Below are positions 1 through 64,000 of a DNA stretch of 64,000 nucleotides, piece after piece. The stretch lies in NCBI RefSeq assembly GCF_026163685.1, contig NZ_JAOXSR010000010.1, forward strand, positions 80,663 to 144,662. Direction: 5' to 3'. Within the stretch, counting starts at the first letter, position 1. Each line of letters starts with the position of its first letter. Both the position numbers and the translations under genes were made by a program. Source of the stretch: Oerskovia flava (GTDB taxonomy: Bacteria > Actinomycetota > Actinomycetes > Actinomycetales > Cellulomonadaceae). The notes under the pieces are model-generated. The model searched no databases. It saw only the letters and a list, made by a program, of their open reading frames with translations, and had not been told where the DNA came from.

Positions 1-42
1 TCCCGGCTCACTTCCGGCCGCACAGAACTGTGGGGGGGGGTT

Positions 43-78
43 TGGTGGTGCGAATCCGTCCCCGGATTCGCACCACCA
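43..78. terminator. 16-bp perfect hairpin downstream of ettA
   Basis: Arms 43-58 and 63-78 are perfect reverse complements around a 4-nt loop. The hairpin lies 25 bp beyond the ettA stop. It has no clear U-run on the ettA side, but such hairpins commonly terminate transcription in actinobacteria. A run of nine G (32-40) flanks it. The symmetric stem could also serve a gene entering from outside the window. Confidence 0.6.
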
Positions 79-102
79 TCCCGCCCACAGCGTTCAGGGT
101 GC

Positions 103-1785
<1,683 letters not shown>

Positions 1786-1946
1786 TGGCTCTGTTCCACC
1801 GTTCGATCGCTCGCGGGATGCTCTGGCCCAGGGTCCTGACGGCCGCGGTGGCGCGCAGGTCCTCATGGGTGCGCCCGCCCCCGCCGGGTGTTCCGGGTGG
1901 GCGGGCGACTTCGACCCGGCAAGCCTACGCGGTTTGCCGCCGCATC

Positions 1947-2585
1947 TCACCCAGGCTGAGCCGCGAGCTCGCGGTCGACGGCGTCCGGTGCGGCCTCGGT
2001 GACGTCCGCCGCGTCCTGGGCACGGTCCGGGTCTCCTGCGGCGTCCAGCTCGTCGACCTCGCCCGGCAGCCCGTCGGGGACCAGCGCCCACGGGTCACCA
2101 CCCGGCCCTGCGTCCGGCCCTGCGTCCGGCCCGCCGTCCGGCCCTGCGTGGTGCTCGACGCCGTGCGCGTCCGTCCCGTCCCCACGACGCCCTGGGTCGG
2201 TGGTGCCGGCCGCGTCGCGCCGGTGGACGGTCGGGGCGAACCGCGCCTCGCCCCGCGCGAGGTCCGGTCCGACGGCGGTCGCCTCGATGACGAGGCTCGA
2301 CCGGGGGCCCTCCGGCCCGGTCCACTCGTCGACGGCGAGGCGGCCGCTGACGACGACGGCGTCGCCCTTGCGCAGGGACGCCGCGATGTTCTTGGCGAAG
2401 CCCTTCCAGGCCTTGACGGTGAACCAGATCGTGCGTCCGTCCACCCACTCACCGCGTGCGCGGTCGAGGTAGCGCCGGGTGCTCGCGATCCGGAAGCTGG
2501 TGTAGTCGTTGCCCGACGTGGACGTGAAGAGCTTCGGGGTGGTGCCCACGTAGCCCGCCAGCGTCACGGTGACGTCGTTGCTCAT
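1947..2585 (-). CDS. ssb: Single-stranded DNA-binding protein paralogue
   Basis: 212 residues. The N-terminal ~115 residues form an SSB-type OB fold, with TLAGYVGTTPKLF, a strand around TSFRIASTRRYL, WFTVKAWKGFAKN and KGDAVVVSGRLAV. The C-terminal half is low-complexity and rich in Gly, Asp and Pro, including short GGPDAGPD repeats from a 12-bp tandem repeat near 2103-2148. The canonical acidic tip (DDDIPF-like) that recruits SSB partners is absent; the protein ends LAAQPG. The ATG at 2585 has an AGGAGG-type ribosome site about 7 bases upstream, so the longer GTG frame at 2603 is not used. Absence of the tip suggests an accessory SSB rather than the replication SSB, which is usually beside rpsF/rpsR. 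Confidence 0.85.
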   Translation of the reverse strand: MSNDVTVTLAGYVGTTPKLFTSTSGNDYTSFRIASTRRYLDRARGEWVDGRTIWFTVKAWKGFAKNIAASLRKGDAVVVSGRLAVDEWTGPEGPRSSLVIEATAVGPDLARGEARFAPTVHRRDAAGTTDPGRRGDGTDAHGVEHHAGPDGGPDAGPDAGPGGDPWALVPDGLPGEVDELDAAGDPDRAQDAADVTEAAPDAVDRELAAQPG

Positions 2586-2626
2586 CGATCCTCCTGAGGT
2601 CACGCGGCCGGTGCCGGCCGCTGGCC

Positions 2627-4213
2627 TCAGGGTGCCGGGGACGGCGGGGCGCTGTGCCGGCCGTGGTCCTCCCCTGTGGACAGGGACTCGAGATCAGCGG
2701 CTGTGGGTAACCGGACGGCCCCGGTCAGCGGGGCGACCTTCGTCGTGTCGCGCGCCGACTGCGCGAGCTCGCGCACCTGCCGGTGCTCGTCGAGCAGCGC
2801 CTGGGTGGGTCGTGCGAGGTTCTCCTGCACCACCCGTTCGATGGCGCCGAGGCCCGAGGCGACCACGGCCTGCTCGCGCCGTCTCGCGAGGGTCCGGCGG
2901 ATCTGGACCCCGGCGAGGAAGGACCCGACCGCGACGACCACCGACACCGCCGCGACGATCGCGAGCGCGGTGGTGAGGCCGTCGTCGAGGTCGAGGGTGC
3001 CCAACGAGCCGAGGATCGAGACCGCCCCGGTGACGATCCCGACGGCGAGCGCGACGAACGCCGTCGTCCGCGTCGCCCGCGCCGACGTCGGGCCCCGGGT
3101 GTCGAGGGAGACCTTGGCGAGCGCCGCCGTCGTGCGGGCGATGATGGTGTCGGCGGAGGCCACCGACTCCTCCAGCGAACGGCGCCAGCCGGGCCGCAGG
3201 GACCGGCCGGCGCGTGCGAGCCACCGCCCGCGCGAGAGGGTGACGGCGTCGCCCTGGACGGGCGAGAACTCCGGGCGGCCGTAGCCGTTGCGCACCGCGG
3301 CGGAGACCTGCCCCGCCACCGCGGCGAGGCCGGCGGCCTCCCCGAGCGAGCGGACCTCCTGCTCGACGGCGGCGCTCATGCTCCACGGGACGTCGCCGGG
3401 GGTCTGCGAGAGCAGCAGCTCGCCCGCGCGGTCGAGCTCGCCCGCGACGCGGCTCGCCGAGACGCTGCGCCGTGCGACGGCCTGCTCGAGGAGCTCGCGC
3501 AGCTCGTCAAGGCCCTCCCCGGTCTTGGCGGAGACCATCGCGACGAAGACGCCGGACAGGCCGTCCTCCTGCAGCAGGCGGCTCATGTCGCCGGCGAGGG
3601 TGTCGCGCCGCGTCGGCGGGACGGTGTCGATCTGGTTGAGCACCACCACCATCGACGCCTCGAGCCCGACCGACTTGCGCAGGTAGCCCGAGTGGAGCGC
3701 GTCGTCCGCGTACTTCTGCGGGTCGACGACCCACACGAGGACGTCCACGAGCGGCAGGACCCGGTCGACGACCTCGCGGTGCGCGGGCTCGATCGAGTCG
3801 TGGTCGGGCAGGTCGAGCAGGACGAGCCCGCTGATCGCCTCCTCGTTGACGCCGTCCAGCTCGCCGCCGCGGGTGATGCGGCGCTCGTGGTCGACCTCGA
3901 GCCAGTCGAGGAGGGACGTGGCGTCCTCGCTCCACGCGCACGCCGTGATCCGGGCCGTGGTGGGGCGCTTGGCCCCGACGTCGGCGAAGTCGAGCCGCGT
4001 GAGGCGGTTGAACAGGCTCGACTTCCCCGAGCCCGTGCCGCCGGCGAGCGCGACGACCGTGTGGTCGACGCCGAGCGCGAGCCGTTCGCTCACCCCGGCG
4101 ATCGCCGTCGCGACGGTGTCCGCGACGTCCGGGTCGAGCCGGTCCCCCGCGAGGTCGAGCGCCTGGCGCAGGTCCTGCGTCCGGGCGCGCAGCTGGGCGT
4201 CGTGGGACGTCAC
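2627..4213 (-). CDS. Dynamin-like/YfjP-family membrane GTPase (downstream partner)
   Basis: 528 residues from a GTG whose first bases overlap the stop of the upstream gene (GTGA). The GTPase motifs are in order: P-loop GGTGSGKSS (about 58-66), a switch threonine region PTTARIT, LLDLPDHDS as the G3 motif and VLNQIDTV as the G4 motif. Two hydrophobic helices follow in the C-terminal third (around TTAFVALAVGIVTGAVSIL and LAIVAAVSVVVAVGSFLAG), so it is probably an inner-membrane protein. Paired large GTPases of this kind are common in actinobacteria, and Streptomyces DynA/DynB act in sporulation septation. Their role here is unknown. Translational coupling with the next GTPase suggests a heteromeric complex. 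Confidence 0.8.
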   Translation of the reverse strand: MTSHDAQLRARTQDLRQALDLAGDRLDPDVADTVATAIAGVSERLALGVDHTVVALAGGTGSGKSSLFNRLTRLDFADVGAKRPTTARITACAWSEDATSLLDWLEVDHERRITRGGELDGVNEEAISGLVLLDLPDHDSIEPAHREVVDRVLPLVDVLVWVVDPQKYADDALHSGYLRKSVGLEASMVVVLNQIDTVPPTRRDTLAGDMSRLLQEDGLSGVFVAMVSAKTGEGLDELRELLEQAVARRSVSASRVAGELDRAGELLLSQTPGDVPWSMSAAVEQEVRSLGEAAGLAAVAGQVSAAVRNGYGRPEFSPVQGDAVTLSRGRWLARAGRSLRPGWRRSLEESVASADTIIARTTAALAKVSLDTRGPTSARATRTTAFVALAVGIVTGAVSILGSLGTLDLDDGLTTALAIVAAVSVVVAVGSFLAGVQIRRTLARRREQAVVASGLGAIERVVQENLARPTQALLDEHRQVRELAQSARDTTKVAPLTGAVRLPTAADLESLSTGEDHGRHSAPPSPAP

Positions 4214-5886
4214 ATGAACCTCCTGAGCTCGGCGAGCCGCACCCGCAGTCCCACGGCCGCGTCCGGCGCGAGGGCGGGCACGTCGAGTGCGGCGAGAACA
4301 TCGTCCGCCTCCCGGGCGGCCACCGCGACCGCGCGGTCCGCCAGGTCGGTGGTCAGCTCCTGCACGACGGCGTCCCCCGGCTCCCCGAGGACGGCTCGCA
4401 CGAGGTGGTGGACGTCGTCCGCCCCGGCCGCCGCCGCGAGGCAGAGCGCCGCGAGCCCCTGCGCTCCGAACGCCTTGACGGCGGCCTCCGCGCGGCGGGT
4501 GGACGCGCCGGGCGTGACGTCGGGCTCGTCGACGCCCTGGAGCGCCTCGATCGCCCGCTCGGCGTGGGCCACCCACGCGGCGACGTGGTCGGCCGCCGCC
4601 TGCTCGCGGGCTGCCTCCCGGGCCTCGTCGCCGCGGTCGGGCGCGAGCACGGCACCGGCCGGCGTGGTGGGTGCGGTCATCGCGGTGACGAGCACGTCCT
4701 CGCTCGCCGTGCCGATCGCGACGAGGGTGCGCGCGGTCGCGGCTCGCAGCTCGTCGAGGAACGGGACGAGCGCCGCGGCCCGCGCGCGGCCGCGACGACG
4801 GGTCGAGCGCACGACGCCGGCCCGCACCCGGACGCGGTCGATGCGGTCCGCGCCGTTCACCTGGGCCCAGCGGGCGGCGACCGAGCCGCCGGCCACCACT
4901 CCCCCGACGACGGACGCGCGGGCCGCCTCCTCGACGTCGGGCAGGGTGGCGCGTACGAGCTCGCGCGTCGAGGAGGCCGAGGCGACCTGGTGCTCGACGG
5001 CGTCCGCGATGCCCTCGACCCAGGCGGGCAGCGCACCGAGCGCGCCCTTGAGGGTGCGCACGATGACGGCGCGCGAGCGGTCGGGGCCGGCGAGCATCGT
5101 CAGCCAGCGCGCGATGGGCGCGACCACGGTGCGCTCGAGCAGGCCCTCGTGCGGGCCGACGTCGGGCACGACGAACAGCGGCACACCGTCCATGCCGTGC
5201 TCGCGCAGCCGCGCGAGCAGGTCGCCGCGGATCGTGTGCAGGTTCTCCCGTGGCACCCGGTTGAGGATCATCGCGACGCTCGCGCCGCGCTCCATCGCCT
5301 GGCCGAGCGCCTGCCACGGCAGGGCGTCGCCGTACCGGGCGGCGGTCGTGACGAACAGCCACAGGTCGGCAGCCTCGAGCAGCTCGGCCGCGGTGCGCCG
5401 GTTCTCGTCGAGGAGCGAGTCGAGGTCCGGGGCGTCCAGCAGGGCGGTGCCGCGCGGGACGCCGTCGTGCTGGATCACCCGTGCCATCTGCGTCGTGGGG
5501 CTCTCGACGAACACGTCGGCGTCGAGCGGGTTGTAGGCGAGGACCGGCTCACGCGTCGTGGGCCGCAGGACACCGGCCTCGGACACCTCGTCACCGAGCA
5601 GCGAGTTGTACAGCGTGGACTTCCCCGCGCCCGTCGACCCGGCCACGACCACCACCGCCGGTGACGACAGCTCCTTGAGGCGGGGCAGCAGGTGCTCGTC
5701 GAGCTGGGCCACCAGGCGCCCGCGCGACGCGTCGGCGTCACGCGCACCGTCGAGATCGAGCGGCAGCTCGACCACGGCGACGTCGCGGCGCAGGTCTCGC
5801 ACCACGTCGAAGACCGTGACCCCCAGCTCGTCAGAGGCCCCCGATCCCGAGGAGGCGGTGCGCACTGCAGCGTCTTCGGTTCTCAC
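4210..5886 (-). CDS. Dynamin-like GTPase (upstream partner)
   Basis: 558 residues from the GTG at 5886; a second in-frame GTG at 5970 would add 28 residues and neither has a good ribosome site. The P-loop GSTGAGKST sits in the first 95 residues, followed by LRPTTREPV (switch), LLDAPDLDSL (G3) and MILNRVP (G4-like, with R replacing the usual K). The helical C-terminal half is alanine-rich with only one weak hydrophobic stretch (SVVGGVVAGGSVAARW), so it may be cytosolic or peripheral. Its stop overlaps the start of the following GTPase gene, giving a two-gene coupled unit. The altered NKxD motif may change guanine specificity or rate; that is inference. Confidence 0.78.
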   Translation of the reverse strand: MRTEDAAVRTASSGSGASDELGVTVFDVVRDLRRDVAVVELPLDLDGARDADASRGRLVAQLDEHLLPRLKELSSPAVVVVAGSTGAGKSTLYNSLLGDEVSEAGVLRPTTREPVLAYNPLDADVFVESPTTQMARVIQHDGVPRGTALLDAPDLDSLLDENRRTAAELLEAADLWLFVTTAARYGDALPWQALGQAMERGASVAMILNRVPRENLHTIRGDLLARLREHGMDGVPLFVVPDVGPHEGLLERTVVAPIARWLTMLAGPDRSRAVIVRTLKGALGALPAWVEGIADAVEHQVASASSTRELVRATLPDVEEAARASVVGGVVAGGSVAARWAQVNGADRIDRVRVRAGVVRSTRRRGRARAAALVPFLDELRAATARTLVAIGTASEDVLVTAMTAPTTPAGAVLAPDRGDEAREAAREQAAADHVAAWVAHAERAIEALQGVDEPDVTPGASTRRAEAAVKAFGAQGLAALCLAAAAGADDVHHLVRAVLGEPGDAVVQELTTDLADRAVAVAAREADDVLAALDVPALAPDAAVGLRVRLAELRRFM

Positions 5887-6351
5887 TGGTTCATAGTGAC
5901 CTGCCAGGGTGGCCAGGCCAAACACCCGCGCCGACGGACCGAAGACCTCATCCTGCGGCGGGTGCTCCACGAGGTCCAGCGCTCAGTGCGTCGTCTCGGC
6001 CGTCCTCGCAGCGGTGCTCCCTCGGACTCTCGATCTCCACGGATCAGACGCACCCGCTCCGACCCCCGCGGGCCGCGGGATGCGAGGGCTTCAGCGCGCC
6101 GATCCCCTGCACGGCGAGATCGGACTCATCCCCCCGCCGAGCTCGAGGACACCCTCTACCGTCACAACCACGCTACGGCTACCGTCGAGGCGTCAGTTTC
6201 CGAGCCTCTACTGAACCCGGGGCGCAACACAACGTCGAGGTCCTCGAGATCGATCAGACTGCTTGGTCGCTTCTGATCATCAGGGACCTCGACCCTCACG
6301 CCCAGCCTGTCACGCCACCCAGACCACTCCCCACCGGATCGGCGAAGAGCC
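5887..6351. other. Gene-poor stretch with no convincing gene
   Basis: About 465 bp between the GTPase pair and the transposase remnant. Open frames here (for example 5909-6214 and 6162-6401) have no recognisable motifs, arginine-rich shadow-like translations and no ribosome sites. The stretch may contain the 5' decay products of the ISL3-type element whose 3' end survives at 6352-6477, plus the promoter of the GTPase pair. Confidence 0.5.
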
Positions 6352-6477
6352 GTCAACGGGCGGCTCGAGCACCTACGCGGCTCCGCCCTCGGCTTCCGCA
6401 ACCTGACCCACTACATCGCCCGATCGCTCCTGGAAGCCGGCGGCTTCAGACCGCTGCTACACCCTCATCTGCATTGA
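6352..6477 (+). pseudogene. C-terminal remnant of an ISL3-family transposase
   Basis: Reading from 6352, the frame gives VNGRLEHLRGSALGFRNL, then THYIARSLLEAGGFRPLL and a stop at 6475-6477. This is the typical C-terminus of actinobacterial ISL3-type DDE transposases (NGRLEHLRG..ALGFRNLTHY). The rest of the gene, including the DDE residues, is gone, and homology stops abruptly upstream. It marks an old insertion between the GTPase pair and the small unknown genes. Confidence 0.75.
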
Positions 6478-6522
6478 GCCCGTCTTGCGATCGTGGCCGC
6501 GCGAAGTGCCCCGTCTGCGGCC

Positions 6523-6711
6523 TCAGCGCGGGCGGTTCGAATCGTCCTCGTTCCGCAGAGTGATCACGTGCCCCTCGCCGTACTCCTCGATCACCAGGGC
6601 GCGGGCTTCGAGTGCTGACGGCGCAAAGACGCGCAATCGAATGCCGGGGCCGTCGCCAATCCAGATGATCCCGACGTACTCCTTGTTCTCGCGCTCTTCT
6701 TCCTCGCTCAT
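6523..6711 (-). CDS. Small hypothetical protein (62 aa)
   Basis: A 62-residue protein: a short acidic lead (MSEEEEREN), then a compact region EYVGIIWIGDGPGIRLRVFA and ALEARALVIEEYGEGHVITL, ending in the charged NEDDSNRPR. The pattern looks like one small alpha/beta domain, and I do not recognise the family. It starts 11 bp after the stop of the 97-residue gene upstream and so is probably the last gene of a four-gene cassette. The open frame extends to 6831, but the added segment resembles out-of-frame coding and was excluded. Confidence 0.6.
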   Translation of the reverse strand: MSEEEERENKEYVGIIWIGDGPGIRLRVFAPSALEARALVIEEYGEGHVITLRNEDDSNRPR

Positions 6712-6721
6712 CTCGACTCGC

Positions 6722-7015
6722 TCACATGTGGGGCGCGAGACACGCGCCACTGTTGCAGATGCCGCCGATGATCGCGCCAGGCTGACGCGAGACGGCGCTG
6801 ATCTCATTAGACGACATACCGGGCACGTCATGCACGGTCACTCCAGGCCGGTCTCCGAACGCCGCAACGTCGTCGGCGAACAGACCCGCGTCGGGCTTCA
6901 TGACGCCGTCGGGGAAGCCATGAGTGCCAGTGAGGATGTGCACCTTGTTGCCCTGCCCCAGCGACGTATCGCGGACGCCGCTCACGAGTCTGAATGCTGC
7001 GCTCTTCTCAGCCAT
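6722..7015 (-). CDS. Hypothetical protein with a Cys-containing C-terminus (97 aa)
   Basis: 97 residues. The ATG at 7015 follows GAGGAG by about 5 bases. It is soluble and Gly/Val-rich, with VHILTGTHGFPDGVMKPD in the middle and an unusual C-terminus GAIIGGICNSGACLAPHM holding the only two cysteines, five residues apart. I do not recognise a family. The Gly-rich tail with a CNSGAC motif is compatible with a metal or thiol site, or with a peptide-precursor tail, but no modification enzyme is adjacent. It sits between the 106-residue and 62-residue genes on the same strand with short gaps. Confidence 0.6.
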   Translation of the reverse strand: MAEKSAAFRLVSGVRDTSLGQGNKVHILTGTHGFPDGVMKPDAGLFADDVAAFGDRPGVTVHDVPGMSSNEISAVSRQPGAIIGGICNSGACLAPHM

Positions 7016-7047
7016 CACTACTCCTCAACGGTCGGGAAGGGGAGCGA

Positions 7048-7368
7048 TCAACGCTCGCCTCCCGACGTGCGCCCCGCAACCGACAGCCAACGATCACATC
7101 TGCGGACCAGTTCGTCGTGATCCACGATGAAAGGTTGACCGTCGTCGGGAGTCGAGGGATGGGCCTCCCTGCCGTCACCGAGTCGGATGACATCCAGACC
7201 GTGGATGGTCTGGGCCCCGGTTTCAGCCACTCGTTCGGCTGGCAGGTCTCCCACTACCCACGGGGTAACGAATCGGCAGGCGACGGTGCGGTCGATCACC
7301 CGCTCCATCACCAACCGCATCAACATCTCCACGACATCTTCCGTCAACATGAAGGGCCTGCTTGACAT
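7048..7368 (-). CDS. Hypothetical protein (106 aa)
   Basis: 106 residues. The ATG at 7368 has a clear AGGAGG ribosome site about 7 bases upstream, so it is preferred to the in-frame GTG at 7404. A helical N-terminal region (LTEDVVEMLMRLVMERVIDR) precedes a mixed region with FVTPWVVGDLPAERVAE and a charged C-terminal helix (VDHDELVRRCDRWLS). There are no membrane segments or signal peptide. I do not recognise the family. It is the second gene of a four-gene minus-strand cassette of unknowns. Confidence 0.62.
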   Translation of the reverse strand: MSSRPFMLTEDVVEMLMRLVMERVIDRTVACRFVTPWVVGDLPAERVAETGAQTIHGLDVIRLGDGREAHPSTPDDGQPFIVDHDELVRRCDRWLSVAGRTSGGER

Positions 7369-7471
7369 TGCTGCCTCCTGCTCGTCCACTCCGACCAGCC
7401 ACACCGCGTCACTCCCCGACGCGCAGCGGAACCTCGTCGCGAGCGCGGACGATCCGGCGGCGATCGGAGAG

Positions 7472-7819
7472 CTATCCCCGGAGCAGAGTGTCGGTCACGA
7501 CCACGCGCTCGCCGATCTCCGCAACGAGCTGCCCACCGAGCTCCACGTCGCGACACCAGACGCGGAGCTCCACACAGGAACCGACGTCACGGACCGAGAC
7601 CTTCGTCAGGCACTCACGGTAGACCTCGAGCCGCGTACGCCCTGAAGAGCTCCAGCGAACGTGCACCGAGGCCGCCACCTCGTCCCAGGTCAGTGTCAGC
7701 TCGTCCCCGTCACCGGCCCGCGCGGTGATCGTCCGGACCCACGGTTCCTCGCCCTGCGACACATCGACCGGCAGTCCGGACAGATCGTCCCCGCCCGGGA
7801 CCTCGACAGACCCTGTCAT
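7472..7819 (-). CDS. Hypothetical protein (115 aa), first gene of an unknown cassette
   Basis: 115 residues. The ATG at 7819 follows GGAGGAG by about 8 bases. It is mostly predicted beta, with alternating segments such as ELTLTWDEVAASVHVRW, RTRLEVYRECLTKV and CVELRVWCRDVELGG, and three cysteines. No signal peptide or recognisable domain. It is divergent from the acetyltransferase at 7898, so the promoters of both face each other in a 78-bp gap. The function of the four-gene set (7819 down to 6523) is unknown. Confidence 0.62.
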   Translation of the reverse strand: MTGSVEVPGGDDLSGLPVDVSQGEEPWVRTITARAGDGDELTLTWDEVAASVHVRWSSSGRTRLEVYRECLTKVSVRDVGSCVELRVWCRDVELGGQLVAEIGERVVVTDTLLRG

Positions 7820-7897
7820 CAGCAGCGCTCCTCCAGAGTGAGATGGCCGAAGACCTCGCCGAGGCCTCGTCTATGGCGTTCCTGCATACTCGTCGCC

Positions 7898-8437
7898 ATG
7901 AACCACGCGCGGGTACCTGCAGGCGAGGTGGTCCTCGAGACGGACCGGCTCCTGCTCCGGCGTTGGCTCGTGACCGATGCACCTCTCCAGCGCGAGCTGT
8001 GGGCCGAGCGCGATCCTCGCGTTCCTCCGCATCGCCGGATAGGCCACGACGGTCGCCCGACGCTGGAGGATATCGAGAACCGGATCCGGCGCGAAGAGCC
8101 CGACGCCTCCCTCGGCCTGTTGGCGGCAGAGCGACGAGATACCGGCGACGTCATCGGCTACTGCGGCCTGCTTCCCAACGACCACGGACAGGACGGCGAA
8201 CCGGAGCTCGCCTACGAGTTCCTGCAGCGGTTCTGGCGCCAGGGATACGCGACCGAGGCCTCCTGGGCAGTGCTCGCCTGGGCTCAGGAGTCCGGCTACC
8301 GACGCCTGTGGGCCACCATCCGTGACTGGAACACCGCTTCTCGCCGGGTGATGACCAAGCTCGGATTCATCGAAACCGATCGAGTGGAACCGGACGACAC
8401 CCACGGGAACTCGCTGTTCTACATGAAGGACCTGTGA
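7898..8437 (+). CDS. GNAT family N-acetyltransferase (RimJ/RimL-like)
   Basis: 179 residues. LETDRLLLRRWLVTDAP is the typical start of the RimJ-like GNAT subfamily. LAYEFLQRFWRQGYATEAS is the acetyl-CoA binding region (Q/RxxGxA-like RQGYAT), and WNTASRRVMTKLGF is the conserved C-terminal motif of the group. It transfers an acetyl group from acetyl-CoA to an amine; substrates range from protein N-termini to small molecules and cannot be told from sequence. There is no clear ribosome site before ATG 7898, and CATACT ends 7 bases before it, so a leaderless message is possible. Confidence 0.88.
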   Translation: MNHARVPAGEVVLETDRLLLRRWLVTDAPLQRELWAERDPRVPPHRRIGHDGRPTLEDIENRIRREEPDASLGLLAAERRDTGDVIGYCGLLPNDHGQDGEPELAYEFLQRFWRQGYATEASWAVLAWAQESGYRRLWATIRDWNTASRRVMTKLGFIETDRVEPDDTHGNSLFYMKDL

Positions 8438-8477
8438 TCGCCCTCGCGGACACATCGGGCAGGTCCCACCCGAGGTC

Positions 8478-8981
8478 TCAGTGATGCAGGGACAGCTTCA
8501 GGGCGATCATCGCTGCGCCGAGCAGCCCTGCGAAGGCTGTTGACGCGACGCGACGCCACCCGGTCATCCCGCTGCGGGTGCTCATGCGCCACCCGGCGAT
8601 GCCGAGAAGCCCGAGGTTGACGAGCAGTGCGATGTCGACGGCGGTGGACGGCTCCAGTCGCAGTACCGCCTCGGCGAAGAGCACCGTGACGGGGACCGCG
8701 CACGCGGCCACCAGCGGCAGGCCTTCGAGGAGCACCGCCCGCCGCTCGGATCCGGTGAGCGGCCTGCCCGCCCGGGCGCGGGCCGCCATCATCGAGGCGT
8801 ACGTCTCCGCGCACCAGTAGACGGCCAGCGTCCCGGCGAGCAGGCCGACGACGCGGAGGATGCCGAGGTCCTCGGGCGCGGCGGCGAGCACCGAGCCGGT
8901 GATGATCAGCCCGTACAGGTAGGCGGCGCGGCTCTCGAAGGACTCGAGGCTCGCGTGGGCCAGTGGGGACCCAGAGCTCAC
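8478..8981 (-). CDS. Small integral membrane protein downstream of the sulfatase
   Basis: 167 residues from a GTG overlapping the sulfatase stop (GTGA). Four to five hydrophobic helices are visible: YLYGLIITGSVLAAA, ILRVVGLLAGTLAVYW, PLVAACAVPVTVLFAEAV, ALLVNLGLLGIAGWR and AFAGLLGAAMIAL. The N-terminal motif SFESRAAYLYGLI and a central WCAETYASMMA are the most conserved-looking parts, but I cannot name the family. Translational coupling suggests a membrane partner of the sulfatase, possibly in substrate entry. Start and frame are well supported by the overlap. Confidence 0.75.
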   Translation of the reverse strand: MSSGSPLAHASLESFESRAAYLYGLIITGSVLAAAPEDLGILRVVGLLAGTLAVYWCAETYASMMAARARAGRPLTGSERRAVLLEGLPLVAACAVPVTVLFAEAVLRLEPSTAVDIALLVNLGLLGIAGWRMSTRSGMTGWRRVASTAFAGLLGAAMIALKLSLHH

Positions 8982-11344
8982 TGCCGTGCCATGGCGATGC
9001 GGAGGCGCTCCTCTGCGCTGATGGCGTGGTCGTGGTCGTCGTCCCCCGTGTCGAGCACGATGCGCAGGATCCGCCCGGTGAAGCGGCTCGTCCGCGTCGT
9101 GTAGTCCGTCGAGACGCACGTCCCGGACTCGTACCCGATGTCGGTGGTCTCGTCGGCGGAGAAGACCATGGGCTGCGTGGCGTCGACACGGCCCGCACCG
9201 ACCTGCTGGTCGTCGTGCTGCAGGGTGACGTCGCCGCCCTTGCCCAGCCCGCCGCCGTCGTACGCGAACGTCACGCCCACGACGTGCCGCCCAGACGGGA
9301 CGGGCTCGTCGGCGACCACGGTGAACCACCGGATGCCGAGCACGTTGTAGCAGAAGGTGAGCCGCCCGTCGTGGACGTAGACGCTCCAGCCGCCGAAGCG
9401 TCCGCCCTGCGCGATGAGCACACCCTGCGCGCCGCCGTCGGGCACCTCGATCTCGGCGAGCACCGAGAAGGACCGGTTCTTCATGCTGACGACGCTGTTC
9501 TCCGAGAGCCTGCCCATGCCGGGGAAGAACGTCTGGGAGCGACCCCGCAGGAGCGTCGGGCGCCCGGCCATCCCGGGCTCGATGCGCTCGGACGTGCGGT
9601 CGTCCATCGGCAGCACCCCGTACTTCGTGGCCTCGATGAGCCACAGGCGCTGGAGGTCCGCCAGCTTCTGCGGGTGCTCGCGCGCGAGGTCGTGCGCCTG
9701 GCTGAAGTCGTCCCGGCCGTCGTAGAGCTCCCACACGTCGTCGTCGAACGCGGGGATGGCCCCGCCGACCATCTGCCACGGCGTCCGGTGCTTGGTGACC
9801 GCGCTCCATCCCCGGTGGTAGATCCCGCGGTTGCCGAACATCTCGAAGTACTGCGTGCTGTGGCGCTCCGGGGCGTCCGGGTCGGCGAGCACGTCGATCA
9901 TGCTCGTGCCCTCCATCGGGGTCTGGAGCACGCCGTTGACCGACGTCGGCTCCGGGATGCCCGCCGCTTCGAGGACGGTGGGAGCGATGTCGATGCAGTG
10001 GGTGAACTGCGAGCGCAGGCCCCCGCGCTCGGTGAGCCGGGCGGGCCAGTGGACGATCGTGCCGTTGCGGGTGCCACCCCAGTGGGAGGCGACCTGCTTG
10101 GTCCACTGCAGCGGGGAGTTCATGGCCCACGCCCAGCCGACGGAGTAGTGGTTGTAGGAGCTGGGCGAGCCGAGCTCGTCCATGGTGCTCCGCAGGAACT
10201 CCGGCGTCTCGAGCGCGGCCATCCCGTTGAAGTTCGCCATCTCGTTGAAGGCCCCGTTCATGGTGCCCTCGGCCGACGCCCCGTTGTCGCCGACGATGTA
10301 GTAGACGAGCGTGTCGTCGAGGATCTCCAGCTCCTCGAGGACGTCGACGATCCGGCCCACCTCGTGGTCCGTGTGCTCGAGGAACCCGGCGTAGACCTCC
10401 ATCTGCCGGGCGAGCACGGGCTTGAGCTCGTCGGGCATGTCGTCCCAGGCGGTGATCTCGTCGTGCCGCGCCGTGAGCTCCGTCCCCGGCGGGACGATCC
10501 CGAGCTCCTTCTGCCGGGCGAAGGTGCGTTCGCGCTGCACGTCCCAGCCGTCGTCGAAGACGCCCCGGTACTTCTCGGGCCACTGCGCCGGGACGTGGTG
10601 GGGCGCGTGCGTCGCGCCGGGCGCGTAGTACACGAAGAAGGGACGCTCGGGCATGAGGGCCTTCTGCTGCCGGATCCAGGCGACGGCGTGGTCGGTCAGG
10701 TCCTCGGTGAGGTGGTATCCCTCCTCCGGCGTCGCGGGCGGCTCGACCGGCGTCGTGCCCTCGTACAGGGCGGGGTCCCACTGGTTGTTCTCCCCACCGA
10801 TGAAACCGTAGAACGTCTCGAACCCCCCGCCCCCGGTGGGCCAGGCGTCGAACGGCCCCATGGGCGAGGTCTGCCACACCGGCACCTCGTGGCACTTGCC
10901 GAACTGTGCGGTGGAGTACCCGTTGAGCTTGAGCGTCAGCGCCAGCGGCGCCTTGGTGTTGGGCCGCATCGAGCTGTTGCCCGGAGCCGACGTCGCGGTC
11001 TCGGTGATGCTGCCCATGCCGACCGAGTGGTGGTTGCGCCCGGTGAGCAGCGCCTGGCGCGTCGGTGCGCACAGCGCCGTCGTGTGGAACCGGTTGAGGC
11101 GCAGCCCGCCGGCGGCGAGGCGCTCCGCCGTCGGGGTGTTGCACGGGCCCCCGAACGCGCTGGACGCCCCGAACCCGACGTCGTCGAGCAGGACGATCAG
11201 CACGTTGGGTGCGCCCTCGGGTGGGAGCAGAGGGGTGATCGGCGGGTACGACGTCTCCGGGTCCTTGGCGTCGTAGGTCGTCAGACCGGGCGCCGGGCGG
11301 TCGGGGATGGGCAGCATCGATCGGGAGTGATGGTCAGGACGCAT
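8978..11344 (-). CDS. Arylsulfatase-family sulfatase (type I, formylglycine)
   Basis: 788 residues with no signal peptide, so probably cytoplasmic. The alkaline-phosphatase-like sulfatase fold is shown by the metal-binding DD (54-55) in NVLIVLLDDVGFG and by the signature LCAPTRQALLTGR, with Cys92 of CAPTR as the residue converted to formylglycine. HTDHEVGRIVD and VYYIVGDNGASAEGT supply the later metal and active-site residues. The C-terminal ~200 residues form an extra beta domain. It hydrolyses a sulfate ester; the substrate is not deducible. The maturation enzyme is encoded upstream (11435-12397) and a membrane protein is coupled downstream. The ATG at 11344 has a GGAGAG site. Confidence 0.92.
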   Translation of the reverse strand: MRPDHHSRSMLPIPDRPAPGLTTYDAKDPETSYPPITPLLPPEGAPNVLIVLLDDVGFGASSAFGGPCNTPTAERLAAGGLRLNRFHTTALCAPTRQALLTGRNHHSVGMGSITETATSAPGNSSMRPNTKAPLALTLKLNGYSTAQFGKCHEVPVWQTSPMGPFDAWPTGGGGFETFYGFIGGENNQWDPALYEGTTPVEPPATPEEGYHLTEDLTDHAVAWIRQQKALMPERPFFVYYAPGATHAPHHVPAQWPEKYRGVFDDGWDVQRERTFARQKELGIVPPGTELTARHDEITAWDDMPDELKPVLARQMEVYAGFLEHTDHEVGRIVDVLEELEILDDTLVYYIVGDNGASAEGTMNGAFNEMANFNGMAALETPEFLRSTMDELGSPSSYNHYSVGWAWAMNSPLQWTKQVASHWGGTRNGTIVHWPARLTERGGLRSQFTHCIDIAPTVLEAAGIPEPTSVNGVLQTPMEGTSMIDVLADPDAPERHSTQYFEMFGNRGIYHRGWSAVTKHRTPWQMVGGAIPAFDDDVWELYDGRDDFSQAHDLAREHPQKLADLQRLWLIEATKYGVLPMDDRTSERIEPGMAGRPTLLRGRSQTFFPGMGRLSENSVVSMKNRSFSVLAEIEVPDGGAQGVLIAQGGRFGGWSVYVHDGRLTFCYNVLGIRWFTVVADEPVPSGRHVVGVTFAYDGGGLGKGGDVTLQHDDQQVGAGRVDATQPMVFSADETTDIGYESGTCVSTDYTTRTSRFTGRILRIVLDTGDDDHDHAISAEERLRIAMARQ

Positions 11345-11434
11345 GGAGCTCTCCGCTCGTCGCGGGCACGGGCGTGGACGAGATCCACGCTAGGGAGGCG
11401 GGCTCCGGGCCACATCACCCAGACAGGGTGAGGC

Positions 11435-12397
11435 TCACGCGTCGGCCGCGCAGCGGAACCCGACGTTCCCGGTCGCCGAGTCGGGGGTGCTCGAGCTGCG
11501 GGCGTCCACCCGGTACCGGCGGCAGTAGGACTCGTGGCACAGGTAGGAGCCGCCGCGCAGCACGCGCTCGCTCCCGAGCTCCGGCCCCCGCGGGTCCTCC
11601 GGGGCCGCGGTGGCGTAGGCGCCGGCCGAGAACCAGTCGGCGCACCACTCCCAGACGTTCCCCGTCATGGTGTGCAGGCCGTACCCGTTGGGCTCGTACG
11701 CATCCACCGGGGCGGTGCCGACGTAGCCGTCGGCGACCGTGTTGTGCCCCGGGAAGTCCCCCTGCCAGACGTTCATCCGGTGCGCACCGCCCGGCTCCCG
11801 CTCCGCGCCCCACGGGAAGTGCACGCCCTCCAGCCCACCCCGGGCGGCGTACTCCCACTCCGCCTCGGTCGGCAGCCTGAGACCCGCCCAGCCCGTGAAG
11901 GCGACGGCGTCGGACCAGCTCACGTGGACGACCGGGTGGTCGAGCCGGTCAGCCACGTGGGACCCCGGCCCTTCCGGGTGCCGCCAGTCGGCGCCCTCGA
12001 CCTGCCGCCACCACGGTGCCGCGGCGACGGCACGGGTCGGTGGGAAGTCGTCGGGCAGGAGACCACCGAACACGAACGACCACCCGGCCTCCTCGGCCAG
12101 CGTGCGGTAGCCCGTCGCGTCGACGAACGCGGCGAACCGCCGGTTGCTCACCGTCGTGCGGTCGAGACGGAACGGGCGGAGCGTCACGGCGTGCGCCGGC
12201 CCCTCCCCGTCCTCCGGGTACGCGTCGGGTCCGTCGTTACCCATGACGAACGTGCCCCCGGGCAGGTGGACCATCGCGGCGTCGTCCGGGGTCGTGCCCG
12301 TCGTCGCGGCTGCCGTCGGCGCAGGGCCGACGGCGGTGCGTCCGGCCCGATCGCCGTGACCCGCCGCCGGTGCGCAGCACGCGTGCTCCTCGGCCAT
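11435..12397 (-). CDS. Formylglycine-generating enzyme (sulfatase-modifying factor)
   Basis: 320 residues. MAEEHACCAP is the typical bacterial FGE start, and the ATG at 12397 has a GGGAGG ribosome site. The FGE-sulfatase domain spans roughly residues 40-318: VHLPGGTFVMGN, LPTEAEWEYAARGG, NVWEWCADWF and GGSYLCHESYCRRYRV. Cys287 and Cys292, five residues apart, correspond to the copper-binding catalytic pair of known aerobic FGEs, and the Asn/Gly-rich GNVGFRC end is conserved. It oxidises the CxPxR cysteine of the adjacent sulfatase to formylglycine using O2. It is the first gene of a three-gene minus-strand operon and is divergent from the LuxR-type regulator at 12537. Confidence 0.93.
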   Translation of the reverse strand: MAEEHACCAPAAGHGDRAGRTAVGPAPTAAATTGTTPDDAAMVHLPGGTFVMGNDGPDAYPEDGEGPAHAVTLRPFRLDRTTVSNRRFAAFVDATGYRTLAEEAGWSFVFGGLLPDDFPPTRAVAAAPWWRQVEGADWRHPEGPGSHVADRLDHPVVHVSWSDAVAFTGWAGLRLPTEAEWEYAARGGLEGVHFPWGAEREPGGAHRMNVWQGDFPGHNTVADGYVGTAPVDAYEPNGYGLHTMTGNVWEWCADWFSAGAYATAAPEDPRGPELGSERVLRGGSYLCHESYCRRYRVDARSSSTPDSATGNVGFRCAADA

Positions 12398-12466
12398 CCG
12401 ACCTCCCATCGCCTCGGCGTCGATCACACCCCGAGGCGACCGACCGGCGCATCGTCCAGATCGCAT

Positions 12467-12503
12467 GAGGTCATGGTGCGATGCACGAGGTCGTGTTGCG
12501 ATG
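12467..12503. promoter_or_regulatory. Two direct repeats between the FGE and LuxR-type regulator genes
   Basis: GAGGTCATGGTGCGATG (12467-12483) and GAGGTCGTGTTGCGATG (12487-12503) are 17-nt direct copies with 15 identities. Their starts are 20 bp apart, about two helical turns. They lie in the divergent intergenic region just upstream of a probable -10 (TACAGT, 12525-12530). The geometry suggests an operator for the adjacent MalT-like regulator, controlling itself and/or the sulfatase operon. Confidence 0.5.
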
Positions 12504-12524
12504 GAGGAGTTCTCCCACCCTTCG

Positions 12525-12530
12525 TACAGT
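12525..12530 (+). promoter_or_regulatory. Probable -10 element (TACAGT) of the LuxR-type regulator
   Basis: TACAGT fits the actinobacterial -10 pattern TAnnnT and ends 6 bases before the GTG at 12537, the spacing expected for a leaderless message. No convincing -35 is visible, which fits an activator-dependent promoter with the direct repeats just upstream. Confidence 0.35.
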
Positions 12531-12536
12531 GGAGCG

Positions 12537-14777
12537 GTGAGCCAGGAGCCCAGCGGGTCCTCGGCCGTCGAGGAGCTGGACAGCCTCCTGCTCGACGCCC
12601 GCTACACCATGCCGCGACCTCGTCCGGGGACGGTGAGCCGGCGCGGGCTCATCGACACCGCGCGCTCGAGCGGGCGCCCCGTCGTCGCGGTCACCGCACC
12701 GGCGGGGTACGGCAAGTCGACGTTGCTCGCCGAGTGGGGCTCGCTCGACGAGCGCCCCGTCGTGTGGGTGTCGCTCGAGCACCGGGACGACAACCCGCAG
12801 GCCCTGCTGACGGTGCTCGCCACCGCGTTCTCCCGCGCTCTCGACGGTCAGAACGGCCTGGCGACCGACATGCTCGGCTCCGACGCGTCGCTGCTCGGCA
12901 GGGCGGCGCCCCGGCTGGCGTCGGCGCTGCGCCGGAGCCAGCGGCCCTTCCTCCTCGTCCTCGACGACCTCCACGAGCTCCGGTCCGCGGGGTGCCACGA
13001 CGTCCTCGGCCTGGTGATCGGTGCGATCCCGCACGGATCACAGCTCGTGACGGCCAGCCGTGACGAGCAGCCGCACCTGCCCCGGCTGCGCGCGGCGGAC
13101 GAGGCGGTCGAGATCCTCGCGACCGACCTCGCGCTCGACGTCGCCGCGACGGCGCACGTCCTCGCAGCGGCGCAGGTGCCGGCGGGCCAGGAGATCGCGA
13201 CGGCCGTCGCGGAGCGGACCGAGGGCTGGCCCGTCGGCGTGCATCTTGCCGCGCTCATCGCCCGCGACGACAGCGGGCACGCCGTCACGGGCACGGACCG
13301 CTTCATCGCCGACTACCTGCAGCGCGAGGCTTTCAGCAGGCTCCCGACGGCGACCCGCACGTTCCTGCGTCGCACCAGCGTCCTGGACGAGCTCTCCGCA
13401 CCGCTGTGCAACGCGGTCCTGGGCGCGCACGACTCGCAGGCGCACCTGCGACGCCTGGAGGCGGCGAGCACGTTCCTCGTCCCGCTCGACCGGCGTCGCG
13501 AGTGGTTCCGGTACCACGCGCTCTTCCGGGAGTTCCTGCTGGGCGAGCTGATGACGGTCGAACCCGAGCACGCCGACGAGCTGCGGGTGCGCGCGGCCGA
13601 CTGGTTCGAGGCGAACGGCTCCCCCGCCCGCGCCGTCGAGCAGCTGCTCGCCACCCCCGACCGGGGGCGGTGCGTCCTGCTCGTGACGCGGATCGTCATG
13701 TCCCTGTTCCGACGCGGGGAGATCGCCACCACCGACCGGTGGCTGACCGCGCTCGGCGACGACGTGATCTCGGGCTATCCCCCGCTCGCGGTGCTCGCCG
13801 GGTACGTCGCGGTCTACGAGGGCCGGCCGCTCGACGCGGAGCGGTGGGGGGCGTTCGTGGACGCGGCGTCGTTCACCGGGAAGCCCGCCGACGGCACCGC
13901 GTCGTTCGACTCGGCCCGCGCCATGTACCGCGCGCTGCGCTGCCCAGAAGGGCCCCAGCAGATGCTCGCCGACACGCACCTCGCCCTCCAGGAGGAAGCA
14001 GCGTGGAGCCCGTGGCGCGACTCCGCCCTCACCTTGAGCGGCGAGGCGCACCTCCTCGTGGGCGACCCCGAGGGCGGTGCGCGGCAGCTCGAGCAGGCCG
14101 TGGAGGCCGCCCTCGCGCTCGGTCACGCCGACACCCTCGTCGTGAGCGAAGCCCAGCTCGCGCACCTCGACATGGACCGGGGCCGGTGGGACCGCGCGCA
14201 GGAACGCGTCGAACGGGCGCTGCGCACGATCGAGCGGGACCGGATGGAGGACTACCCGACGAGCGCGCTCGCGTTCGCCGCCGCGGCGCGCCTGTCGCTC
14301 CACCACGGCGAGCCCACCCGGACCCAGCACGACCTCACCCGCGGGATGCGTGCCCGCACGCTGTGCTCGTACGCGTTCCCGACCCTCGCGGTCCGGGTGC
14401 GCCTGCACCTGGCCAGGACGAGCCGGGCCACCGCCGACGCCCCGGCCGCTCGCCACCTGCTGCGGGAGGTCGACGACGTGCTCCTGCACCGCCCCGACCT
14501 GGGCCTGCTCACCGACGCCGTCGACACGCTGCGCGGCGAGCTCGACGGCGACGGGCGCGCCGGAGCCTCCGGCGGCGGCCCCCCGCTCACACCCGCCGAG
14601 CTACGGCTCCTGCCGTACCTGCAGACCCACCTGACGATCCGGGAGATCGGCGAGCGGCTGTTCGTCTCGCGCAACACCGCCAGCTCGGAGATCGGCTCGA
14701 TCTACCGCAAACTCGGCGTGTCCTCGCGCAGCGACGCCGTCCGTCTCGCCGTCGCGCGGGGCCTGCTCGGCGAGTGA
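12537..14777 (+). CDS. LuxR-family transcriptional regulator, MalT-like (LAL type)
   Basis: About 746 residues from the GTG at 12537. In-frame ATGs at 12465 and 12501 would overlap the operator-like repeats. The N-terminal STAND/AAA ATPase module has Walker A APAGYGKST and Walker B-like LVLDDLHEL. The middle is alpha-helical and TPR-like (ALTLSGEAHLLVGDPEGGAR and similar), typical of MalT sensor regions. The C-terminus is a LuxR helix-turn-helix: LTPAELRLLPYLQ, LTIREIGERLFVSRNTASSE and IYRKLGVSSRSDAV. It probably binds an effector and ATP to oligomerise on direct-repeat sites. The divergent neighbour is the sulfatase/FGE operon, which is its most likely target. That link is inference. Confidence 0.9.
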   Translation: MSQEPSGSSAVEELDSLLLDARYTMPRPRPGTVSRRGLIDTARSSGRPVVAVTAPAGYGKSTLLAEWGSLDERPVVWVSLEHRDDNPQALLTVLATAFSRALDGQNGLATDMLGSDASLLGRAAPRLASALRRSQRPFLLVLDDLHELRSAGCHDVLGLVIGAIPHGSQLVTASRDEQPHLPRLRAADEAVEILATDLALDVAATAHVLAAAQVPAGQEIATAVAERTEGWPVGVHLAALIARDDSGHAVTGTDRFIADYLQREAFSRLPTATRTFLRRTSVLDELSAPLCNAVLGAHDSQAHLRRLEAASTFLVPLDRRREWFRYHALFREFLLGELMTVEPEHADELRVRAADWFEANGSPARAVEQLLATPDRGRCVLLVTRIVMSLFRRGEIATTDRWLTALGDDVISGYPPLAVLAGYVAVYEGRPLDAERWGAFVDAASFTGKPADGTASFDSARAMYRALRCPEGPQQMLADTHLALQEEAAWSPWRDSALTLSGEAHLLVGDPEGGARQLEQAVEAALALGHADTLVVSEAQLAHLDMDRGRWDRAQERVERALRTIERDRMEDYPTSALAFAAAARLSLHHGEPTRTQHDLTRGMRARTLCSYAFPTLAVRVRLHLARTSRATADAPAARHLLREVDDVLLHRPDLGLLTDAVDTLRGELDGDGRAGASGGGPPLTPAELRLLPYLQTHLTIREIGERLFVSRNTASSEIGSIYRKLGVSSRSDAVRLAVARGLLGE

Positions 14778-14781
14778 GGCG

Positions 14782-15123
14782 TCACCCGGGCGGCTCCAGC
14801 AGATCGTGGCCGAGCGCGAGCGCGAGCTTCGGCGCTGCGGCGACGGCGCTGGGGAGCCCGACGATCGGGACGGTCGCCGCCAGCACGTCGACGATCTCCG
14901 CCGTGGTGACGCCCGCGCTCAGGGCGTCGTCGACCTCTTTGCCGTACGTCGGCTCGGCGCCGCCGACGGCGATGAGAGCGGCCAGCCGGACGAGCGCGAG
15001 CGACCTCGGGTCGAGCACGGTCGACTCGAACGCCGCGTCGTCGAGCCGGTCGTCGTTGATCACGAAGTGCCGCAACCGGTCGGTGTAGTCCACGGGCCCG
15101 CCTCTTCGATCGCCAGGGTTCAC
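14782..15123 (-). CDS. Carboxymuconolactone decarboxylase-family protein (AhpD-like)
   Basis: 113 residues from the GTG at 15123, preceded by GGAGG with 6-base spacing; a shorter start at 15093 (VDYTD) is possible. The CMD fold is suggested by LDPRSLALVRLAALIAVGG, a helix SAGVTTAEIVDVLAATVPIVG, and ALGHDLLEPPG at the end. The CxxC redox pair of true AhpD is absent, so this is not a peroxiredoxin reductase in the strict sense; many CMD family members of this kind have no known reaction. It converges on the LuxR gene with 4 bp between stops. Confidence 0.78.
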   Translation of the reverse strand: MNPGDRRGGPVDYTDRLRHFVINDDRLDDAAFESTVLDPRSLALVRLAALIAVGGAEPTYGKEVDDALSAGVTTAEIVDVLAATVPIVGLPSAVAAAPKLALALGHDLLEPPG

Positions 15124-15336
15124 GTGCGCCTCCAGTGACGCACGCGCACCGCCCGACCCGCATCACACCGATCACATGAACCGGAGGCCCGGACGGCGTT
15201 CATGCGTTCTGCATGACGACGAGCAGCACGCGACCGCCGCAGGATGAGCGGGGAGGCCGGGCCCGGCCGCGCCATCCGTCCTGGGCGGACGCCCACCAGG
15301 ACGGCGGACGCCCACCAAGAAGAAGGAGAGCGGACC

Positions 15337-15786
15337 ATGACACAGGACCTCGACGACCTGCAGGAGATCGGTCCCATCGACTACCTGGTCGTGGAACTCC
15401 CGGTCGAGGGCATGACCGGGGAAGCGTTCCCCGAGCTGGTCTCCCTCGTCGACCGCGGGCTGATCCGCATCCTCGACTTCGCCCTCGTCCGCCGGGAGCA
15501 CGACGGCGGCCTGGTCGCGATCGCGCTCGACGAGCTCGCCGACGGGTCCATGGACCTCGCCGTCTTCGAGGGCGCCGGTTCCGGGCTCCTCGGCGACGAC
15601 GACCTCGGCGAGGCAGCGAACGCGATCGAGCCGGGGCGGGCGGCAGCCGTCCTCGTCTACGAGAACGTCTGGGCAGCGCCGTTCGCGACGGCGCTGCGAC
15701 GCACCGGGGCGCAGCTCGTGGCGAGCGGACGCATCCCCGTGCAGGCTTTCCTCGCCGCGCTCGACGCCGCCGAGTCGAACACCTGA
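15337..15786 (+). CDS. DUF6325-family protein
   Basis: 149 residues; the ATG follows AAGGAGAG by about 6 bases. GPIDYLVVELPVEGMTGEAF and LVDRGLIRILDFALVRREHD match the small actinobacterial DUF6325 family (fold unknown; often beside SHOCT proteins, as here). The C-terminal part has LVYENVWAAPFATALRRTGAQLVASGRIP, another family hallmark. Soluble, no signal peptide. Members are often annotated as stress-related membrane-associated proteins, but no function is established. It probably forms an operon with the SHOCT gene 60 bp downstream. Confidence 0.8.
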   Translation: MTQDLDDLQEIGPIDYLVVELPVEGMTGEAFPELVSLVDRGLIRILDFALVRREHDGGLVAIALDELADGSMDLAVFEGAGSGLLGDDDLGEAANAIEPGRAAAVLVYENVWAAPFATALRRTGAQLVASGRIPVQAFLAALDAAESNT

Positions 15787-15846
15787 CACCGACGACCACC
15801 CCCGCCGCCGACCCACCACCCCACGACCACCAGAAGAGGACATCTC

Positions 15847-16155
15847 ATGCCAGGACTCATCCGCGGTGTCGCACGCACCGCTGCTATCGCCGGGACCGCC
15901 ACCGCCGTCTCCAACCGCGTCTCACGTCGGCAGGCCGGCCGCTGGGCCGCCCAGGAAGCCCCGCCGCAGGCCGCCCCGCCTGCGTACAGCGCACCACCTC
16001 CCGTCTACAGCGCGCCGCCCGCTCCCGCCGCTCCCCCGGCAGCGGACATGGACGCCAAGATCGCGCAGCTCACCCAGCTCGCGGCACTGCGCGACCAGGG
16101 AGTGCTCACGCCCGCCGAGTTCGAGGCCCAGAAGGCACAGATCCTGGGCGGCTGA
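15847..16155 (+). CDS. SHOCT-domain protein
   Basis: 102 residues. A basic N-terminal helix (PGLIRGVARTAAIAGTATAVSNRVSRRQ) is followed by a Pro/Ala-rich linker with repeated YSAPPP units. The C-terminal SHOCT motif is KIAQLTQLAALRDQGVLTPAEF then EAQKAQIL. SHOCT is a short oligomerisation module found at protein ends; here it is nearly the whole protein. Paired with the DUF6325 gene upstream, an arrangement common in actinobacteria. Role unknown. Confidence 0.85.
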   Translation: MPGLIRGVARTAAIAGTATAVSNRVSRRQAGRWAAQEAPPQAAPPAYSAPPPVYSAPPAPAAPPAADMDAKIAQLTQLAALRDQGVLTPAEFEAQKAQILGG

Positions 16156-16248
16156 CCCGACAGCCCCGAGCAGCCACCAGGTCCCGGGGCGCAGGTCACG
16201 TCGTTGGGCCCTGCCTGGTGCGCCAGCAGCCCACTACGATGTACCCGC

Positions 16249-16321
<73 letters not shown>

Positions 16322-16438
16322 CTTAGTGGCGGAGTTCGAGTTCCTCGTGTGCCTCAGGGGCGAGGGATGCAGACCGGCCGAGGCCGCGAGCGGATGTCAG
16401 GCCTCTCCGTCGAGCAACAGGAGGAGTTCTCTCTCGCC

Positions 16439-16924
16439 ATGAAGTACACCAACTCGATCGAGATCGCCCTGCCGCGAGAGAGAGTGGCCCAGCTGCTCGC
16501 CGACCCGGTACACCTGCCGATGTGGCTGCGAGGCGTGGTGCTGCACGAGCCCGTGAAGGGGATGCACGGGCAGCTCGGAACCACGTCGCGGGTCGTGATG
16601 CAGTCGGGGAAGCGGGAGATGGAACTCCTCGAGACGATCACACGCCGGGATCCGGTGGACCTGCACGGGATCCCCCGAGACGTCGTCGTTCACTTCGACC
16701 GCGAGACAGTCGGCCCGGGCATGTGGAGCGATGTTCGTGACCAGCTGACCGAAGCCACTCCAGAGACGACTCTCTGGAAGAGCGACAGCGAGTACCGGTT
16801 CAGCGGTCTGCTGATGCGGCTGATGGGGCGTGTGATGCCCGGCGCCTTCCACAAGCAGTCTCAGCAGCACATGGAGGACTTCAAGGCGTTCGCCGAACAC
16901 GGGAAGGATGTCCGCGACGGGTGA
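16439..16924 (+). CDS. SRPBCC-family (START-like) protein
   Basis: 161 residues. MKYTNSIEIALPRERVAQLL is the usual first strand and helix of polyketide-cyclase/SRPBCC proteins. DPVHLPMWLRGVV, ELLETITRRDP, a long beta meander with FDRETVGPGMW, and a C-terminal amphipathic helix (FHKQSQQHMEDFKAFAEHG) complete the helix-grip fold that binds a hydrophobic ligand. Ligand unknown. The ATG at 16439 has AGGAGG somewhat far upstream (about 13 bases), and the longer in-frame start would run into the tRNA. Single gene. Confidence 0.8.
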   Translation: MKYTNSIEIALPRERVAQLLADPVHLPMWLRGVVLHEPVKGMHGQLGTTSRVVMQSGKREMELLETITRRDPVDLHGIPRDVVVHFDRETVGPGMWSDVRDQLTEATPETTLWKSDSEYRFSGLLMRLMGRVMPGAFHKQSQQHMEDFKAFAEHGKDVRDG

Positions 16925-17021
16925 ACTGGCTCACGGCTCGTGCTGGACCTCCTCGCCACCCATTCGCGGGGTGCCGCGATGGACGGCGGCACGTTGGCGT
17001 GCTTCCTGCAGCGGTCGTGCG

Positions 17022-17480
17022 TCAGCCCACGGCCTTTTTCACCAGCCCGGTGATCGACTTCTCGACCTGGTCGTCGATCTTGGTCACGGCGAACGACGTG
17101 GGCCACAGGCCGCTGTTGTCGTCGAGGTCTGCCGCCGTGGTGAAGCCCAGCGTGGAGTAGCGCTCGCCGTCGACGTGCCCGCTGCGGAAGAAGCACACGA
17201 CCTTGCCCTTCTTCGCGTAGGCGGGCTGCCCGTACCAGAGCTTCGGTGACAGCTCGGGGGCAGTCTTGGTGACGACGGCGTGGATGCGCTCGGCCACCGC
17301 ACGGTCGGAGGGTTCCATCTCGGCGATCTTCGACAGCACGTCGAGCTCGTCGGCGGCCTTCTTGTTTCCGCGACCGCGGCTCGCCTCCTCCTTCAGCTCC
17401 GCGGCGCGCTGCTTCATGGCGGCACGTTCGGCCTCGGAGAACCCTCCCGTGCTGCTCTTCTCACTGGTCCGTGGGCTCAT
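17022..17480 (-). CDS. DUF1801 (YdhG-like) domain protein
   Basis: 152 residues. The charged, Ala/Lys-rich N-terminus (FSEAERAAMKQRAAELKEEA) has the length typical of actinobacterial versions of this family. The DUF1801 core is IHAVVTKTAPELSPKLWYGQPAYAKKGKVVCFFR, a fold shared with iron-chaperone frataxin-like YdhG proteins. The ATG at 17480 follows AGGAGG at good spacing; an in-frame GTG at 17489 sits directly against the ribosome site and is rejected. No metal ligand pattern is evident, so the iron link stays unproven. Confidence 0.82.
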   Translation of the reverse strand: MSPRTSEKSSTGGFSEAERAAMKQRAAELKEEASRGRGNKKAADELDVLSKIAEMEPSDRAVAERIHAVVTKTAPELSPKLWYGQPAYAKKGKVVCFFRSGHVDGERYSTLGFTTAADLDDNSGLWPTSFAVTKIDDQVEKSITGLVKKAVG

Positions 17481-17594
17481 GACCGGCACCCTCCTGGTCT
17501 CACTCGTGGCTTGAGGTGGTCCTCACGCTAGTTCGACCCGGTGGGCCGGCACTTCTCGATTCCTGACCGGCACCTGGGTGTCCGCAGTCGGAGC

Positions 17595-18299
17595 TCACCC
17601 TCGGGCGGTCGACGCGCTGATCGCGGCGACCGCGCTCGCGGCGGCGACGGCGGCGGCCGTCCTGGCGACCGCCGAGGAGACCGCCTCGGGTCCCCACTGC
17701 CCGCGCTCGATCTCCTTGGCGCGGGTCACGGTCACCGAGTGCCAGGGCAGGGGCGGGCGGAGCGAGGGCATCGCACCGCTGGCCGAGAGCAGCCCGATGA
17801 TCGCGGCGGTGCGCGGGTCGGGCGCCTCGCCGTCCTCGAGCACCCGACGGATCCTGGCCCGCAGCTCGGTCTCGTGCTGCTCGTCGGCCGCCGGGAACCG
17901 CGTGCTGCGGAAGATGCCGAGCACCCGCCTCTCCTCGCGTCGCAGCAGCCCGCGCTCGGTGAGCCGCTGGACCACCACCCGCCACAGGTCGGCGCCGATC
18001 GCGACGAGCAGCGGCTGCACACGCTGGGTCTTCTCGGCGATCGTGTCGTACGCCGCCTGCAGGAGCGGGTCGGGCAGCGGGCCGTCGCCGGCCGGTAGGA
18101 CGCGGGGGCCGTTCAGGATCCCGGAGTCGTCGGTCTGCACCCGGCCGAGCAGCGCGAGCTCGGTGAGCACCGCGCCGCCCAGCGTGTAGTAGAGGGTGCC
18201 GGCCCCCTGGACGGACGCTCCGTCGTCGTCCGTGAGGAGCAGCATGAGGTCGTCGACGATCAGCAGGTCGGTCGAGTCGGGCGCCGTCTCGCGGGTCAT
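17595..18299 (-). CDS. GPP34 (Golgi phosphoprotein 3-like) family protein
   Basis: 234 residues. LLIVDDLMLLLTDDDGASVQ and GTLYYTLGGAVLTELALLGRV are the GPP34 N-terminal signature, and LRREERRVLGIFRSTRFP and PRTAAIIGLLSASG are also characteristic. In eukaryotes GOLPH3 binds PI4P. The actinobacterial versions are soluble all-helical proteins of unknown role, sometimes linked to membrane lipids. Its ATG overlaps the stop of the ABC permease gene (ATGA), so it is translationally coupled to the exporter. The Ala-rich C-terminal tail may contact membrane. Confidence 0.88.
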   Translation of the reverse strand: MTRETAPDSTDLLIVDDLMLLLTDDDGASVQGAGTLYYTLGGAVLTELALLGRVQTDDSGILNGPRVLPAGDGPLPDPLLQAAYDTIAEKTQRVQPLLVAIGADLWRVVVQRLTERGLLRREERRVLGIFRSTRFPAADEQHETELRARIRRVLEDGEAPDPRTAAIIGLLSASGAMPSLRPPLPWHSVTVTRAKEIERGQWGPEAVSSAVARTAAAVAAASAVAAISASTARG

Positions 18300-19015
18300 C
18301 GCCGGGGCTCCCACCGGAACATGTTCGCGGCGAGCGCGACCGCGACCACGACCCACGCGAGGGTCGGCGCCAGCAGGAACAGCGAGTCGGTCAACGCGAC
18401 CCCACCGTCCCAGGCGTTGACGACCAGCTCGGTCGCGGCCCCGCCGGGCAGCAGGCGCTTGAGCAGCGTGAGGCTCTCGGTCCCGGTGATCGCGACCCAG
18501 TTCACGACGGCGATGATCCCCAGGCTCAGGGGCAGCGTGGTGACCTGCGCGTGCTCGGGCGAGCGCGTCACACCGGCCGTGGCCATGCCGAGGGCGAGCA
18601 TCATGACGAACGACGCGAGGATCGCCACCACGAGGAGCGCGATGTCCGCGGGCCGCTCGCTGATGACCGCGAACACCACCAGGATCACCGAGACCTGGAC
18701 GAGCGAGATCGCCGAGACCGGGAGCATCTGCCCGGAGAGGATGGACGCGTCACCGGCCGCGGTGGACCGCAACCGCTTGAGGAACAGGTCCTGCCGGCGG
18801 GCGGCCAGCGTGGTCACGGTCGTGGCGTAGAGGCTGAACGCGCCGATGGTGAAGGCGATCACCGCGGCGATGTACCCGAGACTGCCGATCCGCTCGAACG
18901 TGTCGCGGTAGTGGACGAAGAAGGCGCTGGCCGCCGCGGGCATGAAGAGGCTGGCGATCAGGACGGCCCGGTTGCGGAAGATCTGGATGAGCTCGCTGTG
19001 CGCGATGGGAAGCAT
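18296..19015 (-). CDS. ABC-2 type transporter permease
   Basis: 239 residues with six membrane helices in the ABC-2 layout. An N-terminal amphipathic stretch (AHSELIQIFRNRAVLIASLF) leads to helices around YIAAVIAFTIGAFSLYA, SAISLVQVSVILVVFAVI, IALLVVAILASFVMMLAL, TTLPLSLGIIAVVNWVAI and FLLAPTLAWVVVAVALAAN. RRQDLFLKRLRSTAAG is the coupling segment seen in drug/lipid exporters. It pairs with the ATPase at 19040-19954, 24 bp upstream, and with the coupled GPP34 gene. The divergent DesK/DesR-like pair probably controls it. Confidence 0.9.
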   Translation of the reverse strand: MLPIAHSELIQIFRNRAVLIASLFMPAAASAFFVHYRDTFERIGSLGYIAAVIAFTIGAFSLYATTVTTLAARRQDLFLKRLRSTAAGDASILSGQMLPVSAISLVQVSVILVVFAVISERPADIALLVVAILASFVMMLALGMATAGVTRSPEHAQVTTLPLSLGIIAVVNWVAITGTESLTLLKRLLPGGAATELVVNAWDGGVALTDSLFLLAPTLAWVVVAVALAANMFRWEPRR

Positions 19016-19039
19016 GGGGGTTTCCTCCTCGAGGGATTG

Positions 19040-19954
19040 TCAGGACGCGGTCTGGCCCGCGCCGATGGCGCGGAAGACGTCGTCCAGCCGGGTCGGGGCG
19101 GCCTGCAGGCCCTGCAGCTCGACGGTGTGGTCGTGCGCCCAGTCGAGCAGCGTCTTGAGGTCCTCCTGCAGGGTGAAGGTCTCGATGGCGTACGAGCGGT
19201 CGGCGAGTGGCGCGGACTGCAGCGGCGGCGCCGGGGCGTCGCGCGGCAGGGAGAACTGGATCGACGCGGGCAGGGTCCTGGTCAGGTCGGACACGGTGCC
19301 CTGGTGGACGAACGCGCCGTCGTGCATCAGTCCGATGCGGTCGGCACGCTGCTGCGCCTCCTCCAGGTAGTGGGTCGTCAGCACGATGGTGGAGCCGTCC
19401 TGCAGGAGCTGCTGGACGGCGTCCCAGAGGGCGTCGCGGGACGCGATGTCGAGCCCGGTGGTGGGTTCGTCGAGGACGATCAGCTCGGGACGCCCGTAGA
19501 CGGCGGTCGCGAAGTCGAGCCGACGCTTCTCGCCCCCGGAGAGCTGGGACACCCGGGTGTCGGCCTTGCGCGTCAGGTCGACGATGCCGAGCACCCGGTC
19601 GACCGTGTCCTCGCGGCCGGAGAGCCGGCCGACGAGCCGGACCGACTCGGCGACGGTGAGGTCGGGCGAGAACCCGCTCTCCTGGAGCATGATCCCCATC
19701 CGCGGGCGCACGGCGCCGCGGTCGGTCGGGCTCTTGCCGAAGACGCGCACGTCGCCCGAGGACGCCTTGCGGTGCCCTTCGATGACCTCGAGCGTCGAGG
19801 TCTTGCCGGACCCGTTGGTCCCGAGGAGCGCGTAGAGCTCGCCTTGCTCGACATGGAACGACAGGTCCTTGACGGCGTGGAAGTCGCCGTAGGAGAGGTT
19901 GAGGGTGTCGACGTCGATGACGGTGGAGGTGGAGATGGCTGGTCTGGTGGACAT
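19040..19954 (-). CDS. ABC transporter ATP-binding protein (ABC-2 exporter)
   Basis: 304 residues. LYALLGTNGSGKTSTLEVIEG contains Walker A GTNGSGKTS; signature QLSGGEKRRLDFA; Walker B ELIVLDEPTTGLD; H-loop VLTTHYLEEAQ. It is a single-cassette exporter ATPase of the DrrA/CcmA class with a C-terminal regulatory region. The ATG at 19954 is used, although the GGAGG lies almost directly against it. The open frame to 20038 reaches the promoter of the divergent kinase. It forms a three-gene operon with the permease and GPP34 protein. Substrate unknown. Confidence 0.9.
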   Translation of the reverse strand: MSTRPAISTSTVIDVDTLNLSYGDFHAVKDLSFHVEQGELYALLGTNGSGKTSTLEVIEGHRKASSGDVRVFGKSPTDRGAVRPRMGIMLQESGFSPDLTVAESVRLVGRLSGREDTVDRVLGIVDLTRKADTRVSQLSGGEKRRLDFATAVYGRPELIVLDEPTTGLDIASRDALWDAVQQLLQDGSTIVLTTHYLEEAQQRADRIGLMHDGAFVHQGTVSDLTRTLPASIQFSLPRDAPAPPLQSAPLADRSYAIETFTLQEDLKTLLDWAHDHTVELQGLQAAPTRLDDVFRAIGAGQTAS

Positions 19955-20104
19955 GCCTCCATCGAACGGGTTTCCGCCCCGCGCGCCCAGTGAGGTGGCG
20001 TCACCGGCTGGGTGTGACGTTCCTGCGCCGGTACCCATGACACAGCGTCACTCGCGGCCGCACCGACCGGGCCCGATACTGGGGAACGACACCGTCCCCT
20101 CCCG

Positions 20105-20110
20105 TAGGCT
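20105..20110 (+). promoter_or_regulatory. Probable -10 element (TAGGCT) of the sensor kinase gene
   Basis: TAGGCT ends 5 bases before the ATG at 20116 and no ribosome site is present, suggesting a leaderless message. The same hexamer occurs before orn (46695-46700). No clear -35. Confidence 0.35.
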
Positions 20111-20115
20111 CACCC

Positions 20116-21297
20116 ATGGAATCTCGTCCAGACCGCCCGGAGCCTTCGCCGCGGCAGTTCCGCACCATCAACCTCTCGATGATCCTGCCGCTGATCGCCG
20201 CGGTCGGTGTGCTCCTCATCGCGCGACAGGCGCAGACGTGGCTGGATGCCGCCGTGCTGGGGCTGGGTCTCGCGGCAGCGCTGCTCGCGTTCGAGCGGTG
20301 GACGGCCGGCGAGCTGGAGCGCGTCGCGATCCCCTGCCTGGTCGTGGCCGCCGCGGTCTGGCCCTACGGTGCGCTCGTCGTCGACGGCGAGAACCAGTCC
20401 GCGTACTACTCCCTCGGCATCGTCGCGTCGCTCACGGTCCCCCAGCTGCCGCGACGACGAGCCGCCGTCGCGGTCGTGGTGACCGCGTACGTGGCCGCGG
20501 TCGGCGCGGTGGCTCTGGCCACCACCCCCGACGCCGGGACGAGCCAGCTGATCTCCGACATCATCATCCCGACCGGCTTCACCGCTGTCGTGATCAGCCT
20601 GCGGTTCCCCAACAAGCACTTCTACGACGTGGTGGAGCAGCTCGAGGAGTCGCGGGAGCGCGAGGCCGAGCTGGCGGTCGTCCGTGAGCGGGTGCGCTTC
20701 GCCAGCGACCTGCACGACATCCAGGGACACACCCTGCACGTGGTGAAGCTGAAGATCGCCCTGGCACAGAAGCTGCTCCGCACCGACACCGACCGCGTCG
20801 AGCAGGAGCTGCGAGAAATGTACGCCCTGGTCGGCGACACGATCGCGCAGACCAAGGAGCTCGCGTACGGGCAGCGCACGCTCAACCTCTCCGCAGAGCT
20901 GGAGAACGCGAGAAACCTGCTGGAGGCGGCGGGCATCCACGTCGTCGTCGACCGGCGCGACGAGCTCGGCGGGCGTTCCGTCGGCATGCTGGCGCAGGTG
21001 CTGCGCGAGACGACGACCAACATCCTGCGGCACTCGCGCGCGACGCACGTCCGCATCACGCTCACCGGGAACGGGATCACGGTCGTCAACGACGGCACGG
21101 GCCGCGACGATCTGCCGGAGCTCCGCGGGCTCGCGGCCCTCGCACGCCGGGTCTCGGACGAGGGGGGCGAGCTCACCGTCCGGCTGGAGCACGGGCGATT
21201 CCTCACGGCGGCGCAGTTCACGCCGGAGTCGCCCGACAGATCGACGACGGCCGCGACACCGCTGCCCAGCGCGACCACGACGGAGGCGGAGCGATGA
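20116..21297 (+). CDS. Sensor histidine kinase, HisKA_3 (DesK/NarX-like)
   Basis: 393 residues. Four to six hydrophobic helices fill residues 20-165 with very short loops, so it senses within the membrane, as DesK does. The phospho-acceptor motif is FASDLHDIQGHTLHVVK with His200. A shortened HATPase follows (LRETTTNILRHSRATHVRI as N-box; TVVNDGTGRDD). The stop overlaps the start of the response regulator. Divergent from the ABC-2 exporter operon, it likely reports membrane state or a membrane-active compound and switches on that exporter; this is inference from position. Confidence 0.92.
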   Translation: MESRPDRPEPSPRQFRTINLSMILPLIAAVGVLLIARQAQTWLDAAVLGLGLAAALLAFERWTAGELERVAIPCLVVAAAVWPYGALVVDGENQSAYYSLGIVASLTVPQLPRRRAAVAVVVTAYVAAVGAVALATTPDAGTSQLISDIIIPTGFTAVVISLRFPNKHFYDVVEQLEESREREAELAVVRERVRFASDLHDIQGHTLHVVKLKIALAQKLLRTDTDRVEQELREMYALVGDTIAQTKELAYGQRTLNLSAELENARNLLEAAGIHVVVDRRDELGGRSVGMLAQVLRETTTNILRHSRATHVRITLTGNGITVVNDGTGRDDLPELRGLAALARRVSDEGGELTVRLEHGRFLTAAQFTPESPDRSTTAATPLPSATTTEAER

Positions 21298-21896
21298 CGA
21301 CCGTGGTGCTGGCCGACGACGAGGCGCTGCTCCGCAAGGCGCTCGCCTCCCTGCTCCCCCTGGAGGGGGACATCACGGTGCTGGCAGAAGCCGTCGACGG
21401 AGCAGAGGCGGTCAGCGCCACGCTCACCCACCGACCGGACGTCCTGGTCGTCGACCTGGAGATGCCCGGCGTCGACGGCCTCGAGGCCCTCGCCGAGATC
21501 CGCCGGGAGCTCCCGGACCAGGTGGTCCTCATGCTCACCCGTCACGCCCGGCCGGGTGTCCTGCGCAGCGCCCTGCGTCTGGGCGTCCAGGGCTTTGCGA
21601 GCAAGTCCGCCGAGCCGAGCCACCTCGCCGCGGTCATCGCCACGCTGCACGGCGGCGGCCGGTGGATCGACCAGGACGTCTCCGCCGCAGCGATCGTCGA
21701 CGACTCCCCGCTGACCGATCGCGAGATCGACGTGCTCCGTGTGACCGGCGCAGGGTATTCGGTCGCTGAGATCGCGTCCCAGCTGCACCTGGCTCCTGGC
21801 ACGGTGCGCAACTACCTGTCGAGCGCCATGCAGAAGACGCAGACCAGCACCCGGCACGCAGCCGCCCGCTACGCGCGGGAGCACGACTGGCTGTAG
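21294..21896 (+). CDS. NarL/FixJ-family response regulator (DesR-like)
   Basis: 200 residues. Receiver domain: acidic pair LADDE near the N-terminus, phosphorylated Asp54 in VLVVDLEMPGVDG, and the conserved lysine in FASKSAEPS. The C-terminal LuxR-type HTH is LTDREIDVLRVTGAGYSVAE, then IASQLHLAPGTVRNYLSSAM. It starts on an ATG overlapping the kinase stop, so kinase and regulator are made together. Its likely DNA target is the exporter operon across the divergent promoter at 19955-20115. Confidence 0.93.
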   Translation: MTTVVLADDEALLRKALASLLPLEGDITVLAEAVDGAEAVSATLTHRPDVLVVDLEMPGVDGLEALAEIRRELPDQVVLMLTRHARPGVLRSALRLGVQGFASKSAEPSHLAAVIATLHGGGRWIDQDVSAAAIVDDSPLTDREIDVLRVTGAGYSVAEIASQLHLAPGTVRNYLSSAMQKTQTSTRHAAARYAREHDWL

Positions 21897-21930
21897 CCCC
21901 TCAGGGGCAGGAGCGGGCCCCCTCGGCACC

Positions 21931-22044
21931 GGGTGGGATGTCGAGCAGGCGGCGACCATGCGCACCGACGCCGGGTTCGCCGAGGTCGAGGAGAAGGTGG
22001 TGGCGGAGGACCCGTTCAACGCGTTCGTCGTCGCCCGACCCTGA
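21931..22044 (+). pseudogene. C-terminal scrap resembling a class I methyltransferase
   Basis: In the frame ending at the TGA of 22042-22044, the translation is GWDVEQAATMRTDAGFAEVE followed by EKVVAEDPFNAFVVARP. The RxAGFxxVE..DPFNxFYVAxP pattern is common at the end of SAM-dependent methyltransferases. There is no start codon, ribosome site or upstream catalytic core, so it is a leftover fragment. The match is weak and short. Confidence 0.35.
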
Positions 22045-22060
22045 CCCGACACCCCCCACG

Positions 22061-22113
22061 ACATGACAAGCGTGCTTGACACCGACTCCTGGTGTCAAGC
22101 ACGCTTGTCATGT
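22061..22113. promoter_or_regulatory. 23-bp perfect inverted repeat upstream of the XRE regulator
   Basis: Arms 22061-22083 and 22091-22113 are perfectly complementary around a 7-nt loop. Each arm contains its own palindrome, CAAGCGTGCTTG (22067-22078) and CAAGCACGCTTG (22096-22107), whose centres are 29 bp apart. TTGACA occurs on both strands within it. It lies 29 bp before the XRE gene start. I read it as a double operator; an RNA hairpin is also possible, but no U-run follows. Confidence 0.6.
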
Positions 22114-22142
22114 CACGTCCGCACGACCACACGAGGAATCCC

Positions 22143-22334
22143 ATGAGGAACGACGTCCGCGAGCTCCGGCTGGAGGCAGGTCTGTCCCAGCGCGAGCTGG
22201 CGAGCGCCCTGGGTGTCTCGCGGCAGACGGTCAACTCCATCGAGACCGGCCGCTACGACCCCTCGCTGACCCTGGCGATCACGATCGCCCACCACTTCCA
22301 CCGCGCCGTCGAGGAGATCTTCCATGTCGACTGA
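22143..22334 (+). CDS. Small XRE-family HTH transcriptional regulator
   Basis: 63 residues, essentially only the HTH: VRELRLEAGLSQRELASALG, VSRQTVNSIETGRYDPSLTL, then AITIAHHFHRAVEEIFHVD. This is the compact YozG-like class usually found in front of a membrane protein, as here. The ATG at 22143 has GAGGAA upstream. The longer frame from 22092 would begin inside the inverted repeat. It probably binds the 22061-22113 palindromes and autoregulates the two-gene unit. Confidence 0.92.
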   Translation: MRNDVRELRLEAGLSQRELASALGVSRQTVNSIETGRYDPSLTLAITIAHHFHRAVEEIFHVD

Positions 22335-22752
22335 CCAGTACTCCACCACGCAGAAGGCGCTCAGCCTCGCGATCCTGCTCGTGACGCTGTCGGCGCTGAC
22401 CGTCACCGGCCTGCTGCTCCGCGAGCACGGCCCCGGGAACATGGGCACGGGGTTCCTGCAGGGTGCGGCGGTCGGCGCGCTCGGCGTCTGCGTCGTCGCG
22501 TGGCGCGTCGGCCGCAGGCCGGACAGCACGACGACGTTCGAGCGGGCGTGGACCCGGACCGGGGACGAACGTGACGACGCGGTCCTCACCCGCGCCCTGG
22601 CCGTGCTCGGGCTGGCCTCCGTGCCGCTCACGTGCGCGACGGTCGTCGCCCTCGGCTTCGGGGCACCCGTCGAGGTCGTCGTCGGGCTGCTCCTTCTCGC
22701 CGAGATCACGGTCGGCACCGTCGCCTTCGTCGTGATCAGCAGGCGTTCCTGA
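22324..22752 (+). CDS. Membrane protein co-transcribed with the XRE regulator
   Basis: 142 residues, overlapping the regulator gene by 11 bp. Four hydrophobic helices: LSLAILLVTLSALTVTGLLL, FLQGAAVGALGVCVVAW, ALAVLGLASVPLTCATVVALG and VEVVVGLLLLAEITVGTVAFV. A cytoplasmic loop holds WTRTGDERDDAVLTRALA. Membrane proteins of this size and placement (DUF2178-like) are common partners of small XRE regulators, but no activity is known. Family assignment tentative. Confidence 0.8.
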   Translation: MSTDQYSTTQKALSLAILLVTLSALTVTGLLLREHGPGNMGTGFLQGAAVGALGVCVVAWRVGRRPDSTTTFERAWTRTGDERDDAVLTRALAVLGLASVPLTCATVVALGFGAPVEVVVGLLLLAEITVGTVAFVVISRRS

Positions 22753-22788
22753 CCGACCGGAACGCTCGCGTGTCCGACGCGGTGAGCG

Positions 22789-23247
22789 TCACGGACGTCC
22801 GGTCCCGCAGGTGGCGGTCAGCAGGTCGCGGTCGGCCTGGCGGGTCAGCAGTCGCCGGGCCTCGTCGAGGCCGACCCACCGGGCGTCGTCGACCTCCCGG
22901 CCGGGCGTGAACCCGAGGTCGTCGACGACGCTCATGCGCCAGTAGTGCACGTGCTTGGGCCGGTCGGTCTCGTCGTGGTACGTGACACGGGCGAGGTGCT
23001 CGCCGAGCGCGCACCGCAGCGCGGTCTCCTCCTCGACCTCGCGCACCGCGGTCGCGGAGAGCTCCTCGCCGGGGTCGACCTTTCCCTTCGGGAAGGACCA
23101 GTCGTCGTACTTGGGCCGGTGGATGATCATGACCTCGGTGCCCGACGGCGTCGCTCGGGTCACGATCCCGCCGGCGGCCAAGACCCCGGCAGCGGGGTCA
23201 GCAGGTGGTGCGCTCTGCGCGGTCCGATCGCTCGTGCGGGCGCTCAT
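22789..23247 (-). CDS. NUDIX hydrolase (MutT-like)
   Basis: 152 residues. The Nudix box is GKVDPGEELSATAVREVEEE followed within the box by T; it corresponds to GX5EX7REUXEEXGU with the terminal GU replaced by TA. IIHRPKYDDWSFPKGKVD and YWRMSVVDD are typical of the diadenosine-polyphosphate or (p)ppNDP-hydrolysing MutT1-like group. Its ATG overlaps the cobO stop (ATGA). Likely substrate class is nucleoside diphosphate-linked compounds; the specific one is not deducible. Last gene of the minus-strand importer operon. Confidence 0.88.
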   Translation of the reverse strand: MSARTSDRTAQSAPPADPAAGVLAAGGIVTRATPSGTEVMIIHRPKYDDWSFPKGKVDPGEELSATAVREVEEETALRCALGEHLARVTYHDETDRPKHVHYWRMSVVDDLGFTPGREVDDARWVGLDEARRLLTRQADRDLLTATCGTGRP

Positions 23248-23765
23248 GGTGCGAGGATCCCTCTCTTGCCGTCGTGCTTGACGAGCTCGAACCGGGTGAC
23301 GGTGTCCGCGAGGTCGACGAGCTCGTCGGGCGCCGTGCGGCCGGTGATGACGACGCTGGTGCCGGGGGCGCGCGAGCGCAGGGTGGCCACGACGTCGTCG
23401 AGGTCGAGCCAGCCGCCGTCGAGCGCGTGCGTGAGCTCGTCGAGGACGAGCAGGCTCGGGCCCGGTCGCCCGAGCACGTCGCGTGCGCGGTCCCACGCGT
23501 CGGCCGCCACCTGCGCGGTGTCGAGACCGCCCCAGGTCAGGTCCGGGGAGAGCACCGGCCAGTCGATCCCGAGGTCGGCCGCGCGCGAGATCTCCGCCGC
23601 GTTCCAGGCGCCGCCCTTGAGGAACTGGACGACCGTCGTCGGCCAGCCCGAGCCGCGGGCGCGGACCGCGTACCCGACGGCGGCGGCGGACTTGCCCCAG
23701 CCCTCACCGCAGAACAGCATGACGATCCCGTTCGCCGGCCTCGGCCGGGCGCTCCTGCCCACCAT
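23244..23765 (-). CDS. cobO: Cob(I)yrinic acid a,c-diamide adenosyltransferase (CobO/BtuR/CobA family)
   Basis: 173 residues. P-loop MLFCGEGWGKSAAAVGYAVR is the CobA/CobO type (GxGxGKS, here GEGWGKS). TVVQFLKGGAWNAAE is the corrinoid-binding FLKG motif, and LLVLDELTHALDGGWLD is Walker B. It transfers the adenosyl group of ATP to cob(I)alamin. The ATG at 23765 has GAGGAAGGA upstream and lies inside the 3' end of the ABC ATPase gene (62-bp overlap), so the ATPase and cobO are translated from one message. No other cobalamin genes or B12 riboswitch are seen nearby. Confidence 0.88.
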   Translation of the reverse strand: MVGRSARPRPANGIVMLFCGEGWGKSAAAVGYAVRARGSGWPTTVVQFLKGGAWNAAEISRAADLGIDWPVLSPDLTWGGLDTAQVAADAWDRARDVLGRPGPSLLVLDELTHALDGGWLDLDDVVATLRSRAPGTSVVITGRTAPDELVDLADTVTRFELVKHDGKRGILAP

Positions 23766-24897
23766 CGCTGGTCCTTCCTCGCACGGTCGCGCGAGGTCGG
23801 GCGCCGAAGACCAGCACCCCGTCCGGGTCGATGTCGACCCGCGCGGCCTCGCCGCGCTCGAGCCTACGGTCGCTCGCGAGGACCAGAGAACCGGCGTCCC
23901 CGAGGGACAGCCGCACGCGGTACGTCCACCCCTCGAAGACGCACGCGGTGACGGTCCCCGCGACGGCGGCGTCCGCCCCGCCGAGCCGCACGGCGTCGGG
24001 GTGCACGTAGGCGCGGGCCGCGTCACCCGGTGCACCGGTCGTGGCGTCCTGCCCGCAGTCCCGCCCGACGAGCGTGCGACCCCCTGCGCTCCCCCGCGCC
24101 GTGCCGTCGGCGACCGCGTGGGCGTCGTCGAGCACGAGGACCGACGAGAAGCCCGCGAGGTTCGCGGTCCAGCCCGAGCGGGGCCGCGCGAAGATGCCGT
24201 GCGGGGTGTCGAGCTGCACGACCCTGCCCTGGTGCAGGACGAGGATGCGGTCGGCGAGCGCGAGCGCCTCGCTGACGTCGTGGGTCACGTACAGCGCGGT
24301 GGTGCCCAGACCGGCCAGGAGCACCGACAGCTCCTCGCGCATGGTCGCGCGCAGCTGCACGTCGAGGTTGGACAGCGGCTCGTCGAGAAGCAGCAGGTCG
24401 GGTGACGTGGCCAGGGCGCGGGCGATCGCGACCCGCTGCTGCTGGCCGCCCGAGATCTCCGCGGGCAGCCGGTCCTCGAGCCCGCCGAGGCGCAGGAACT
24501 CCACGAGGTGGTCGACGCGCGCGGTCCGTTCGCGCTCGGGCACCCGGTGGGCGCCGAACCTCAGGCCGTACCCGACGATGTCCCGCACCCGCAGGTGAGG
24601 CCACAGCGCGTAGTCCTGGAAGACCATGTTGACGCCGCGGCGCTCGGGCGCGACGACGTGACCCGGGCGGGACAGCACCCGGTCGCCGAGGCGCACCTGC
24701 CCGGCGTCGGGCATCTCGAGACCCGCGACGAGCCGCAGGAGCGTCGACTTGCCGCAGCCCGAGGGTCCCAGCACGCACAGCGTGCTGCCGGGCTCGATCG
24801 AGACCGAGACGTCGTCGAGCGCGGGCACGTCGCCGCCGTAGGACTTGGTGAGGGAGTCGACGTCGACCGGGACGCCGACGTCGGTGGGGCTCGTCAT
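23704..24897 (-). CDS. Ferric-type ABC importer ATP-binding protein (FbpC-like)
   Basis: 397 residues. Walker A GPSGCGKST, Q-loop VFQDYALWPHL, signature ISGGQQQRVAIARAL, Walker B LLLLDEPLSNLD, H-loop LYVTHDVSEAL. A C-terminal TOBE domain (VFEGWTYRVRLSLGDAGSLV) is typical of Fbp/Pot/MalK-class ATPases. The ATG overlaps the permease stop (ATGA) and the gene's end overlaps cobO by 62 bp. Together with the fused permease and the lipoprotein it forms a complete importer for ferric iron, an iron chelate or a related oxyanion/polyamine-like solute. Confidence 0.92.
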   Translation of the reverse strand: MTSPTDVGVPVDVDSLTKSYGGDVPALDDVSVSIEPGSTLCVLGPSGCGKSTLLRLVAGLEMPDAGQVRLGDRVLSRPGHVVAPERRGVNMVFQDYALWPHLRVRDIVGYGLRFGAHRVPERERTARVDHLVEFLRLGGLEDRLPAEISGGQQQRVAIARALATSPDLLLLDEPLSNLDVQLRATMREELSVLLAGLGTTALYVTHDVSEALALADRILVLHQGRVVQLDTPHGIFARPRSGWTANLAGFSSVLVLDDAHAVADGTARGSAGGRTLVGRDCGQDATTGAPGDAARAYVHPDAVRLGGADAAVAGTVTACVFEGWTYRVRLSLGDAGSLVLASDRRLERGEAARVDIDPDGVLVFGARPRATVRGRTSDGGQERPAEAGERDRHAVLR

Positions 24898-26678
24898 GAG
24901 CGGGACTCCTTGTCTGCAGGGACGGGGGTGCGCAAGAGCCACCGGCCCGTGCGGGTGGCGAGCGCTGCGACCGCCACGAGGACCGTGGCCGCGACGACGG
25001 CACCGGCCGTCGCGTAGCCGTACCGCCCGCGGTCGAACTCCGTGAGGATCTCGACGGGCAGCGTGGTGAAGCTCGGCGGGGCGAGCATGGTCGTCGCGGC
25101 GAGGTCGAAGAAGCTCGAGGCGAGCACGGCCGCGAACGCCGACACGGTCGCCGCGGCGACGATCGGGAGCAGGACCGTGCGCAGCCGCGTGCCCAGCCCG
25201 ACGCCGCTCAGGGCTGCTGCGGCGAAGAACGAGGCGGGCACCTGGGCGAACGCGCCGAGCTGCAGCCGGACCGCGACCGGCAGCGCGGACGCGACGGCGG
25301 CGAGCACGAGCAGCACCGGCCGGCCGTACAGGTCCAGGCCGACGGCCGCGAGCGCCGGCTGGTTCCACACGAAGATGTAGCCGACGGCCAGCACGATGCC
25401 GGGGACGGCGAGCGCGACGGTCCCGGCGAGGTCGATGAACGCGCGGGCCCCGGAGCGGGTGTGCGTGAGCACGGCGGCGACGAGGAAGCCGAGGACGGTG
25501 GTCGCGACCGCGGCCGTCAGGGCGACGCCGAGCGAGTTCGCCGCGCCCTCGAGGATGCGGCTGCCGCCGGAGAACACCTCGGCGTAGTGCTCGAGGGTGA
25601 AGTTCTGGGGCGAGAGCCCGCCGAACGTCGACCGGGAGAGCGAGACCTGCAGGGACGACCCGAGCGGGATGCCGAGCACGAGGAGCAGGACGCCGGCCGT
25701 GAGCGTGGTCCACACCCAGGGGCGGCGCGCGGGCGGGGGGCTGACGCGCTCGGCCCGCCCGGTGAGGAAGTCGAACCGCGAGCGCCGCAGGACCCGCAGG
25801 TACAGGACGATGGCGACCGCGAGGATGACGACAAGGTAGAACGACAGCACTCCCCCGAGGTCGAACCGTACGGGGCTCTGCCGCACGGACGCGTAGATGG
25901 AGTAGGGCAGCGTGGGGAAGCTGTAGGACGTCGAGAGCGCGGCCGGGAGGCCGAAGTCCCCGAGGACGTCGACGAAGACGAGGATCGCCCCCGACAGGAC
26001 GGCCGGGGCGAGCAGCGGCAGGCGGACGGTGCGCAGCACGGTCCAGGGGCTCGCTCCGCTCAGGGCGGCGGCCTGCCGGTAGGACCCGTCGTCCCAGCGC
26101 AGCGCGGCCGCGGTCGCGAGGTACGCGAGCGGGTACTGGGTGAGGCTCATGACGACGACGAGACCGCCCGGGGACAGCACGAGCGGCGCCACCCAGTCGG
26201 CGCCGACGGTGTGGGCGGCGACCCCGCTGGGCGAGGCGAACAGCACCCAGCCCTGCGCGAGGATGAACGACGGGCTGACCAGCAGGGTCCACGCCGCGGC
26301 GTCGAGCGCCCGCGCCCCGGGGAAGGCCACCGTGTGGCGCAGCAGTGCCAGGCCGGAGCCGAGGGCGCCGCCGAGGACCATGGCACCTGCGGCGAGGGTC
26401 AGCGAGTTGCGCAGGCTGGCCTGCCACAGGGGGCGCTCGGTGATCTCCAGGAGCAGGCCCGGGCGCACCGACCAGTCCGCGCCCAGGCCGAGGCCGGGCG
26501 CGACGCCCTGCACGAGCACCGCGGCCAGCGGCAGCCCCACGAGCACGGCCAGGACGACGACGAGCCCGGCGCTGAGCAGGCTCTCGGCGCCCGGCCGCCG
26601 CAGGACCTGACGTCGGACACCCGGCCCCTGCGGGTCCGGGCGCCGGACGGCCGGGGGCGCGGAGGTCGGCGCGCTCAC
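24894..26678 (-). CDS. Ferric-type ABC importer permease (two fused permease units, FbpB-like)
   Basis: 594 residues from a GTG overlapping the lipoprotein stop (GTGA). It has about twelve membrane helices in two halves. Each half ends in a permease coupling loop: first QAAALSGASPWTVLRTVRLP, second AAALSGVGLGTRLRTVLLP. This duplicated layout is the hallmark of FbpB/SfuB permeases. The half-joining segment is a basic cytoplasmic loop (RRSRFDFLTGRAERV). The longer frame to 27863 is antisense shadow of the binding-protein gene. Confidence 0.92.
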   Translation of the reverse strand: MSAPTSAPPAVRRPDPQGPGVRRQVLRRPGAESLLSAGLVVVLAVLVGLPLAAVLVQGVAPGLGLGADWSVRPGLLLEITERPLWQASLRNSLTLAAGAMVLGGALGSGLALLRHTVAFPGARALDAAAWTLLVSPSFILAQGWVLFASPSGVAAHTVGADWVAPLVLSPGGLVVVMSLTQYPLAYLATAAALRWDDGSYRQAAALSGASPWTVLRTVRLPLLAPAVLSGAILVFVDVLGDFGLPAALSTSYSFPTLPYSIYASVRQSPVRFDLGGVLSFYLVVILAVAIVLYLRVLRRSRFDFLTGRAERVSPPPARRPWVWTTLTAGVLLLVLGIPLGSSLQVSLSRSTFGGLSPQNFTLEHYAEVFSGGSRILEGAANSLGVALTAAVATTVLGFLVAAVLTHTRSGARAFIDLAGTVALAVPGIVLAVGYIFVWNQPALAAVGLDLYGRPVLLVLAAVASALPVAVRLQLGAFAQVPASFFAAAALSGVGLGTRLRTVLLPIVAAATVSAFAAVLASSFFDLAATTMLAPPSFTTLPVEILTEFDRGRYGYATAGAVVAATVLVAVAALATRTGRWLLRTPVPADKESRS

Positions 26679-27751
26679 CCGGCCGACCGGTTCGCGAACC
26701 AGTCCTTGATGTCGACCTCGTTGTCGGCCGCGAACCGGCCGTCGGTGACGAGGAGGACCCCGTCGTCGGGCCGGGCGTCCGGCAGGGACGACGTGTCGGT
26801 GCCGGTGACGAACGGCGTGATGATGCCGTCGTCGCCGCCGTCGGCCATGAGCGTGCCCATCGTCTCGGGGGTGAGCAGCCAGTCGACGAGCTGCTGCGCG
26901 GCGCACGGGCGCGGCGTGTCGGCGCTGATCGCGACCCCGCGCACGACGGCGGGCGCACCCTCGTCGGGCCAGACGAAGTCGACCGACTCGCCGGCCTCCA
27001 GCAGGCCGTAGACGTTCTGCTCCTGCAGCAGGGCGATCTCGATCTCGCCGGAGGCGAGCGCCTGCCCGACGGGGCCGTTCTTCGGGTAGGTGTTCAGGCC
27101 CCGGTCGCCCAGGGCGTCGAAGTACTCCTGCGCGCCGTCGGTGCCGAGGTCCTCGTAGAACCAGGACACGATCGGGTACGCAGGCGCGGCGACGGCCGGG
27201 TCGGCCATGCCGAGCGGCCCGGGGCCCGGCTCGGCGAGCTCGGCCCAGGTGCTGGGCGGGTCGGTGACCGCCGCGGTGTTGTAGGCGATGACGGCGGCGG
27301 CGTGCTGGCTCAGCGGCAGCCACGCGTTGTCGTCGGGGGCGATCCCCGCGCCGGCCTCGTCGAGGTTGTCGCGACCGAGCGACGTCCACCCGGTCCGCAG
27401 CCGGCCCTCGTCCGCGAGCGCCTGCAGGCTGCCGTGCCCGTCGAGCACGACCACGTCCCACTGCGGGTTGTTCGCCTCGGCGGCGATGCGCGCGAGGATC
27501 TCCCCGCCGCCGATGTCGGCGATCTCGGTCTCGATGCCGGCCTCCTGGGTGAACGTGTCGCTGAGCAGCTCGCCCCACGGGTTGAGGTAGATGCGCAGCG
27601 GTCCCTCCTCCGGGGTGCACGTCGCCGAGTCGATCGTCGCGGCGTCCGCGGACGGCTCGCCCGTCGTGCTCTCGGCCGGGGTGCACGCGCCGAGGGCGAG
27701 TGCGGCGATCCCTGCCGCGCCGACGGCGGCCGTCGTCATCCTGCGTGCCAC
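26675..27751 (-). CDS. Ferric-type ABC importer substrate-binding lipoprotein
   Basis: 358 residues. The N-terminus RRMTTAAVGAAGIAALALGAC is a lipoprotein signal with lipidated Cys23. The rest is a class-II periplasmic binding fold of the iron/2-aminoethylphosphonate/thiamine group (PLRIYLNPWGELLSDTFTQ, WDVVVLDGHGSLQALA, AVIAYNTAAV, ISADTPRPCAAQQLVDWLL). The GTG at 27751 follows AGGAGG by 7 bases and is preferred to the upstream frame start at 27823. First gene of the operon SBP-permease-ATPase-cobO-NUDIX. No tyrosine pair typical of Fe(III) binders is obvious, so the substrate is open. Confidence 0.9.
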   Translation of the reverse strand: MARRMTTAAVGAAGIAALALGACTPAESTTGEPSADAATIDSATCTPEEGPLRIYLNPWGELLSDTFTQEAGIETEIADIGGGEILARIAAEANNPQWDVVVLDGHGSLQALADEGRLRTGWTSLGRDNLDEAGAGIAPDDNAWLPLSQHAAAVIAYNTAAVTDPPSTWAELAEPGPGPLGMADPAVAAPAYPIVSWFYEDLGTDGAQEYFDALGDRGLNTYPKNGPVGQALASGEIEIALLQEQNVYGLLEAGESVDFVWPDEGAPAVVRGVAISADTPRPCAAQQLVDWLLTPETMGTLMADGGDDGIITPFVTGTDTSSLPDARPDDGVLLVTDGRFAADNEVDIKDWFANRSAG

Positions 27752-27773
27752 GGGGTTTCCTCCTGGTGTCGTG

Positions 27774-27793
27774 GGGCACCGGTACCGGTGCCC
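27774..27793. promoter_or_regulatory. 20-bp perfect palindrome upstream of the ABC importer operon
   Basis: The 20-mer with half-site GGGCACCGGT is a perfect palindrome, 22 bp upstream of the GTG of the binding-protein gene. It lies in the 443-bp divergent gap between the importer and the telA operon, where I see no gene. It is a good candidate for a repressor site controlling the importer. Confidence 0.45.
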
Positions 27794-28026
27794 GCCTCGT
27801 CGCGCCGTGGGGCGCAGGACCACGGTGGCGAGCGCGGACGAACCGTGCCGTACCGCCAGTCAACAGGGGGCGGATCCCTGCACGAAGTTCTCGTGACCTC
27901 GCGAGCGCCCGGCGCCGAAGAGTTCATCGCGGCGTCGAGGTTCGGACACCGGCCCGTCACCGCGGCGCCATCTCCAGGGGGGTCCGGCCGGCGGTACGGG
28001 TGCCGCGTCGCGGCGTCGGGCGGACT

Positions 28027-28042
28027 ACGCTGTGCACAGCGT
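28027..28042. promoter_or_regulatory. 16-bp perfect palindrome upstream of the telA operon
   Basis: ACGCTGTGCACAGCGT is a perfect palindrome 152 bp before the telA start. The rest of the gap 27794-28194 shows no gene. A TACGAT at 28120-28125 might be a -10 but has no good -35 at normal spacing. Confidence 0.35.
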
Positions 28043-28194
28043 TCCGCACGTTCCGTCACGATCGTCCCGGGCACCAGGCTTGACCATCGATTGGTGTGCT
28101 GCCGACCGTCCTGTGGAGATACGATGTCGCGACGGCCGCGCGCGAGCCACTCCTGGCTGCTCGCCCGGGCCGCCACGACCAGCGAAGGATGACG

Positions 28195-29412
28195 ATGACC
28201 GACGCAGCACCGCTCCAGCCCCCCGCAGCGACCGACACGCTGACGCTCACGGCTCCCGAGCCGGTGAAGCCGGTCGCCACCACGCAGGCGCCCGCGATGG
28301 CACCCCGGGTCGACGAGGCTGCCATCCCGGGTCTGGACGCCAAGGTCTCCTCCTACCTCGACTCCCTGCTGACCGCGGACGCGCGCTCGCCGGAGTTCGC
28401 GGCCAAGGCCAACGACGTGCGCACCATGGGCGACGCCGACATCCGCACGGCCGCCGACTCCTCCAACCGGCTCCTCGCGACGCCGGTGCGCCAGCTCAAG
28501 GAAGGCGGGCTGTCGGAGGGCTCGACCGTCGGGGCGACGCTGCTGGAGCTGCGCCGCACGGTCGAGGACCTCGACCCCAGCGAGGCGTCGACCGGCCGCA
28601 AGATCCTCGGCATCATCCCGTTCGGCGGCAAGATCCAGGACTACTTCCGCCGCTACGAGAGCGCCCAGTCGCAGCTCAACGCGATCATCAAGGCCCTGTA
28701 CGACGGGCAGGACGAGCTGCGCAAGGACAACGCCGCGCTGAACCTCGAGAAGCAGAACCTCTGGGACACCATGGCCCGGCTCAACCAGTACATCTACGTC
28801 GCCGAGGGCCTGGACACCCAGCTGGCCGCGAAGATCGCCGAGCTGGACACGACCGACCCCGAGAAGGCCAAGGCGCTGCGCGAGGACGTCCTGTTCTACG
28901 TCCGCCAGAAGCACCAGGACCTGCTGACGCAGCTCGCGGTCTCGATCCAGGGCTACCTCGCGATCGACATCATCATCAAGAACAACATCGAGCTCATCAA
29001 GGGCGTCGACCGGGCCACCACGACGACGGTCTCCGCCCTGCGCACCGCGGTGATCGTCGCGCAGGCGCTCGCCAACCAGAAGCTCGTGCTCGACCAGATC
29101 ACGGCGCTGAACACCACGACGTCGAACATGATCGCCTCGACCTCGAAGATGCTGGCCGACCAGTCCGCCACGATCCAGTCGCAGGCGGCCAGCGCCACGG
29201 TCGGCCTGCCGCAGCTCCAGCAGGCCTTCCAGAACATCTACGCGACGATGGACTCCATCGCGGACTTCAAGACCCAGGCGCTGGACTCCATGGCGCAGAC
29301 CATCGGCGTGCTCGAGACCGAGACGACGAAGGCCCGCACCTACCTCGACCGCGTCGCGCAGAGCGACCAGACGGACGTCTCCAGCGGCGCGCTGGACCTC
29401 GGCAAGAGCTGA
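28195..29412 (+). CDS. TelA / toxic anion resistance family protein
   Basis: 405 residues. PF05816-type sequence: VRQLKEGGLSEGSTVGATL, LGIIPFGGKIQDYFRRYESA, LRKDNAALNLEKQNLWDTMA, and a long alpha-helical C-terminal half with NIELIKGVDRATTTTVSAL and VIVAQALANQKLVLDQI. The family was named from plasmid tellurite resistance (TelA/KlaA). Chromosomal members sit in stress-response operons with a TerD/VWA/phosphatase context. Two ATGs (28189, 28195) are in frame and GAAGGA fits 28195 best. First gene of a ten-gene operon ending at 40808. Likely cytosolic and helical, possibly membrane-associated. Confidence 0.88.
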   Translation: MTDAAPLQPPAATDTLTLTAPEPVKPVATTQAPAMAPRVDEAAIPGLDAKVSSYLDSLLTADARSPEFAAKANDVRTMGDADIRTAADSSNRLLATPVRQLKEGGLSEGSTVGATLLELRRTVEDLDPSEASTGRKILGIIPFGGKIQDYFRRYESAQSQLNAIIKALYDGQDELRKDNAALNLEKQNLWDTMARLNQYIYVAEGLDTQLAAKIAELDTTDPEKAKALREDVLFYVRQKHQDLLTQLAVSIQGYLAIDIIIKNNIELIKGVDRATTTTVSALRTAVIVAQALANQKLVLDQITALNTTTSNMIASTSKMLADQSATIQSQAASATVGLPQLQQAFQNIYATMDSIADFKTQALDSMAQTIGVLETETTKARTYLDRVAQSDQTDVSSGALDLGKS

Positions 29413-29425
29413 GGCGCAGCGCCAG

Positions 29426-30046
29426 ATGGGGTGGTTCCAGGACTTGATCGCCCGGCTCACGGGCCGGGCGGACCAGGCAGAGGCTGAGCAGGGCGGGCTC
29501 GCCCTGCCCCCGGTGCCGACGAGCGACGACATCCTCGTCTCCGTCGACCGGGTGCAGGAGCAGATCGCGGGCCGTGTGCCGCCCGCCGTGACGGCCCGTG
29601 TGCAGCGCATCACCCGCACGGTCCACGACATGGTGCCGCGGCTCGACCGGCTCGGCGTCGGCAGCGCGCAGGCGCACACGGTCGTCGCGACGGCGACGAG
29701 CTACCTGCCCGAGGCCGTCGGCGGGTACCTGCGCCTGCCGCGCGACTTCGCGGACCGACGCGTCGTGGCGCAGGGCAAGACGTCGCTGATGATCCTGTGC
29801 GACCAGCTCGACCTCCTCGGGGTCACGCTCGACAAGATCTCCGACGCCGTCTCGCGCGCCGACGCCGCCGCGCTCGTCGCGCACGGGCAGTTCCTCGCGG
29901 ACAAGTTCGCGACGTCGTCGATCGCGCTCGCGCCCGGCGCGGGCCTGGGGACGGCGCAGCCCACCGACCTCGGCGGGGGCACGTCCCCGCTCACCCCACC
30001 GGGAGCCGCCCCCGGGGCGGAGCACGGCCGGACGGAGCGGCCATGA
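29426..30046 (+). CDS. Hypothetical protein of the telA-pknG operon (206 aa)
   Basis: 206 residues. The N-terminus MGWFQDLIARLTGRA is an amphipathic helix. The middle is alpha-helical with VTARVQRITRTVHDMVPRLDR and SYLPEAVGGYLRLPRDFADR, and QGKTSLMILCDQLDLLGVTL follows. The tail is Gly/Pro-rich. In other genomes XpaC-like proteins occur next to TelA, and the helical core is reminiscent of these, but I cannot assign it. It starts 13 bp after telA and its stop overlaps the start of the AAA+ gene. Confidence 0.75.
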   Translation: MGWFQDLIARLTGRADQAEAEQGGLALPPVPTSDDILVSVDRVQEQIAGRVPPAVTARVQRITRTVHDMVPRLDRLGVGSAQAHTVVATATSYLPEAVGGYLRLPRDFADRRVVAQGKTSLMILCDQLDLLGVTLDKISDAVSRADAAALVAHGQFLADKFATSSIALAPGAGLGTAQPTDLGGGTSPLTPPGAAPGAEHGRTERP

Positions 30047-31653
30047 GCGGCGGGCAGGGGGCCCACCCGGGCGGGACCGGTGCAGCAGGGCTCACGGCAG
30101 CGCTCGACGCCCTGGTCGTGGCCGGCGCGACGGCCGGGCTCGCCGAGGACGCCGTGCGCGACGAGGGGTCGCGGCTCGCGGCCGCGGTCGCCGAGTCCGC
30201 GACGGGGGCCGCGCACGAGTGGCTCGCCGCCGTCGGGCACGAGAGCGCCGCGTTCGGCGCGTTCTTCACCGCCGCCGCGAGCGCCCGCCGCTGGCGCTCG
30301 GCACCCACGGACCTCCTGACGGGCCTCGTCTCGTCCGGCTCCCCGGCCGCCGTCGACTACGCGGCCGCGCTGGCCGACGTCGTCTCCGCGGCGTGCGACC
30401 TCGGCTCGCCGAGCATGTCCGTCCTCGCGAGCGCGTCCGCGACGGCGGCCGTCCAGCGCGACGCCGCCGCACCACGCCGCCCCGCCCCGAGCGTGGCCCC
30501 CACCGGCACGCGTCCCACCGGCGCTCCCGCTCACGTGGACCTGTCGAGCCTGGACCTCTCGCTCGGCGGCTCGTCGTTCGGCACCGCACCGTCCGGGACC
30601 TTCCCGTCCGGGACCGGGCGCGCGGGCGAGGTCGGCGACCTCCCGTCCGTCGAGGCGATCCTCGACGCGCTGCGCCCGGCGCCCACCCCCACCGGCGACG
30701 CCGCAGGCAGCACGCAGGGAGCCGCCGGCACGTCGGCGGAGGTCGAGGCGGAGACCGACACCGAGGCTGCCGCCGAGCCGGACCCCCGCACGCTCGAGGA
30801 GATGCTCGGCGAGCTGGACGCCCTCATCGGGCTGGACCGCGTCAAGCACGAGATCCGTCAGCAGACCGAGATGCTGCGCATCGAAGGGCTTCGGACCGCA
30901 GCGGGCCTCACGCGCCCCACGATGACCCGCCACCTGGTGTTCCTCGGGAACCCCGGCACGGGCAAGACGACGGTCGCGCGCCTCGTGGCGGGCATCTACC
31001 GGGCGCTCGGGCTGCTCGCGAAGGGCCACCTGGTGGAGGTCGACCGCTCTGAGCTCGTCGCGGGCTACCTCGGGCAGACGGCCGTCAAGACGTCCGAAGT
31101 GGTCGCCACCGCGCTCGGCGGCGTGCTGTTCATCGACGAGGCGTACGGCCTCGCGGAGGACCAGTACGGGGCCGAGGCCATCAACACGCTGGTCAAGGAC
31201 ATGGAGGACCACCGCGAGGACCTCGTCGTCATCGTCGCCGGCTACCCCGGACCCATGGGCGAGTTCCTCGCGACGAACCCCGGGCTGGAGTCCCGCTTCT
31301 CCACGACCATCACGTTCGAGGACTACACGGACGTCGAACTACGCGACATCTTCGAGCGGCTCGCGACGAACGCCGACTTCGAACCGACCGAGGAGTGCCT
31401 GCGACGGTTCGAGGAGATCGCGTCCCTCCAGCCACGCACCGAGGGCTTCGGCAACGGCCGCTACGCCCGTAACGTCCTGGACGGCGCGATCGCCCGGCAC
31501 GCGTGGCGCCTCAAGGACACGGCCGAGCCGACGCTCGCCGAGCTGCGCCTGCTGCTCCCCGAGGACCTGCTGGCCCCGGAAGCCCCGACCGACGACGCGC
31601 AGCCCGTCGAGCTCTTCACCACCGACACCGCCCCCACCGAGGAGCACGCATGA
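30043..31653 (+). CDS. CbbX/SpoVK-type AAA+ ATPase with long N-terminal region
   Basis: 536 residues. The first ~250 are Ala/Gly/Thr-rich and probably partly disordered, with a helical start. The CbxX/CfqX AAA+ module follows: ELDALIGLDRVKHEI, Walker A FLGNPGTGKTTVARL, pore-like GYLGQTAVKT, Walker B VLFIDEAYGLA, sensor LESRFSTTITFEDY and arginine-finger region GRYARNVLD. CbbX activates Rubisco; relatives in actinobacteria are ESX EccA-like chaperones or unknown remodelers. Here it likely remodels a partner in this signalling operon. Overlaps neighbours on both sides (ATGA). Confidence 0.87.
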   Translation: MSGGQGAHPGGTGAAGLTAALDALVVAGATAGLAEDAVRDEGSRLAAAVAESATGAAHEWLAAVGHESAAFGAFFTAAASARRWRSAPTDLLTGLVSSGSPAAVDYAAALADVVSAACDLGSPSMSVLASASATAAVQRDAAAPRRPAPSVAPTGTRPTGAPAHVDLSSLDLSLGGSSFGTAPSGTFPSGTGRAGEVGDLPSVEAILDALRPAPTPTGDAAGSTQGAAGTSAEVEAETDTEAAAEPDPRTLEEMLGELDALIGLDRVKHEIRQQTEMLRIEGLRTAAGLTRPTMTRHLVFLGNPGTGKTTVARLVAGIYRALGLLAKGHLVEVDRSELVAGYLGQTAVKTSEVVATALGGVLFIDEAYGLAEDQYGAEAINTLVKDMEDHREDLVVIVAGYPGPMGEFLATNPGLESRFSTTITFEDYTDVELRDIFERLATNADFEPTEECLRRFEEIASLQPRTEGFGNGRYARNVLDGAIARHAWRLKDTAEPTLAELRLLLPEDLLAPEAPTDDAQPVELFTTDTAPTEEHA

Positions 31654-32990
31654 CGCAGACCGCCGCGCCACCCGTCCCCGCGAGCGCGCCCGACCCCGGC
31701 CCCGCCGGTGCACGGCGCATCGTGCCGGCCGCCGCGACGCCCGCGCGCACGAGCCGTCGTGCACGTCTGCGCGCGTCGATGGCGCGCACGCCGGGCCGGA
31801 TGCGGATCGCGCTCGCCGTGAGCGTGCTCGCTGCGATCGCCTTCGGCCTGCTCGGCTTCCAGGCGGCCAGCGTCCAGGCACGGGCGCTGACCGCGGCCGA
31901 GCACGACACGAGCCAGCTCGTCGACATCCAGGAGGCGCGCAACACGCTCGTCGTGGCCGACGCCATCGCGACCAACGCGTTCCTCGTGGGCGGTCTCGAG
32001 CCGACCGCGCAGCGCGAGCGGTTCGACGAGGCGGTCCTCGCCGCGACGACGCTGCTCACCGAGCTCGCCGGGCGCAACGCCGCCGACTCCCCCGAGCTCG
32101 CCACCGCGCAGGCCGGGCTGAGCGACTACGTCCGACTCGTCGAGCAGGCGCGCGCGAACAACCGGCAGGGTTTCCCGGTGGGCTCGGCGTACCTCGACCA
32201 GGCGTCGACGACACTGCGCGACGAGACGCTGCCCGCCCTCGACGGTCTCGTCGTGGCGAACGCCGACCGGGTCGCGACCGACTTCGCGGGCGTGCGCAAC
32301 GCGCTGTGGATCCTCGCCGCGGGCCTGCTCGCGCTCGCCGTGCTCGTCCTCGTGCAGGTCTGGCTCGCCCGCCGCACCCACCGCGTGCTGAACGTGGGCC
32401 TCGTGGCCGCGTCCGCCGTCGTGCTCGTGATCGGGATCGGCGGGGCCGTGGTCCTGGGCCAGGCGAGCTCGACGGCGAACGCCGTGCGCGCGGGCCCGTA
32501 CGCCGCGACCCTCGCGTCCTCGCAGGCGTACTCGCTGGCGAACGACGCGAAGTCCATGGAGAGCTTCACCCTCATCAAGCGCGGCTCCGGCCAGGCGTAC
32601 GAGGAGGAGTTCGTCGCGTCGGTGACCGAGGCCGGCGAACGGCTCGACACCGCGGCCGCCGAAGGCGTGATCGGGGACGAGTCCTCGCGTGCGCTCGACG
32701 AGTGGGTCGCGCAGCACGAGCTCATCCGCGAGCTCGACGACGGCGGCGACTGGGACGGCGCGGTCGCGCTCGCGATCGGCGACGACGCGGACAGCCCGAA
32801 CGCCGCGTTCGACGCGTTCTCCGCCCAGGTGCGCGACGACATCGCGCAGAGCACGACGCAGACGCAGGACCGGCTGTCGTCCGCCCAGGGCCTGTCCGCG
32901 GTGTCCGCGTGGCTGCTGCTGCTCGCCGGCGGCGCCGCGGCGCTGCTGGCGTGGCGAGGAATGTCCGCCCGACTGGAGGAGTACCGGTGA
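31650..32990 (+). CDS. glnX: GlnX-like transmembrane sensor-transducer
   Basis: 446 residues. Four membrane helices: about 51-73 (MRIALAVSVLAAIAFGLLGF), around 220-242 (LWILAAGLLALAVLVLVQVW), 247-270 (VGLVAASAVVLVIGIGGAVV) and near the C-terminus (AVSAWLLLLAGGAAALLAW). They enclose two extracytoplasmic helical domains (EARNTLVVADAIATNAFLVG; SSQAYSLANDAKSMESFTLI). Position directly before a GlnH-type lipoprotein and near pknG matches mycobacterial glnX-glnH-pknG, where GlnX relays ligand-bound GlnH to PknG. I assign glnX from order and topology. Confidence 0.8.
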   Translation: MTQTAAPPVPASAPDPGPAGARRIVPAAATPARTSRRARLRASMARTPGRMRIALAVSVLAAIAFGLLGFQAASVQARALTAAEHDTSQLVDIQEARNTLVVADAIATNAFLVGGLEPTAQRERFDEAVLAATTLLTELAGRNAADSPELATAQAGLSDYVRLVEQARANNRQGFPVGSAYLDQASTTLRDETLPALDGLVVANADRVATDFAGVRNALWILAAGLLALAVLVLVQVWLARRTHRVLNVGLVAASAVVLVIGIGGAVVLGQASSTANAVRAGPYAATLASSQAYSLANDAKSMESFTLIKRGSGQAYEEEFVASVTEAGERLDTAAAEGVIGDESSRALDEWVAQHELIRELDDGGDWDGAVALAIGDDADSPNAAFDAFSAQVRDDIAQSTTQTQDRLSSAQGLSAVSAWLLLLAGGAAALLAWRGMSARLEEYR

Positions 32991-33982
32991 TCGCGCGAAC
33001 CACCCGAGGAGCACGCCTGCCGCTCGTGGCGACGGCGCTCGCCGCGGCGCTCGTCCTGGGCGCGTGCTCGGGGCCCGACGGCGCGTCGGACCTGCGCCGC
33101 GACGTCGCCGAGGAGACCACGACCGAGGAGGAGCCGGCCCCGCCCGCGGCGTCGTCCCAGCCGGCGACGTGCGAGGACCCGGTCGCGTCCTACGAGCCCG
33201 AGGGTTCCCTGCCCGGCCCGGACGACCTGCCGTCCGGCAGCACCATGGCCGAGATCCGCGAGCGCGGTTCGCTCGTCGTGGGGGTCTCGGCCGACACGCT
33301 GCTCATGGGCTCGCGCAACCCGCTCAGCGGCGAGATCGAGGGCTTCGACATCGCCGTGCTGCACGAGGTCGCGCGGGCGATCTTCGGCGACCCCGACCGC
33401 CTGCAGTTCCGGGTGATCACGTCCGGCCAGCGCCTCGACGTCCTGGAGAGCGGCGAGGTCGACGTCGTGGCCCGCGCCTTCACCATGACGTGCGAGCGCT
33501 GGGAGACCATCGCGTTCTCGTCCGAGTACTACCACGCGGGTCAGAAGGTGCTCGTGACGCGCGACTCGACGGTCGAGCGCATCGAGGACCTCGAGGGCCA
33601 GCGGGTCTGCGCGCCCGAGGGCACCACGACCCTCGAGCGCCTCGGCGAGTTCCCCGGCATCGAGGCCGTGCCCGCGCAGACGCACACCGCCTGCCTCGTG
33701 CTGTTCCAGCAGGCCCAGGTCGAGGCGATCACGGGTGACGACACGATCCTCGCCGGGTTCGCCGCGCAGGACCCGTACGCGAAGGTCGTGGGCGAGGCCA
33801 TCAGCGACGAGCCGTACGGGCTGGGCATCGGGGCCGACAACGTCGACCTGGTGCGCTTCGTCAACGGCGTGCTCGAGGAGATGCGCGACGACGGCACCTG
33901 GACCGACCTCTACGAGCGGTGGCTCGGAGTGCTGGGCCCCGCCCCCGAGCCGCCGAACGCCGTGTACGGCCGCCCGTCGTGA
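32987..33982 (+). CDS. glnH: GlnH-like amino-acid-binding lipoprotein
   Basis: 331 residues from a GTG overlapping glnX. Lipobox VLGAC with Cys27. An acidic linker precedes a bacterial extracellular solute-binding family 3 domain: AEIRERGSLVVGVSADTLLM, GEIEGFDIAVLHEVARAIFG, ARAFTMTCERWETIAFSSEY, VCAPEGTTTLERL. In M. tuberculosis the homologue binds Asp/Glu and their amides and signals through GlnX to PknG. There is no permease or ATPase of an importer nearby, which supports a sensing rather than transport role. Confidence 0.88.
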   Translation: MIARTTRGARLPLVATALAAALVLGACSGPDGASDLRRDVAEETTTEEEPAPPAASSQPATCEDPVASYEPEGSLPGPDDLPSGSTMAEIRERGSLVVGVSADTLLMGSRNPLSGEIEGFDIAVLHEVARAIFGDPDRLQFRVITSGQRLDVLESGEVDVVARAFTMTCERWETIAFSSEYYHAGQKVLVTRDSTVERIEDLEGQRVCAPEGTTTLERLGEFPGIEAVPAQTHTACLVLFQQAQVEAITGDDTILAGFAAQDPYAKVVGEAISDEPYGLGIGADNVDLVRFVNGVLEEMRDDGTWTDLYERWLGVLGPAPEPPNAVYGRPS

Positions 33983-35136
33983 TGGGCTCCCCCGCGCGCG
34001 TCGCCGCACCCGAGGCGCCCGGTCGCCTCGGCGTGGCGATCGACGCCCGGGAGCTGCTGACGTACCTCGGCGGGCTCGAGACGTGGCTGGGTCAGCGCCG
34101 CACCGAGCTCGACCGGCTCGACGAGGCGGCGCAGGCGGCCGAGACGCCCCACAGCTACACCTCCGACCTCCTGCTGGCGCTGACCCTGTGGCAGGCGATC
34201 CGCGGCCGCGCGGACGAGCTGCAGGTCGTCTGGGACTCGGGCCGGGCCGACGCCGTCGCCCGGGAACGGATGTCTCAGCTCGTGTGGGGTCGTCTCGACT
34301 CGGGCAACGGCGCGGCGCTCGTGTCCCTCGTCGAGGCGGTGAACCTGTGCGACGCGCTCGTCGTGCAGCTGCGCACCCGCCTGTCGTTCGACCCGAGCAC
34401 GGCCGACCAGGTCGCCCGCCTGCGCGGCCTGCGGGCGGAGCTCGTGCGCTGCGAGGACCTCGCCGGGTCGGACCCGGGGGCGCGCGCGACGATCGAGTCG
34501 CTGCGCCGCCGCCTCGATCGCATCACGGAGCGCGCCGCCCGCGGCGGAGACGTCTCGGGCCCTCTCGCAGAGCTCGAGACCGCGACCGCGCACGCCGAGC
34601 GGGACCTCATCGTCGCGGCGTCGCAGCGTCGCCAGCTCGCGGCCGACCGCCAGCGCGCCGAGGAGCAGCGCGCCGCCCTCGAGGCGCGCGAGCCCGCGCT
34701 GCACGACCTCGCCGCGCGGTGCCGCGCCGAGATCGCGGTCCCGCCCAAGCACGCCGTGCCCGACGTCTCCCGCCTCGGCCCGGTCCCGGCGGACCGCGCC
34801 GCGCTCGACGACTACGTGCAGCGCCTGGAGACCGTGGGTCGTGCGCTCGCCGCCGTCGAGGGGGCGTACGCCGCCCCGCTGCGCGAACGTGCCGAGCTGC
34901 GCTACGCGCTCGCCGGTCTGCGCACCCGCGCCGCCGAGGCCGGCCGGGACGCGTCCTTGACCGTGCGCTCGGGGTACGACGAGGCCCACGAGGCCGTGGA
35001 GCGCACACCCTGCGACCTCGCTATGGCCCGCTTCCTCGTCGACCAGTTCCGCTACCTCGCGCGGCCGATGCCCGCGCCCGCCCTCTCGCCCACCCCGCCC
35101 CGGCCGGTCGCCGGCCACGAAGGAGCGCCCCAGTGA
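33982..35136 (+). CDS. Coiled-coil hypothetical protein between glnH and pknG
   Basis: 384 residues; the ATG overlaps the glnH stop (TGATG), and a GTG three bases earlier is also possible. Almost entirely helical with charged heptads: ELLTYLGGLETWLGQRRTEL, LVEAVNLCDALVVQLRTRL, ASQRRQLAADRQRAEEQRAA and a C-terminal AHEAVERTPCDLAMARFLVD. There are no membrane segments or catalytic motifs. It is probably a scaffold or adaptor joining the GlnX/GlnH sensor to PknG. I know of no characterised relative. Confidence 0.72.
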   Translation: MGSPARVAAPEAPGRLGVAIDARELLTYLGGLETWLGQRRTELDRLDEAAQAAETPHSYTSDLLLALTLWQAIRGRADELQVVWDSGRADAVARERMSQLVWGRLDSGNGAALVSLVEAVNLCDALVVQLRTRLSFDPSTADQVARLRGLRAELVRCEDLAGSDPGARATIESLRRRLDRITERAARGGDVSGPLAELETATAHAERDLIVAASQRRQLAADRQRAEEQRAALEAREPALHDLAARCRAEIAVPPKHAVPDVSRLGPVPADRAALDDYVQRLETVGRALAAVEGAYAAPLRERAELRYALAGLRTRAAEAGRDASLTVRSGYDEAHEAVERTPCDLAMARFLVDQFRYLARPMPAPALSPTPPRPVAGHEGAPQ

Positions 35137-37472
35137 CGACACCCTCGACCCTCGCGTGCTCGCAGCCCGGCTGCACCGGCACCATCGAGGACGGCTACTG
35201 CAACGTCTGCGGCTCGCCCGCCGGTGCCGCACCGGTCCCCGTCTCGAACGCTCCGGCCGCGGGTTCGTCGTCGGCGGGCGCCCCGGCGTCGCCCTCCGCG
35301 ATGCTCGGCACCGGGTTCGCCGAGGCCGGGCCCGACCTCACGGCCTCCGCGCCCGACGGCGACCCCTCCTCGACCCGCACCGGCCGGACCAGCTCTGCCC
35401 GGCTCGCGACGGCGGCTCTCGGCTCGGCACGGACGGCCGCGACCGGCTCCAAGGCGACCCGTCGTCTGGGCACCAGCTCCGCTCGCCTGCGCGGCCACCG
35501 GCTCGGCGCGGGCCTGACCACGGTCCCCTCGAGCCCTGTCACCGATCCCCTGCAGGCCGTCATGGCGGTCCCGGAGGTCCCCGAGTCGAAGCGCTACTGC
35601 CCGTCGTGCGGCGCGCGCGTCGGCCGTTCCCGCGACGGCGTGAGCGGACGCACCGACGGGTTCTGCCCGCAGTGCGGGACCCGCTTCGACTTCACGCCCC
35701 AGCTCTCACCGGGTGATGTCGTCGGGAACCAGTACGAGGTGGTGGGCTGCCTCGCCCACGGTGGCCTCGGCTGGATCTACCTCGCGCGCGACCAGAACGT
35801 CTCGGGCCGGTGGGTCGTCCTCAAGGGTCTGCTGAACTCCGGCGACCCCGACGCGTTCGCGGCGGCGATCTCCGAGCGCCAGTTCCTCGCCGAGGTCGAG
35901 CACCCGCTGATCGTCGAGATCTACAACTTCGCGATGCACAACGGCGCCGGGTACACGGTCATGGAGTTCGTCGGCGGCAAGTCGCTCAAGGACATCCTGC
36001 GGGACCGGCGCGACGCGAACGGTGGGACGAACGACCCGTTGCCGGTCGACCAGGCGCTCGCCTTCATCCTGGAGATCCTGCCGGCGTTCTCCTACCTGCA
36101 CGACAAGCACCTGCTGTTCTGCGACTTCAAGCCGGACAACATCATCCAGCAGGGCGACGGCGTCAAGCTCATCGACCTCGGCGGTGTGCGCCGCGCGGAC
36201 GACATGACGTCGGCGATCTTCGGCACGGTCGGCTTCCAGGCGCCGGAGGTGCCCGAGGTCGGCCCGTCGGTCGCGTCCGACATCTACACGATCGGCCGCT
36301 CGCTCGCGACGCTCGTGCTCGACTTCCGGGGGAACACGTCCACGTACGCGGCGTCGCTGCCGCCCGTGGCCGACACCCCCGTGTTCCAGCAGTACGACTC
36401 GTTCTACCGGCTCCTGGCGAAGGCGTGCGCGCTCGACCCGTCCGACCGGTTCGGCACGGTCGACGAGATGCGCGCCCAGCTCGTCGGGGTGCTGCGCGAG
36501 GTCGTGGCCACCGACCGTGGGCAGGGCAGCGCGGCGCTGCACTCGGCCGCGTCGGTGCTGTTCGAGGCGCCCGCGTCCGACGAGGCCGAGCGTCCGCTCG
36601 CGTGGGACCAGCTCCCGGCGCTGAAGATCGACGAGCACGACCCGATGGCGAGCTGGCTCGCGGGCGTCAACGTGGCCGACCCCGCGGCGCGGCTCGCGGC
36701 GCTGTCGTTCCCCCCAGAGGACACGGTCGAGGTCCGGCTCGCCCGTGCGCGCGCGGCCATCGAGGCCGAGCGCCTCGACGTCCTGCAGGAGACGATCACC
36801 ACGATCCTCGCCGACGACCCGTGGGAGTGGCGTGCGGCCTGGCTCGGCGGCCTCGGCGAGCTGGCGCGCGGTGACGCGACGGCGGCCCGGGCGTCCTTCA
36901 ACGCGGTCTACGGCCAGGTCCCCGGTGAGCTCGCGCCCAAGCTCGCCCTCGCCTCCGCCTGCGAGCTGAGCAAGGAACCGGAGATCGCGGAGTCGCTCTA
37001 CGTGATCTGCGCACGCTCGGACGCGAACTACACCGCACCCGCGGCGTTCGGCCTCGCCCGTATCCGGGAAGCGCGCGGCGACGTCGACGGCGCACTGCAC
37101 GCGCTCGACCTGGTGACCTCCACCCGCAGCTCCTACCTCGAGGCGAGGATGCTGCGGGCCCGGCTGCTCGCCGGGTCCGGGCGTGGGCTGCCCGCCCTCG
37201 CCGATGCGCTCGCCAGCGTGGAGTCGGTCGCGATCGCCCCGCGCGAACGGGCGGAGCTCACGGTCGGTGTCCTCGACTCCGCGCTGCAGCTCGTCACGGA
37301 GACCGGCGCGGCTCCGCAGACCAAGATCGCGGGGGTGACCGCCGAGGAGCCCGCGCTGCGCGACGCCCTCGAGCAGGCGTACCGGGACCTCGCGGCCGTC
37401 AGCGACGACCACGGCGAGCGGATCGACCTCGTCGACCGCGCCAACGCCGTGCGGCGGTGGACGCTGCGATGA
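35133..37472 (+). CDS. pknG: Serine/threonine protein kinase PknG
   Basis: 779 residues from a GTG overlapping the previous stop. Residues 9-26 form a small zinc ribbon (Cys9, Cys14, Cys23, Cys26). About 120 low-complexity residues follow, then a rubredoxin-like pair CPSCG / CPQCG (156-181) as in mycobacterial PknG. The kinase starts near 200 with Gly-rich loop CLAHGGLGWIYLA, Lys231, catalytic CDFKPDN (Asp331) and DLG (348-350). The C-terminal ~300 residues are TPR-like. It is soluble. Known PknG senses amino-acid supply and phosphorylates the FHA protein GarA/OdhI to set 2-oxoglutarate flux. The extra N-terminal ribbon is shared with the phosphatase and FHA genes downstream. Confidence 0.93.
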   Translation: MTTPSTLACSQPGCTGTIEDGYCNVCGSPAGAAPVPVSNAPAAGSSSAGAPASPSAMLGTGFAEAGPDLTASAPDGDPSSTRTGRTSSARLATAALGSARTAATGSKATRRLGTSSARLRGHRLGAGLTTVPSSPVTDPLQAVMAVPEVPESKRYCPSCGARVGRSRDGVSGRTDGFCPQCGTRFDFTPQLSPGDVVGNQYEVVGCLAHGGLGWIYLARDQNVSGRWVVLKGLLNSGDPDAFAAAISERQFLAEVEHPLIVEIYNFAMHNGAGYTVMEFVGGKSLKDILRDRRDANGGTNDPLPVDQALAFILEILPAFSYLHDKHLLFCDFKPDNIIQQGDGVKLIDLGGVRRADDMTSAIFGTVGFQAPEVPEVGPSVASDIYTIGRSLATLVLDFRGNTSTYAASLPPVADTPVFQQYDSFYRLLAKACALDPSDRFGTVDEMRAQLVGVLREVVATDRGQGSAALHSAASVLFEAPASDEAERPLAWDQLPALKIDEHDPMASWLAGVNVADPAARLAALSFPPEDTVEVRLARARAAIEAERLDVLQETITTILADDPWEWRAAWLGGLGELARGDATAARASFNAVYGQVPGELAPKLALASACELSKEPEIAESLYVICARSDANYTAPAAFGLARIREARGDVDGALHALDLVTSTRSSYLEARMLRARLLAGSGRGLPALADALASVESVAIAPRERAELTVGVLDSALQLVTETGAAPQTKIAGVTAEEPALRDALEQAYRDLAAVSDDHGERIDLVDRANAVRRWTLR

Positions 37473-38638
37473 ACGCCCGCACCACGACCCTGCCCCCGTG
37501 CACGTCCTGCGGGGAGGAACCCGGGGACGGCGCGCGGTTCTGCGAGAACTGCGGCGCCGACCTCGCGGCGCAGGGCGCCGCCCTGCCCGAGGCAGCCCCG
37601 GACGCCGAGCGCGAACGACCCACCGAGGAGGTGACGGCGCCCACGACGCCCGCCGCTCCCACGGCCCCGGTCTGCCGCGCGTGCGGCGGGACGATCGCCG
37701 ACGACGGCTACTGCGAGCTGTGCGGCGAGCCTGCGGGCAACGAGCGGGACCACTGGACCGAGCAGCCCGCGCCCTGGGTCGCGGGCGCGTGCGACATCGG
37801 CCGCCGCCACCGGCGCAACGAGGACGCCATGGCGCTGGCCGCGGACCCCGAGCCCGGCAGGTTCGCGGCGCTCGTGGTGTGCGACGGCGTGTCCTCCGCC
37901 CCGGACTCCGACCTGGCCAGCCTCGCCGCAGCCCGCGCTGCCCGCGACGTGCTCGCCGAGGGACGACCCGACGGGAGCACGCCCGTCACGGGCACGACGT
38001 CCGAGCGCATGGGGACGTGGTCCGCCCTGCTGTCCGCCGCAGCGCTCGCCGCCAACGAGGCCATCGTCGAGACCGTCGGCGACAAGGCCCACCGCGACGA
38101 CCCGCCGTCGTGCACGTTCGTCGCGGCCGTCGTCGACGGACCGCTCGTCGTGGCCGGGTGGATCGGCGACTCGCGCGCCTACTGGCTGCCCGACGACGGA
38201 CCGGGGCGCCAGCTGAGCGTGGACGACTCGTGGGCCGAGGAGATGGTCGCCCAGGGAATGTCCCGCGAGCAGGCAGACGCCTCACCGCAGGCCCACGCCA
38301 TCACCCGCTGGCTCGGGCCGGACGCGCACGACCTCACGGCTCGGACCGCACCGACGGTGCCCTCCGGGCCCGGCTGGTTGGTCGTCTGCTCGGACGGGTT
38401 GTGGAACTACTGTCCGGGCGCCGACGACCTGGGAGGGCTCGTGCGTACCACGGCGGAGGCGACCGGTGGCGAGCCCGCACCGCTCGCGGCCGAGCTCGTC
38501 CGCTGGGCAAACGCCCAGGGCGGGCGCGACAACATCACCGTGACGCTCGCACGGTTCGATAACCTGCTCATGAACCTGCCCCCGACACCCGAGACCGCGG
38601 ACGAGGCGCCTACCACGCCGACCGACCCGCGCAGCTGA
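37469..38638 (+). CDS. PP2C-type Ser/Thr phosphatase with N-terminal zinc ribbons
   Basis: 389 residues, ATG overlapping the pknG stop. Two N-terminal zinc ribbons: CTSCGEEPGDGARFCENCG (about 11-29) and CRACGGTIADDGYCELCG (about 73-90). The PPM/PP2C domain follows with RRNEDAMAL, VVCDGVSSAPDSDLAS (metal Asp-Gly), GWIGDSRAYWL, LVVCSDGLWNY and GGRDNITVTL. All metal-binding aspartates are in place. It most likely dephosphorylates targets of the adjacent PknG. The ribbons resemble those of PknG and the FHA protein. Confidence 0.92.
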   Translation: MNARTTTLPPCTSCGEEPGDGARFCENCGADLAAQGAALPEAAPDAERERPTEEVTAPTTPAAPTAPVCRACGGTIADDGYCELCGEPAGNERDHWTEQPAPWVAGACDIGRRHRRNEDAMALAADPEPGRFAALVVCDGVSSAPDSDLASLAAARAARDVLAEGRPDGSTPVTGTTSERMGTWSALLSAAALAANEAIVETVGDKAHRDDPPSCTFVAAVVDGPLVVAGWIGDSRAYWLPDDGPGRQLSVDDSWAEEMVAQGMSREQADASPQAHAITRWLGPDAHDLTARTAPTVPSGPGWLVVCSDGLWNYCPGADDLGGLVRTTAEATGGEPAPLAAELVRWANAQGGRDNITVTLARFDNLLMNLPPTPETADEAPTTPTDPRS

Positions 38639-38661
38639 ACCGACGAAGGAGCCGACAACCC

Positions 38662-39945
38662 ATGGCCGAATTCACCGCCGAGGTCTTCCAGAACGAGTTC
38701 CTGTCCGAGGGCGGGACCGACGTGCACGCCATCGTCACGGTGACGTGCACGGGCGCGGGCACCGCCGGTGGCGCAGGGGCGGGCGGTGGCGTCGCCGAGA
38801 TCATCATGGTCGACACGTCAGGCTCGATGTCGGGTCGCAACATCGAGTCGGCGAAGCACGCCGCGCAGGTCGCCGTCGACCAGATCCTCGACGGGACGTG
38901 GTTCGCCATCATCGGCGGGAGCCACGTGGCCAACCGGGCGTTCCCCTACCCCAACGCCCGGGTGTCGATGGTGCAGATGGAGCCGGGCGCCCGTGACGAG
39001 GCGAAGCGCGCGATCTCGATGATGACGCCGGGCGGCGGCACCGCGATGAGCACGTGGCTGCGCCTCGCCGCCCAGCTCTTCGACAGCGTGCCGCAGGCGA
39101 CGCAGCGCCACGCGATCCTGCTCACCGACGGCAAGAACGAGTCGGAGGCCCGTGGGATGCTCACCAAGGCCGTGCGGGACGTGACGGGTCAGTTCCAGTG
39201 CGACGCCCGCGGGGTCGGCTCGCGCTGGCAGGTCGACGAGCTGCGCGAGATCTCGACGGCGCTGCTCGGCTCGGTGGGACTCATCGCCGACCCGAGCGAG
39301 ATCGCCGCGGACTTCGAGGCCCTCATGCGGGCGTCGATGGCGCGCGGTGTGGCATCGGCCGACCTGCGCGTCTGGGCGCCGCAGGGTGCGCAGGTGCTGT
39401 TCGTGCGCCAGGTCGCGCCGACCGTCGAGGACCTGACGAACCGGCGGGTCGAGGTCAACGCTCTCTCGGGCGCGTACCCGACCGGCTCGTGGGGCGACGA
39501 GTCCCGCGACTACCACGTCGCGGTGCGGGTCGGCTCGAAGCCCGTGGGCTCCGAGCAGCTCGCCGCGCGGGTGCAGCTCGCCGTGGGCGGCGAGGTCGTC
39601 TCCTCGGGCCTGGTCAAGGCCAAGTGGTCCGACGACGAGACGCTCACCACGCGTATCAACCCGGAGGTCGCGCACTACACGGGCCAGGCGGAGCTCGCGG
39701 CCGTCATCCAGGAAGGGCTGGCCGCGAAGGCGTCCGGCGACGAGGCGACGGCGACCGTCAAGCTCGGCCGCGCGGTCCAGCTCGCCCAGCAGACAGGCAA
39801 CGACGAGGCGACGTCCCGCCTGCGCAAGGTCGTCGACATCGACAGCGAGGAGCAGGGCACCGTGCGCCTCAAGCGGAACACCTCAACGCTCGACGAGATG
39901 GCGCTCGACACCGCCTCGACGAAGACGACGCGGGTGCGTCGATGA
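38662..39945 (+). CDS. VWA-domain protein of the PknG operon
   Basis: 427 residues; AAGGAG precedes the ATG. A short beta lead is followed by a von Willebrand A domain with MIDAS DTSGSMSG (Asp51, Ser53, Ser55), GGGTAMSTWLRLAAQLF and HAILLTDGKNESEA. The C-terminal half is beta-rich and then helical (ELAAVIQEGLAAKASGDEA). No signal peptide, so cytosolic. VWA proteins with TelA, PP2C and kinases recur in bacterial stress operons, where they are thought to assemble metal-dependent complexes. Its stop overlaps the FHA gene start. Confidence 0.9.
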   Translation: MAEFTAEVFQNEFLSEGGTDVHAIVTVTCTGAGTAGGAGAGGGVAEIIMVDTSGSMSGRNIESAKHAAQVAVDQILDGTWFAIIGGSHVANRAFPYPNARVSMVQMEPGARDEAKRAISMMTPGGGTAMSTWLRLAAQLFDSVPQATQRHAILLTDGKNESEARGMLTKAVRDVTGQFQCDARGVGSRWQVDELREISTALLGSVGLIADPSEIAADFEALMRASMARGVASADLRVWAPQGAQVLFVRQVAPTVEDLTNRRVEVNALSGAYPTGSWGDESRDYHVAVRVGSKPVGSEQLAARVQLAVGGEVVSSGLVKAKWSDDETLTTRINPEVAHYTGQAELAAVIQEGLAAKASGDEATATVKLGRAVQLAQQTGNDEATSRLRKVVDIDSEEQGTVRLKRNTSTLDEMALDTASTKTTRVRR

Positions 39946-40808
39946 GCACGGTCGTGTGTCCGAACGGGCACTCCTCGGTGTCCACCGACTACTGCGACAC
40001 CTGCGGGGAGCCCATCGCGTCGGCGGCGGGCGCTTCGGCGGCCGGTGCGTCCGCGACGCCCGCCGGTCCTGCCGCACCGTCGACGGGCGCCCCGGCGCAA
40101 GTGCCGTGCCCGAACTGCGACTTCCCCGCCACCACCGGCGCGCTGTTCTGCGAGAACTGCGGCTACGACTTCACGACCGGGTCGCTGCCCGTGGCGGCCG
40201 CGCCCCCGGCCGTCCCCGCACCCGGCGCCCTCGAGCCGCCCAGCTCGCTCGACCTGTCCGCCCCGGCGCAGCCGTCGGCGGCCGAGCCGTCGTCGGCAGC
40301 CGGCCCCGCATCGCCGGACGACCCCGCGACGGGGTCCACCGGGGGCCCGGCCGGGGCCACCTCCGGGTCCGCCGCGGACCCGCTGCCGGACCCGTCGGCG
40401 AGCGACGACCAGTGGGTCGTCGAGGTCTGGATCGACCCGGACTGGTACGCCGCGCAGAAGCCGGAGGACCCGATGCCCTCGGCAGGGCTGCCGGGCCTGG
40501 TCGTGCTGCGCGAGCGCAGCGTCCTGGTCGGCCGGCCGTCCGCGTCGCGCGGCATCCACCCGCAGGTCGACTGCGGGGCGGACACCGGCGTCTCCCGGCG
40601 TCACTGCCAGCTCAACACCGACGGCCTGCGCTGGTGGGTCGAGGACCTGCAGTCCGCGAACGGGACGTTCCTGAGCCCCGCGGGCGAGGCCCTGCCGACC
40701 GACCCCGTGCCCCCGGGGCAGCGGCGCGAGGTCGAGGACGGCGACCGCATCTACCTCGGCGCCTGGACCCGGCTCGTCATCCGGCGCGCGCTGCCCGGCG
40801 AGGTCTGA
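39942..40808 (+). CDS. FHA-domain protein with N-terminal zinc ribbons
   Basis: 288 residues. Ribbon one is CPNGHSSVSTDYCDTCG (a Cys replaced by His) and ribbon two is CPNCDFPATTGALFCENCG. A Pro/Ala-rich linker of about 80 residues precedes the FHA domain: VLVGRPSASRGIHPQVDCG, TGVSRRHCQLNTDGLRWWVE, DLQSANGTFLSPAG. FHA domains bind phosphothreonine, so it is a likely reader or substrate of PknG. It lacks the ETTS-type N-terminal phospho-motif of GarA, so it is not a simple GarA orthologue. Last gene of the operon. Confidence 0.92.
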   Translation: MSTVVCPNGHSSVSTDYCDTCGEPIASAAGASAAGASATPAGPAAPSTGAPAQVPCPNCDFPATTGALFCENCGYDFTTGSLPVAAAPPAVPAPGALEPPSSLDLSAPAQPSAAEPSSAAGPASPDDPATGSTGGPAGATSGSAADPLPDPSASDDQWVVEVWIDPDWYAAQKPEDPMPSAGLPGLVVLRERSVLVGRPSASRGIHPQVDCGADTGVSRRHCQLNTDGLRWWVEDLQSANGTFLSPAGEALPTDPVPPGQRREVEDGDRIYLGAWTRLVIRRALPGEV

Positions 40809-40816
40809 GCCATCTG

Positions 40817-40849
40817 CGCCCGGTATGGAGGATTCCTCCATACCGGGCG
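40817..40849. promoter_or_regulatory. 16-bp perfect inverted repeat between the FHA gene and bioY
   Basis: Arms 40817-40832 and 40834-40849 are perfectly complementary around a single base (core TATGGAGGA-T-TCCTCCATA). It starts 8 bp after the FHA stop and 162 bp before bioY. With a 1-base centre it forms a DNA palindrome more readily than an RNA hairpin, so an operator for the biotin operon is one option and a terminator for the long operon the other. Two loose direct copies TGTGGGGCACCCTC / TGTGGGACATCCTC follow (40852-40865, 40868-40881). Confidence 0.5.
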
Positions 40850-41010
40850 ACTGTGGGGCACCCTCGATGTGGGACATCCTCCAACGGGTTGTGCGGACCG
40901 ACCAACGTGCCCACCGACCGCTCGTCGGGACCGGGGGCGCAGCAGGGCATGCCGGTTCGCCACAGTGGACGGCGGGGGCGCACCGGCCCTCACCGACCGA
41001 ACGGAGCACG

Positions 41011-41619
41011 ATGACCCACCCCGTGAGCACTGAGCCGTCCACGCACGCACCACCCGCCCGGTGGACGGTCGGCGCGTCCGACGCTGCGCGCATCGCGACG
41101 TTCGCCGCCCTGATCGCCGTGCTCGGCATGCCCGGTTCGATCGCGTTCTTCGGCAACGCCGTCCCGATCACGCTCCAGACCCTCGGCGTGATGCTCGCCG
41201 GTGCCCTCCTGGGTGCGTGGCGTGGTGCACTCGCCGTAGGGACGTTCCTCGTGCTCGTCGCCGCAGGTCTGCCGCTCCTGGCCGGCGGCCGTGGTGGGCT
41301 CGGGGTCTTCGTCGGCCCCTCGGTGGGGTACCTCGTGGGGTTCGTCGCCGGCGCAGCGGTCGTCGGGTGGCTCGTCGAGCGCGCTCGGCGCACCACGCTG
41401 CCCGGCGTCGTGGTCGCCTGCCTCGTGGGCGGCGTGCTCGTCGTCTACGCGTTCGGCATCCCCGCGCAGGCCGTCATCACCGGGGTCCCCGTCGAGACCG
41501 TCGCGCGCCTGTCGCTCGTGTTCCTGCCCGGGGACCTGCTCAAGGCGCTGCTCGCCGCGACCGTGACGGTCGGCGTCGTGCGCGCGTACCCGCCGGCGGC
41601 ACCGGCCGCCCGCCGCTGA
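41011..41619 (+). CDS. bioY: Biotin transporter substrate-binding subunit BioY (ECF S component)
   Basis: 202 residues, six membrane helices. The BioY signature is seen in IAFFGNAVPITLQTLGVMLAG (biotin-binding PITLQT...L motif), LLAGGRGGLGVFVGPSVGYL and FLPGDLLKALLAA. The ATG at 41011 has ACGGAG upstream; the open frame to 40825 would run through the inverted repeat. With bioM and bioN at the end of the same operon it forms the complete BioMNY energy-coupling-factor importer for biotin. Confidence 0.95.
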   Translation: MTHPVSTEPSTHAPPARWTVGASDAARIATFAALIAVLGMPGSIAFFGNAVPITLQTLGVMLAGALLGAWRGALAVGTFLVLVAAGLPLLAGGRGGLGVFVGPSVGYLVGFVAGAAVVGWLVERARRTTLPGVVVACLVGGVLVVYAFGIPAQAVITGVPVETVARLSLVFLPGDLLKALLAATVTVGVVRAYPPAAPAARR

Positions 41620-41626
41620 GGTCACC

Positions 41627-43063
41627 GTGCCCGTCGCCCACCAGGTCCTCGCCCACGCCCAGCGCCACGGGCCCCGCACGGCCGTGCGCAGCGGCGAGCG
41701 CGCCCGCACGTATGCGGACCTCGCGGGCGACGTCGTCACCGGCGCGGACTACCTGCGCGGGTCGGGCGTCGCGCGCGGCGGGCTCGTGGCGGTCTCGCTG
41801 CCCGACCCGGCCGACCTGCTCACGGCGGTCCTCGCCGTCGACCACCTCGGCGCGACCCCGCTGGTGTGCGACCACACGTGGTCGCGCCACCAGCGCGCCG
41901 AGGTGCTGCGCTCGGTCGCGCCCGGCACGTTCGTCGACGTGCCCCTCCCCCGCCGCGCCGCGTCCGGTGCGCCCTCGCCACACCGCGACGACCTGCCGGA
42001 CGCCGCCCGGGCCGACGACCTCGCGTGGGCCGGGTTCTCCTCCGGCAGCACCGGCCGCCCGCGCGCGGTCGTGCGCACGCGCGGGTCGTGGGCCGGGTCG
42101 TTCGAGCACCTGACGCGCCTCGTCGGGCTGGGACCGGACGACACCGTCCTCGTCCCGGGCCCCCTCGCCTCGTCCCTGTACTGCTTCGCAGCCGTGCACG
42201 CCCTCGCGCTCGGCGCGACCGTGCAGCTCGCGCACGGGCCCGCTGCGCTCGCGACCGCGCTCGCCCGCTCCCACGTCGTGCACCTCGTGCCGCAGCTCCT
42301 CACCGACGTGCTCGACGTCATCGAGTCCGGTGCGCCCAGCCGGTTGCGCACCGCGGTCGTCGGCGGCGCGTCCCTGCCGGCCGGCGAGCGCGAGCGCGCG
42401 GCCCGCCTCGGGATCGGGGTCGTCGCGTACTACGGGGCGGTCGAGCTGTCGTTCGTCGCGGTCGACCCCGACGGCCACGGCCTGCACCCCTTCCCCGGCG
42501 TCGAGGTCGACGTCCGGACGCTGCCGGCCTCCAGCCTGGGCGAGGTCTGGGTCCGCTCGCCGTGGGTCGCGCGCGGCTACCTCGCCCGGGCGACGGGCCC
42601 GTTCCGGCAGGAGGGCGGCTGGTCGACCGTCGGCGACCTCGCCGACCCGCTCCCCGGCCCGCTCGTTGACACTCCGGTCGCGGACGCTCCCGTCGCAGCA
42701 CCCGCGCCGCTGGTGCTGCGCGGTCGCGGGGACGGTGCGATCCTCACGGGCGGCGCGACCGTCGTGCCCGAGGACGTCGAGGTGGTGCTGCGCGCCGTCC
42801 CGGGGGTCGAGGACGTCGTCGTGCTGGGCACGCCGCACCGCCGGTTCGGCTCGGTCGTCACCGCCGTCGTGCAGGGCGACGGGCGCCCCGGCCTGCGCGC
42901 GCACCTCGAGCGGGTGGCCCGCGTGTCGCTCGCACCCGCCCAGCGTCCACGCCGCTGGTACGGCGTGCGCGAGCTGCCGCGGACGCCGTCGGGCAAGCCG
43001 GCACGCGCGGCGGTGAGCGAGGCGCTCGGAGCGGCGACCACGACCTACGGCGGACTGCCGTGA
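41627..43063 (+). CDS. AMP-dependent acyl-CoA synthetase/ligase in the biotin operon (YhfT-like)
   Basis: 478 residues from a GTG 7 bp after bioY. ANL superfamily motifs: P-loop GFSSGSTGRPRAVV, AVVGGASLPAGE, YYGAVELSFVAV, WSTVGDL (WxxTGD-like, S replacing a usual residue) and C-terminal RTPSGKPARAAV with the catalytic lysine. It activates a carboxylic acid to its CoA thioester. In Bacillus subtilis yhfUTS groups bioY with a similar ligase and thiolase under biotin control, so the acid may be a pimelate precursor or related chain. Substrate not proven. The stop overlaps the thiolase start. Confidence 0.85.
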   Translation: MPVAHQVLAHAQRHGPRTAVRSGERARTYADLAGDVVTGADYLRGSGVARGGLVAVSLPDPADLLTAVLAVDHLGATPLVCDHTWSRHQRAEVLRSVAPGTFVDVPLPRRAASGAPSPHRDDLPDAARADDLAWAGFSSGSTGRPRAVVRTRGSWAGSFEHLTRLVGLGPDDTVLVPGPLASSLYCFAAVHALALGATVQLAHGPAALATALARSHVVHLVPQLLTDVLDVIESGAPSRLRTAVVGGASLPAGERERAARLGIGVVAYYGAVELSFVAVDPDGHGLHPFPGVEVDVRTLPASSLGEVWVRSPWVARGYLARATGPFRQEGGWSTVGDLADPLPGPLVDTPVADAPVAAPAPLVLRGRGDGAILTGGATVVPEDVEVVLRAVPGVEDVVVLGTPHRRFGSVVTAVVQGDGRPGLRAHLERVARVSLAPAQRPRRWYGVRELPRTPSGKPARAAVSEALGAATTTYGGLP

Positions 43064-44286
43064 GTGCGGCGGCAGGCGCTGTGCGTGACGACGCCCCGGT
43101 GGTCGTGGCGGCTCGGCGCACCTGGATCGGCACGGCCGGGCACGGGCACCGGGACGTCAGGGCGGTCGACCTCGCGGCCGTCGTGCTGGGCGCCGCGCTC
43201 GATGACGCCAGGGCGCTCGGTGTCGCAGCGGAGGTGGACGACGTCGTGCTGGGGAACTGCACCGGACCCGGCGGGAACCTCGCGCGCGTGGCCGCGCTCA
43301 CCGCGGCGGGGCTCGGCACGGGCGTGCCGGGGCTCACGGTCGACCGGCAGTGCGGCAGCGGCCTGGCCGCGGTGCTGCTGGCCGGGCAGCAGGTGCGCAC
43401 CGGCGAGGCCGGGATGGTCTTCGCGGGCGGTGTCGAGAGCGCGTCGACCGCGCCCCGGCGCGCGCACCGCACCCCGGACGGCGACGTGCCCTACGACCGC
43501 GCCCCGTTCGCGCCCGCCGCCATCGGCGACCCCGACATGGGCCCGGCTGCCGACGCGCTGGCCCGCGCCTACGGGGTGCCGCGCGAGCGGCAGGACGCCT
43601 ACGCCGTGCGCAGCCACACCCGCGCGCTGGCCGCGCACGCCGCCGGGCGCTTCGACGCCGAGACCGTCCCGGTGCCGAGGGACCCGTCGGGCACGGGATC
43701 CGCGCACGGATCGCCGCTGCGCCGCGACGAGCGGGCGAGGCGTCTGGACCCGGCCGTCGTCGCGCGCCTGCCGGCCGCATTCTCGCCGGACGGCACCGTC
43801 ACGGCGGCGACGGCCAGCCCCGTGAGCGACGGCGCCGCGGTGCTTGCGATCGTCCCGGAACGCACCCGTGCCGCGCTCGGGCTGCCGGGGCTGCGCCTCG
43901 TGGCGGGTGCCACGCGTGGCGTCGACCCGCGCCTGCCGGGCTGGGGCCCGGTCCCGGCGGTCCGCACCGTCCTCGCAGCGGCGGGACAGGACGTCGGGCA
44001 GCTCGACGCGATCGAGCTCGTGGAGGCCTTCGCCGCCCAGGTCCTCACCGTCACGGACGCGCTCGGCCTGGACCCGCTGGGGGTGCCCGACGACGACGCC
44101 CGGCTCTGCACCGACGGCGGCGCGCTCGCCCTCGGTCACCCGTGGGGGGCCAGCGGTGCGGTGAGCGTCGTGCGGCTCTTCAGCCGGCTCGTGCGGGCCG
44201 GGGCGCCCGCGGGGACGCTCGGCCTCGCGGCGGCGGCCGTGGGCGGCGGGATGGGCGTCGCCGGCCTCTTCGAGGTGGTCCGGTGA
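43060..44286 (+). CDS. Thiolase-family protein in the biotin operon (YhfS-like)
   Basis: 408 residues from a GTG overlapping the ligase stop. Thiolase fold with nucleophile Cys98 in LTVDRQCGSGLAAVLL, EAFAAQVL (substrate loop) and active-site His360 in ALGHPWGASGA. The second catalytic cysteine, normally in a CxGGGxG motif, is Ala393 here (AAAVGGGMG). That loss should impair proton transfer in a classic thiolase, so the enzyme may favour only one half-reaction or act on another acyl group. It is probably partnered with the ligase to shorten or form acyl-CoAs. Confidence 0.85.
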   Translation: MSAAAGAVRDDAPVVVAARRTWIGTAGHGHRDVRAVDLAAVVLGAALDDARALGVAAEVDDVVLGNCTGPGGNLARVAALTAAGLGTGVPGLTVDRQCGSGLAAVLLAGQQVRTGEAGMVFAGGVESASTAPRRAHRTPDGDVPYDRAPFAPAAIGDPDMGPAADALARAYGVPRERQDAYAVRSHTRALAAHAAGRFDAETVPVPRDPSGTGSAHGSPLRRDERARRLDPAVVARLPAAFSPDGTVTAATASPVSDGAAVLAIVPERTRAALGLPGLRLVAGATRGVDPRLPGWGPVPAVRTVLAAAGQDVGQLDAIELVEAFAAQVLTVTDALGLDPLGVPDDDARLCTDGGALALGHPWGASGAVSVVRLFSRLVRAGAPAGTLGLAAAAVGGGMGVAGLFEVVR

Positions 44287-44978
44287 CGGGCTGCGTCGTC
44301 GAGCTCGAGGACGTGCACGTGCGCCTGGGCGAGCGGGACGTGCTGCGTGGTGTGGACCTCGTGCTGCGCGAGCACCGCGTCGGCGTCGTCGGGGCGAACG
44401 GGTCCGGCAAGAGCACCCTCGCGCGGCTGCTCAACGGGCTCGTGCTGCCCACCCGCGGGTCGGTGCGGGTCGACGGTCAGGACACCGCCCGCCACGGCGC
44501 GACCGTCCGGCGCCGCGTCGGGTTCGTCTTCACCGACCCCGACGCGCAGATCGTCATGCCGACCGTCGCCGAAGACGTCGCCTACTCGCTGCGCCGGCAC
44601 CGTCTGGGCGCCACCGAGGCCGACCGACGGGTGCACGAGGCGCTCGACCGGCACGGACTGGCCGGGCACGCCGACCACCCCGCGCACCTGCTGTCCGGGG
44701 GGCAGAAGCAGCTCCTCGCCCTCACGTCGGTGCTCGTCACCGAGCCACAGCTGGTCGTCGCCGACGAGCCGACGACGCTGCTCGACCTGCGCAACACCCG
44801 CCGCGTCGCGCGCGAGCTGCTCGCGCTCCCCCAGCAGGTGGTGCTCGTCAGCCACGACCTCGACCTCCTGGCCGACTATGACCGGGTCCTCGTCGTCGAC
44901 GACGGCCGGGTGGTCGCCGACGACGAGCCCGGCCCCGCCGTCGCGCACTACCGAAAGCTCATGGAGCGCGAACCGTGA
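44283..44978 (+). CDS. bioM: Biotin ECF transporter ATPase BioM
   Basis: 231 residues from a GTG overlapping the thiolase stop. Walker A VGANGSGKST, Q-loop FTDPDAQIVMPTVAEDVAY (the ECF-type DPDxQ..xTVxEDVAF segment), signature LSGGQKQLLAL, Walker B LVVADEPTTLLDL, H-loop VLVSHDLDLL. Length and the Q-helix segment fit ECF-A ATPases. Couples ATP hydrolysis to biotin uptake with BioN and BioY. Confidence 0.94.
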   Translation: MTGCVVELEDVHVRLGERDVLRGVDLVLREHRVGVVGANGSGKSTLARLLNGLVLPTRGSVRVDGQDTARHGATVRRRVGFVFTDPDAQIVMPTVAEDVAYSLRRHRLGATEADRRVHEALDRHGLAGHADHPAHLLSGGQKQLLALTSVLVTEPQLVVADEPTTLLDLRNTRRVARELLALPQQVVLVSHDLDLLADYDRVLVVDDGRVVADDEPGPAVAHYRKLMEREP

Positions 44979-45583
44979 GCACGACCGACGTCGCGACCCG
45001 GGCGGAGGTGGGGTCCGTCCTGCACCGCGCGCCTGCCGGTGCCAAGCTCGTCGGCCTCGCCGTCGCGTCCGGTGCCCTGCTGCTGGTGCGCTCGCCCACC
45101 GGGGTGCTGCTGGCCGCCGTCGCCGTGCTCGCGGCCTACGCCGCCGGCCGGGTGGGGCCGCGCGCGGCATGGTCGCAACTGCGCCCGCTGCGGTGGGTCG
45201 TGCCCGTGATCTTCGTGGTCCAGTGGCTGACCCTGGGCCCCGCGCAGGCCGCGGTGCTCTCCGCCCGGCTGGTGATGCTCGTCGCCCTCGCGGCCCTCGT
45301 CATGCTCACGACGCGCACGAGCGCCGTCCTCGCCGCGATCGAGCGCGGGCTCGCGCCCCTCGGCCGGCTCGGGGTCGACGTCGGCCGGGTCGCGCTCGTG
45401 CTGTCCCTCGCGATCCGCAGCATCCCGGTGCTCGCCGCGTTGGCCACGCGGGTGCGCGACGCCGGGCGTGCCCGCGGCCGCGAGCGGGACGTGCGGGCGT
45501 TCGCCGTCCCGCTCGTCGTCGGTGCGCTGCGTCAGGCCGACGCGCTCGGCGACGCCCTGCGCGCCCGCGGGCTCGACGACTGA
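44975..45583 (+). CDS. bioN: Biotin ECF transporter transmembrane subunit BioN (EcfT)
   Basis: 202 residues from a GTG overlapping bioM. Five hydrophobic helices in the N-terminal two thirds and two cytoplasmic coupling helices with the EcfT Ala-Arg-Gly motifs: RDAGRARGRERDVRA and DALRARGLDD at the end. Short for an EcfT but typical of BioN. Its last 52 bp overlap the end of the convergent PAP2 gene. Confidence 0.92.
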   Translation: MSTTDVATRAEVGSVLHRAPAGAKLVGLAVASGALLLVRSPTGVLLAAVAVLAAYAAGRVGPRAAWSQLRPLRWVVPVIFVVQWLTLGPAQAAVLSARLVMLVALAALVMLTTRTSAVLAAIERGLAPLGRLGVDVGRVALVLSLAIRSIPVLAALATRVRDAGRARGRERDVRAFAVPLVVGALRQADALGDALRARGLDD

Positions 45584-46272
45584 GCCTCGCGCCACCGCAC
45601 GACCAGGACCACCACCCCGAGCACCACGACCGCGAGCGCCACCCCCGCCAGGACGTCGGTGAGGAAGTGGTACCCCAGGTAGAGCCTGCTGCCGGCGACG
45701 ACGACGGTCACGGCGAGCGAGACGACCGCCCACACCACGAGCAGGCGGCCGCTGTGGTGCCGGTGCCACAGGAGGTACCCGCCGACGAGCACGAGCGTCG
45801 CCGCACCGATGGTGTGCCCCGAGGGGAACGAGAACGTGTGCTCGATGCCGGGGACGACCATCGAGTCGTCCGGTGGTCGTGGCCGCGCGACGAGCGCCTT
45901 GATGGAGACCGAGAGCACCGTGGACAGCGCCATCGCGCCCACGAGGAGGCCCGGCTCCCACCACGTGCCGGCGACCCGCGCCCAGACGAGCGCACCGACC
46001 GCGACGAGGACGGGGAGCACGAACGGGCCGAAGATCGTCGTCACGACCGTCAGGAACGTCGTGAGCCCGGCGCTGCGGTGCGCGACCATCCACTCGAGGA
46101 TCGGGTCGTCGACGAGCCAGAGGTCGTCCTGCTCGCGCACCGCGTCGTACAGGCCGCCGAAGGCCACCGCCCCGAGCACGACGAGCACGACGCCGGGCCA
46201 CGCCCAGCGCACGACGTTCCCTGCGACCTGCGCGGCCCGCACCGGGCCCGCGGGTGTGCTCTGCTGCTCCAT
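45532..46272 (-). CDS. PAP2-family phosphatase (undecaprenyl-PP or lipid phosphatase-like)
   Basis: 246 residues, six membrane helices. The three PAP2 motifs are complete: KALVARPRPP (KX6RP), PSGHT, and SRLYLGYHFLTDV (SRX5HX3D). They face the outer side of the membrane. It dephosphorylates a lipid phosphate such as undecaprenyl diphosphate or phosphatidic acid. The ATG at 46272 lacks a ribosome site; TACCCT on the minus strand ends 6 bases before it, implying a leaderless message. Convergent with bioN, with 52 bp overlap. Confidence 0.9.
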   Translation of the reverse strand: MEQQSTPAGPVRAAQVAGNVVRWAWPGVVLVVLGAVAFGGLYDAVREQDDLWLVDDPILEWMVAHRSAGLTTFLTVVTTIFGPFVLPVLVAVGALVWARVAGTWWEPGLLVGAMALSTVLSVSIKALVARPRPPDDSMVVPGIEHTFSFPSGHTIGAATLVLVGGYLLWHRHHSGRLLVVWAVVSLAVTVVVAGSRLYLGYHFLTDVLAGVALAVVVLGVVVLVVRWREAQSSSPRARRASPSASA

Positions 46273-46278
46273 CCCGCG

Positions 46279-46284
46279 AGGGTA
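46279..46284 (-). promoter_or_regulatory. Probable -10 element (TACCCT) of the PAP2 gene
   Basis: On the minus strand TACCCT lies 6 bases before the ATG at 46272, the leaderless spacing. No ribosome site is seen and no -35 is recognisable. Confidence 0.3.
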
Positions 46285-46418
46285 GGTCGAAAATGCCGTG
46301 CGCCGAGCATCCTCGCCGTGGTTGTGTGGACACACACCGCGGTGACGTCCGTCCGGTCCGTACCGGGCGGTGGAGGGTCCGGCCAGACCCACGAGTCCGA
46401 CGTCACGAGAGAACCACC

Positions 46419-46568
46419 ATGCACCCCCTCATCACCTACGACATAGCCGTCCTCGACCGTCGCGAGCGGCTGCAGGAGCTCACCCTGCGGCGCAACCAGC
46501 TCCGACGCACCAGCACCCGCGTCCCCGCCCGCACGCGCCAGGCACGCCTGACGCGCCGCGACGGATGA
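46419..46568 (+). CDS. Small basic hypothetical protein (49 aa)
   Basis: 49 residues, [20 protein letters not shown] then a very Arg/Thr-rich tail. Codon third positions are almost all G or C, and a strong terminator-like hairpin follows at 46615-46656, both consistent with a real gene. Short proteins beginning MHP and continuing as one basic amphipathic helix are common in actinobacteria. No function known. An AGAGA before the ATG is a weak ribosome site. Confidence 0.5.
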
Positions 46569-46614
46569 CGCCAGCACGCCGACCGTCTGCAGCCGCAGTC
46601 GACGGCACCCCTCG

Positions 46615-46656
46615 AAGGCCCCGGCAGCACGGACCCACCGTCCGCGCCGGGGCCTT
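46615..46656. terminator. Terminator hairpin before orn
   Basis: AAGGCCCCGG (46615-46624) and CCGGGGCCTT (46647-46656) form a 10-bp GC-rich stem, with further pairing inside the loop (CGGAC/GTCCG). It would end the small gene at 46419 and, being symmetric, works in either direction. Confidence 0.7.
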
Positions 46657-46694
46657 CGTCGTCCCCGCGCGCACCCGGGGTCGGACGCACCCCA

Positions 46695-46700
46695 TAGGCT
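46695..46700 (+). promoter_or_regulatory. Probable -10 element (TAGGCT) of orn
   Basis: TAGGCT lies 7 bases before the GTG at 46708, with no ribosome site between. A leaderless orn message is likely. The same hexamer precedes the kinase gene at 20116. Confidence 0.4.
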
Positions 46701-46707
46701 GGTGGGC

Positions 46708-47370
46708 GTGAGCCCTCTGAACACCAACGACCGCATCGTGTGGATCGACTGCGAGATGACCGGTCTCGACCTGGGCGCCGACGCCCTCGTCGAGGTCGCC
46801 GCCGTCGTCACCGACTCCGAGCTGAACGTCCTCGGAGAGGGGGTGGACGTGCTCGTCGCACCACCCGCGGCCGCGCTCGAGCAGATGGGCGACTTCGTCC
46901 GGGACATGCACACGTCGTCGGGCCTGCTCGACGAGCTCTCCGCCGGACTCACCCTGGCCGAGGCCGAGGAGAAGGTCCTCGACTACATCCGCGCCTGGGT
47001 CCCCGAGGCCGGCAAGGCCCCTCTCGCCGGGAACTCCGTCGGCACCGACAAGGCGTTCCTCGACCGCGACATGCCCGGCCTCGTCGGCCACCTGCACTAC
47101 CGGATCATCGACGTGTCCTCCATCAAGGAGCTCGCCCGCCGCTGGTACCCCCGGGTCTACTTCGCCTCCCCCGCGAAGAACGGCGGGCACCGCGCCCTCG
47201 CCGACATCCTCGAGTCCATCGACGAGCTGCGCTACTACCGAGAGGCCCTCCTCGTGCCGCAGCCCGGCCCGGACTCCAAGTCCGCGAGAGCAGTCGCCGA
47301 GCGCATCAAGGCCACCAGCGTGGCTGGCGTGACGCAGGCCACGGCCGCCCCGAGTACGACCACGTCGTAG
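46708..47370 (+). CDS. orn: Oligoribonuclease
   Basis: 220 residues from the GTG at 46708 (another GTG at 46702 adds two residues). DEDDh exonuclease: [20 protein letters not shown] with the Dx[37 protein letters not shown] and [17 protein letters not shown] with the catalytic His-Asp. It degrades 2-5-nt RNAs and pGpG to nucleotides. Length is usual plus a ~20-residue tail. It lies directly upstream of tRNA-His. Confidence 0.96.
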
Positions 47371-47439
47371 AGCACCCCGTGGAGCAGGTACACTTTTCGA
47401 CGGTCGGTGTACCGCTCTTCGAGGGGTCACCGTAGCCGT

Positions 47440-47516
47440 GGTGGGTATAGCTCAGCTGGTAGAGCACCTGGTTGTGGTCCAGGGGGTCGCGGGTTCAAGT
47501 CCCGTTACTCACCCCA
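47440..47516 (+). tRNA. tRNA-His (anticodon GTG)
   Basis: Acceptor strands GTGGGTA (47441-47447) and TACTCAC (47506-47512) pair. G at 47440 pairs with C at 47513, the extra G-1:C73 pair specific to tRNA-His. Anticodon loop TTGTGGT reads GTG; T-arm GCGGGTTCAAGTCCCGT. CCA is encoded (47514-47516). A strong hairpin follows. Confidence 0.97.
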
Positions 47517-47552
47517 GCGCCGAGGCCGTTCCGACGGAACAGCTCGGACGAA

Positions 47553-47593
47553 CGAAGGCCCCGGGTCGACACGATGTCGGCCCGGGGCCTTCG
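47553..47593. terminator. Terminator hairpin after tRNA-His
   Basis: CGAAGGCCCCGGG (47553-47565) and CCCGGGGCCTTCG (47581-47593) form a perfect 13-bp stem with a 15-nt loop, then CGTTTC. It ends the orn/tRNA-His transcript. On the minus strand it could also stop the CRISPR transcript. Confidence 0.8.
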
Positions 47594-47667
47594 CGTTTCA
47601 TCCACCCCCTTGGGCCGTCCTTCCCCCAGCGAGAGGACAACCGCTTTGCATTCTCAGGTACGCGGTC

Positions 47668-47695
47668 GGTTCATCTGAGTTCCTGCAGGGAGCAC
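47668..47695 (-). repeat. Fossil CRISPR repeat beyond the trailer end of the array
   Basis: The 28 nt at 47668-47695 match the array consensus at 20 of 28 positions, including GG, TCATC and the last eight bases GGGAGCAC. The next, less decayed repeat begins 27 bp later (47723). Its position beyond the leader-distal end fits an old repeat losing sequence. Confidence 0.55.
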
Positions 47696-47722
47696 CCTCC
47701 TACTAGGACGACAGCGACGACT

Positions 47723-49884
47723 GGATCATCCCCGCTTGCGGGAACACGGGCCGACCTGCGAGTCGATCTTCGTGTTCGAGGGATCATCCCCGCTCACGCG
47801 GGGAGCACTGGAGGTCGCCGGCCAGCGGGCCGACCTTCGGCGGGTCATCCCCGCTCGCGCGGGGAGCACCTCGTAGACGAGGCCCATCGGCGCCGGCCCC
47901 CGGGATCATCCCCGCTCGCGCGGGGAGCACATGACGATGACGCCTCCGAGGGCCATGCCGATCGGATCATCCCCGCTCGCGCGGGGAGCACAGTCCGTGG
48001 CGCCGGTTCGTACTGGACGACGACGGATCATCCCTGCTCGCGCGGGGAGCACGCTCGGTCGGCCTCGCGTGCCTCGCGCGCCTTCGGATCATCCCCGCTT
48101 GCGCGGGGAGCACGGGACAACGTCAAGGGCGTGGGCTCGAGCATCGGGATCATCCCCGCTCGCGCGGGGAGCACTTGCGCGGAAGGTCTCGCCACCACGG
48201 GGACGCCGGATCATCCCCGCTCGCGCGGGGAGCACATCTCCTCGTACTCGGTGACCAGGGCGGGGTCGGGATCATCCCCGCTCGCGCGGGGAGCACTCGA
48301 TGCCGCGGCCTCGGACCGGCGCCTTCCGAGGATCATCCCCGCTCGCGCGGGGAGCACTTCCCCATGGGTGCGGGGAACATGCGTCGACCCGGATCATCCC
48401 CGCTCGCGCGGGGAGCACTCATTCCACGCCTTCAACAGCACGCCATAATCGGGATCATCCCCGCTCGCGCGGGGAGCACGTAGTCCGTCTGCGCGCAGAG
48501 GCGTTCGAGTTCGGATCATCCCCGCTAGCGCGGGGAGCACGCTGAGCGGTGGGGCAACATCGCGACTCAGCGGGGATCATCCCCGCTCGCGCGGGGAGCA
48601 CTGGCCGGTCAACGGTGCCGCGTTCGACCCGAAGGGATCATCCCCGCTCGCGCGGGGAGCACGGCACGGTGGCGACCGGTAGGGGGGTGGTGGTGGGATC
48701 ATCCCCGCTCGCGCGGGGAGCACTACGTCGTGGCCACCGGTTGCGGCACGGCCGCGGGATCATCCCCGCTCGCGCGGGGAGCACGTGGGCTCGAACATCG
48801 TGGGCGGCCTCAAGTCGGGATCATCCCCGCTCGCGCGGGGAGCACTCCGCACCCGCCAGGATCGCGTCCGCCAGCCGGGGATCATCCCCGCTCGCGCGGG
48901 GAGCACCCGAACGGGCTCACGAAGGCGCTCCTGCGGCAGGGATCATCCCCGCTCGCGCGGGGAGCACCCCGAACGTCAGGTCCGACTCCGAGATCGTCGT
49001 GGATCATCCCCGCTCGCGCGGGGAGCACGGCAGCGATCCGGGACTACGCGGCGTCGCACGGGGGATCATCCCCGCTCGCGCGGGGAGCACTTGACGATGT
49101 CGGCCTCGGTCGTGGCGAAGTTGGGATCATCCCCGCTCGCACGGGGAGCACGCCGAGACCGACGAGTGGCGGTACGGGGTCGCGGGATCATCCCCGCTCG
49201 CGCGGGGAGCACGGCAGCGATCCGGGACTACGCGGCGTCGCACGGGGGATCATCCCCGCTCGCGCGGGGAGCACTTGACGATGTCGGCCTCGGTCGTGGC
49301 GAAGTTGGGATCATCCCCGCTCGCGCGGGGAGCACGCCGAGACCGACGAGTGGCGGTACGGGGTCGCGGGATCATCCCCGCTCGCGCGGGGAGCACGTGC
49401 CCTCCGCAGTCGCCGCGTCGATGACGACCGGATCATCCCCGCTCGCGCGGGGAGCACCTGTTCCGCATGGTGGCTCAGCTCCCGGGCGAGGGATCATCCC
49501 CGCTCGCGCGGGGAGCACTTACCGGCGACCTTGGCGAGCGCGTCGGTGGCGGGATCATCCCCGCTCGCGCGGGGAGCACCACTACGCGAAGATCGCGGGC
49601 CCCACGTCGAACGGATCATCCCCGCTCGCGCGGGGAGCACTGCTGAGCCTTCCACGACATCCTGGGGACCTCCGGATCATCCCCGCTCGCGCGGGGAGCA
49701 CTCGATGACCACCTTCGACGTCTCCGCACGCAACGGATCATCCCCGCTCGCGCGGGGAGCACGGGATGCTGGGCGCGCCGGTGCCGGCGCCGGGGGGATC
49801 ATCCCCGCTCGCGCGGGGAGCACCGCGCGAGATGGGCATCACGTCCGGCGAGGTCGGGATCATCCCCGCTCGCGCGGGGAGCAC
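47723..49884 (-). CRISPR. Type I-E CRISPR array, leader-distal segment (about 36 repeats)
   Basis: 28-nt repeats on a 61-bp period with mostly 33-nt spacers. On the plus strand they read GGATCATCCCCGCTCGCG then CGGGGAGCAC, so the crRNA-sense repeat is on the minus strand and starts GTGCTCCCCGCG. The GC-rich inner palindrome is the usual I-E hairpin. The leftmost unit (47723-47747) is degenerate, lacking 3 nt. Others differ by single bases (47781, 47842, and those near 48035 and 48520). By period arithmetic there are about 36 repeats and 35 spacers. It ends where an IS481 element splits the next spacer. Confidence 0.98.
49029..49396 (-). repeat. 184-bp tandem duplication of three spacers and repeats
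   Basis: 49029-49212 and 49213-49396 are the same three spacer-repeat units in the same order. Spacer starts are GGCAGCGATCCGGG, TTGACGATGTCGGC and GCCGAGACCGACGA. They differ only at the middle repeat, which has A at 49141 against G at 49325. The first spacer of each copy is 34 nt. Homologous recombination between repeats, with one later mutation, explains this. Confidence 0.95.
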
Positions 49885-49902
49885 GCCTCCCCCAGATCGA
49901 GG

Positions 49903-49908
49903 GCTAGG
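49903..49908. repeat. Left target-site duplication (GCTAGG) of the IS481 element
   Basis: GCTAGG immediately precedes the IS left end, and the same six bases follow the right end at 51012-51017. Removing the IS and one copy leaves a 33-nt spacer between two intact repeats, exactly the normal spacer length. Confidence 0.9.
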
Positions 49909-51011
49909 TGTACTGACCGGAGACGTTGGTCGAGAGAGTGTGACGCGTTGATCTGAGTGGTAGCGCGCGAGGGCCTCCCGCGGTGGAGTGGAACTGCCTA
50001 GGTATCCGCTCCGCACACAGGAGGCCCTCGTGTCCCACGCTAATGCCGCGCTGACTCCCCGCGCCCGGCTGACGGTCGCCCGGTTGGTGGTCGACCAGCA
50101 CGTCCCGATCGCGGAGGTCGCGGCGCGGTTCCAGTGCTCGTGGCCCACGGTCAAGCGGTGGGCCGACCGGTATGCCCACGGCGAGCCGATGAGCGACCGG
50201 CCCTCGCGCCCGCACCGAATGCCTGCCAAGACCGACCAGGCCATCACGCGCCGGATCGTGTCGTTGCGGCTGCGCAAGCGTCTGGGACCCGTCCAGCTGG
50301 CTGCACTGACCGGGGTGGCGCCCTCGACCGCGCACCGGGTCCTGGTCCGCTGCCGGCTCAACCGGTTGTCCCACGTGGACCGGGCAACGGGCGCGCCGGT
50401 GCGTCGCTACGAGCACGCCTACCCCGGTGCGATGCTGCACGTGGACGTCAAGAAGCTCGGCAACATCCCCGATGGTGGCGGGTGGCGGTTCGTCGGCCGC
50501 GCCCAGGGTGATCGCCACCGAGCCGCCACGCCCGGCAAACCCAAGAACAGGCACCACAACCCGAAGATGGGGCACGCGTTCGTGCACACCGTCATCGACG
50601 ATCACTCACGGGTGGCCTACGCCGAGGTCCACGACGACGAGAGAGCCGTCACCGCGACCGGTGTCCTGCGCCGTGCAGTGGCGTGGTTCGCCGCGCGCGG
50701 GATCGTCACCGAGCGGGTGCTATCCGACAACGGCTCGCCCTACGTCTCGCGCCTGTGGCACGAGACCTGCGTCGAGCTCGAGATCAAACACTCCAGGACT
50801 CGGCCCCGCCGCCCCCAGACCAACGGCAAGATCGAACGCTTCCACCGCACCCTGGCCGACGGCTGGGGCTACGCCCGCTGCTACACCTCGGAAGCCGAAC
50901 GCCGCAACGCTCTGCCAGCATGGATCCACGAGTACAACCACCACCGACCCCACACCGCCAGCGGGAACAAGCCACCGGTCACCCGATTGACCAACCTGTC
51001 CGGTCAGTACA
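49909..51011 (+). mobile_element. IS481-family insertion sequence (1,103 bp) inside a CRISPR spacer
   Basis: Ends carry imperfect inverted repeats, TGTACTGACCGGA then GTTGGTC at left (49909-49931), matched by the reverse complement of 50989-51011 at 21 of 23 positions. TGT...ACA termini and a 6-bp target duplication fit IS481. It carries one transposase gene on the plus strand, opposite to crRNA transcription. It splits one spacer (49885-49908 plus 51018-51026), and everything to its left is cut off from the leader by 1.1 kb of IS DNA. Confidence 0.95.
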
Positions 51012-51016
51012 GCTAG
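50030..51016 (+). CDS. IS481-family transposase
   Basis: 328 residues from GTG 50030, which has AGGAGG 6-7 bases upstream. N-terminal HTH region (LTPRARLTVARLVVDQHVP, then FQCSWPTVKRWADRY) and rve/DDE integrase core: LHVDVKKLGN, VLSDNGSPYVSRLWHE and NGKIERFHRTLADGW, giving Asp-Asp-Glu. The C-terminus TASGNKPPVTRLTNLSGQYS reads to the IS tip. The last sense codon and the TAG stop (51014-51016) straddle the IS end and use bases of the target duplication. Frame intact, so probably active. Confidence 0.95.
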   Translation: MSHANAALTPRARLTVARLVVDQHVPIAEVAARFQCSWPTVKRWADRYAHGEPMSDRPSRPHRMPAKTDQAITRRIVSLRLRKRLGPVQLAALTGVAPSTAHRVLVRCRLNRLSHVDRATGAPVRRYEHAYPGAMLHVDVKKLGNIPDGGGWRFVGRAQGDRHRAATPGKPKNRHHNPKMGHAFVHTVIDDHSRVAYAEVHDDERAVTATGVLRRAVAWFAARGIVTERVLSDNGSPYVSRLWHETCVELEIKHSRTRPRRPQTNGKIERFHRTLADGWGYARCYTSEAERRNALPAWIHEYNHHRPHTASGNKPPVTRLTNLSGQYS

Positions 51017-51017
51017 G
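51012..51017. repeat. Right target-site duplication (GCTAGG) of the IS481 element
   Basis: Second copy of the 6-bp duplication. It also supplies the TAG that terminates the transposase frame. Confidence 0.9.
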
Positions 51018-51026
51018 GGCGGGGTT

Positions 51027-54000
51027 GGATCATCCCCGCTCGCGCGGGGAGCACAGTCCCGGCGACTACGGAAGCGGGGCGGCGAGGGGATCATCCCCGC
51101 TCGCGCGGGGAGCACCGATGCAGGCGAACGCCGTGGACCGCCTTGGGCGGATCATCCCCGCTCGCGCGGGGAGCACAAGGCGGGTTGGGACTGGATCTCG
51201 ACGAACGTGGGATCATCCCCGCTCGCGCGGGGAGCACGCCTACGCCGCTACGTGGGATGAGTGGGGCATGGGATCATCCCCGCTCGCGCGGGGAGCACGG
51301 GAGCGTCGAAGCGGAGCCAAACGGTCAGCGCGGATCATCCCCGCTCGCGCGGGGAGCACGTAGTTCCGCGGCAGGAGGAGGTGCACCAGCCGGGATCATC
51401 CCCGCTCGCGCGGGGAGCACACCACCGCTCCCCGCCCGCGTAGGCGGCGCCGGGGATCATCCCCGCTCGCGCGGGGAGCACCGTCCGTTCTAGTCATGGT
51501 GCCTCCCATAGGGCGGATCATCCCCGCTCGCGCGGGGAGCACCGCCGGCCCGTCGACGCCGAGCCGACGGTGAAGTTGGATCATCCCCGCTCGCGCGGGG
51601 AGCACCCCACCCTCGGGTTCGGCACGAACATCACGGACGGATCATCCCCGCTCGCGCGGGGAGCACGTAGACCTTCCCGTCGGTGGCGTCGCACATGGCG
51701 GATCATCCCCGCTCGCGCGGGGAGCACGATCTGAAGCTGCCGTTCGCGAACTCGGTCAAGGGATCATCCCCGCTCGCGCGGGGAGCACCATCGCTGCTCC
51801 TTGAGTCCGGGCCGCCACTCGGGATCATCCCCGCTCGCGCGGGGAGCACGTCGAGTACGAGTCGGTCGGCTACCCGCAAGACGGATCATCCCCGCTCGCG
51901 CGGGGAGCACCTGGCCAGCCTGCTCGAACGACCATTCGGAGGCGGATCATCCCCGCTCGCGCGGGGAGCACTTCCCCGTCCGCGTCACGGGTGAAGCGGT
52001 ACGGCGGATCATCCCCGCTCGCGCGGGGAGCACGAAGTGAGCGGGTTCGGCGAGGACGGCGCCCTGGGATCATCCCCGCTCGCGCGGGGAGCACACTAGG
52101 CGCTCCACGGTCTTGTCCGGGAGCTTCGGATCATCCCCGCTCGCGCGGGGAGCACCCCTGAGGAGGGTTCCCGATGGCCATCAACAACGGATCATCCCCG
52201 CTCGCGCGGGGAGCACATCGTCGGGGGCACCGACGACGATCCCCGTGTGGGATCATCCCCGCTCGCGCGGGGAGCACTAGTCGGGCTCGGTGATGGTCGC
52301 CTCGTAGACCGGATCATCCCCGCTCGCGCGGGGAGCACCGGGACTCGACGTCGAAGTCCTCGCCGCGGATCGGATCATCCCCGCTCGCGCGGGGAGCACG
52401 CAACGCATTGCACGATCCCAGCGGATTCATTCGGATCATCCCCGCTCGCGCGGGGAGCACGTGCCGATCATCGTTGGTCCGGTCACCCTGCCGGGATCAT
52501 CCCCGCTCGCGCGGGGAGCACTCCATGCGCTGGTAGGCCAGGACGCCGGCACCCGGATCATCCCCGCTCGCGCGGGGAGCACTGGCACGTGTTATCCCAT
52601 CCCTTCCTCGTACGGGGATCATCCCCGCTCGCGCGGGGAGCACCCGATCGCCGTCCGGAGCTTGCCGCCCCAGTTCGGATCATCCCCGCTCGCGCGGGGA
52701 GCACGGTCTCGTCGAGCTCGGCGGCACCGTGTACCTGGGATCATCCCCGCTCGCGCGGGGAGCACCGGCCGACAACGCGCACTTCAACGCAGGCGGCGGG
52801 ATCATCCCCGCTCGCGCGGGGAGCACGCACAGGGACCACGTGGAGTGGTGGTACTTCGAGGGATCATCCCCGCTCGCGCGGGGAGCACCGGCAGGTCGTC
52901 AACACCGCCGCACTGTCCGCCGGATCATCCCCGCTCGCGCGGGGAGCACGCGCTGTCGAGGACGAACCGCGAGCCCGAGTTGGGATCATCCCCGCTCGCG
53001 CGGGGAGCACGATCGACGGCCGGGGCGCGCTCACTGGTCGGCCGGATCATCCCCGCTCGCGCGGGGAGCACTGAAAAGGTATGAGCAGTTACCCAAATGG
53101 GGAGGGATCATCCCCGCTCGCGCGGGGAGCACCTCCAGCGGCTCGACGACCACGCGCCGCACCGCGGATCATCCCCGCTCGCGCGGGGAGCACGTGCCGA
53201 CGTCGGGCGACGCGGTACAGGTGCTCGGATCATCCCCGCTCGCGCGGGGAGCACCACTCCCGGACGGTCTCGGCCGCGGTGCGGGTCGGATCATCCCCGC
53301 TCGCGCGGGGAGCACCGGCACGGTGCGTACCGCGCCGGTCATCAGTGCGGATCATCCCCGCTCGCGCGGGGAGCACCGCTTGCAGACGTAGGCCGGGCGT
53401 GGCTACCCGGGATCATCCCCGCTCGCGCGGGGAGCACCATCGCGAAAGAGCTCGTGACCGGGATCTTCCGGGATCATCCCCGCTCGCGAGGGGAGCACAC
53501 GCCCACCTCCATGCTCGCCACGATGGCCGACGGATCATCCCCGCTCGCGCGGGGAGCACAAGGCCCTCGGGATCAAGTCCCCCTCGAAGGTGGGATCATC
53601 CCCGCTCGCGCGGGGAGCACGAGGTGTTGATCTGGAGTTGCGCCCAGAGGTAGGGATCATCCCCGCTCGCGCGGGGAGCACGAGCGTGATCGTGGGGGTC
53701 ATGGTTGATCGCCCGGATCATCCCCGCTCGCGCGGGGAGCACGACGTCGAGGCGGTGGCGCACACCTTGCGGAACGGATCATCCCCGCTCGCGCGGGGAG
53801 CACACTTCGACGTATCCCGGGTCACGCTCGTAGGGCGGATCATCCCCGCTCGCGCGGGGAGCACACGGCACCCGACCCGGACGCCGTCGACCGGTCGGGA
53901 TCATCCCCGCTCGCGCGGGGAGCACGTGACCTCGCCGGTCGTCTCGTCGATGCGGACCGCATCATCCCCGCTCGCGCGGGGAGCACGCGCGGAGCTTGGC

Positions 54001-56428
54001 CTGCGCCCCAGCCTTGGTCGGATCATCCCCGCTCGCGCGGGGAGCACGGCGGCGGTCTCGGCTACGCGTTCGCCGGCGGGGGATCATCCCCGCTCGCGCG
54101 GGGAGCACGATCTGGTCGGGAACCGCGTGCCAGATCTGAGCGGATCATCCCCGCTCGCGCGGGGAGCACTAACGAAGGGATTCATCATGACCGCTCGGAG
54201 ACGGATCATCCCCGCTCGCGCGGGGAGCACGGTGCCCCGGTCGCCGTCGCGTCCGGCGGGAACGGATCATCCCCGCTCGCGCGGGGAGCACAGCGGGGAG
54301 CGTGAGGGCGTACAGGTCAGCGTGGGATCATCCCCGCTCGCGCGGGGAGCACAGCGAGTGCGCGGTGCCGGGCACCCCGGCTCGCGGATCATCCCCGCTC
54401 GCGCGGGGAGCACGCACATCATTCGTGGTGTGGAATGGGAGCGTGTGGATCATCCCCGCTCGCGCGGGGAGCACTGGCACGTGTTATCCCATCCCTTCCT
54501 CGTACAGGGATCATCCCCGCTCGCGCGGGGAGCACGAGTGGCCCGCCGTGTAGTTGTCGTCCACGGCCGGATCATCCCCGCTCGCGCGGGGAGCACAGTC
54601 CCCGCGACCACGGAAGCGGGACGGCGGGGGGATCATCCCCGCTCGCGCGGGGAGCACCACTGGAGGACGTCTGAGCCCATGAACGCCCAGGGATCATCCC
54701 CGCTCGCGCGGGGAGCACCCGGTCAGGCTGGGCTTGATGCCCTCGACGGTCGGATCATCCCCGCTCGCGCGGGGAGCACTCGTCCTCGTCCACGACCTTG
54801 GCAGGGGTCAGGGGATCATCCCCGCTCGCGCGGGGAGCACGGGCTGTACGTGAACGGCAGGACGGCGCCGGCGGGATCATCCCCGCTCGCGCGGGGAGCA
54901 CTCCTCCTGGGGGGCGATGGAGGCGAGCAAGGACGGATCATCCCCGCTCGCGCGGGGAGCACAAGCTCAAGGCCATCGCCGCGCGCCCGGTGAACGGATC
55001 ATCCCCGCTCGCGCGGGGAGCACTTGAGCGGTTCGACGATGTACTCGACGATCGTCGGATCATCCCCGCTCGCGCGGGGAGCACGCCTCCCACATTCGAC
55101 GCGTGCGCTCCGCCAGGGGATCATCCCCGCTCGCGCGGGGAGCACGATGCGGTCGGATTTGTGCAGCGCGTTTACGGGGGATCATCCCCGCTCGCGCGGG
55201 GAGCACGTCGTCGTCAGCGTCCTCGCCGACACGAAGAAGGGATCATGCCCGCTCGCGCGGGGAGCACTCCGTGGCCGTCACCGTCGCGCAGCTCGCGTCG
55301 GGATCATCCCCGCTCGCGCGGGGAGCACCGTGACGGCGTCGTGGACCGCATGAGCGTCGGCGGATCATCCCCGCTCGCGCGGGGAGCACACCCCGGACGG
55401 CGGCACCCTCGAGGGCGACGTGGGATCATCCCCGCTCGCGCGGGGAGCACGGTCATCCGACCGTCACCTCCACCGATGCGAGGGGATCATCCCCGCTCGC
55501 GCGGGGAGCACTGGACCATCCGACCGAGCGCCGTGGTCGCCTTCGGATCATCCCCGCTCGCGCGGGGAGCACATGATGTCGCCTGCGGTGATCTGGGCGG
55601 CGGTCGGATCATCCCCGCTCGCGCGGGGAGCACAAGGGGACGGGCGATGGGGTGTACGAGGACGGCGGATCATCCCCGCTCGCGCGGGGAGCACGTCACC
55701 TACGTCCAGGCGGTCGACGTCGACACGGGATCATCCCCGCTCGCGCGGGGAGCACAGGGGGTCGACCACGGGGCCCTGAACCTCGAACGGATCATCCCCG
55801 CTCGCGCGGGGAGCACGTGTCGGGCGTTGGGTCGAAAGGCGGCTCGTCGGGATCATCCCCGCTCGCGCGGGGAGCACGTGCACCGTGGCGCCGGCGAACC
55901 GGGCCCCGAGGGGATCATCCCCGCTCGCGCGGGGAGCACGCCCGTAGACGTCGATCCCGCCGCCGGTGGTTGCGGATCATCCCCGCTCGCGCGGGGAGCA
56001 CTCGGCGGGGCGGGTGCGGTTGCGGCTGTGGTGGGGATCATCCCCGCTCGCGCGGGGAGCACGAAGCCCACCCCGAGTACACCGAGGTGCAGGTCGGATC
56101 ATCCCCGCTCGCGCGGGGAGCACACGACCGTCACGACCTGCGAGCGCTGGGACACCGGATCATCCCCGCTCGCGCGGGGAGCACGTGATCTCGGCGATCA
56201 GGTCGGAAACGGCGATGGGATCATCCCCGCTCGCGCGGGGAGCACGAGACGAAGGACTTCCCCGAGCTGTGGCAGGAGGGATCATCCCCGCTCGCGCGGG
56301 GAGCACCAGAACACGTTCAGTGCGGTGCCTGGTGCTGCGGGATCATCCCCGCTCGCGCGGGGAGCACAAGCTCAAGGCCATCGCCGCGCGTCCGGTGAAC
56401 GGATCATCCCCGCTCGCGCGGGGAGCAC
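51027..56428 (-). CRISPR. Type I-E CRISPR array, leader-proximal segment (about 89 repeats)
   Basis: The same 28-nt repeat on a 61-bp period, about 89 repeats and 88 spacers by spacing arithmetic. Repeats are nearly invariant; single-base variants lie near 53478 (GAGGGG), 53960 (C for G at base 2) and 55247 (G in the C-run). The leader side is at 56428, next to cas2, where the repeats are most regular. Three pairs of near-identical spacers link this segment to itself. Some spacers look like phage gene starts, for example 52156-52188 with AGGAGG and ATGGCC. Confidence 0.99.
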
Positions 56429-56472
56429 ACTAACTGACCTGCGAACATATCAGGATGATCAGGCTCCTGCGA
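56429..56472 (-). promoter_or_regulatory. CRISPR leader end between cas2 and the first repeat
   Basis: The 44 bp between the cas2 stop and the first repeat are the least GC-rich of the locus; on the minus strand the end reads CTGATATGTTCGCAGGTCAG and TTAGT just before the first repeat. It should hold the integration signals for Cas1-Cas2. The pre-crRNA promoter must lie here or within the 3' part of cas2, as there is no longer gap. Confidence 0.6.
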
Positions 56473-56997
56473 TCACTTCGACGGGTCGGCGCCCGGATCA
56501 GGCTCGCCACGCGAGTTGCGGCGCCTTTGCTCGATCGACGTCCCATACCGTCGCCGCCTCGATGCGTTGCTCCATCCTCTGCGGACACCAGAACTCGGGG
56601 GACGGTTGTCAGTCGTCGGGGTGGTGAGGTGATCGCTCTCGGAGGAAATGCCGCCTGACCGCGACCTTTCACGGTTCGAACGGCGGGCGCTGTCGTCCAA
56701 CTCGGCGGCGAACTTGCGCGACTCGGCGGTCTGTCGACGCATGAGCGTCACTCCGTCGTGGTCTGCAGTCTCCCACGCGTGGTTGTGGACGCGGAAGTCC
56801 AGCCTTTGCTCCGTCGTGGTGGACCACACCATGAGGGCGCGTCCGCGGCTCACGTCCTCGACGATGCGCAGCCACAAGAGCTCGCGAACACGGGCCGATA
56901 CGTGCCCGACGTAGACGCCGGCGGAGATCTCCAGCAGCCATCGGGTGAGCTCGCCGCGGAGCTTCTCCGGTGTCACGGACAGCACGACGACGATCAC
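56473..56997 (-). CDS. cas2: CRISPR-associated endonuclease Cas2, type I-E
   Basis: 174 residues from a GTG overlapping the cas1 stop (GTGA). Residues 1-90 are a standard Cas2e: VIVVVLSVTPEKLRGELTRW, LLEISAGVYVGHVSARVREL, then MVWSTTTEQRLDFRVHNHAW. A charged Ser/Arg-rich linker and the motif GWSNASRRRRYG (141-152) follow; a similar basic motif ends many actinobacterial Cas2e. The protein is longer than the usual 95-125 residues, and its 3' end reaches within 45 bp of the first repeat. It forms the spacer-integration complex with Cas1. Confidence 0.92.
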   Translation of the reverse strand: MIVVVLSVTPEKLRGELTRWLLEISAGVYVGHVSARVRELLWLRIVEDVSRGRALMVWSTTTEQRLDFRVHNHAWETADHDGVTLMRRQTAESRKFAAELDDSARRSNRERSRSGGISSESDHLTTPTTDNRPPSSGVRRGWSNASRRRRYGTSIEQRRRNSRGEPDPGADPSK

Positions 56998-57947
56998 CAG
57001 TCCGTTTCCTCGCCCGAGCCGTAGCTGACCCCGCCCGACACCGCTCCGAACCTGCCGTCCCAGAGCATCGAGACGTCCGCCCATTGGTCGAGCTCATTCG
57101 GATCCCTGATCAGCAGACTGGTGATGTCTCGCACGCACCGCTCCAGCAGCTTCGCCTTGTGCAAGCGGTCGCGCATGTCGCGACGCACGTGCCCTCCGAC
57201 ATCCGCGAGATCCTGTGCCGCGGCGTCGAACGCGGCGGGGATCGCAAACTCCGCCTTGTAGAGATCAGCAATGTCGTAGACGAACGACCTCTCGTGCCCG
57301 GTGTGCACGAACCCGAGCCCTGGTGAGCAGCCGAGTGCTACGACGACAGCGTGCACAACTCCGTACAGGCACGTCGTCGCAGCCGAGAGCGCTTGGTTCA
57401 CCGCGTCCGACGACCCGAAATCGTCGGGCCGATACTCCCGCCGCTCCCAGGGCACGCCCGTGCGTTGGGAGTGCTCTCGGTAGGACTTTCGGACTCTCGC
57501 GCCCTCCCGGCCGCGGAGCTGCTGCATCGTCAGGCCCGAGACCTCTTCGTCGGGGAATCGCATCTCGTACATCGCACGTGCGACAGCAAGTCGCGAATCG
57601 CGACGCGTCACGAGCTCAGCCTGCGCCTCGAGCAGACGAGAGGACTTGGCCAACGAGCGCCCGTGTGCGTAGTAGCGAACGCCGCGCTCCCCCACCCACA
57701 CGACGGTCGCCCCACTTTCGGCGAGCAGGACCATCGCCTGGTGCGTGACGTTCGTCCCGGGCCCGAGGAGAAGCGCGCCGAGCGTCGCGGCCGGGACGTG
57801 CACCGTGCCGCGCTCATCGGTAGCCGTGATCGCGCTCGCGTCGCGCGAGATCACGCACCGTTCGAGGTACAAGAACGTCAGGCGGTCCTGGGCGCGCACC
57901 AGCTCCGGAAGGGTCGGCGGGCGCGCGCCCGGGATCTGTTGGTTCAT
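56994..57947 (-). CDS. cas1: CRISPR-associated integrase Cas1, type I-E
   Basis: 317 residues; the ATG at 57947 overlaps the cas6e stop (ATGA). RLTFLYLERCVISRDASAI and YYAHGRSLAKSSRLLEAQAE are typical Cas1e. Catalytic residues are present: Glu148 in LRGREGARVRKSYRE, His215 in GLGFVHTGHERSF and Asp225/Asp228 in VYDIADLYKAEF. It inserts new spacers at the leader end with Cas2. An intact active site suggests the array can still grow. Confidence 0.97.
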   Translation of the reverse strand: MNQQIPGARPPTLPELVRAQDRLTFLYLERCVISRDASAITATDERGTVHVPAATLGALLLGPGTNVTHQAMVLLAESGATVVWVGERGVRYYAHGRSLAKSSRLLEAQAELVTRRDSRLAVARAMYEMRFPDEEVSGLTMQQLRGREGARVRKSYREHSQRTGVPWERREYRPDDFGSSDAVNQALSAATTCLYGVVHAVVVALGCSPGLGFVHTGHERSFVYDIADLYKAEFAIPAAFDAAAQDLADVGGHVRRDMRDRLHKAKLLERCVRDITSLLIRDPNELDQWADVSMLWDGRFGAVSGGVSYGSGEETDW

Positions 57948-58636
57948 CGAACTGGTGCCAACGTGAGCAGCCCGCACCCGTAGCCCTTGGCGGGACCGAG
58001 ACCGGTCACGAGCGCGTCACGCAGCCTGGCGGGGTCGCTCACCTCGAGCAGACCGTCGAACGACGCCGTCACGAGTGTCACGGTGCGCCCACCCCGCTGG
58101 AAGCGCCGGGTCTGACGGTCGTGCACGACGACGCCCCCACCCTCCCCGGGAAGAGTGAACCCCCAGTCGTCGGTGCGCCCGGCGAACCAGTTCAGCTGCT
58201 GCTCCACGGTGACGTGACCGTAGCGTCGGGTCTTGGGTCGACCCTTCGCATTGAGCTCCACGGCCTCAGGCGCCGCTTCGCTCATGCGGCCTCGGCGCGC
58301 GGTGCTTCGTGTGGGATTGGCCGTCAACCTGAACGCCCACCGCTGCCCCTCGACGAGCCCGTCGAGTACGGGGGCGTAGGGGCGCGTGTCCCAGCCCCGC
58401 TGCGTCGACGGCCATCCAGCGTCCTCCACAATTGCGGTGAAGTCCGGCTCGTACCGACTCACCACGTAGAGCCATACATGGTGCGCGTCGCGGTCGACAC
58501 GCCAGAGGACCCTGCCGCGTTCGTCGTCGGGGTGCGGGAACGCCGAGAGGACGGCTGCGTGCATGGACTGAGGTGAGCCGAGCAGCTGCCGAGATGCCCG
58601 TCGCGCCGAGTTGATCTGAACACGCGAGAGGAACAT
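57944..58636 (-). CDS. cas6e: crRNA endoribonuclease Cas6e (CasE/Cse3)
   Basis: 230 residues. FLSRVQINSARRASRQLLGS with SMHAAVLSAFP places the probable catalytic His26 as in Cas6e. The first RAMP fold includes LWRVDRDAHHVWLYVVS. The C-terminal glycine-rich loop GLGPAKGYGCGLLTL binds the repeat. It cuts pre-crRNA 3' of the repeat hairpin and stays on the crRNA as part of Cascade. Its ATG abuts the cas5e stop with no gap. Confidence 0.95.
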   Translation of the reverse strand: MFLSRVQINSARRASRQLLGSPQSMHAAVLSAFPHPDDERGRVLWRVDRDAHHVWLYVVSRYEPDFTAIVEDAGWPSTQRGWDTRPYAPVLDGLVEGQRWAFRLTANPTRSTARRGRMSEAAPEAVELNAKGRPKTRRYGHVTVEQQLNWFAGRTDDWGFTLPGEGGGVVVHDRQTRRFQRGGRTVTLVTASFDGLLEVSDPARLRDALVTGLGPAKGYGCGLLTLAPVR

Positions 58637-59371
58637 TCACCGGCCCCCCAGTGCAGCCATCGGGTCATGACCCCGAGGACCGGGCCCAGCTTGCGCGGTC
58701 TCTACCAGGTCGTTCGCGACCAGCACCGCATGGCGCTCCACGGTGCGCCACGAGTACGACCGGCGTCGCGGATCGAACGAGACAGGAGCGTCGTGATGGG
58801 TCGTCACCGTCTTGTCGGAGCCCGCCTCGGCCGGGACGACACCAACGTCGACGATGAGGTCGAGCGTCACCTGCGGGTCGCTCCGCCGTTTCCACCACGC
58901 CGAGGCTTGCCACGGGTACTCGTGAAGGACCGACCACGCCGACTCTTCGTGGACGCCCAGGGTGAGCTGGCCCTCCGGCGTGAACGCACGGCGCCCGAGG
59001 TAGAGCGGAAAAACCGGGCGCCGTACCGCCTCGTCGAGAGCCTGCACGATCTCCTCCGCACCCTCGACTGCAGCGAGGAAGACAGCATCCGACCGGAAGT
59101 ACCGTTGGGTGAGCGGAAAGCTCTTCGACTTGTCGAGTGTCATGGCGGTCTGGAAGTCCCGCTCGACCCTGCCCGGTTGGTCGATGCGCACGGCGAGCTG
59201 GAGACCCAGCAGGTCCTCGATCGGATCTGTCCTACGCCGTCCGAGCGCAGCCGCCAGCAGGCCGACGACTCCGCTCTTGGTGGGCGCCTCATTGGTGTCC
59301 CGGCGCGCGAACCGGGAGTCCTCGCCCCAGGACTGTTGTGGTCCGGCGAGCCTCAGCAAGAGCGTCGTCAT
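58637..59371 (-). CDS. cas5e: Cascade subunit Cas5e (CasD)
   Basis: 244 residues. LLLRLAGPQQSWGEDSRFAR followed by RDTNEAPTKSGVVGLLAAAL is the Cas5e N-terminus. FPLYLGRRAFTPEGQLTLG and the second half of the RAMP fold follow. It caps the 5' handle of the crRNA. ATG overlaps the cas7e stop (ATGA). Confidence 0.96.
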   Translation of the reverse strand: MTTLLLRLAGPQQSWGEDSRFARRDTNEAPTKSGVVGLLAAALGRRRTDPIEDLLGLQLAVRIDQPGRVERDFQTAMTLDKSKSFPLTQRYFRSDAVFLAAVEGAEEIVQALDEAVRRPVFPLYLGRRAFTPEGQLTLGVHEESAWSVLHEYPWQASAWWKRRSDPQVTLDLIVDVGVVPAEAGSDKTVTTHHDAPVSFDPRRRSYSWRTVERHAVLVANDLVETAQAGPGPRGHDPMAALGGR

Positions 59372-60513
59372 GTGGCGTCCGTCGTGTCGGCGACCTGAAG
59401 TCGCGTGCTCACCGTCGCCGTCGCCGCCTCGACGAGCGCAGCGAACGAGAGAGCCGAGCCCAAGGGTGCCAGCCTGTCGGCGATCGGCCCGACGCCGACC
59501 GTCCAGGTCTGCACAGCGCTGCTCAAGAAGGCAGCCTCAACATCTCTCGCTTGGGCGACGAGCTTGTCGACCGACGCCGCGACCCTGCCGCCCGCCAGAG
59601 AGTCGGGTACCGGCTCCTCGAACGCTCCCACCAAGGACACCGGCTGGTCCTCCCGCAGCGAAACAACGACGGCGTCCGGCACAGTGCGGTTCGCGAACGT
59701 GTTCTGCTTTCCCGTCGGCATGCTCGTGACGAAGGATCGCAAGAAGGCGGCGACAGCGCGTTCGGTCGCTGCGGCGTCTCCGAGGTTCTGGTGAAGTCGG
59801 TCCACGTCGACCGTCGCGTAGCGGTAGAGCGTGGAGGAGTTGAACTCCACCGTGCCGATCATGCCCGCGCCTGCGTCCTCTTCCGCGTCGGCCGCCTTGT
59901 GGTCGTCGACAGCGGTGTAGTAGTCGAACTCGTTGTCCACCTTGTGCGTCGAGATCGCATGCGCCACCTGACAGGCCGCGTCGACGTTCAGGTCCGAGAC
60001 GTCCGCGACCATCCGGCCGAAGAGCGCTAGGTCGATCGAGTTCTTGCCCTTCACCAGGGGTTGCGCCAAGGCCCTTGTCGGAGCGACCCCCGTGGTCAGC
60101 GAGTCCGCCCCCAACTGGGCAAGCGCCTCGATCTGCTGGGCAGACAGGAAGAGCAGGTATCCGGACTCGGCGGGCGCGCCTGCCTTGCCCCGCGGCTCAG
60201 CGGTCTTGATGCCGGCTTCTTTGAGCACCTGGGCCGCGGCAGCAAGCGCATTTTCGGTCGTGTGGCCAGTGGAGATCTCGGCGATCCGTGCACCGACGAG
60301 CTCGACGACGCGCTTGGTACGTGTTCCGAGCTCTGTTGCATCGAGGTGTCCCTGGAAGGCGGTCCGTGTCGCACGCTTCCAGGCCTGGGATGACACCCGG
60401 GCTCGACGCACTCCGCCGTAGGTCGCCGTCTTCGGGCTGCCGGTGTCGTCGCGGTTGAGATTGCTCGGAGGGACTGTCTGCAGGACATGGATGTCCAGAA
60501 TCGTGCGGCTCAC
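59368..60513 (-). CDS. cas7e: Cascade backbone subunit Cas7e (CasC/Cse4)
   Basis: 381 residues from a GTG overlapping the cse2 stop. ILDIHVLQTVPPSNLNRDDT and YGGVRRARVSSQAWKRATR are the Cas7e hallmark. VDNEFDYYTAVDDHK and FNSSTLYRYATVDVDRLHQN match the later conserved blocks. Six copies form the helical backbone along the crRNA spacer in known Cascade. Confidence 0.96.
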   Translation of the reverse strand: MSRTILDIHVLQTVPPSNLNRDDTGSPKTATYGGVRRARVSSQAWKRATRTAFQGHLDATELGTRTKRVVELVGARIAEISTGHTTENALAAAAQVLKEAGIKTAEPRGKAGAPAESGYLLFLSAQQIEALAQLGADSLTTGVAPTRALAQPLVKGKNSIDLALFGRMVADVSDLNVDAACQVAHAISTHKVDNEFDYYTAVDDHKAADAEEDAGAGMIGTVEFNSSTLYRYATVDVDRLHQNLGDAAATERAVAAFLRSFVTSMPTGKQNTFANRTVPDAVVVSLREDQPVSLVGAFEEPVPDSLAGGRVAASVDKLVAQARDVEAAFLSSAVQTWTVGVGPIADRLAPLGSALSFAALVEAATATVSTRLQVADTTDAT

Positions 60514-61202
60514 GCGTGCTCCTCAGTCTCGTCGGTGCTCTCGGTGCTGGCGGTCGGGGATACCGTTGAATCGTCGACGGTGCCGGGCTTGTCGAGCCTG
60601 TGGTACTGGCGCCCCCATCGGCGTCGAACGGCGTCGGCCTGCCCGGGGCGTTGGAACTGCAGCAGATCGTCCGCGAGCGCCCCGTAGTCGAGGCCGATGC
60701 TCTCGCCGCGCATCTGTGTCACCAGACCACGCATGTGGTGGGTGAGGTCGTCGACGCTGCTCGCGGTCACCACGATGTTGAACCGCCGGCGTACGGGGCC
60801 CGTACCGTCGTCGGCGTCCTGTCGGGCACGTCCTAGCTGCCACACGGCACGGCCGAAGCCGACCCCTCGCACATGCATCGGAGCATCCCTGGCCTGCTGG
60901 TGAAGCGCGAACAGGGTCATGGCTGCATGTACCGCTCTCTCGGCTGTGGTCGGGTCGTCGCTCCGCGCGTCAGGTGACACGTCTCGCAGTGTCACGTCCC
61001 AGATCGACGGGTCGCGGCCGGGCGGGCGCCCGACGTTGTTGCGCAGCCGTGCCAGAGTGGCGACCGCTGTCGAGCTCTCACGAGTCCTGAGCAGCCGTCG
61101 GACCCGCGTATCGACGAGCCTGCCGAGTTCGTGCTGCCCGCCGGTGCTCGACCCGACGGGTGCAGGAACGTCCTCATCGCTCGCGACTGTCTGCTCGCTC
61201 AT
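60510..61202 (-). CDS. cse2: Cascade small subunit Cse2 (CasB, Cas11e)
   Basis: 230 residues; ATG overlaps the cse1 stop. Helical protein with LARLRNNVGRPPGRDPSIWD, VHAAMTLFALHQQARDAPMH, GFGRAVWQLGRARQ and FNIVVTASSVDDLTHHMRGL, which match Cse2 helices. A dimer lines the belly of Cascade and stabilises the displaced DNA strand. The acidic C-terminal tail is longer than in E. coli. Confidence 0.94.
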   Translation of the reverse strand: MSEQTVASDEDVPAPVGSSTGGQHELGRLVDTRVRRLLRTRESSTAVATLARLRNNVGRPPGRDPSIWDVTLRDVSPDARSDDPTTAERAVHAAMTLFALHQQARDAPMHVRGVGFGRAVWQLGRARQDADDGTGPVRRRFNIVVTASSVDDLTHHMRGLVTQMRGESIGLDYGALADDLLQFQRPGQADAVRRRWGRQYHRLDKPGTVDDSTVSPTASTESTDETEEHA

Positions 61203-62908
61203 GCCATGACCTCCTCGTCGTCGACTCTCTTCGTCTGTTCCACGGCTTGCGGCGGGTAGCTGTGGGGCAGGATCTCTCGCAACTTCTTCCGGAACCTGTA
61301 CTCGGCCAAGCCGGCGTCCATGTACTGGTCGCCGACCATCCGCCCGACGACCGCACCAGGGCCGGCATCTGCAATGACCTCACCCGCCAGGCGTGACAAG
61401 ACGGTCTGCACCTGCACCTGCCATCGGGTGCGCGCGTCGACCTCGTCGGCCGTGACCGCAAGGGTGCGGAGCCACTCCCGGAACGGGCCGTCGAGAGCGT
61501 CGAACCCGCGTTCCCTCGCGCGCTCCTGCGGTCCCTCGGCAGCGTCGGGTGATGCGCCTGCGGCGCGTGCGACGTTCTGCGCGAGGTAGCCGAGGTGGAG
61601 CACGGCCTTGTCCGCCTGGTCGACGGCATCGACGGCGCTCTGCGCAAGCCCGGCAGCGGACTCGCTCAGGAGTGACAGAGATAGAGACAACTTGTCGTCG
61701 ATGACGGCACCGATCGCTGTCTGGTTGCTCTCGTACGTCGCACCGATGGCGCGTACACCGACGAGCCGGTCGTCGAGCATGCCGGAAAGCTGCAAAGTCC
61801 GCAGCCACGTGACGACCGCCGGCACCAACCGCTCCGACTGCCCGTCCTTGGTCCTTCGTTCGGTCGCGTGCGGCAGGAGCGACTCGAGGCCACGCCACAG
61901 CGCACGCCCGGGGACGAGTTCGAGCGGCATGTAGACGGGCTTCTTAAACTTCGCCGTCTGAGGCTTGGAGTGTCGCCAGGAGGTGAGCGGTTCGAGTCGT
62001 TGCCTGAACTGCGGCGTGGCTCGGTCTCCTTGAGCGTTGACGACGCCCGTCACGTAGGCCTCGTCGCCGACGAGTCGGACTCGGCGAGACTGCCAGGTGT
62101 AGAGATCAACAGGCCCGGTCGGCTCACGGTAGAGGTGATTGGCGGCGTCGGACTCCAACCAGTCTTCCGGGCGGGCGTCCAGCGGGGGCCGCTCCCAGAC
62201 AGGCTTGTCGGGCTGCCGCGTCTCCAGCCCTGACCTGCCGGCGACCACAAGGTTCAGCATCAGCGTCTCCTGGAGGGTGTCACCGACGAGGTGGATGCCT
62301 CCGATCTGGCCCGCCCACCCGGTCCCGATCGGATACCCCTTCCCTCCCTTGACGCGTGGGTCCCCGACTGCGCCGGAATGGATGCCCGACACGTCGTACG
62401 CGTGGACATGGACGAGCCAGCGCGCGGCCTCCGCCCAGGTGATCCGGCTCAGTCCCTCCCCCAACCGTGTCGTCAGGTAGGCGGAGTTCCCGGGGCCGTC
62501 AGCGATGATCTCCGCAGGAGACTTCAGCTCGCCGTTCGTGCTCTCGAGCCCCGCCACCTGGAAGAACGGTTCCGTGGCATGAACGAGCCAGAACCGGTCC
62601 CGGAAGCGTTCCAGGTACTGCTCCACGCGCTCGACGGTCGAAGACCAGTTGCTGCGGATCTCACCCCATTCCTTCTCGCTACGTGGCCCTGTCTCGCGAC
62701 TCGTTCCGACGGCGCGGTGCAGGATCGCGAGGAGCAGGCGAAGGTTCGCGAACGTCTGCGTCGGCAGCTCGCCGGTCAGCTCACGTAGCTCCCCGGCACG
62801 ACGAAACGCGTCGACGAGCGAAAGGTCCGTCTGCTGCCCTTGGTGGTCGAGCGCGGGTAACCAGGCGCTGTCGATCAGGTTGAACCACGGGGCGAGATCT
62901 TCACTCAT
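61199..62908 (-). CDS. cse1: Cascade large subunit Cse1 (CasA, Cas8e)
   Basis: 569 residues. [20 protein letters not shown] is the N-terminal Cse1 signature, with [29 protein letters not shown] and [16 protein letters not shown] further on and a helical C-terminal bundle. It recognises the PAM and recruits Cas3. The ATG overlaps the cas3 end by 8 bp. Confidence 0.95.
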
Positions 62909-64000
62909 GCAGGCTCACGCTCATTCCTGTGCGGCGGTCGTAGCGGATATCGAGTCCGGCCACGCAGGCACGGCCGGTGCGGTCGAGGGACAGGACGAGC
63001 TGCCCCTTCAAAGCCGGGTGCTCCTGCCAGGCGTCCCGCACGTCTACTTCCAGTGCTTCGATGAGATCGGCGACGGGGTCAGGCATTCCGTGCCGACGCG
63101 GGAGGAAGCCAGGCAACCGCACGCTGCATCCCGCGAGCGTGCGCAACTGCGCCGCCCGGGGCACACGATCTCGGGGGAGCTCCCGATCCTCGGGTACGTC
63201 GCGGTCGAGCCAGTCGGGCAGTCTCCACTGGTCTGCGCCGTCGGTCTGGACCACCAGGACCTCGATGCCGTCCTCTCCGTCACGCACCTGCGCCCGTCCT
63301 GAAGACTCGTCCGCCTCTCCGACGCTCTGGTCGAGCCATCCCACCAAGTTGGCCTCTGACCCGGCCGCCGGGGCCGGGAGCCGATAAGTCGCCGCGCGTG
63401 ACTCGGCATGGCGTTCTCTTGCATCGGAGCTCGAGCGGGCACGGAGCATGTCGTCCTGCCACGTGTCAGGCCCGAGTGCATCCTCGCCATATGCCTCTTG
63501 GACCAACGGCGAGATGTGACGTGGTAGCTCGATACCTCCCGAGCCAGCGATGATGTTGCGGACCTGCGCGGCTGCTCGAAGCAGCAGGTGCCTCCCGTAG
63601 ACGGCTTCGCTCCCCCGGGGGAAGGCCGGTGGGCCGCCTGCGCGGTCCGTCATGCCGACGATCACGATCCGGGCCACTCGTAGCTCCTCGGGTCGGTGGT
63701 CCGCAGGACGGGCGTGGCGGTGGAGCCGGCCGACGCGCTGGAGCAACAGATCGGTCGGTGCGAGATCAGTGACAAGGAGGTCGAAGTCCACATCGAGGCT
63801 TTGCTCCACGACCTGGGTCGCCACGACTATCCGGCGTACGACGGGTCGCGCTCCCCTCGTGCCATCGGCTGGCGGCGGTCCGAGCTCCCTCACCAACTGC
63901 GCCTCACGCACCTTGCGGTCCAACGCGAGGAACCGAGAGTGCAAGAGCTCGACCTCGTCGCCAAAGTGCGCTTCGAGCGCCTCGTACGTCTCTTGCGCGC
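62901..64000 (-). CDS. cas3: CRISPR-associated helicase-nuclease Cas3 (partial, cut by window edge)
   Basis: The C-terminal 365 residues are visible and the frame runs off the window at 64000. Superfamily 2 motifs: [35 protein letters not shown] (motif V) and [15 protein letters not shown] (motif VI). The C-terminal domain follows to MSVSLHE. The HD nuclease and motifs I-IV lie outside. Cas3 nicks and degrades DNA marked by Cascade. First gene of the cas operon as seen here. Confidence 0.95.

What the first reader, a model, noticed from the sequence alone, without database searches (positions are those of the whole stretch)
54963..56400. The newest spacer is a one-base variant of a spacer 23 units older
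The leader-adjacent spacer 56368-56400 (AAGCTCAAGGCCATCGCC...) equals spacer 54963-54995 except T for C near the end. Recombination would give identical copies, so this looks like independent acquisition of the same protospacer from a related, mutated invader, at the same 33-nt register.
Basis: partly seen in the sequence, partly recalled or inferred. Interest (0 to 1): 0.6.

Follow-up and report, generated by a model that had tools for sequence, protein, structure and literature searches.

The report
Twice-sampled phage site in CRISPR array
A bacterium's CRISPR memory holds two nearly identical entries that most likely were taken at different times from the same spot in the tail gene of two related viruses; this is a well-resolved case of a known kind of event, not a copying artefact.

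Summary
Leader-adjacent spacer 56368-56400 equals spacer 54963-54995, 23 units older, except C/T at position 24 of 33. It is not alone: three more dispersed same-register pairs differ by 1, 4 and 8 bases, plus one offset overlap.

Both spacers encode KLKAIAARPVN. Homologous sites lie in the tape-measure gene of tailed phages, at a conserved motif PVN|F...TVY. The Phe codon TTC beside the site acts as PAM (5'-AAS on the other strand), which explains the fixed register. The change is CGC/CGT, synonymous in that gene; both codons occur at this position in viral contigs. Nearest viral sites differ by 6 of 33 bases; no exact protospacer was found. The host genome showed no such gene. A spacer in another genus lies on the same site.

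Independent re-acquisition from diverging phages is the best explanation. Internal copying cannot be formally excluded without sister strains. A birthday estimate shows that random sampling of about two phage lineages gives this many coincidences, so neither hot spot nor priming is needed. Known kind of event, unusually well resolved.

The parts
47781..56428 (-). type I-E CRISPR array, 124 repeats, leader at the right end (transcribed right to left)
   Evidence: conserved leader flank
54963..54995 (-). older spacer #99 (C allele), tape-measure site KLKAIAARPVN
56368..56400 (-). newest spacer #122 (T allele), same site
52583..52615 (-). spacer #60, one mismatch from #91 (crRNA nt 1)
54475..54507 (-). 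spacer #91, partner of #60
51055..51087 (-). spacer #35, four mismatches from #93, all synonymous in one open frame
54597..54629 (-). spacer #93, partner of #35
49397..49429 (-). spacer #26, eight mismatches from #82
53926..53958 (-). spacer #82, partner of #26
51177..51209 (-). spacer #37, tape-measure motif AGWDWISTNV, 4 mismatches to L051 with TTC flank
51728..51760 (-). spacer #46, probable second tape-measure site (9 mismatches to L051, TTC flank, in frame)
49458..49490 (-). spacer #27, probable further tape-measure site (9 mismatches to L058, TTC flank, in frame)
49029..49368 (-). exact tandem duplication of three units (#20-22 = #23-25), the internal control for copying
56429..56640 (-). 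leader side of the array
56473..57084 (-). ORF containing cas2e
   Evidence: TIGR01873
56994..57977 (-). cas1e
   Evidence: TIGR03638
57944..62908 (-). cas6e, cas5e, cas7e, cse2, cse1
   Evidence: NCBIfam matches above cut-off
62901..63944 (-). part of cas3, running out of the window
   Evidence: matches below the curated cut-offs because only part of the gene was given

Best explanation
The type I-E system sampled the same site of a phage tape-measure gene twice, from two related but diverged tailed phages, at two times 23 insertions apart. The site is a conserved protein motif (KLKAIAARPVN followed by Phe). The Phe codon TTC, read on the other strand as GAA before the PAM-derived last base, gives the PAM 5'-AAS; spacers are cut at a fixed distance from the PAM, so the same 33-nt register results each time. 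Shown: the pair, the leader polarity, the homologous PAM-bearing site in viral contigs and prophages, no such gene found in the host, and a spacer on the same site in another genus. Inferred: that there were two separate acquisitions, and that the two phages differed by a silent CGC/CGT change. Repeated random sampling of about two phage lineages is enough to give the observed number of coincidences.
For: Site and PAM: (real spacers: 21 of 67 distinct hits at 8 or fewer mismatches have TTC; reversed decoys 0 of 11; triplet-shuffled decoys 0 of 23). Peptide control: of 1013 spacers open in this frame, the two window spacers (9 of 11 residues) and L020 index 38 (8 of 11) are the top three; the next has 6. 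Tape-measure assignment. One such site per locus in 86 of 86 loci, so not two paralogous copies in one gene. Not self. Both Arg codons seen in viruses: CGT in 2 and CGC in 1 of 71 distinct sites. Graded divergence of the other pairs. Leader polarity.
Against: No exact protospacer; nearest viral sites are 6 of 33 bases away. No exact or coded match in GTDB genomes or phage records. A single synonymous change is no proof: a random change is synonymous in some open frame with probability 0.93. The 80 loci were fetched with a motif that includes PVN|F, so part of their agreement with #99/#122 was selected for; the first hit was not. Without #37, #99 and #122 only 1 of 8 distinct window hits at 7 or fewer mismatches has TTC. 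Dispersed exact duplicates in relatives show that lone identical units can recur without telling how.
Confidence: 0.87

Rival explanations
1. Copying within the array: unit #99 was moved or converted to the leader end, or array DNA was captured by Cas1-Cas2, and one base then changed.
For: Internal duplication happens here (exact triplet #20-22 = #23-25). L025 28/29 is an adjacent pair with one mismatch, and L014, L022 and L023 hold dispersed exact duplicates.
Against: The recognisable duplication in this array is an exact tandem block. #99 and #122 share no neighbours. In the array the base triplet after #99 is GGA, not TTC, so captured array DNA would lack the PAM. Other pairs differ by 4 and 8 bases. 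The changed base gives a codon that viruses carry.
Confidence: 0.08
2. Primed re-acquisition: the old, imperfectly matching spacer recruited the machinery to the mutated phage and so caused the new insertion at or near the same site.
For: Type I-E system with cas1e, cas2e and effector genes present. Three of four pairs differ within crRNA nt 1-8; a C1T change is tested as an escape mutation in E. coli (PMC4288178, passages), and #60/#91 differ at nt 1. The Legionella authors suggest priming for overlapping spacer pairs (PMC5071653, passages).
Against: The pair in question differs at nt 9, the edge of the seed (described there as the first 8-10 nt), so the old spacer may still have worked. The number of coincidences needs no priming. 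A refinement of the main reading rather than its opposite.
Confidence: 0.25
3. Assembly or sequencing artefact: one allele or the order of units is wrong.
For: Draft assembly of 22 contigs across a 124-unit repeat array.
Against: Genome listed as 99.99% complete with 0.08% contamination. Neighbouring spacers differ, the codon made by the T allele occurs in independent viral contigs, and three other divergent pairs exist.
Confidence: 0.03
4. Two paralogous copies of the motif within one phage gene were sampled.
For: The tape-measure W-repeat motif of #37 recurs within one gene (L047).
Against: The PVN|F site of #99/#122 occurs once per locus in 86 of 86 viral loci.
Confidence: 0.02

Closest known systems
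Independent acquisition of matching spacers in Sulfolobus islandicus (Held et al. 2010, PMC2946923; passages read)
   Same: Spacers that match one another but sit in different contexts, explained as separate acquisitions from a shared virus pool; one shown example carries two SNPs.
   Different: 41 pairs, 37 of them offset, nearly all between divergent strains; here the pairs lie within one array and four are in exact register, with PAM and gene named for one.
Overlapping spacer pairs against one element in Legionella (PMC5071653; passages read)
   Same: Older and newer spacers hit overlapping regions of one element; the authors offer priming as one interpretation. Two independent spacers against one plasmid protospacer were also obtained in the laboratory.
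   Different: Overlap rather than exact register; other CRISPR subtypes.
Reacquisition events in SpacerPlacer (PMC11472070; passages read)
   Same: Recognises reacquisition and independent insertion of a spacer as event types.
   Different: Counts repeated spacers (8 reacquisitions and 7 independent insertions among 805 duplication candidates of 24,090 spacers), not diverged alleles of one site.
Preferential matching of certain viral genes by spacers (Nasko et al. 2019, PMC6401485; abstract and outline only)
   Same: Recurrent spacer matches to particular viral genes, structural ones included.
   Different: Gene-level marine survey; here one nucleotide site is sampled repeatedly and no enrichment of the gene is claimed.

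Membership tests
Type I-E CRISPR-Cas | Cas1e, Cas2e, Cas5e, Cas6e, Cas7e, Cse1, Cse2 genes beside the array | tested here: met
   NCBIfam matches above curated cut-offs
Type I-E CRISPR-Cas | Cas3 | tested here: inconclusive
   ORF at the window edge matches Cas3 models below the curated cut-offs; the gene runs out of the window
Type I-E CRISPR-Cas | 28-29 nt repeat, 32-33 nt spacer, PAM-derived base at the repeat border, AAG-like PAM | tested here: met
   61-nt unit; last base G or C in 118 of 122 spacers; TTC flank 30 observed, 2.7 expected
Independent re-acquisition of one protospacer | Near-identical spacers in unrelated contexts of the array | tested here: met
Independent re-acquisition of one protospacer | Protospacer with PAM in a foreign element | tested here: met
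   Homologous, not exact, site with TTC in viral contigs and prophages
Independent re-acquisition of one protospacer | Each allele found exactly in an invader | tested here: not met
   Nearest 6 of 33 mismatches; patterns found no exact allele
Independent re-acquisition of one protospacer | Order of events shown by sister strains | not testable with these tools
   The genus is represented by this genome alone among the 221 family genomes
Internal array duplication | Copies share neighbouring units or lie in tandem | tested here: not met
   #99 and #122 share no neighbours; compare the exact triplet #20-22 = #23-25
Primed adaptation | Old spacer raises acquisition from the mutated target | not testable with these tools
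   Needs an adaptation assay; mismatch positions are only compatible with it

The most novel reading that the evidence does not exclude
The array is an ordered record of phage lineages diverging: spacer pairs on one site differ by 1, 1, 4 and 8 bases at separations of 23, 31, 58 and 56 units. The conserved Phe codon of the tape-measure motif supplies a PAM that the phage cannot easily lose, so hosts of different genera keep landing on the same site and renew it, possibly by priming, as it drifts.
Probability: 0.2. Interest if true: 0.6.

Novelty: new member of a known kind. Interest (0 to 1): 0.38.

Why it matters
Within one array it shows what is most likely the same phage site captured more than once while the phage drifted, and for one pair it names the gene, the motif and the PAM. 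A PAM that is itself a conserved codon of a tail protein explains the fixed register and the use of the same site by two genera. If divergence proved to grow with distance in many arrays, long arrays could be used to time phage evolution. The birthday estimate offers a simple null: the number of same-site coincidences tells how few phage lineages feed an array.

Tried and rejected
Phage records (INPHARED): the array and three single spacers gave no credible protospacer; best E 0.04 for the array and 0.03 for #99 (24 of 26 bases in a Caulobacter phage). Weak hits below the listed rows were not inspected.

Degenerate peptide patterns in IMG/VR: KLKAIAARPVN 0, VPATTEAGRR 0, ARVIPSLPRT 0, FTGRAAMALS 0, RRPASVVAGT 0. 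In GTDB genomes: KLKAIAARPVN 0 and a relaxed site pattern 0. The relaxed site pattern in IMG/VR gave 3 contigs, already held. The #37 peptide pattern gave 7 contigs and opened the way to the tape-measure gene.

Synonymy as proof: rejected for single changes (null 0.93 and 0.94); #35/#93 has weak weight (0.05); #26/#82 none (0.93). A tape-measure hot spot is not claimed: 5 of 119 distinct spacers were placed there (#27, #37, #46, #99, #122), a number shaped by how the loci were fetched. Two paralogous copies in one gene: rejected for this site, open for #37. Protospacers of #60/#91, #35/#93 and #26/#82 were not established.

Rate against relatives: 4 of 7381 spacer pairs here, 2 of 40,030 in 18 arrays of 16 genomes (Fisher P 0.007; 0.014 if the adjacent L025 pair is counted). 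The comparison was made after the pairs had been seen; one of the two relatives' pairs is offset by one base; 2 of the 18 other Cas1e genomes gave no array. By nucleotides alone the L020 spacer is not distinctive (9 of 32 mismatches, as is L014 index 41); the peptide comparison separates them.

Full report
Observation. The window holds a type I-E array of 124 repeats at 47781-56428 with I-E cas genes to its right; cas3 runs out of the window. The leader is on the right: the sequence after the last repeat begins ACTxxxTGACC in the window and in the four relatives compared. Spacers #99 (54963-54995) and #122 (56368-56400) differ only at position 24 (C/T). An all-against-all comparison of the 122 spacers shorter than 60 nt found an exact tandem triplet (#20-22 = #23-25), four dispersed same-register pairs, #60/#91 (1 mismatch), #99/#122 (1), #35/#93 (4) and #26/#82 (8), and an offset overlap #5/#16. 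The next same-register distance is 14. In 200 base shuffles the minimum was 9; in 1000 triplet shuffles 8 or less was reached in 5.

Finding the protospacer. Phage records gave nothing credible, nor did codon-degenerate patterns of the pair's own peptides. Comparing the window's spacers with 1017 spacers from 18 arrays of 16 family genomes gave one cross-array match at 9 or fewer mismatches: L012 index 38 and window #37, peptides RAGWDWIGRNV and KAGWDWISTNV. A pattern for that peptide hit 7 IMG/VR contigs. In L051, #37 matches with 4 mismatches and TTC after it. Filtering for TTC showed #99 in L047 with 11 mismatches in the same frame (KVKEAAAKPVN|F), in the same gene family. The L051 protein matches many PHROGs tail tape measure families; its top hit is a long family labelled endolysin.

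More viral sites. A search with the aligned gene region kept the best 80 of 351 relatives; with the earlier ones, 86 loci and 1.37 Mb, some from the same contig. #99 matches L058 with 6 mismatches (GLKAIAANPVN|F); #122 matches L061/L062 with 6 (ALKEVAARPVN|F, codon CGT) and L064 with 7 (CGT); all have TTC next. A prophage of family genome G176 has 6 mismatches to both. Among 71 distinct viral sites the next codon is TTC in 41, TAC in 18, and TTT, TAT and TGG in 4 each; the codon at the changed position is CGT in 2 and CGC in 1. Each of the 86 loci has one such site. The motif used for fetching includes PVN|F, so part of this agreement was selected for; the first hit was not.

PAM. TTC follows 30 of 228 hits at 9 or fewer mismatches, 2.7 expected. 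At 8 or fewer, 21 of 67 hits have TTC; reversed decoys 0 of 11, triplet-shuffled decoys 0 of 23; at exactly 9 one of 131 triplet-shuffled decoy hits has it. Without #37, #99 and #122 only 1 of 8 distinct hits at 7 or fewer has TTC, so within the window the signal rests on few spacers. Relatives' spacers against the same loci and prophages add to it: TTC is the commonest flank for L012 (5 of 23), L013 (16 of 111), L014 (7 of 34) and L039 (3 of 11) and joint commonest for L018 (5 of 55), but not for most of the other arrays; hits on homologous loci are not independent. The last base of 118 of 122 spacers is G or C. Together this gives PAM 5'-AAS.

Not self. Allowing 3 mismatches, the alleles occur in the 221 family genomes only in this array. 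The host genome gave no tape-measure match at 1e-12 (14 of its 24 first-look candidates were scored); 8 of 221 family genomes did.

Same site elsewhere. L020 (genome G001, another genus) has spacer index 38, SIQDAARKPVN, ending at the same PVN|F border. Of 1139 spacers, 1013 are open in this frame; the best three agreements with the 72 site peptides are the two window spacers (9 of 11) and this one (8 of 11); the next has 6. So the site was used at least twice by different genera, and three times if the main reading holds.

How it most likely works. The Phe codon TTC of a conserved motif is the PAM on the opposite strand. When a phage of this group enters, Cas1-Cas2 may cut there, always in the same register. 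Two phages that differ silently (CGC/CGT) gave #99 and #122. With 784 [GC]TTC sites per 40 kb on both strands, 119 distinct spacers from one lineage would give 9 coincidences; 4 observed correspond to about 2.2 lineages (95% range 0.9-8.2). No hot spot is needed. The estimate assumes 40-kb genomes and even use of sites, and misses pairs too diverged to see.

Rivals. Internal copying does occur (tandem triplet here; L025 28/29 with one mismatch; dispersed exact duplicates in L014, L022 and L023). Against it here: lone position, different neighbours, graded divergence of the four pairs, and no PAM at the array copy (next bases GGA). Priming is compatible but not needed: this pair's change is at crRNA nt 9, the edge of the seed as described in PMC4288178 (passages), while #60/#91 differ at nt 1, the position of the C1T change tested there. 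Numbering takes the last spacer base as PAM-derived.

Literature. Searches found precedents, read as passages: Held et al. 2010, Legionella, SpacerPlacer; Nasko et al. as abstract and outline; V. cholerae I-E passages had nothing on mismatch tolerance. None of the parts read describes a same-register divergent pair with its PAM in a conserved codon; I did not read whole texts, and most subscription papers are not held.

Verdict.

Noticed in passing
49885-51026: A spacer is split by an insertion carrying an IS481-family transposase (ORF 49988-51016); GCTAG stands at both borders and the outer pieces add up to 33 bases. That IS481 elements favour CTAG targets is recalled.
   Followed up: partly
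48358-48390: Spacer #9 resembles part of an I-E repeat (TGTTCCCCGCACCCATGGGGA when reversed), as if taken from a foreign CRISPR array; the plasmid search gave only weak hits, 4 of 7 records being Streptomyces (best E 0.9).
   Followed up: partly
49029-49368: Exact tandem duplication of a three-spacer block (#20-22 = #23-25); one of the repeats has a single variant base.
   Followed up: partly
49152-49184: Spacer #22 matches viral contig L055 at 13236 with 5 mismatches and TTC after it, outside the tape-measure frame.
   Followed up: no
L014, spacer indices 16/65 and 37/81: Two dispersed exact single-spacer duplicates with different neighbours in a related genome: exact re-acquisition or movement within the array.
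   Followed up: no
L013 index 144; L014 index 18: Spacers of related genomes match viral contigs with 4 and 5 mismatches and a TTC flank, a lead to phages of this family.
   Followed up: no
L051, L061, L062, L064: Four of the contigs that best match tape-measure spacers come from two adjacently numbered metagenomes, 3300028531 and 3300028532, perhaps the host's habitat.
   Followed up: no
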